From JAHJDO01 sp030671985 [NCBI: bacterium] (GTDB lineage Bacteria > JAHJDO01): a stretch of 6,840 nucleotides of DNA. A program made the translations under genes and the position numbers. The DNA lies in NCBI GenBank assembly GCA_030671985.1, contig DAOVHI010000078.1:1-6840 (forward strand), written 5' to 3'. The notes under the pieces are model-generated. The model had not been told where the DNA came from. It did not search any database and worked only from the letters and a program-made list of their open reading frames with translations. Shown piece after piece: positions 1 to 6,840 of this stretch (positions within the stretch are counted from its first letter, which is position 1; each line of letters begins with the position of its first letter).

Positions 1-214
1 CCTTTGCCTCTCCTTTCTTAAGAGGGATGCCTTCTAAGATTGAATTTGAAATTTCTGGATCATAATGTATTGATCCTATAGGTTCTATCCCTCTTATCTT
101 CAACTTTTCTCGCATAATATCCTCCATTTTTGGCGAATTAACTTTGTTCAAAATCGTCCAAGCAAATCTTGTCCTTAGATTCTTGGTTGCTTCTTTTGCT
201 TTCTCGATATTGGA
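1..214 (-). other. C-terminal segment resembling a CooC/MinD-family ATPase, fused in frame to the epimerase
   Basis: This covers residues ~303-373 of the leftmost frame. It contains FAWTILNKV (319-327), an MREKLKIRGI helix/turn (336-345), and GSIHYDPEI...LEGIPLKKGEA (349-372). In CooC/MinD-like P-loop ATPases the equivalent region has the nucleotide-base-binding NK motif, then 'G.I.yD.ei....l.G.pl'. The P-loop and switch motifs, which belong to the N-terminal half, are absent. The join lies around residues 303-313 (about positions 182-214), where both families carry a similar IEKAKE-like helix. The ATPase relationship is recognised from motif memory, not from a search. Confidence 0.6.
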
Positions 215-1120
215 TACAAATACAGGCTGATCCCCGGGACGCCAATCGCTAAAACTATATTTGATTTTTTTATCCAAGAATCTCTCAAGAAAGGAAATAA
301 GCTCCAGTAAAGACATTTTATTATCAGGTCCGCCGCCTATGTTATATATCTTCCCGGAACTTGTTTTTATATTCTCTACGGCTTTTTCATATACATCAAC
401 CAAATCATCAACAAACAATATATCTCTAACTTGTTTTCCGTCTCCATAAATCGTGATCGGTTTATTCATGGATGCAGCTATAGTAAACCACGCAACCCAG
501 CCCTGATCCTCTACGCCGAATTGCCTATACCCGTAAATACAACTCTGCCGCATAACAACAGTTCTCAGTCCGTATATTCTGAAATAATCTCTAACATACT
601 GATCGGCCGCGCCTTTTGAACAGCCATAAGGAGAATAAAAATCCAATATCCTATTTTCAGGAATTCCCTCAGGCAAAGATTCATATTCATATCTGCCATT
701 TTTTTCAATCACTTTTATGTCAGTCATTCCTCCGTAAACCTTGTTTGTGGAGGCGTAAATAAATATCGGATCAATCTTATTTTCTCTCACTGCTTCCAGA
801 AGATTGAATGTGCCAAGCGCATTTATCAGAAAATCTTCTCTTGGATCTGAAACAGAGGTTGTAACAGCTACCTGCGCGGCAAGATGAAGCACAACATCAA
901 TGCAATTTCTATCCGCGAAAATTTTTTTAACCTTTGCATAATCCCTGATGTCGCAGTCTATAAATTCAAATTCTCCCTGCTGCCTAAGCCATTCAAGATT
1001 ATTTTTAGACCCTCTTCTTGACAGATTGTCAAGAACCGACACCTCATACCCTTCGTCTATAAAGCGTTTTGCAGCGTTGCAGCCTATAAAACCGGCTCCG
1101 CCTGTTATTAGTATTTTCAA
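1..1120 (-). CDS. SDR sugar-nucleotide epimerase (CDP-paratose 2-epimerase-like) with an aberrant ATPase-like C-terminus, partial
   Basis: An open frame of 373 codons with no stop before the window edge. Residues 1-~303 form an extended-SDR nucleotide-sugar epimerase: NAD-binding GGAGFIG at 7-13, HLAAQVA near 79-85, STNKVYG at 124-130, and the catalytic YGCSK pair Tyr165/Lys169. The pattern, including DWRPGDQ at 292-298, is closest to CDP-paratose/CDP-tyvelose 2-epimerases (RfbE type), so it probably acts on a cytosolic nucleotide sugar; the exact substrate is inferred. After SNIEKAKEA (303-311) the expected LGW-type SDR ending is absent. Instead come ILNKV (323-327) and an IxxDPEI...LEGIPLKKGEA stretch typical of the C-terminus of CooC/MinD-like ATPases. 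The start is TTG at 1118-1120, overlapping the TGA of the preceding gene by 4 bp (TTGA) with no clear Shine-Dalgarno, so translation is probably coupled. The epimerase assignment is solid; the fusion needs verification. Confidence 0.85.
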   Translation of the reverse strand, partial: MKILITGGAGFIGCNAAKRFIDEGYEVSVLDNLSRRGSKNNLEWLRQQGEFEFIDCDIRDYAKVKKIFADRNCIDVVLHLAAQVAVTTSVSDPREDFLINALGTFNLLEAVRENKIDPIFIYASTNKVYGGMTDIKVIEKNGRYEYESLPEGIPENRILDFYSPYGCSKGAADQYVRDYFRIYGLRTVVMRQSCIYGYRQFGVEDQGWVAWFTIAASMNKPITIYGDGKQVRDILFVDDLVDVYEKAVENIKTSSGKIYNIGGGPDNKMSLLELISFLERFLDKKIKYSFSDWRPGDQPVFVSNIEKAKEATKNLRTRFAWTILNKVNSPKMEDIMREKLKIRGIEPIGSIHYDPEISNSILEGIPLKKGEAK

Positions 1121-2103
1121 CTTTTGTACCAGTTAATAGTTTCTCTGATCCCATCTTCCAGACTGTAAACAGGTTTCCATCCCAAGAGTTTCCCTGCCTT
1201 GACACTTGATAGGTATTGGTTGTTAATCTCCCCCTTGCTCTTACCCTTACCTTTTACAACAGGCTTCAAAGATTTGTTTCCGGAAACTGCAATAATTTTC
1301 TTTACCAGATCCAATACCTTCACAGGATTATTTGACCCGAAGTTAAACGCCTCACCCTTTATTCCTTTTTTATCAGCTTTTTCTGCGGCAATAAGATACG
1401 CATTAACCGCATCGTCAATATAGACATAATCTCTCAGCGGAGTTCCATCACTCCTGATAATTGGATCCTTATTCTGAAGAATAGATCTAATTGTATCAGG
1501 AATAATTCTGGAGAAATTCAGGTCTCCGCCTCCGTAAATATTAGCACATCTTGTTACAACAATCGGCATATCGTATGTGTTGGCATAAGTTCTCGCAAGT
1601 ATGTCAGTACATGCTTTTGATGCATCATATGGATGAAGCGCACTTAGTGAATAGTCCTCATTATATGGTAAATTCTTATGTTCTCCATATGCCTTATCAC
1701 TTGATGCTATAACCATTCTTTGGATACCTATGCTCCTTGCTGCTTCAAGAATATTCCATGTGCCACTTATATTAGACTCAAATGTAGAAATAGGAGATCT
1801 ATTTGCGATACCCACTATTGTCTGCGCTCCAATATGGAAACATGAGTCTATATTGTGTTCATTAAAGATACGAGCTATAAGTTGGTAATCTAAAAGATCA
1901 CCCTTTACAACAGCCTCAAGATTATTATAAACGCTTTTCATGTTCATTAGCGGCGATGCAGGTATCCAGTCTCTGATCAAAACCACTACTCTTGCGCCGG
2001 AGCTGACCAGCGCTTTCGTAAGCCATGAGCCTAAAAACCCGTTTGCGCCTGTAATAAATACTCTTTTATCCTTCCAAAATTTTCTATTAATTCCTTCAGC
2101 CAT
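1117..2103 (-). CDS. NAD-dependent sugar-nucleotide epimerase/dehydratase (CDP-glucose 4,6-dehydratase-like SDR)
   Basis: A complete 328-residue extended SDR. Visible motifs are an FWKDKRVFITG start, the GANGFLG dinucleotide loop (19-25), SSDKAYG (134-140), catalytic YDASK with Tyr159/Lys163, and NIYGGGD (188-194) followed by RIIPD. The FW.gKrVfiTG opening and the GGGD...RiiPD block are characteristic of the RfbG (CDP-glucose 4,6-dehydratase) branch. The normal SDR ending is present (LLGWKP at 307-312, then an amphipathic helix). The likely role is NAD-dependent oxidation/dehydration or epimerisation of a nucleotide hexose in the cytosol, for a deoxysugar of surface polysaccharide. The ATG at 2103 is chosen because AGGAGG lies 6 bases upstream. 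The gene overlaps the end of the kinase gene by 8 bp, and its stop overlaps the next start by 4 bp. The exact substrate is unproven; a dTDP- or UDP-sugar is possible. Confidence 0.88.
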   Translation of the reverse strand: MAEGINRKFWKDKRVFITGANGFLGSWLTKALVSSGARVVVLIRDWIPASPLMNMKSVYNNLEAVVKGDLLDYQLIARIFNEHNIDSCFHIGAQTIVGIANRSPISTFESNISGTWNILEAARSIGIQRMVIASSDKAYGEHKNLPYNEDYSLSALHPYDASKACTDILARTYANTYDMPIVVTRCANIYGGGDLNFSRIIPDTIRSILQNKDPIIRSDGTPLRDYVYIDDAVNAYLIAAEKADKKGIKGEAFNFGSNNPVKVLDLVKKIIAVSGNKSLKPVVKGKGKSKGEINNQYLSSVKAGKLLGWKPVYSLEDGIRETINWYKS

Positions 2104-2617
2104 GTTTTTCCTCCTGTTTCATAAGTGATACTATTTTTTTCGCGACGTCTACAGTTGATAGTTTAGAAGTGTCTATTGTATAATCTGCGGCTTTTTCGTA
2201 CTTTTCTTTTCTTTGCATGAGAACTTCTTCTACTTCATCAATAAAGGTTTTTTCATCTGTTAAAGATGGTCTGTGTGTTCCGTGTTTTATCCTCTCTGCA
2301 ATTGTAGCAACACCTGCCTTAAGCCAAAATACTTTGCTGTTTTTCCTAAGATTTGCGACGTTCTTATCACGCAAAATTACCCCTCCACCTGTGTCAATAA
2401 TGTAGTTATCAAGATTAGAAACTTGTTCCGCAATTGCAGATTCCAGATTTCTAAATTTATCCCATCCGAATTTCTCAACAATTTCTGAAATCGGAATACT
2501 TGCTCTTTTTACAATCTCCTCGTCCATATCAAATACAGAAAAACCAAACTCTTTACTCAGAATTCTGGCAACACTGGACTTACCGGTACCCCTATAACCA
2601 ATCAACACAATATTCAT
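2096..2617 (-). CDS. aroK: Shikimate kinase
   Basis: Phosphorylates shikimate to shikimate 3-phosphate with ATP, the fifth step toward chorismate, in the cytosol. The 173-residue length is typical. Numbering from the ATG at 2617: Walker A GYRGTGKSS at 7-15, the shikimate-contacting DMD at 30-32, FRNLE with the substrate Arg at 56, the glycine run TGGGV at 76-80, RPSL in the lid (Arg116), and the RKEKY segment with Arg136. All key residues are present, so a diverted gluconate-kinase-like function is unlikely. The ATG overlaps the stop of the oxidoreductase as TGATG, suggesting translational reinitiation; no strong Shine-Dalgarno is seen. A GTG one codon earlier (2620) is possible. Its partner enzyme aroE opens the same operon, three genes upstream. 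Confidence 0.93.
   Translation of the reverse strand: MNIVLIGYRGTGKSSVARILSKEFGFSVFDMDEEIVKRASIPISEIVEKFGWDKFRNLESAIAEQVSNLDNYIIDTGGGVILRDKNVANLRKNSKVFWLKAGVATIAERIKHGTHRPSLTDEKTFIDEVEEVLMQRKEKYEKAADYTIDTSKLSTVDVAKKIVSLMKQEEKHG
2110..2115 (-). promoter_or_regulatory. Shine-Dalgarno AGGAGG for the SDR dehydratase
   Basis: A perfect AGGAGG on the minus strand, 6 bases before the ATG at 2103. It lies inside the last codons of the shikimate kinase gene, so it fixes the start despite the 8 bp overlap. Confidence 0.85.
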
Positions 2618-3888
2618 CACTTGGAAAATTCTACGTGCGGGTTGTTGCCATAGACTATATTAACCGGTCTGCCTTTATGGAGAATTGACATTCTACCTGC
2701 TTCCATAACAAGTTCATTGATATAACTGTTTGCAGGTGTGGCAATTATGCCTTTTCTGTCTACGCTTTTAAGCATCTCTCTTTTTCTTCCCATAGCATCT
2801 TGCTTCGACATTTGAGCAGTTTCATTATTTATGAAGTACGCCGATTTTATAATCGCTTCAACGGAATCATATCCATAGCCAACCGGTTTCAGTCCTTCTC
2901 CCTCCCATGGAACAAGCTTGAAATAATCCGGACTTGCAAAATTATAAAGCGTGCCACCTGGGCCTGCATCCTTAACAAAGGAGTGCGTAACCCCTCTATT
3001 CTGATCATTATGTCTTATGAGAGCTCCTTTTTTCCCATCATCACAAAAGAGCGTAATCCCCTGATCATTGCTTCCCGCACCATCATCAGGATATCCGAGA
3101 CCATCAACAACGTTGAGTATACCCCCATTCTCAAATACTACTCTCCCGCTTGTCCACATATATCCAATTTTTCCATTCGGGAATTTCCCCTCTATTCCAA
3201 TGACTGAAACATTTACCGGCTTCAGTCCTGTCATAAAATAAACCTGATCCACATAATGACATCCTACATATGTGAATGGGTCGGAGTTCTCTTTAACAAA
3301 CCAGTTCTGAAAATTGGAGTTTCTATAAAACCATGGTTCCACCATTCTGGCTTCACCAATTTTAAACTCGCCAAATCTTCCTGAAGCATAGTCTCCTTTT
3401 ACAAGCAGAGCACGTCTGTCAAACCTCTTGTGATATTCTATTCCTATAAAAAGCCCTTTTTCATAAGCAAGTTTTTCAATTTCAAGTGACTGAGAATATT
3501 TCAGAACAAGCGGCTTTACACAAAGTATATGCTGAGAAGCAGCTATAGCTTCCTTTATTACGTCATAATGAAACTGATCCGGCACAGCCACAACTACCAC
3601 ATTGTAAGGATCCATTTTCCCAATAATCTCTCTGAACTTATTGGGAAACATTTTCTTCGGAGACTCAGATATATCAGGACAAGCTCTAAACCCGAAACAT
3701 GGAAATGCTTTCTTGAACGCTTCAGAATCCGCCAAATCCTTCAGTGGAGCAGAATTTAACGCGCATACAGTAATATCGTCAACTATCCCGAGACGCTTTA
3801 AATGATAAATTGACGGCAACAACTGATCATGCGTGATCATACCTCCGCCAACAATTGTCACTTTAAGTTTATTATTTTCTAAAGTCAT
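2617..3888 (-). CDS. Gfo/Idh/MocA family NAD(P)-dependent oxidoreductase
   Basis: A 423-residue protein with an N-terminal Rossmann fold (IVGGGMIT at 12-19) and the family's C-terminal alpha/beta domain. VVVVAVPDQFHYDV at 97-110 matches the usual 'd.v.v.tP...H' strand. CVKPL at 123-127 takes the place of the common EKP motif and keeps the catalytic Lys125. GCHYVDQ at 209-215 provides the His211/Asp214 pair of the 'H..D' motif. Such enzymes reversibly oxidise a hydroxyl of a sugar, inositol or sugar nucleotide. Here it sits 22 bp after an aminotransferase, so a plausible role is making the keto group that is then aminated; that is inference. The ATG at 3888 is preferred because AGGAG lies 8 bases upstream. 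A TTG at 3909 would put that ribosome site inside the gene. It runs somewhat longer than the usual 330-390 residues. Confidence 0.9.
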   Translation of the reverse strand: MTLENNKLKVTIVGGGMITHDQLLPSIYHLKRLGIVDDITVCALNSAPLKDLADSEAFKKAFPCFGFRACPDISESPKKMFPNKFREIIGKMDPYNVVVVAVPDQFHYDVIKEAIAASQHILCVKPLVLKYSQSLEIEKLAYEKGLFIGIEYHKRFDRRALLVKGDYASGRFGEFKIGEARMVEPWFYRNSNFQNWFVKENSDPFTYVGCHYVDQVYFMTGLKPVNVSVIGIEGKFPNGKIGYMWTSGRVVFENGGILNVVDGLGYPDDGAGSNDQGITLFCDDGKKGALIRHNDQNRGVTHSFVKDAGPGGTLYNFASPDYFKLVPWEGEGLKPVGYGYDSVEAIIKSAYFINNETAQMSKQDAMGRKREMLKSVDRKGIIATPANSYINELVMEAGRMSILHKGRPVNIVYGNNPHVEFSK

Positions 3889-3896
3889 GATTTTTT

Positions 3897-3901
3897 CTCC
3901 T
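3897..3901 (-). promoter_or_regulatory. Shine-Dalgarno AGGAG for the Gfo/Idh/MocA oxidoreductase
   Basis: AGGAG on the minus strand, 8 bases before the ATG at 3888. It decides that start over the in-frame TTG at 3909. Confidence 0.75.
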
Positions 3902-3910
3902 AAGTTCAAC

Positions 3911-5287
3911 TTATCTCATTACTTTATCAAGTGTTTCTTTAATACCTGCTTTTCCATATAAGCCGTCATCTATCGCCTCCTTTGTTATACAAAGCGGCGG
4001 GCAAAATTTGATAGCGCCGTAACCTTTGCCTACAGGGGCAAAGAACAAGTTTCCGGAAAGAAAACACTGTTCACAAAACTTAAACGCTGTATCTGCATCA
4101 GGAGTAAGGTTTTCCCTGTTATCAAAAAAGAGCATACCTATAACCAGCCCGATTCCGCCAATCTCAATTCTTTCTCTATATGGTCCTGTAATTTTAGTTA
4201 TCTGCTCTTTCAGATAGTTACCAATATTTGCTGCATTCTCAATTAAACCTTCTTCAAGCATTACTTCTATGCTTGCAATAGATGCAATTGAGGGCAAAGG
4301 ACTTCCTGTGTGAGTGCTTGTCATTTCTCCAGGACCATACTGATCCATGTACTCAGCTTTTCCAATAACAGCTGAAAGCGGAAGCGAACTTGTAATACCC
4401 TTACCACAGCAAACCATATCAGGAACTACTCCATAATGCTCAAAAGCAAAAAGCTTGCCTGTTCTTCCAAAACCTGCCTGCACCTCATCAAAAATAAGCG
4501 CTGCATCGTTCTCGTCACACCATTCCCTTAAAGCCTTAGCATACTCAACAGGCATAAGTTTTGCCTCTCTCCCCTGAAAGGTCTCGACAATAACACCTGC
4601 AATATCACATGAAGCAATGTTTAGCTCCTGTAACTTTTTTGTAAACACATCGAAGCCTTTGTCTTTTACTTCAATGCTTCCAGGGAAAGGCACCTGCGCA
4701 AAATATTGATTTTCGTCAACCCATTCAGAACCTCCAAGCACACCGCCTGATAATTGAGCTCCGTATGTTCTGCCGTGAAAAGCACCCTGAAAGCTAATAA
4801 TGTAACGTTTTTTTGAATTAATTCTTATTCCATGAGTTCTTGCAAGCTTTATGGAAACTTCTGTAGCCTCAGAACCTGTTGTAAGAAGAAATACCTTATT
4901 CAATTCTGATGGAGAAATTTCAATAAGCCTTTCAGCAAGATTTGCTCTTACTTCATTGGGAAAACAATACGTATGAAGAGGCCCTTTTGTTTGAAGATAA
5001 TCTGCTAAAACTTTTTTTATTTTTGGATGCCCATGTCCTGCACTCGTAACAAGTACGCCCGAACTCCAGTCCAGCCACTTATTTCCATATCCATCCTCAA
5101 CATTGACCCCTTCTGCTTTTTGCCATACTACAGGGGCTTGCCCTCTCATTGACCTTGATTCATTGGTTCTGAGTTTGTTTAGCAGAGGGACAGACCCAGG
5201 AGCTGGAATCTTGGTAATAATTTTTCTGTAAGGTGTTTCTATAAATGGAACTTTTCTTGGTTCAAGCGAAAATACTTTTGCTGCCAC
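3911..5287 (-). CDS. Class III PLP-dependent aminotransferase
   Basis: A 458-residue fold-type I aminotransferase of the acetylornithine/GABA aminotransferase family. Visible motifs are TTGSEATE (136-143) for the PLP phosphate, GAFHGRTYGA (168-177), the PLP-ring Asp267 in IFDEVQAGFGRTG (265-277), the Schiff-base Lys296 in CCGKGI, and THTGSPL (325-331) in place of the common THGGNP. It transfers an amino group between an amino donor and a keto or aldehyde substrate in the cytosol. The substrate is not recognisable, and the usual 'VRG.GL' carboxylate-binding Arg is Gly377 here (EIGGIGL). The start is GTG at 5287, 5 bases after AGGAG; the stop lies 22 bp before the oxidoreductase. Linkage to that enzyme and to nucleotide-sugar genes suggests amination of a sugar- or polyol-derived carbonyl (inference). 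Annotation as GabT or ArgD would be over-specific. Confidence 0.92.
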   Translation of the reverse strand: MAAKVFSLEPRKVPFIETPYRKIITKIPAPGSVPLLNKLRTNESRSMRGQAPVVWQKAEGVNVEDGYGNKWLDWSSGVLVTSAGHGHPKIKKVLADYLQTKGPLHTYCFPNEVRANLAERLIEISPSELNKVFLLTTGSEATEVSIKLARTHGIRINSKKRYIISFQGAFHGRTYGAQLSGGVLGGSEWVDENQYFAQVPFPGSIEVKDKGFDVFTKKLQELNIASCDIAGVIVETFQGREAKLMPVEYAKALREWCDENDAALIFDEVQAGFGRTGKLFAFEHYGVVPDMVCCGKGITSSLPLSAVIGKAEYMDQYGPGEMTSTHTGSPLPSIASIASIEVMLEEGLIENAANIGNYLKEQITKITGPYRERIEIGGIGLVIGMLFFDNRENLTPDADTAFKFCEQCFLSGNLFFAPVGKGYGAIKFCPPLCITKEAIDDGLYGKAGIKETLDKVMR

Positions 5288-5292
5288 GTTGA

Positions 5293-5297
5293 CTCCT
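5293..5297 (-). promoter_or_regulatory. Shine-Dalgarno AGGAG for the aminotransferase GTG start
   Basis: AGGAG on the minus strand, 5 bases before the GTG at 5287, in the 11 bp gap after aroE. It supports the non-ATG start. Confidence 0.75.
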
Positions 5298-5298
5298 T

Positions 5299-6138
5299 TC
5301 AGTTAATTAATAGAGTTTTCCTCATCACTTTGATTGGGGCGGTTTTGCCCGTCCAAAGTTCAAATTGCAATGCTGCTTGATAGATGAACATGTCAATTCC
5401 TGATACTACAACACATCCTTTCTCCTCAGCATCTCTGACAAGACGTGTCTTAATAGGATTGTAAATAATGTCAAAAACCGTCAATGAACTTCTTAATAAT
5501 CTCTTTGAAACAGGAGTTTTATCAATTTTTGGATGCATTCCAACAGGTGTGCATTGTATTAAAATATCAACATCCTGCAATCGCTTTTCAAGAGACTTCT
5601 CATCTATAATGAACCCGTCTGGATGCTTATTATCTAACATAGTAATATCCTGAACCAGTTTATATATCTCTTCTTGTATGACTCCGCCAATTACAAGAGA
5701 TTCGGGTTTTTCTTTCATAATAAGTGTAAATGCAATTGCCCGCGCGGCGCCGCCAGAGCCTAAAATTAAGATTCTTTTACCCTTAATATCAACACCCTTT
5801 TCCTTTAACGAACGTACTGCTGCAGTTCCATCAGTTGTGTATCCCTTTAGACTGCCGTTTTCATTAACAATGGTATTGACCGAGCCTATTCTATCTGCAA
5901 CTTCGTCAATCTCGTCAAGATACTTTGTTACTTCTACTTTATGAGGAATCGTAACACTCAAACCTCTTATTCCTAAGCCCCTTACCCCAGCCATTGCAGA
6001 GAATACATCTTTAACTTTAAATGCAACATAAACATAATTAAGCCCAAGATGCTCAAACGCCGCATTATGTATAGCGGGAGATAGGGAATGTTCTATCGGA
6101 TTTCCAATAACAGCACAAAGTTGAGTTTTTGTATCCAT
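5299..6138 (-). CDS. aroE: Shikimate 5-dehydrogenase
   Basis: Reduces 3-dehydroshikimate to shikimate, the fourth step of the chorismate pathway, in the cytosol. From the ATG at 6138 it has 279 residues, the family norm. Motifs: IGNPIEHSLSP (11-21) with the shikimate-binding serines, SVTIPHK (61-67) with catalytic Lys67, SVNTI (86-90), TTDG with catalytic Asp103, the Rossmann loop LGSGGAARA (126-134), CTPVGM (196-201), YNPIKT (226-231) and GIDMFIYQAA (247-256). The basic NRT motif that usually follows the second Rossmann strand and binds the NADP phosphate is missing; the sequence there is VIGGVIQ (149-155), so cofactor preference may differ. The frame stays open to an ATG at 6222, but those 28 extra residues match nothing in the family, precede the normal AroE N-terminus and cover a promoter. 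It is the first gene of the operon. Confidence 0.93.
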   Translation of the reverse strand: MDTKTQLCAVIGNPIEHSLSPAIHNAAFEHLGLNYVYVAFKVKDVFSAMAGVRGLGIRGLSVTIPHKVEVTKYLDEIDEVADRIGSVNTIVNENGSLKGYTTDGTAAVRSLKEKGVDIKGKRILILGSGGAARAIAFTLIMKEKPESLVIGGVIQEEIYKLVQDITMLDNKHPDGFIIDEKSLEKRLQDVDILIQCTPVGMHPKIDKTPVSKRLLRSSLTVFDIIYNPIKTRLVRDAEEKGCVVVSGIDMFIYQAALQFELWTGKTAPIKVMRKTLLIN

Positions 6139-6144
6139 GCATCC

Positions 6145-6173
6145 TATATAGCATAATGTTCCGTGGATATCAA
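6145..6173 (-). promoter_or_regulatory. Sigma70-type promoter of the aroE operon, extended -10, probably leaderless
   Basis: On the minus strand TTGATA (6168-6173) is followed after 17 bp by TATATA (6145-6150), with TG one base before the -10 hexamer (TGC-TATATA). Transcription is expected 6-8 bases downstream, on or next to the aroE ATG at 6138. The mRNA would then have no room for a Shine-Dalgarno. This is prediction from consensus only. Confidence 0.6.
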
Positions 6174-6213
6174 CTTGGGAACGGCCATTAATTTGATAAA
6201 CCAAGGATATTTC

Positions 6214-6241
6214 TTTACACATTTTTATTTTTAGATATAAT
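6214..6241 (+). promoter_or_regulatory. Sigma70-type promoter of the ferredoxin-FAH genes
   Basis: TTTACA (6214-6219, 5 of 6 consensus) and a perfect TATAAT (6236-6241) separated by 16 bp in an A/T-rich stretch. The start of transcription would be near 6248, giving a leader of about 25 bases that contains the ferredoxin ribosome site. It is arranged back to back with the aroE promoter. Confidence 0.7.
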
Positions 6242-6260
6242 TCCCAATATGATAGAAGAG

Positions 6261-6265
6261 GGAGG
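6261..6265 (+). promoter_or_regulatory. Shine-Dalgarno GGAGG for the ferredoxin
   Basis: A GGAGG core in a purine-rich run, 8 bases before the ATG at 6274. Confidence 0.8.
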
Positions 6266-6273
6266 ATATAGAT

Positions 6274-6462
6274 ATGAAAGTTAGTATCAATAAAGAAGAT
6301 TGTGTTGGATGCGGGATATGCGCGGACGACTGTTCCGATGTTTTTGAAATGCCAGAAGATGTTGCTGTAGTTAAAGCGGAAGAAGTGCCGGAAAACTTGC
6401 TTAATGCAGTGAAAGAAGCCGCTAAAAACTGTCCGGTTGATGCAATCATTATTTCAGAATAA
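6274..6462 (+). CDS. Small single-[4Fe-4S] ferredoxin
   Basis: A 62-residue low-potential electron carrier of the Thermotoga/Pyrococcus monocluster type. The ligand pattern is Cys10, Cys13 and Cys16 (CVGCGIC) plus Cys53 in NCPVDAI. The second cluster motif of 2[4Fe-4S] ferredoxins has degenerated, leaving only Cys53 as the distal ligand. An additional Cys20 occupies the place that in Thermotoga-like ferredoxins pairs with a second cysteine in a disulfide; no partner is present here. The protein is strongly acidic and soluble, as expected for the family. It has a strong promoter and a good ribosome site, and lies divergent to aroE. The redox partner cannot be inferred; the FAH-family gene overlapping or following it is probably co-transcribed. 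Confidence 0.93.
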
Positions 6463-6840
6463 AAAGTTGAAAAAATACTCAAGATCCTCAATTGATGCAA
6501 GTCTACTTGTTCCGTGTTTACCAAGCAAAATAGTTGCTGTGGGACTCAATTATATCGACCATGCAAAAGAACTTGGGATGAAGGTGCCTGACGAACCTGT
6601 TTTATTTATGAAACCAAGCACTTCCGTTATAGGTCCGGACGATAATATTATCTATCCCAAAATGAGCAGCCGCGTGGATTATGAGGCGGAATTGGCAGTA
6701 GTAATTAAAGATAAAACGCAAAACATTGAACCCGAAGAAGCGCATCTTCATATATTGGGATATACATGCTTAAATGATGTTACTGCGCGGGATCTTCAGA
6801 AAAAAGACGGGCAGTGGACAAGGGCAAAATCATTTGATAC
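6440..6840 (+). CDS. Fumarylacetoacetate hydrolase (FAH) family protein, 5' part, short form
   Basis: The first 133 codons of a gene cut by the right edge. The fold is clear: [19 protein letters not shown] (28-46), [12 protein letters not shown] (55-66), [10 protein letters not shown] (80-89) with metal ligands Glu82 and Glu84, [10 protein letters not shown] (111-120) with metal ligand Asp113, and WTRAKSFD (126-133). Family members are Mg/Mn-dependent hydrolases or decarboxylases of acylpyruvates, oxaloacetate or catechol-pathway intermediates; the substrate is open. The N-terminal domain of about 50 residues seen in long members is missing, as in the short E. coli YcgM type. The start is uncertain. 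The ATG at 6440 overlaps the ferredoxin by 23 bp, while a TTG at 6467 (4 bp after the ferredoxin stop) would give nine fewer residues. Neither has a recognisable Shine-Dalgarno. Confidence 0.88.

What the first reader, a model, noticed from the sequence alone, without database searches (positions are those of the whole stretch)
1..214. In-frame chimera: SDR epimerase running into the C-terminus of a CooC/MinD-like ATPase
The leftmost frame is a canonical CDP-paratose 2-epimerase-like protein to about residue 310. Exactly where the family continues with 'ELGW.P...' it switches to ILNKV and a D-P-E-I...LEGIPLKKGEA pattern that looks like the C-terminal part of a CooC/MinD ATPase. The frame stays open and the join falls at an IEKAKE-like helix common to both. 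Either a deletion fused two genes, a novel bifunctional or truncated protein exists, or two genomic regions were mis-joined in assembly. Both partners look incomplete: the epimerase lacks its last ~30 residues and the ATPase lacks its P-loop half.
Basis: partly seen in the sequence, partly recalled or inferred. Interest (0 to 1): 0.72.

Follow-up and report, generated by a model that had tools for sequence, protein, structure and literature searches.

The report
Assembly misjoin at a contig end
The apparent fusion of a sugar epimerase with a piece of an ATPase is most likely an assembly error at the end of a metagenome contig; the epimerase's normal ending is present on another contig of the same genome, so there is probably no new fusion protein here.

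Summary
In detail: on the minus strand the epimerase frame (window 1120 down to 190) runs in frame into 63 residues resembling the C-terminal part of a CooC/MinD-like ATPase. It is very probably not a biological fusion. The window is an entire contig (C114) of a 152-contig genome. Its bases 190-258 are identical to the first 69 bases of contig C17. C17 continues with the epimerase's ordinary C-terminus and stop, then flippase, glycosyltransferase and radical-SAM genes. C114 to base 190 plus C17 reads as a 339-residue epimerase, as long as the orthologs in two congeneric genomes, which carry the same gene order through the join. All 82 related loci examined have the native C-terminus; none has the ATPase tail. 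DNA similarity of the chimeric strand to three congeners stops 0 to 7 bases from the join. A CooC-like full-length query found no P-loop half for the tail in this genome or four congeners, so the tail's source is unknown. Window 1-189 is most likely a wrong branch at a contig end. A rare real recombinant strain cannot be excluded without reads.

The parts
190..1120 (-). CDP-tyvelose/paratose 2-epimerase-like SDR gene, genuine part; the last 29 residues and the stop are on contig C17
   Evidence: Pfam Epimerase 1e-52; 9rl0/1orr; orthologs G002 89%, G003 87%, G001 91% over 201 residues; joined protein 339 aa
190..258 (-). 69 bases identical to the first 69 bases of contig C17 (reverse orientation); the paths part at 189/190
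1..189 (-). Probable wrong branch: fragment of the C-terminal half of a CooC/MinD-like ATPase, source unknown
   Evidence: CbiA 70-125 E 8.3e-4, below cut-off; G175 relative 40% E 5.1e-8; alignment; window 1-1500 has no DNA match in the own genome at E <= 0.001 besides itself and C17:1-69

Best explanation
Window 1-189 is a wrong branch at the left end of contig C114. The true gene continues from base 190 into contig C17, giving an ordinary 339-residue CDP-tyvelose/paratose 2-epimerase-like protein followed by a flippase. Shown: the exact overlap, the native ending on C17, the conserved gene order in two congeners. Inferred: the assembler passed from the epimerase to a CooC-like ATPase gene through a short string that the two genes share around IEKAKE, which would also explain why the join is in frame; the true C114-C17 link was not made because the surviving overlap (69 bases) is shorter than the apparent assembly k-mer of 141.
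For: Window 190-258 = C17:1-69 exactly. C17 goes on with 29 residues, ELLWKPKVGVEAGIEKLSNWVGKNRTLFK, and a stop; C17's 51-residue piece matches the end of Pfam GDP_Man_Dehyd, positions 297-331 of 332, E 1.3e-4, below its cut-off. Joined protein is 339 aa; G002 and G003 orthologs are 339 aa from the same start residue. G002 and G003 carry SDR2, epimerase, flippase, glycosyltransferase and radical SAM in one run, matching C114 then C17 at 65-89% identity. 82 of 82 loci have the native C-terminal motif; a native-tail query hits 73 of 82 and the ATPase tail 0 of 82 at E <= 0.001. The chimeric strand's DNA match to congeners ends at base 204 (G002, G003) or 211 (G001) of 400, the join being at 211, whereas the C114+C17 path aligns on past it in all three. 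The join lies 189 bases from a contig end. One pair of sampled contig ends (C5/C7) shares exactly its terminal 141 bases, which suggests k = 141.
Against: No reads were available, so coverage and spanning pairs were not tested. The source of the ATPase piece was not found, so the shared string at the join is inferred, not measured. The C17 overlap is 69 bases and not a full k-mer, so C17 is attached by identity and gene order, not by a graph edge. G+C of 1-189 (0.36) is not unusual for this contig (18% of 189-base windows are as low or lower), so composition does not mark it as foreign. Congener G004 has no close ortholog to compare (best 37%).
Confidence: 0.93

Rival explanations
1. A real strain variant: in part of the population a recombination or deletion fused the epimerase to an ATPase gene, while C17 represents the unrearranged strain.
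For: Both paths from base 190 are present in the bin, the frame is open, and composition is not odd.
Against: No relative with the join in 82 loci. The join is 189 bases from a contig end. No donor gene was found: a full-length CooC-like query hit the own genome only at the tail itself and at a P-loop stretch of a 618-residue frame. The own genome has other CbiA-family frames (7 matches with the tail, on C81, C65, C9, C122, C78 and C114), but in the 46 loci then held the tail matched nothing but itself better than E 0.17.
Confidence: 0.05
2. A novel bifunctional or alternative-ending epimerase fixed in this species.
For: Open frame of 373 residues without a stop before the contig end.
Against: The native ending with its stop is in the same genome with an exact 69-base overlap; the ATPase part carries no P-loop; congeners G001, G002 and G003 have the plain C-terminus.
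Confidence: 0.02

Closest known systems
CDP-tyvelose/CDP-paratose 2-epimerase (PDB 1orr, 9rl0; extended SDR family)
   Same: Residues 1-308 match over nearly their whole length (2.9e-86 and 2.4e-103); with C17 the length and C-terminus agree with relatives
   Different: Only the window's last 63 residues differ, and these are the probable misjoined piece
CooC, CO dehydrogenase/acetyl-CoA synthase accessory ATPase (PDB 3kje)
   Same: The tail aligns to the C-terminal half of a G175 protein whose best solved relative is CooC
   Different: The tail has no P-loop half and no gene of its own here; the 71-residue piece itself matched no solved structure at E <= 1

Membership tests
CDP-tyvelose/paratose 2-epimerase (extended SDR) | NAD-binding epimerase domain over its full length | tested here: met
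   Pfam Epimerase positions 1-240 of 240, 1e-52; GGAGFIG near the N-terminus (the motif's meaning is recalled)
CDP-tyvelose/paratose 2-epimerase (extended SDR) | C-terminal end with E-L-x-W-x-P, as in relatives | tested here: met
   Not in the window, but on C17; 82 of 82 related loci have it by a loose pattern and by eye
CDP-tyvelose/paratose 2-epimerase (extended SDR) | Catalytic activity on a CDP-sugar | not testable with these tools
   Sequence only; no NCBIfam model passed its cut-off among the 25 shown of 122
CooC/MinD-like ATPase (window 1-189) | Deviant Walker A P-loop | tested here: not met
   Absent from the 63 residues; the CbiA match covers only profile positions 70-125
CooC/MinD-like ATPase (window 1-189) | C-terminal half similar to CbiA/CooC | tested here: inconclusive
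   CbiA E 8.3e-4, below cut-off; G175 CooC-like protein E 5.1e-8, 40%

The most novel reading that the evidence does not exclude
A minority strain in the sampled population really carries an epimerase whose last 29 residues were replaced by an ATPase C-terminus through recombination at a short shared string.
Probability: 0.04. Interest if true: 0.3.

Novelty: not a real feature. Interest (0 to 1): 0.05.

Why it matters
It matters only as a caution: an in-frame chimera within 200 bases of a metagenome contig end can look like a new fusion protein. Matching the end of the contig against the other contigs of the same genome exposed it here in one search.

Tried and rejected
Searches for a relative of the tail that found none: 96 genomes besides the own at E <= 0.001 with the 64-residue tail, genome contigs (100 stretches matched a pattern, none confirmed), viral contigs (16 stretches, none confirmed), plasmids at E <= 0.01, solved structures at E <= 1. 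A wider search of 385 genomes (own included) with the 71-residue piece at E <= 0.1 gave 24 genomes with a match, the own included. Besides the own, G175 is the only match below E 1e-4; the next are 1.3e-4 (G327), 4.0e-4 (G230) and 9.5e-4 (G210). Of five hit loci aligned, L214 (G210) does not look like an ATPase and is taken as a chance match.

Base composition as a sign of foreign origin: uninformative. The 17-base string at the join occurs once more exactly in the genome, on C127, and with one mismatch on C17; the C127 flanks are unrelated, so C127 is not the tail's source.

Contig-end overlap test: 84 ends (both ends of 40 contigs plus C17 and C114) were compared. One pair shares its terminal 141 bases (C5/C7, confirmed) and one pair 69 bases (C17/C114). 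One search also printed a 25-base match between the two ends of one contig; one search showed that both these ends read as N, so the match is meaningless, I dropped it, and 82 ends were informative. The test covers ends of 42 of 152 contigs, against each other and against nine held own-genome loci, so it is a sample; that k was 141 is an inference from one pair.

Literature: one search (8 papers listed); I saw the listing and the starts of the abstracts only, and take nothing from them. The taxonomy look-up was not used. No structure prediction was run.

Full report
What was claimed. The frame is there: 373 residues from 1120 to 2, open at the contig end. The first 308 residues match Pfam Epimerase at 1e-52 and solved CDP-tyvelose 2-epimerases 9rl0 and 1orr. 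The last 65 match only Pfam CbiA, weakly (8.3e-4, below its cut-off, profile 70-125 of 125). In a search of 385 genomes the best relative of the tail outside the own genome is a 270-residue frame of genome G175, 40% identity, E 5.1e-8. That protein carries GKGGSGKS near its N-terminus, and its best solved relative is CooC 3kje.

Where the window lies. The join is therefore 189 bases from a contig end. A DNA search of the own genome with window 1-1500 gave one match besides itself: bases 190-258 equal C17:1-69, reversed, at 100% (checked letter by letter). After that the paths part: C17 reads AACTTTTGTG where the window's minus strand reads CAACCAAGAA.

What C17 carries. It continues in frame with 29 residues, ELLWKPKVGVEAGIEKLSNWVGKNRTLFK, and a stop. 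C17's 51-residue epimerase piece matches the last positions of Pfam GDP_Man_Dehyd (297-331 of 332, E 1.3e-4, below its cut-off). Then follow a 414-residue flippase (Polysacc_synt), a glycosyltransferase of family 2 and a radical-SAM/B12-binding protein. C114 down to base 190 plus C17 from base 70 reads as 339 residues. The orthologs of congeners G002 and G003, read from the same start residue, are also 339, and the partial ortholog of G001 ends alike. The fourth congener, G004, has no close ortholog (best 37%).

Gene order. In G002 and G003, one run of DNA holds SDR2, epimerase, flippase, glycosyltransferase and radical SAM; C114 supplies the first two and C17 the rest (SDR2 86-88%, epimerase 87-89%, C17's epimerase end 65-71%, flippase 86-87%, glycosyltransferase 77-78%, radical SAM 87-89%). 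G001's contig holds the epimerase; of the other C17 genes only 24 residues of the radical-SAM protein were reported there at over 50% identity, so G001 supports the C-terminus but not the full gene order. For 400 bases of the chimeric strand, similarity to G002, G003 and G001 stops at base 204, 204 and 211, where the join is at 211; the C114+C17 path aligns on past the join in all three.

Relatives. These 80 plus the G002 and G003 loci were examined: 82 of 82 have the native C-terminal motif, 81 reach a stop (29 to 56 residues after the aligned core, median 33) and one, L114, runs off its contig. A native-tail query hits 73 of 82 and the ATPase tail 0 of 82 at E <= 0.001. The motif pattern was loose; the printed C-termini were also read by eye. 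The 82 are loci, not independent species: L111 and L123 are from one genome, and L122 appears to be G001's contig (same length and match position).

The tail's source. With a full CooC-like query (G175), the own genome gives only the tail itself and a 47-residue P-loop stretch in a 618-residue frame of C81; G003 and G004 give one such stretch each, and G001 and G002 nothing at E <= 0.001. Other CbiA-family frames exist: 7 matches in the own genome, the tail included, and 5 to 8 in each congener. Against the 46 loci then held, the tail matched nothing but its own copies better than E 0.17. So no intact donor was found in this bin (92% complete) or in four congeners. Composition does not decide the matter. 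The tail may come from another organism of the same sample (inference).

How the misjoin probably arose (inference). In the alignment with the G175 ATPase, IEKAKE falls in a stretch that precedes the ILNK strand in the ATPase as well (that it is a helix in both families is recalled, not computed), so both genes may share a short string there, which would also keep the frame. Among the contig ends sampled, C5 and C7 share exactly their terminal 141 bases, as a k = 141 assembly would leave them; the C17/C114 overlap of 69 is shorter, which would explain why the right link was not made and C114 was not broken. Reads were not available, so this route is not shown.

Verdict. Very probably not a biological fusion, with confidence 0.93. 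A rare real recombinant is not excluded (about 0.04 to 0.05).

Noticed in passing
window 2096-6222: Shikimate kinase and shikimate dehydrogenase genes are separated here by a Gfo/Idh/MocA-type gene and a class III aminotransferase. In G003 the aroE match (L048:1-561, cut by the start of the stretch) and the aroK match (L048:1331-1843) lie about 770 bases apart, and no match over 50% identity to the two intervening genes was printed for that 14-kb stretch.
   Followed up: no
G000 contigs C5 (start) and C7 (end); loci L134 and L176: The two contig ends share exactly 141 terminal bases and then differ, suggesting an assembly with k = 141.
   Followed up: partly
window 6274-6838: A small ferredoxin (Fer4_15) directly followed by the start of a fumarylacetoacetate hydrolase-family gene that is cut by the contig end.
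   Followed up: no
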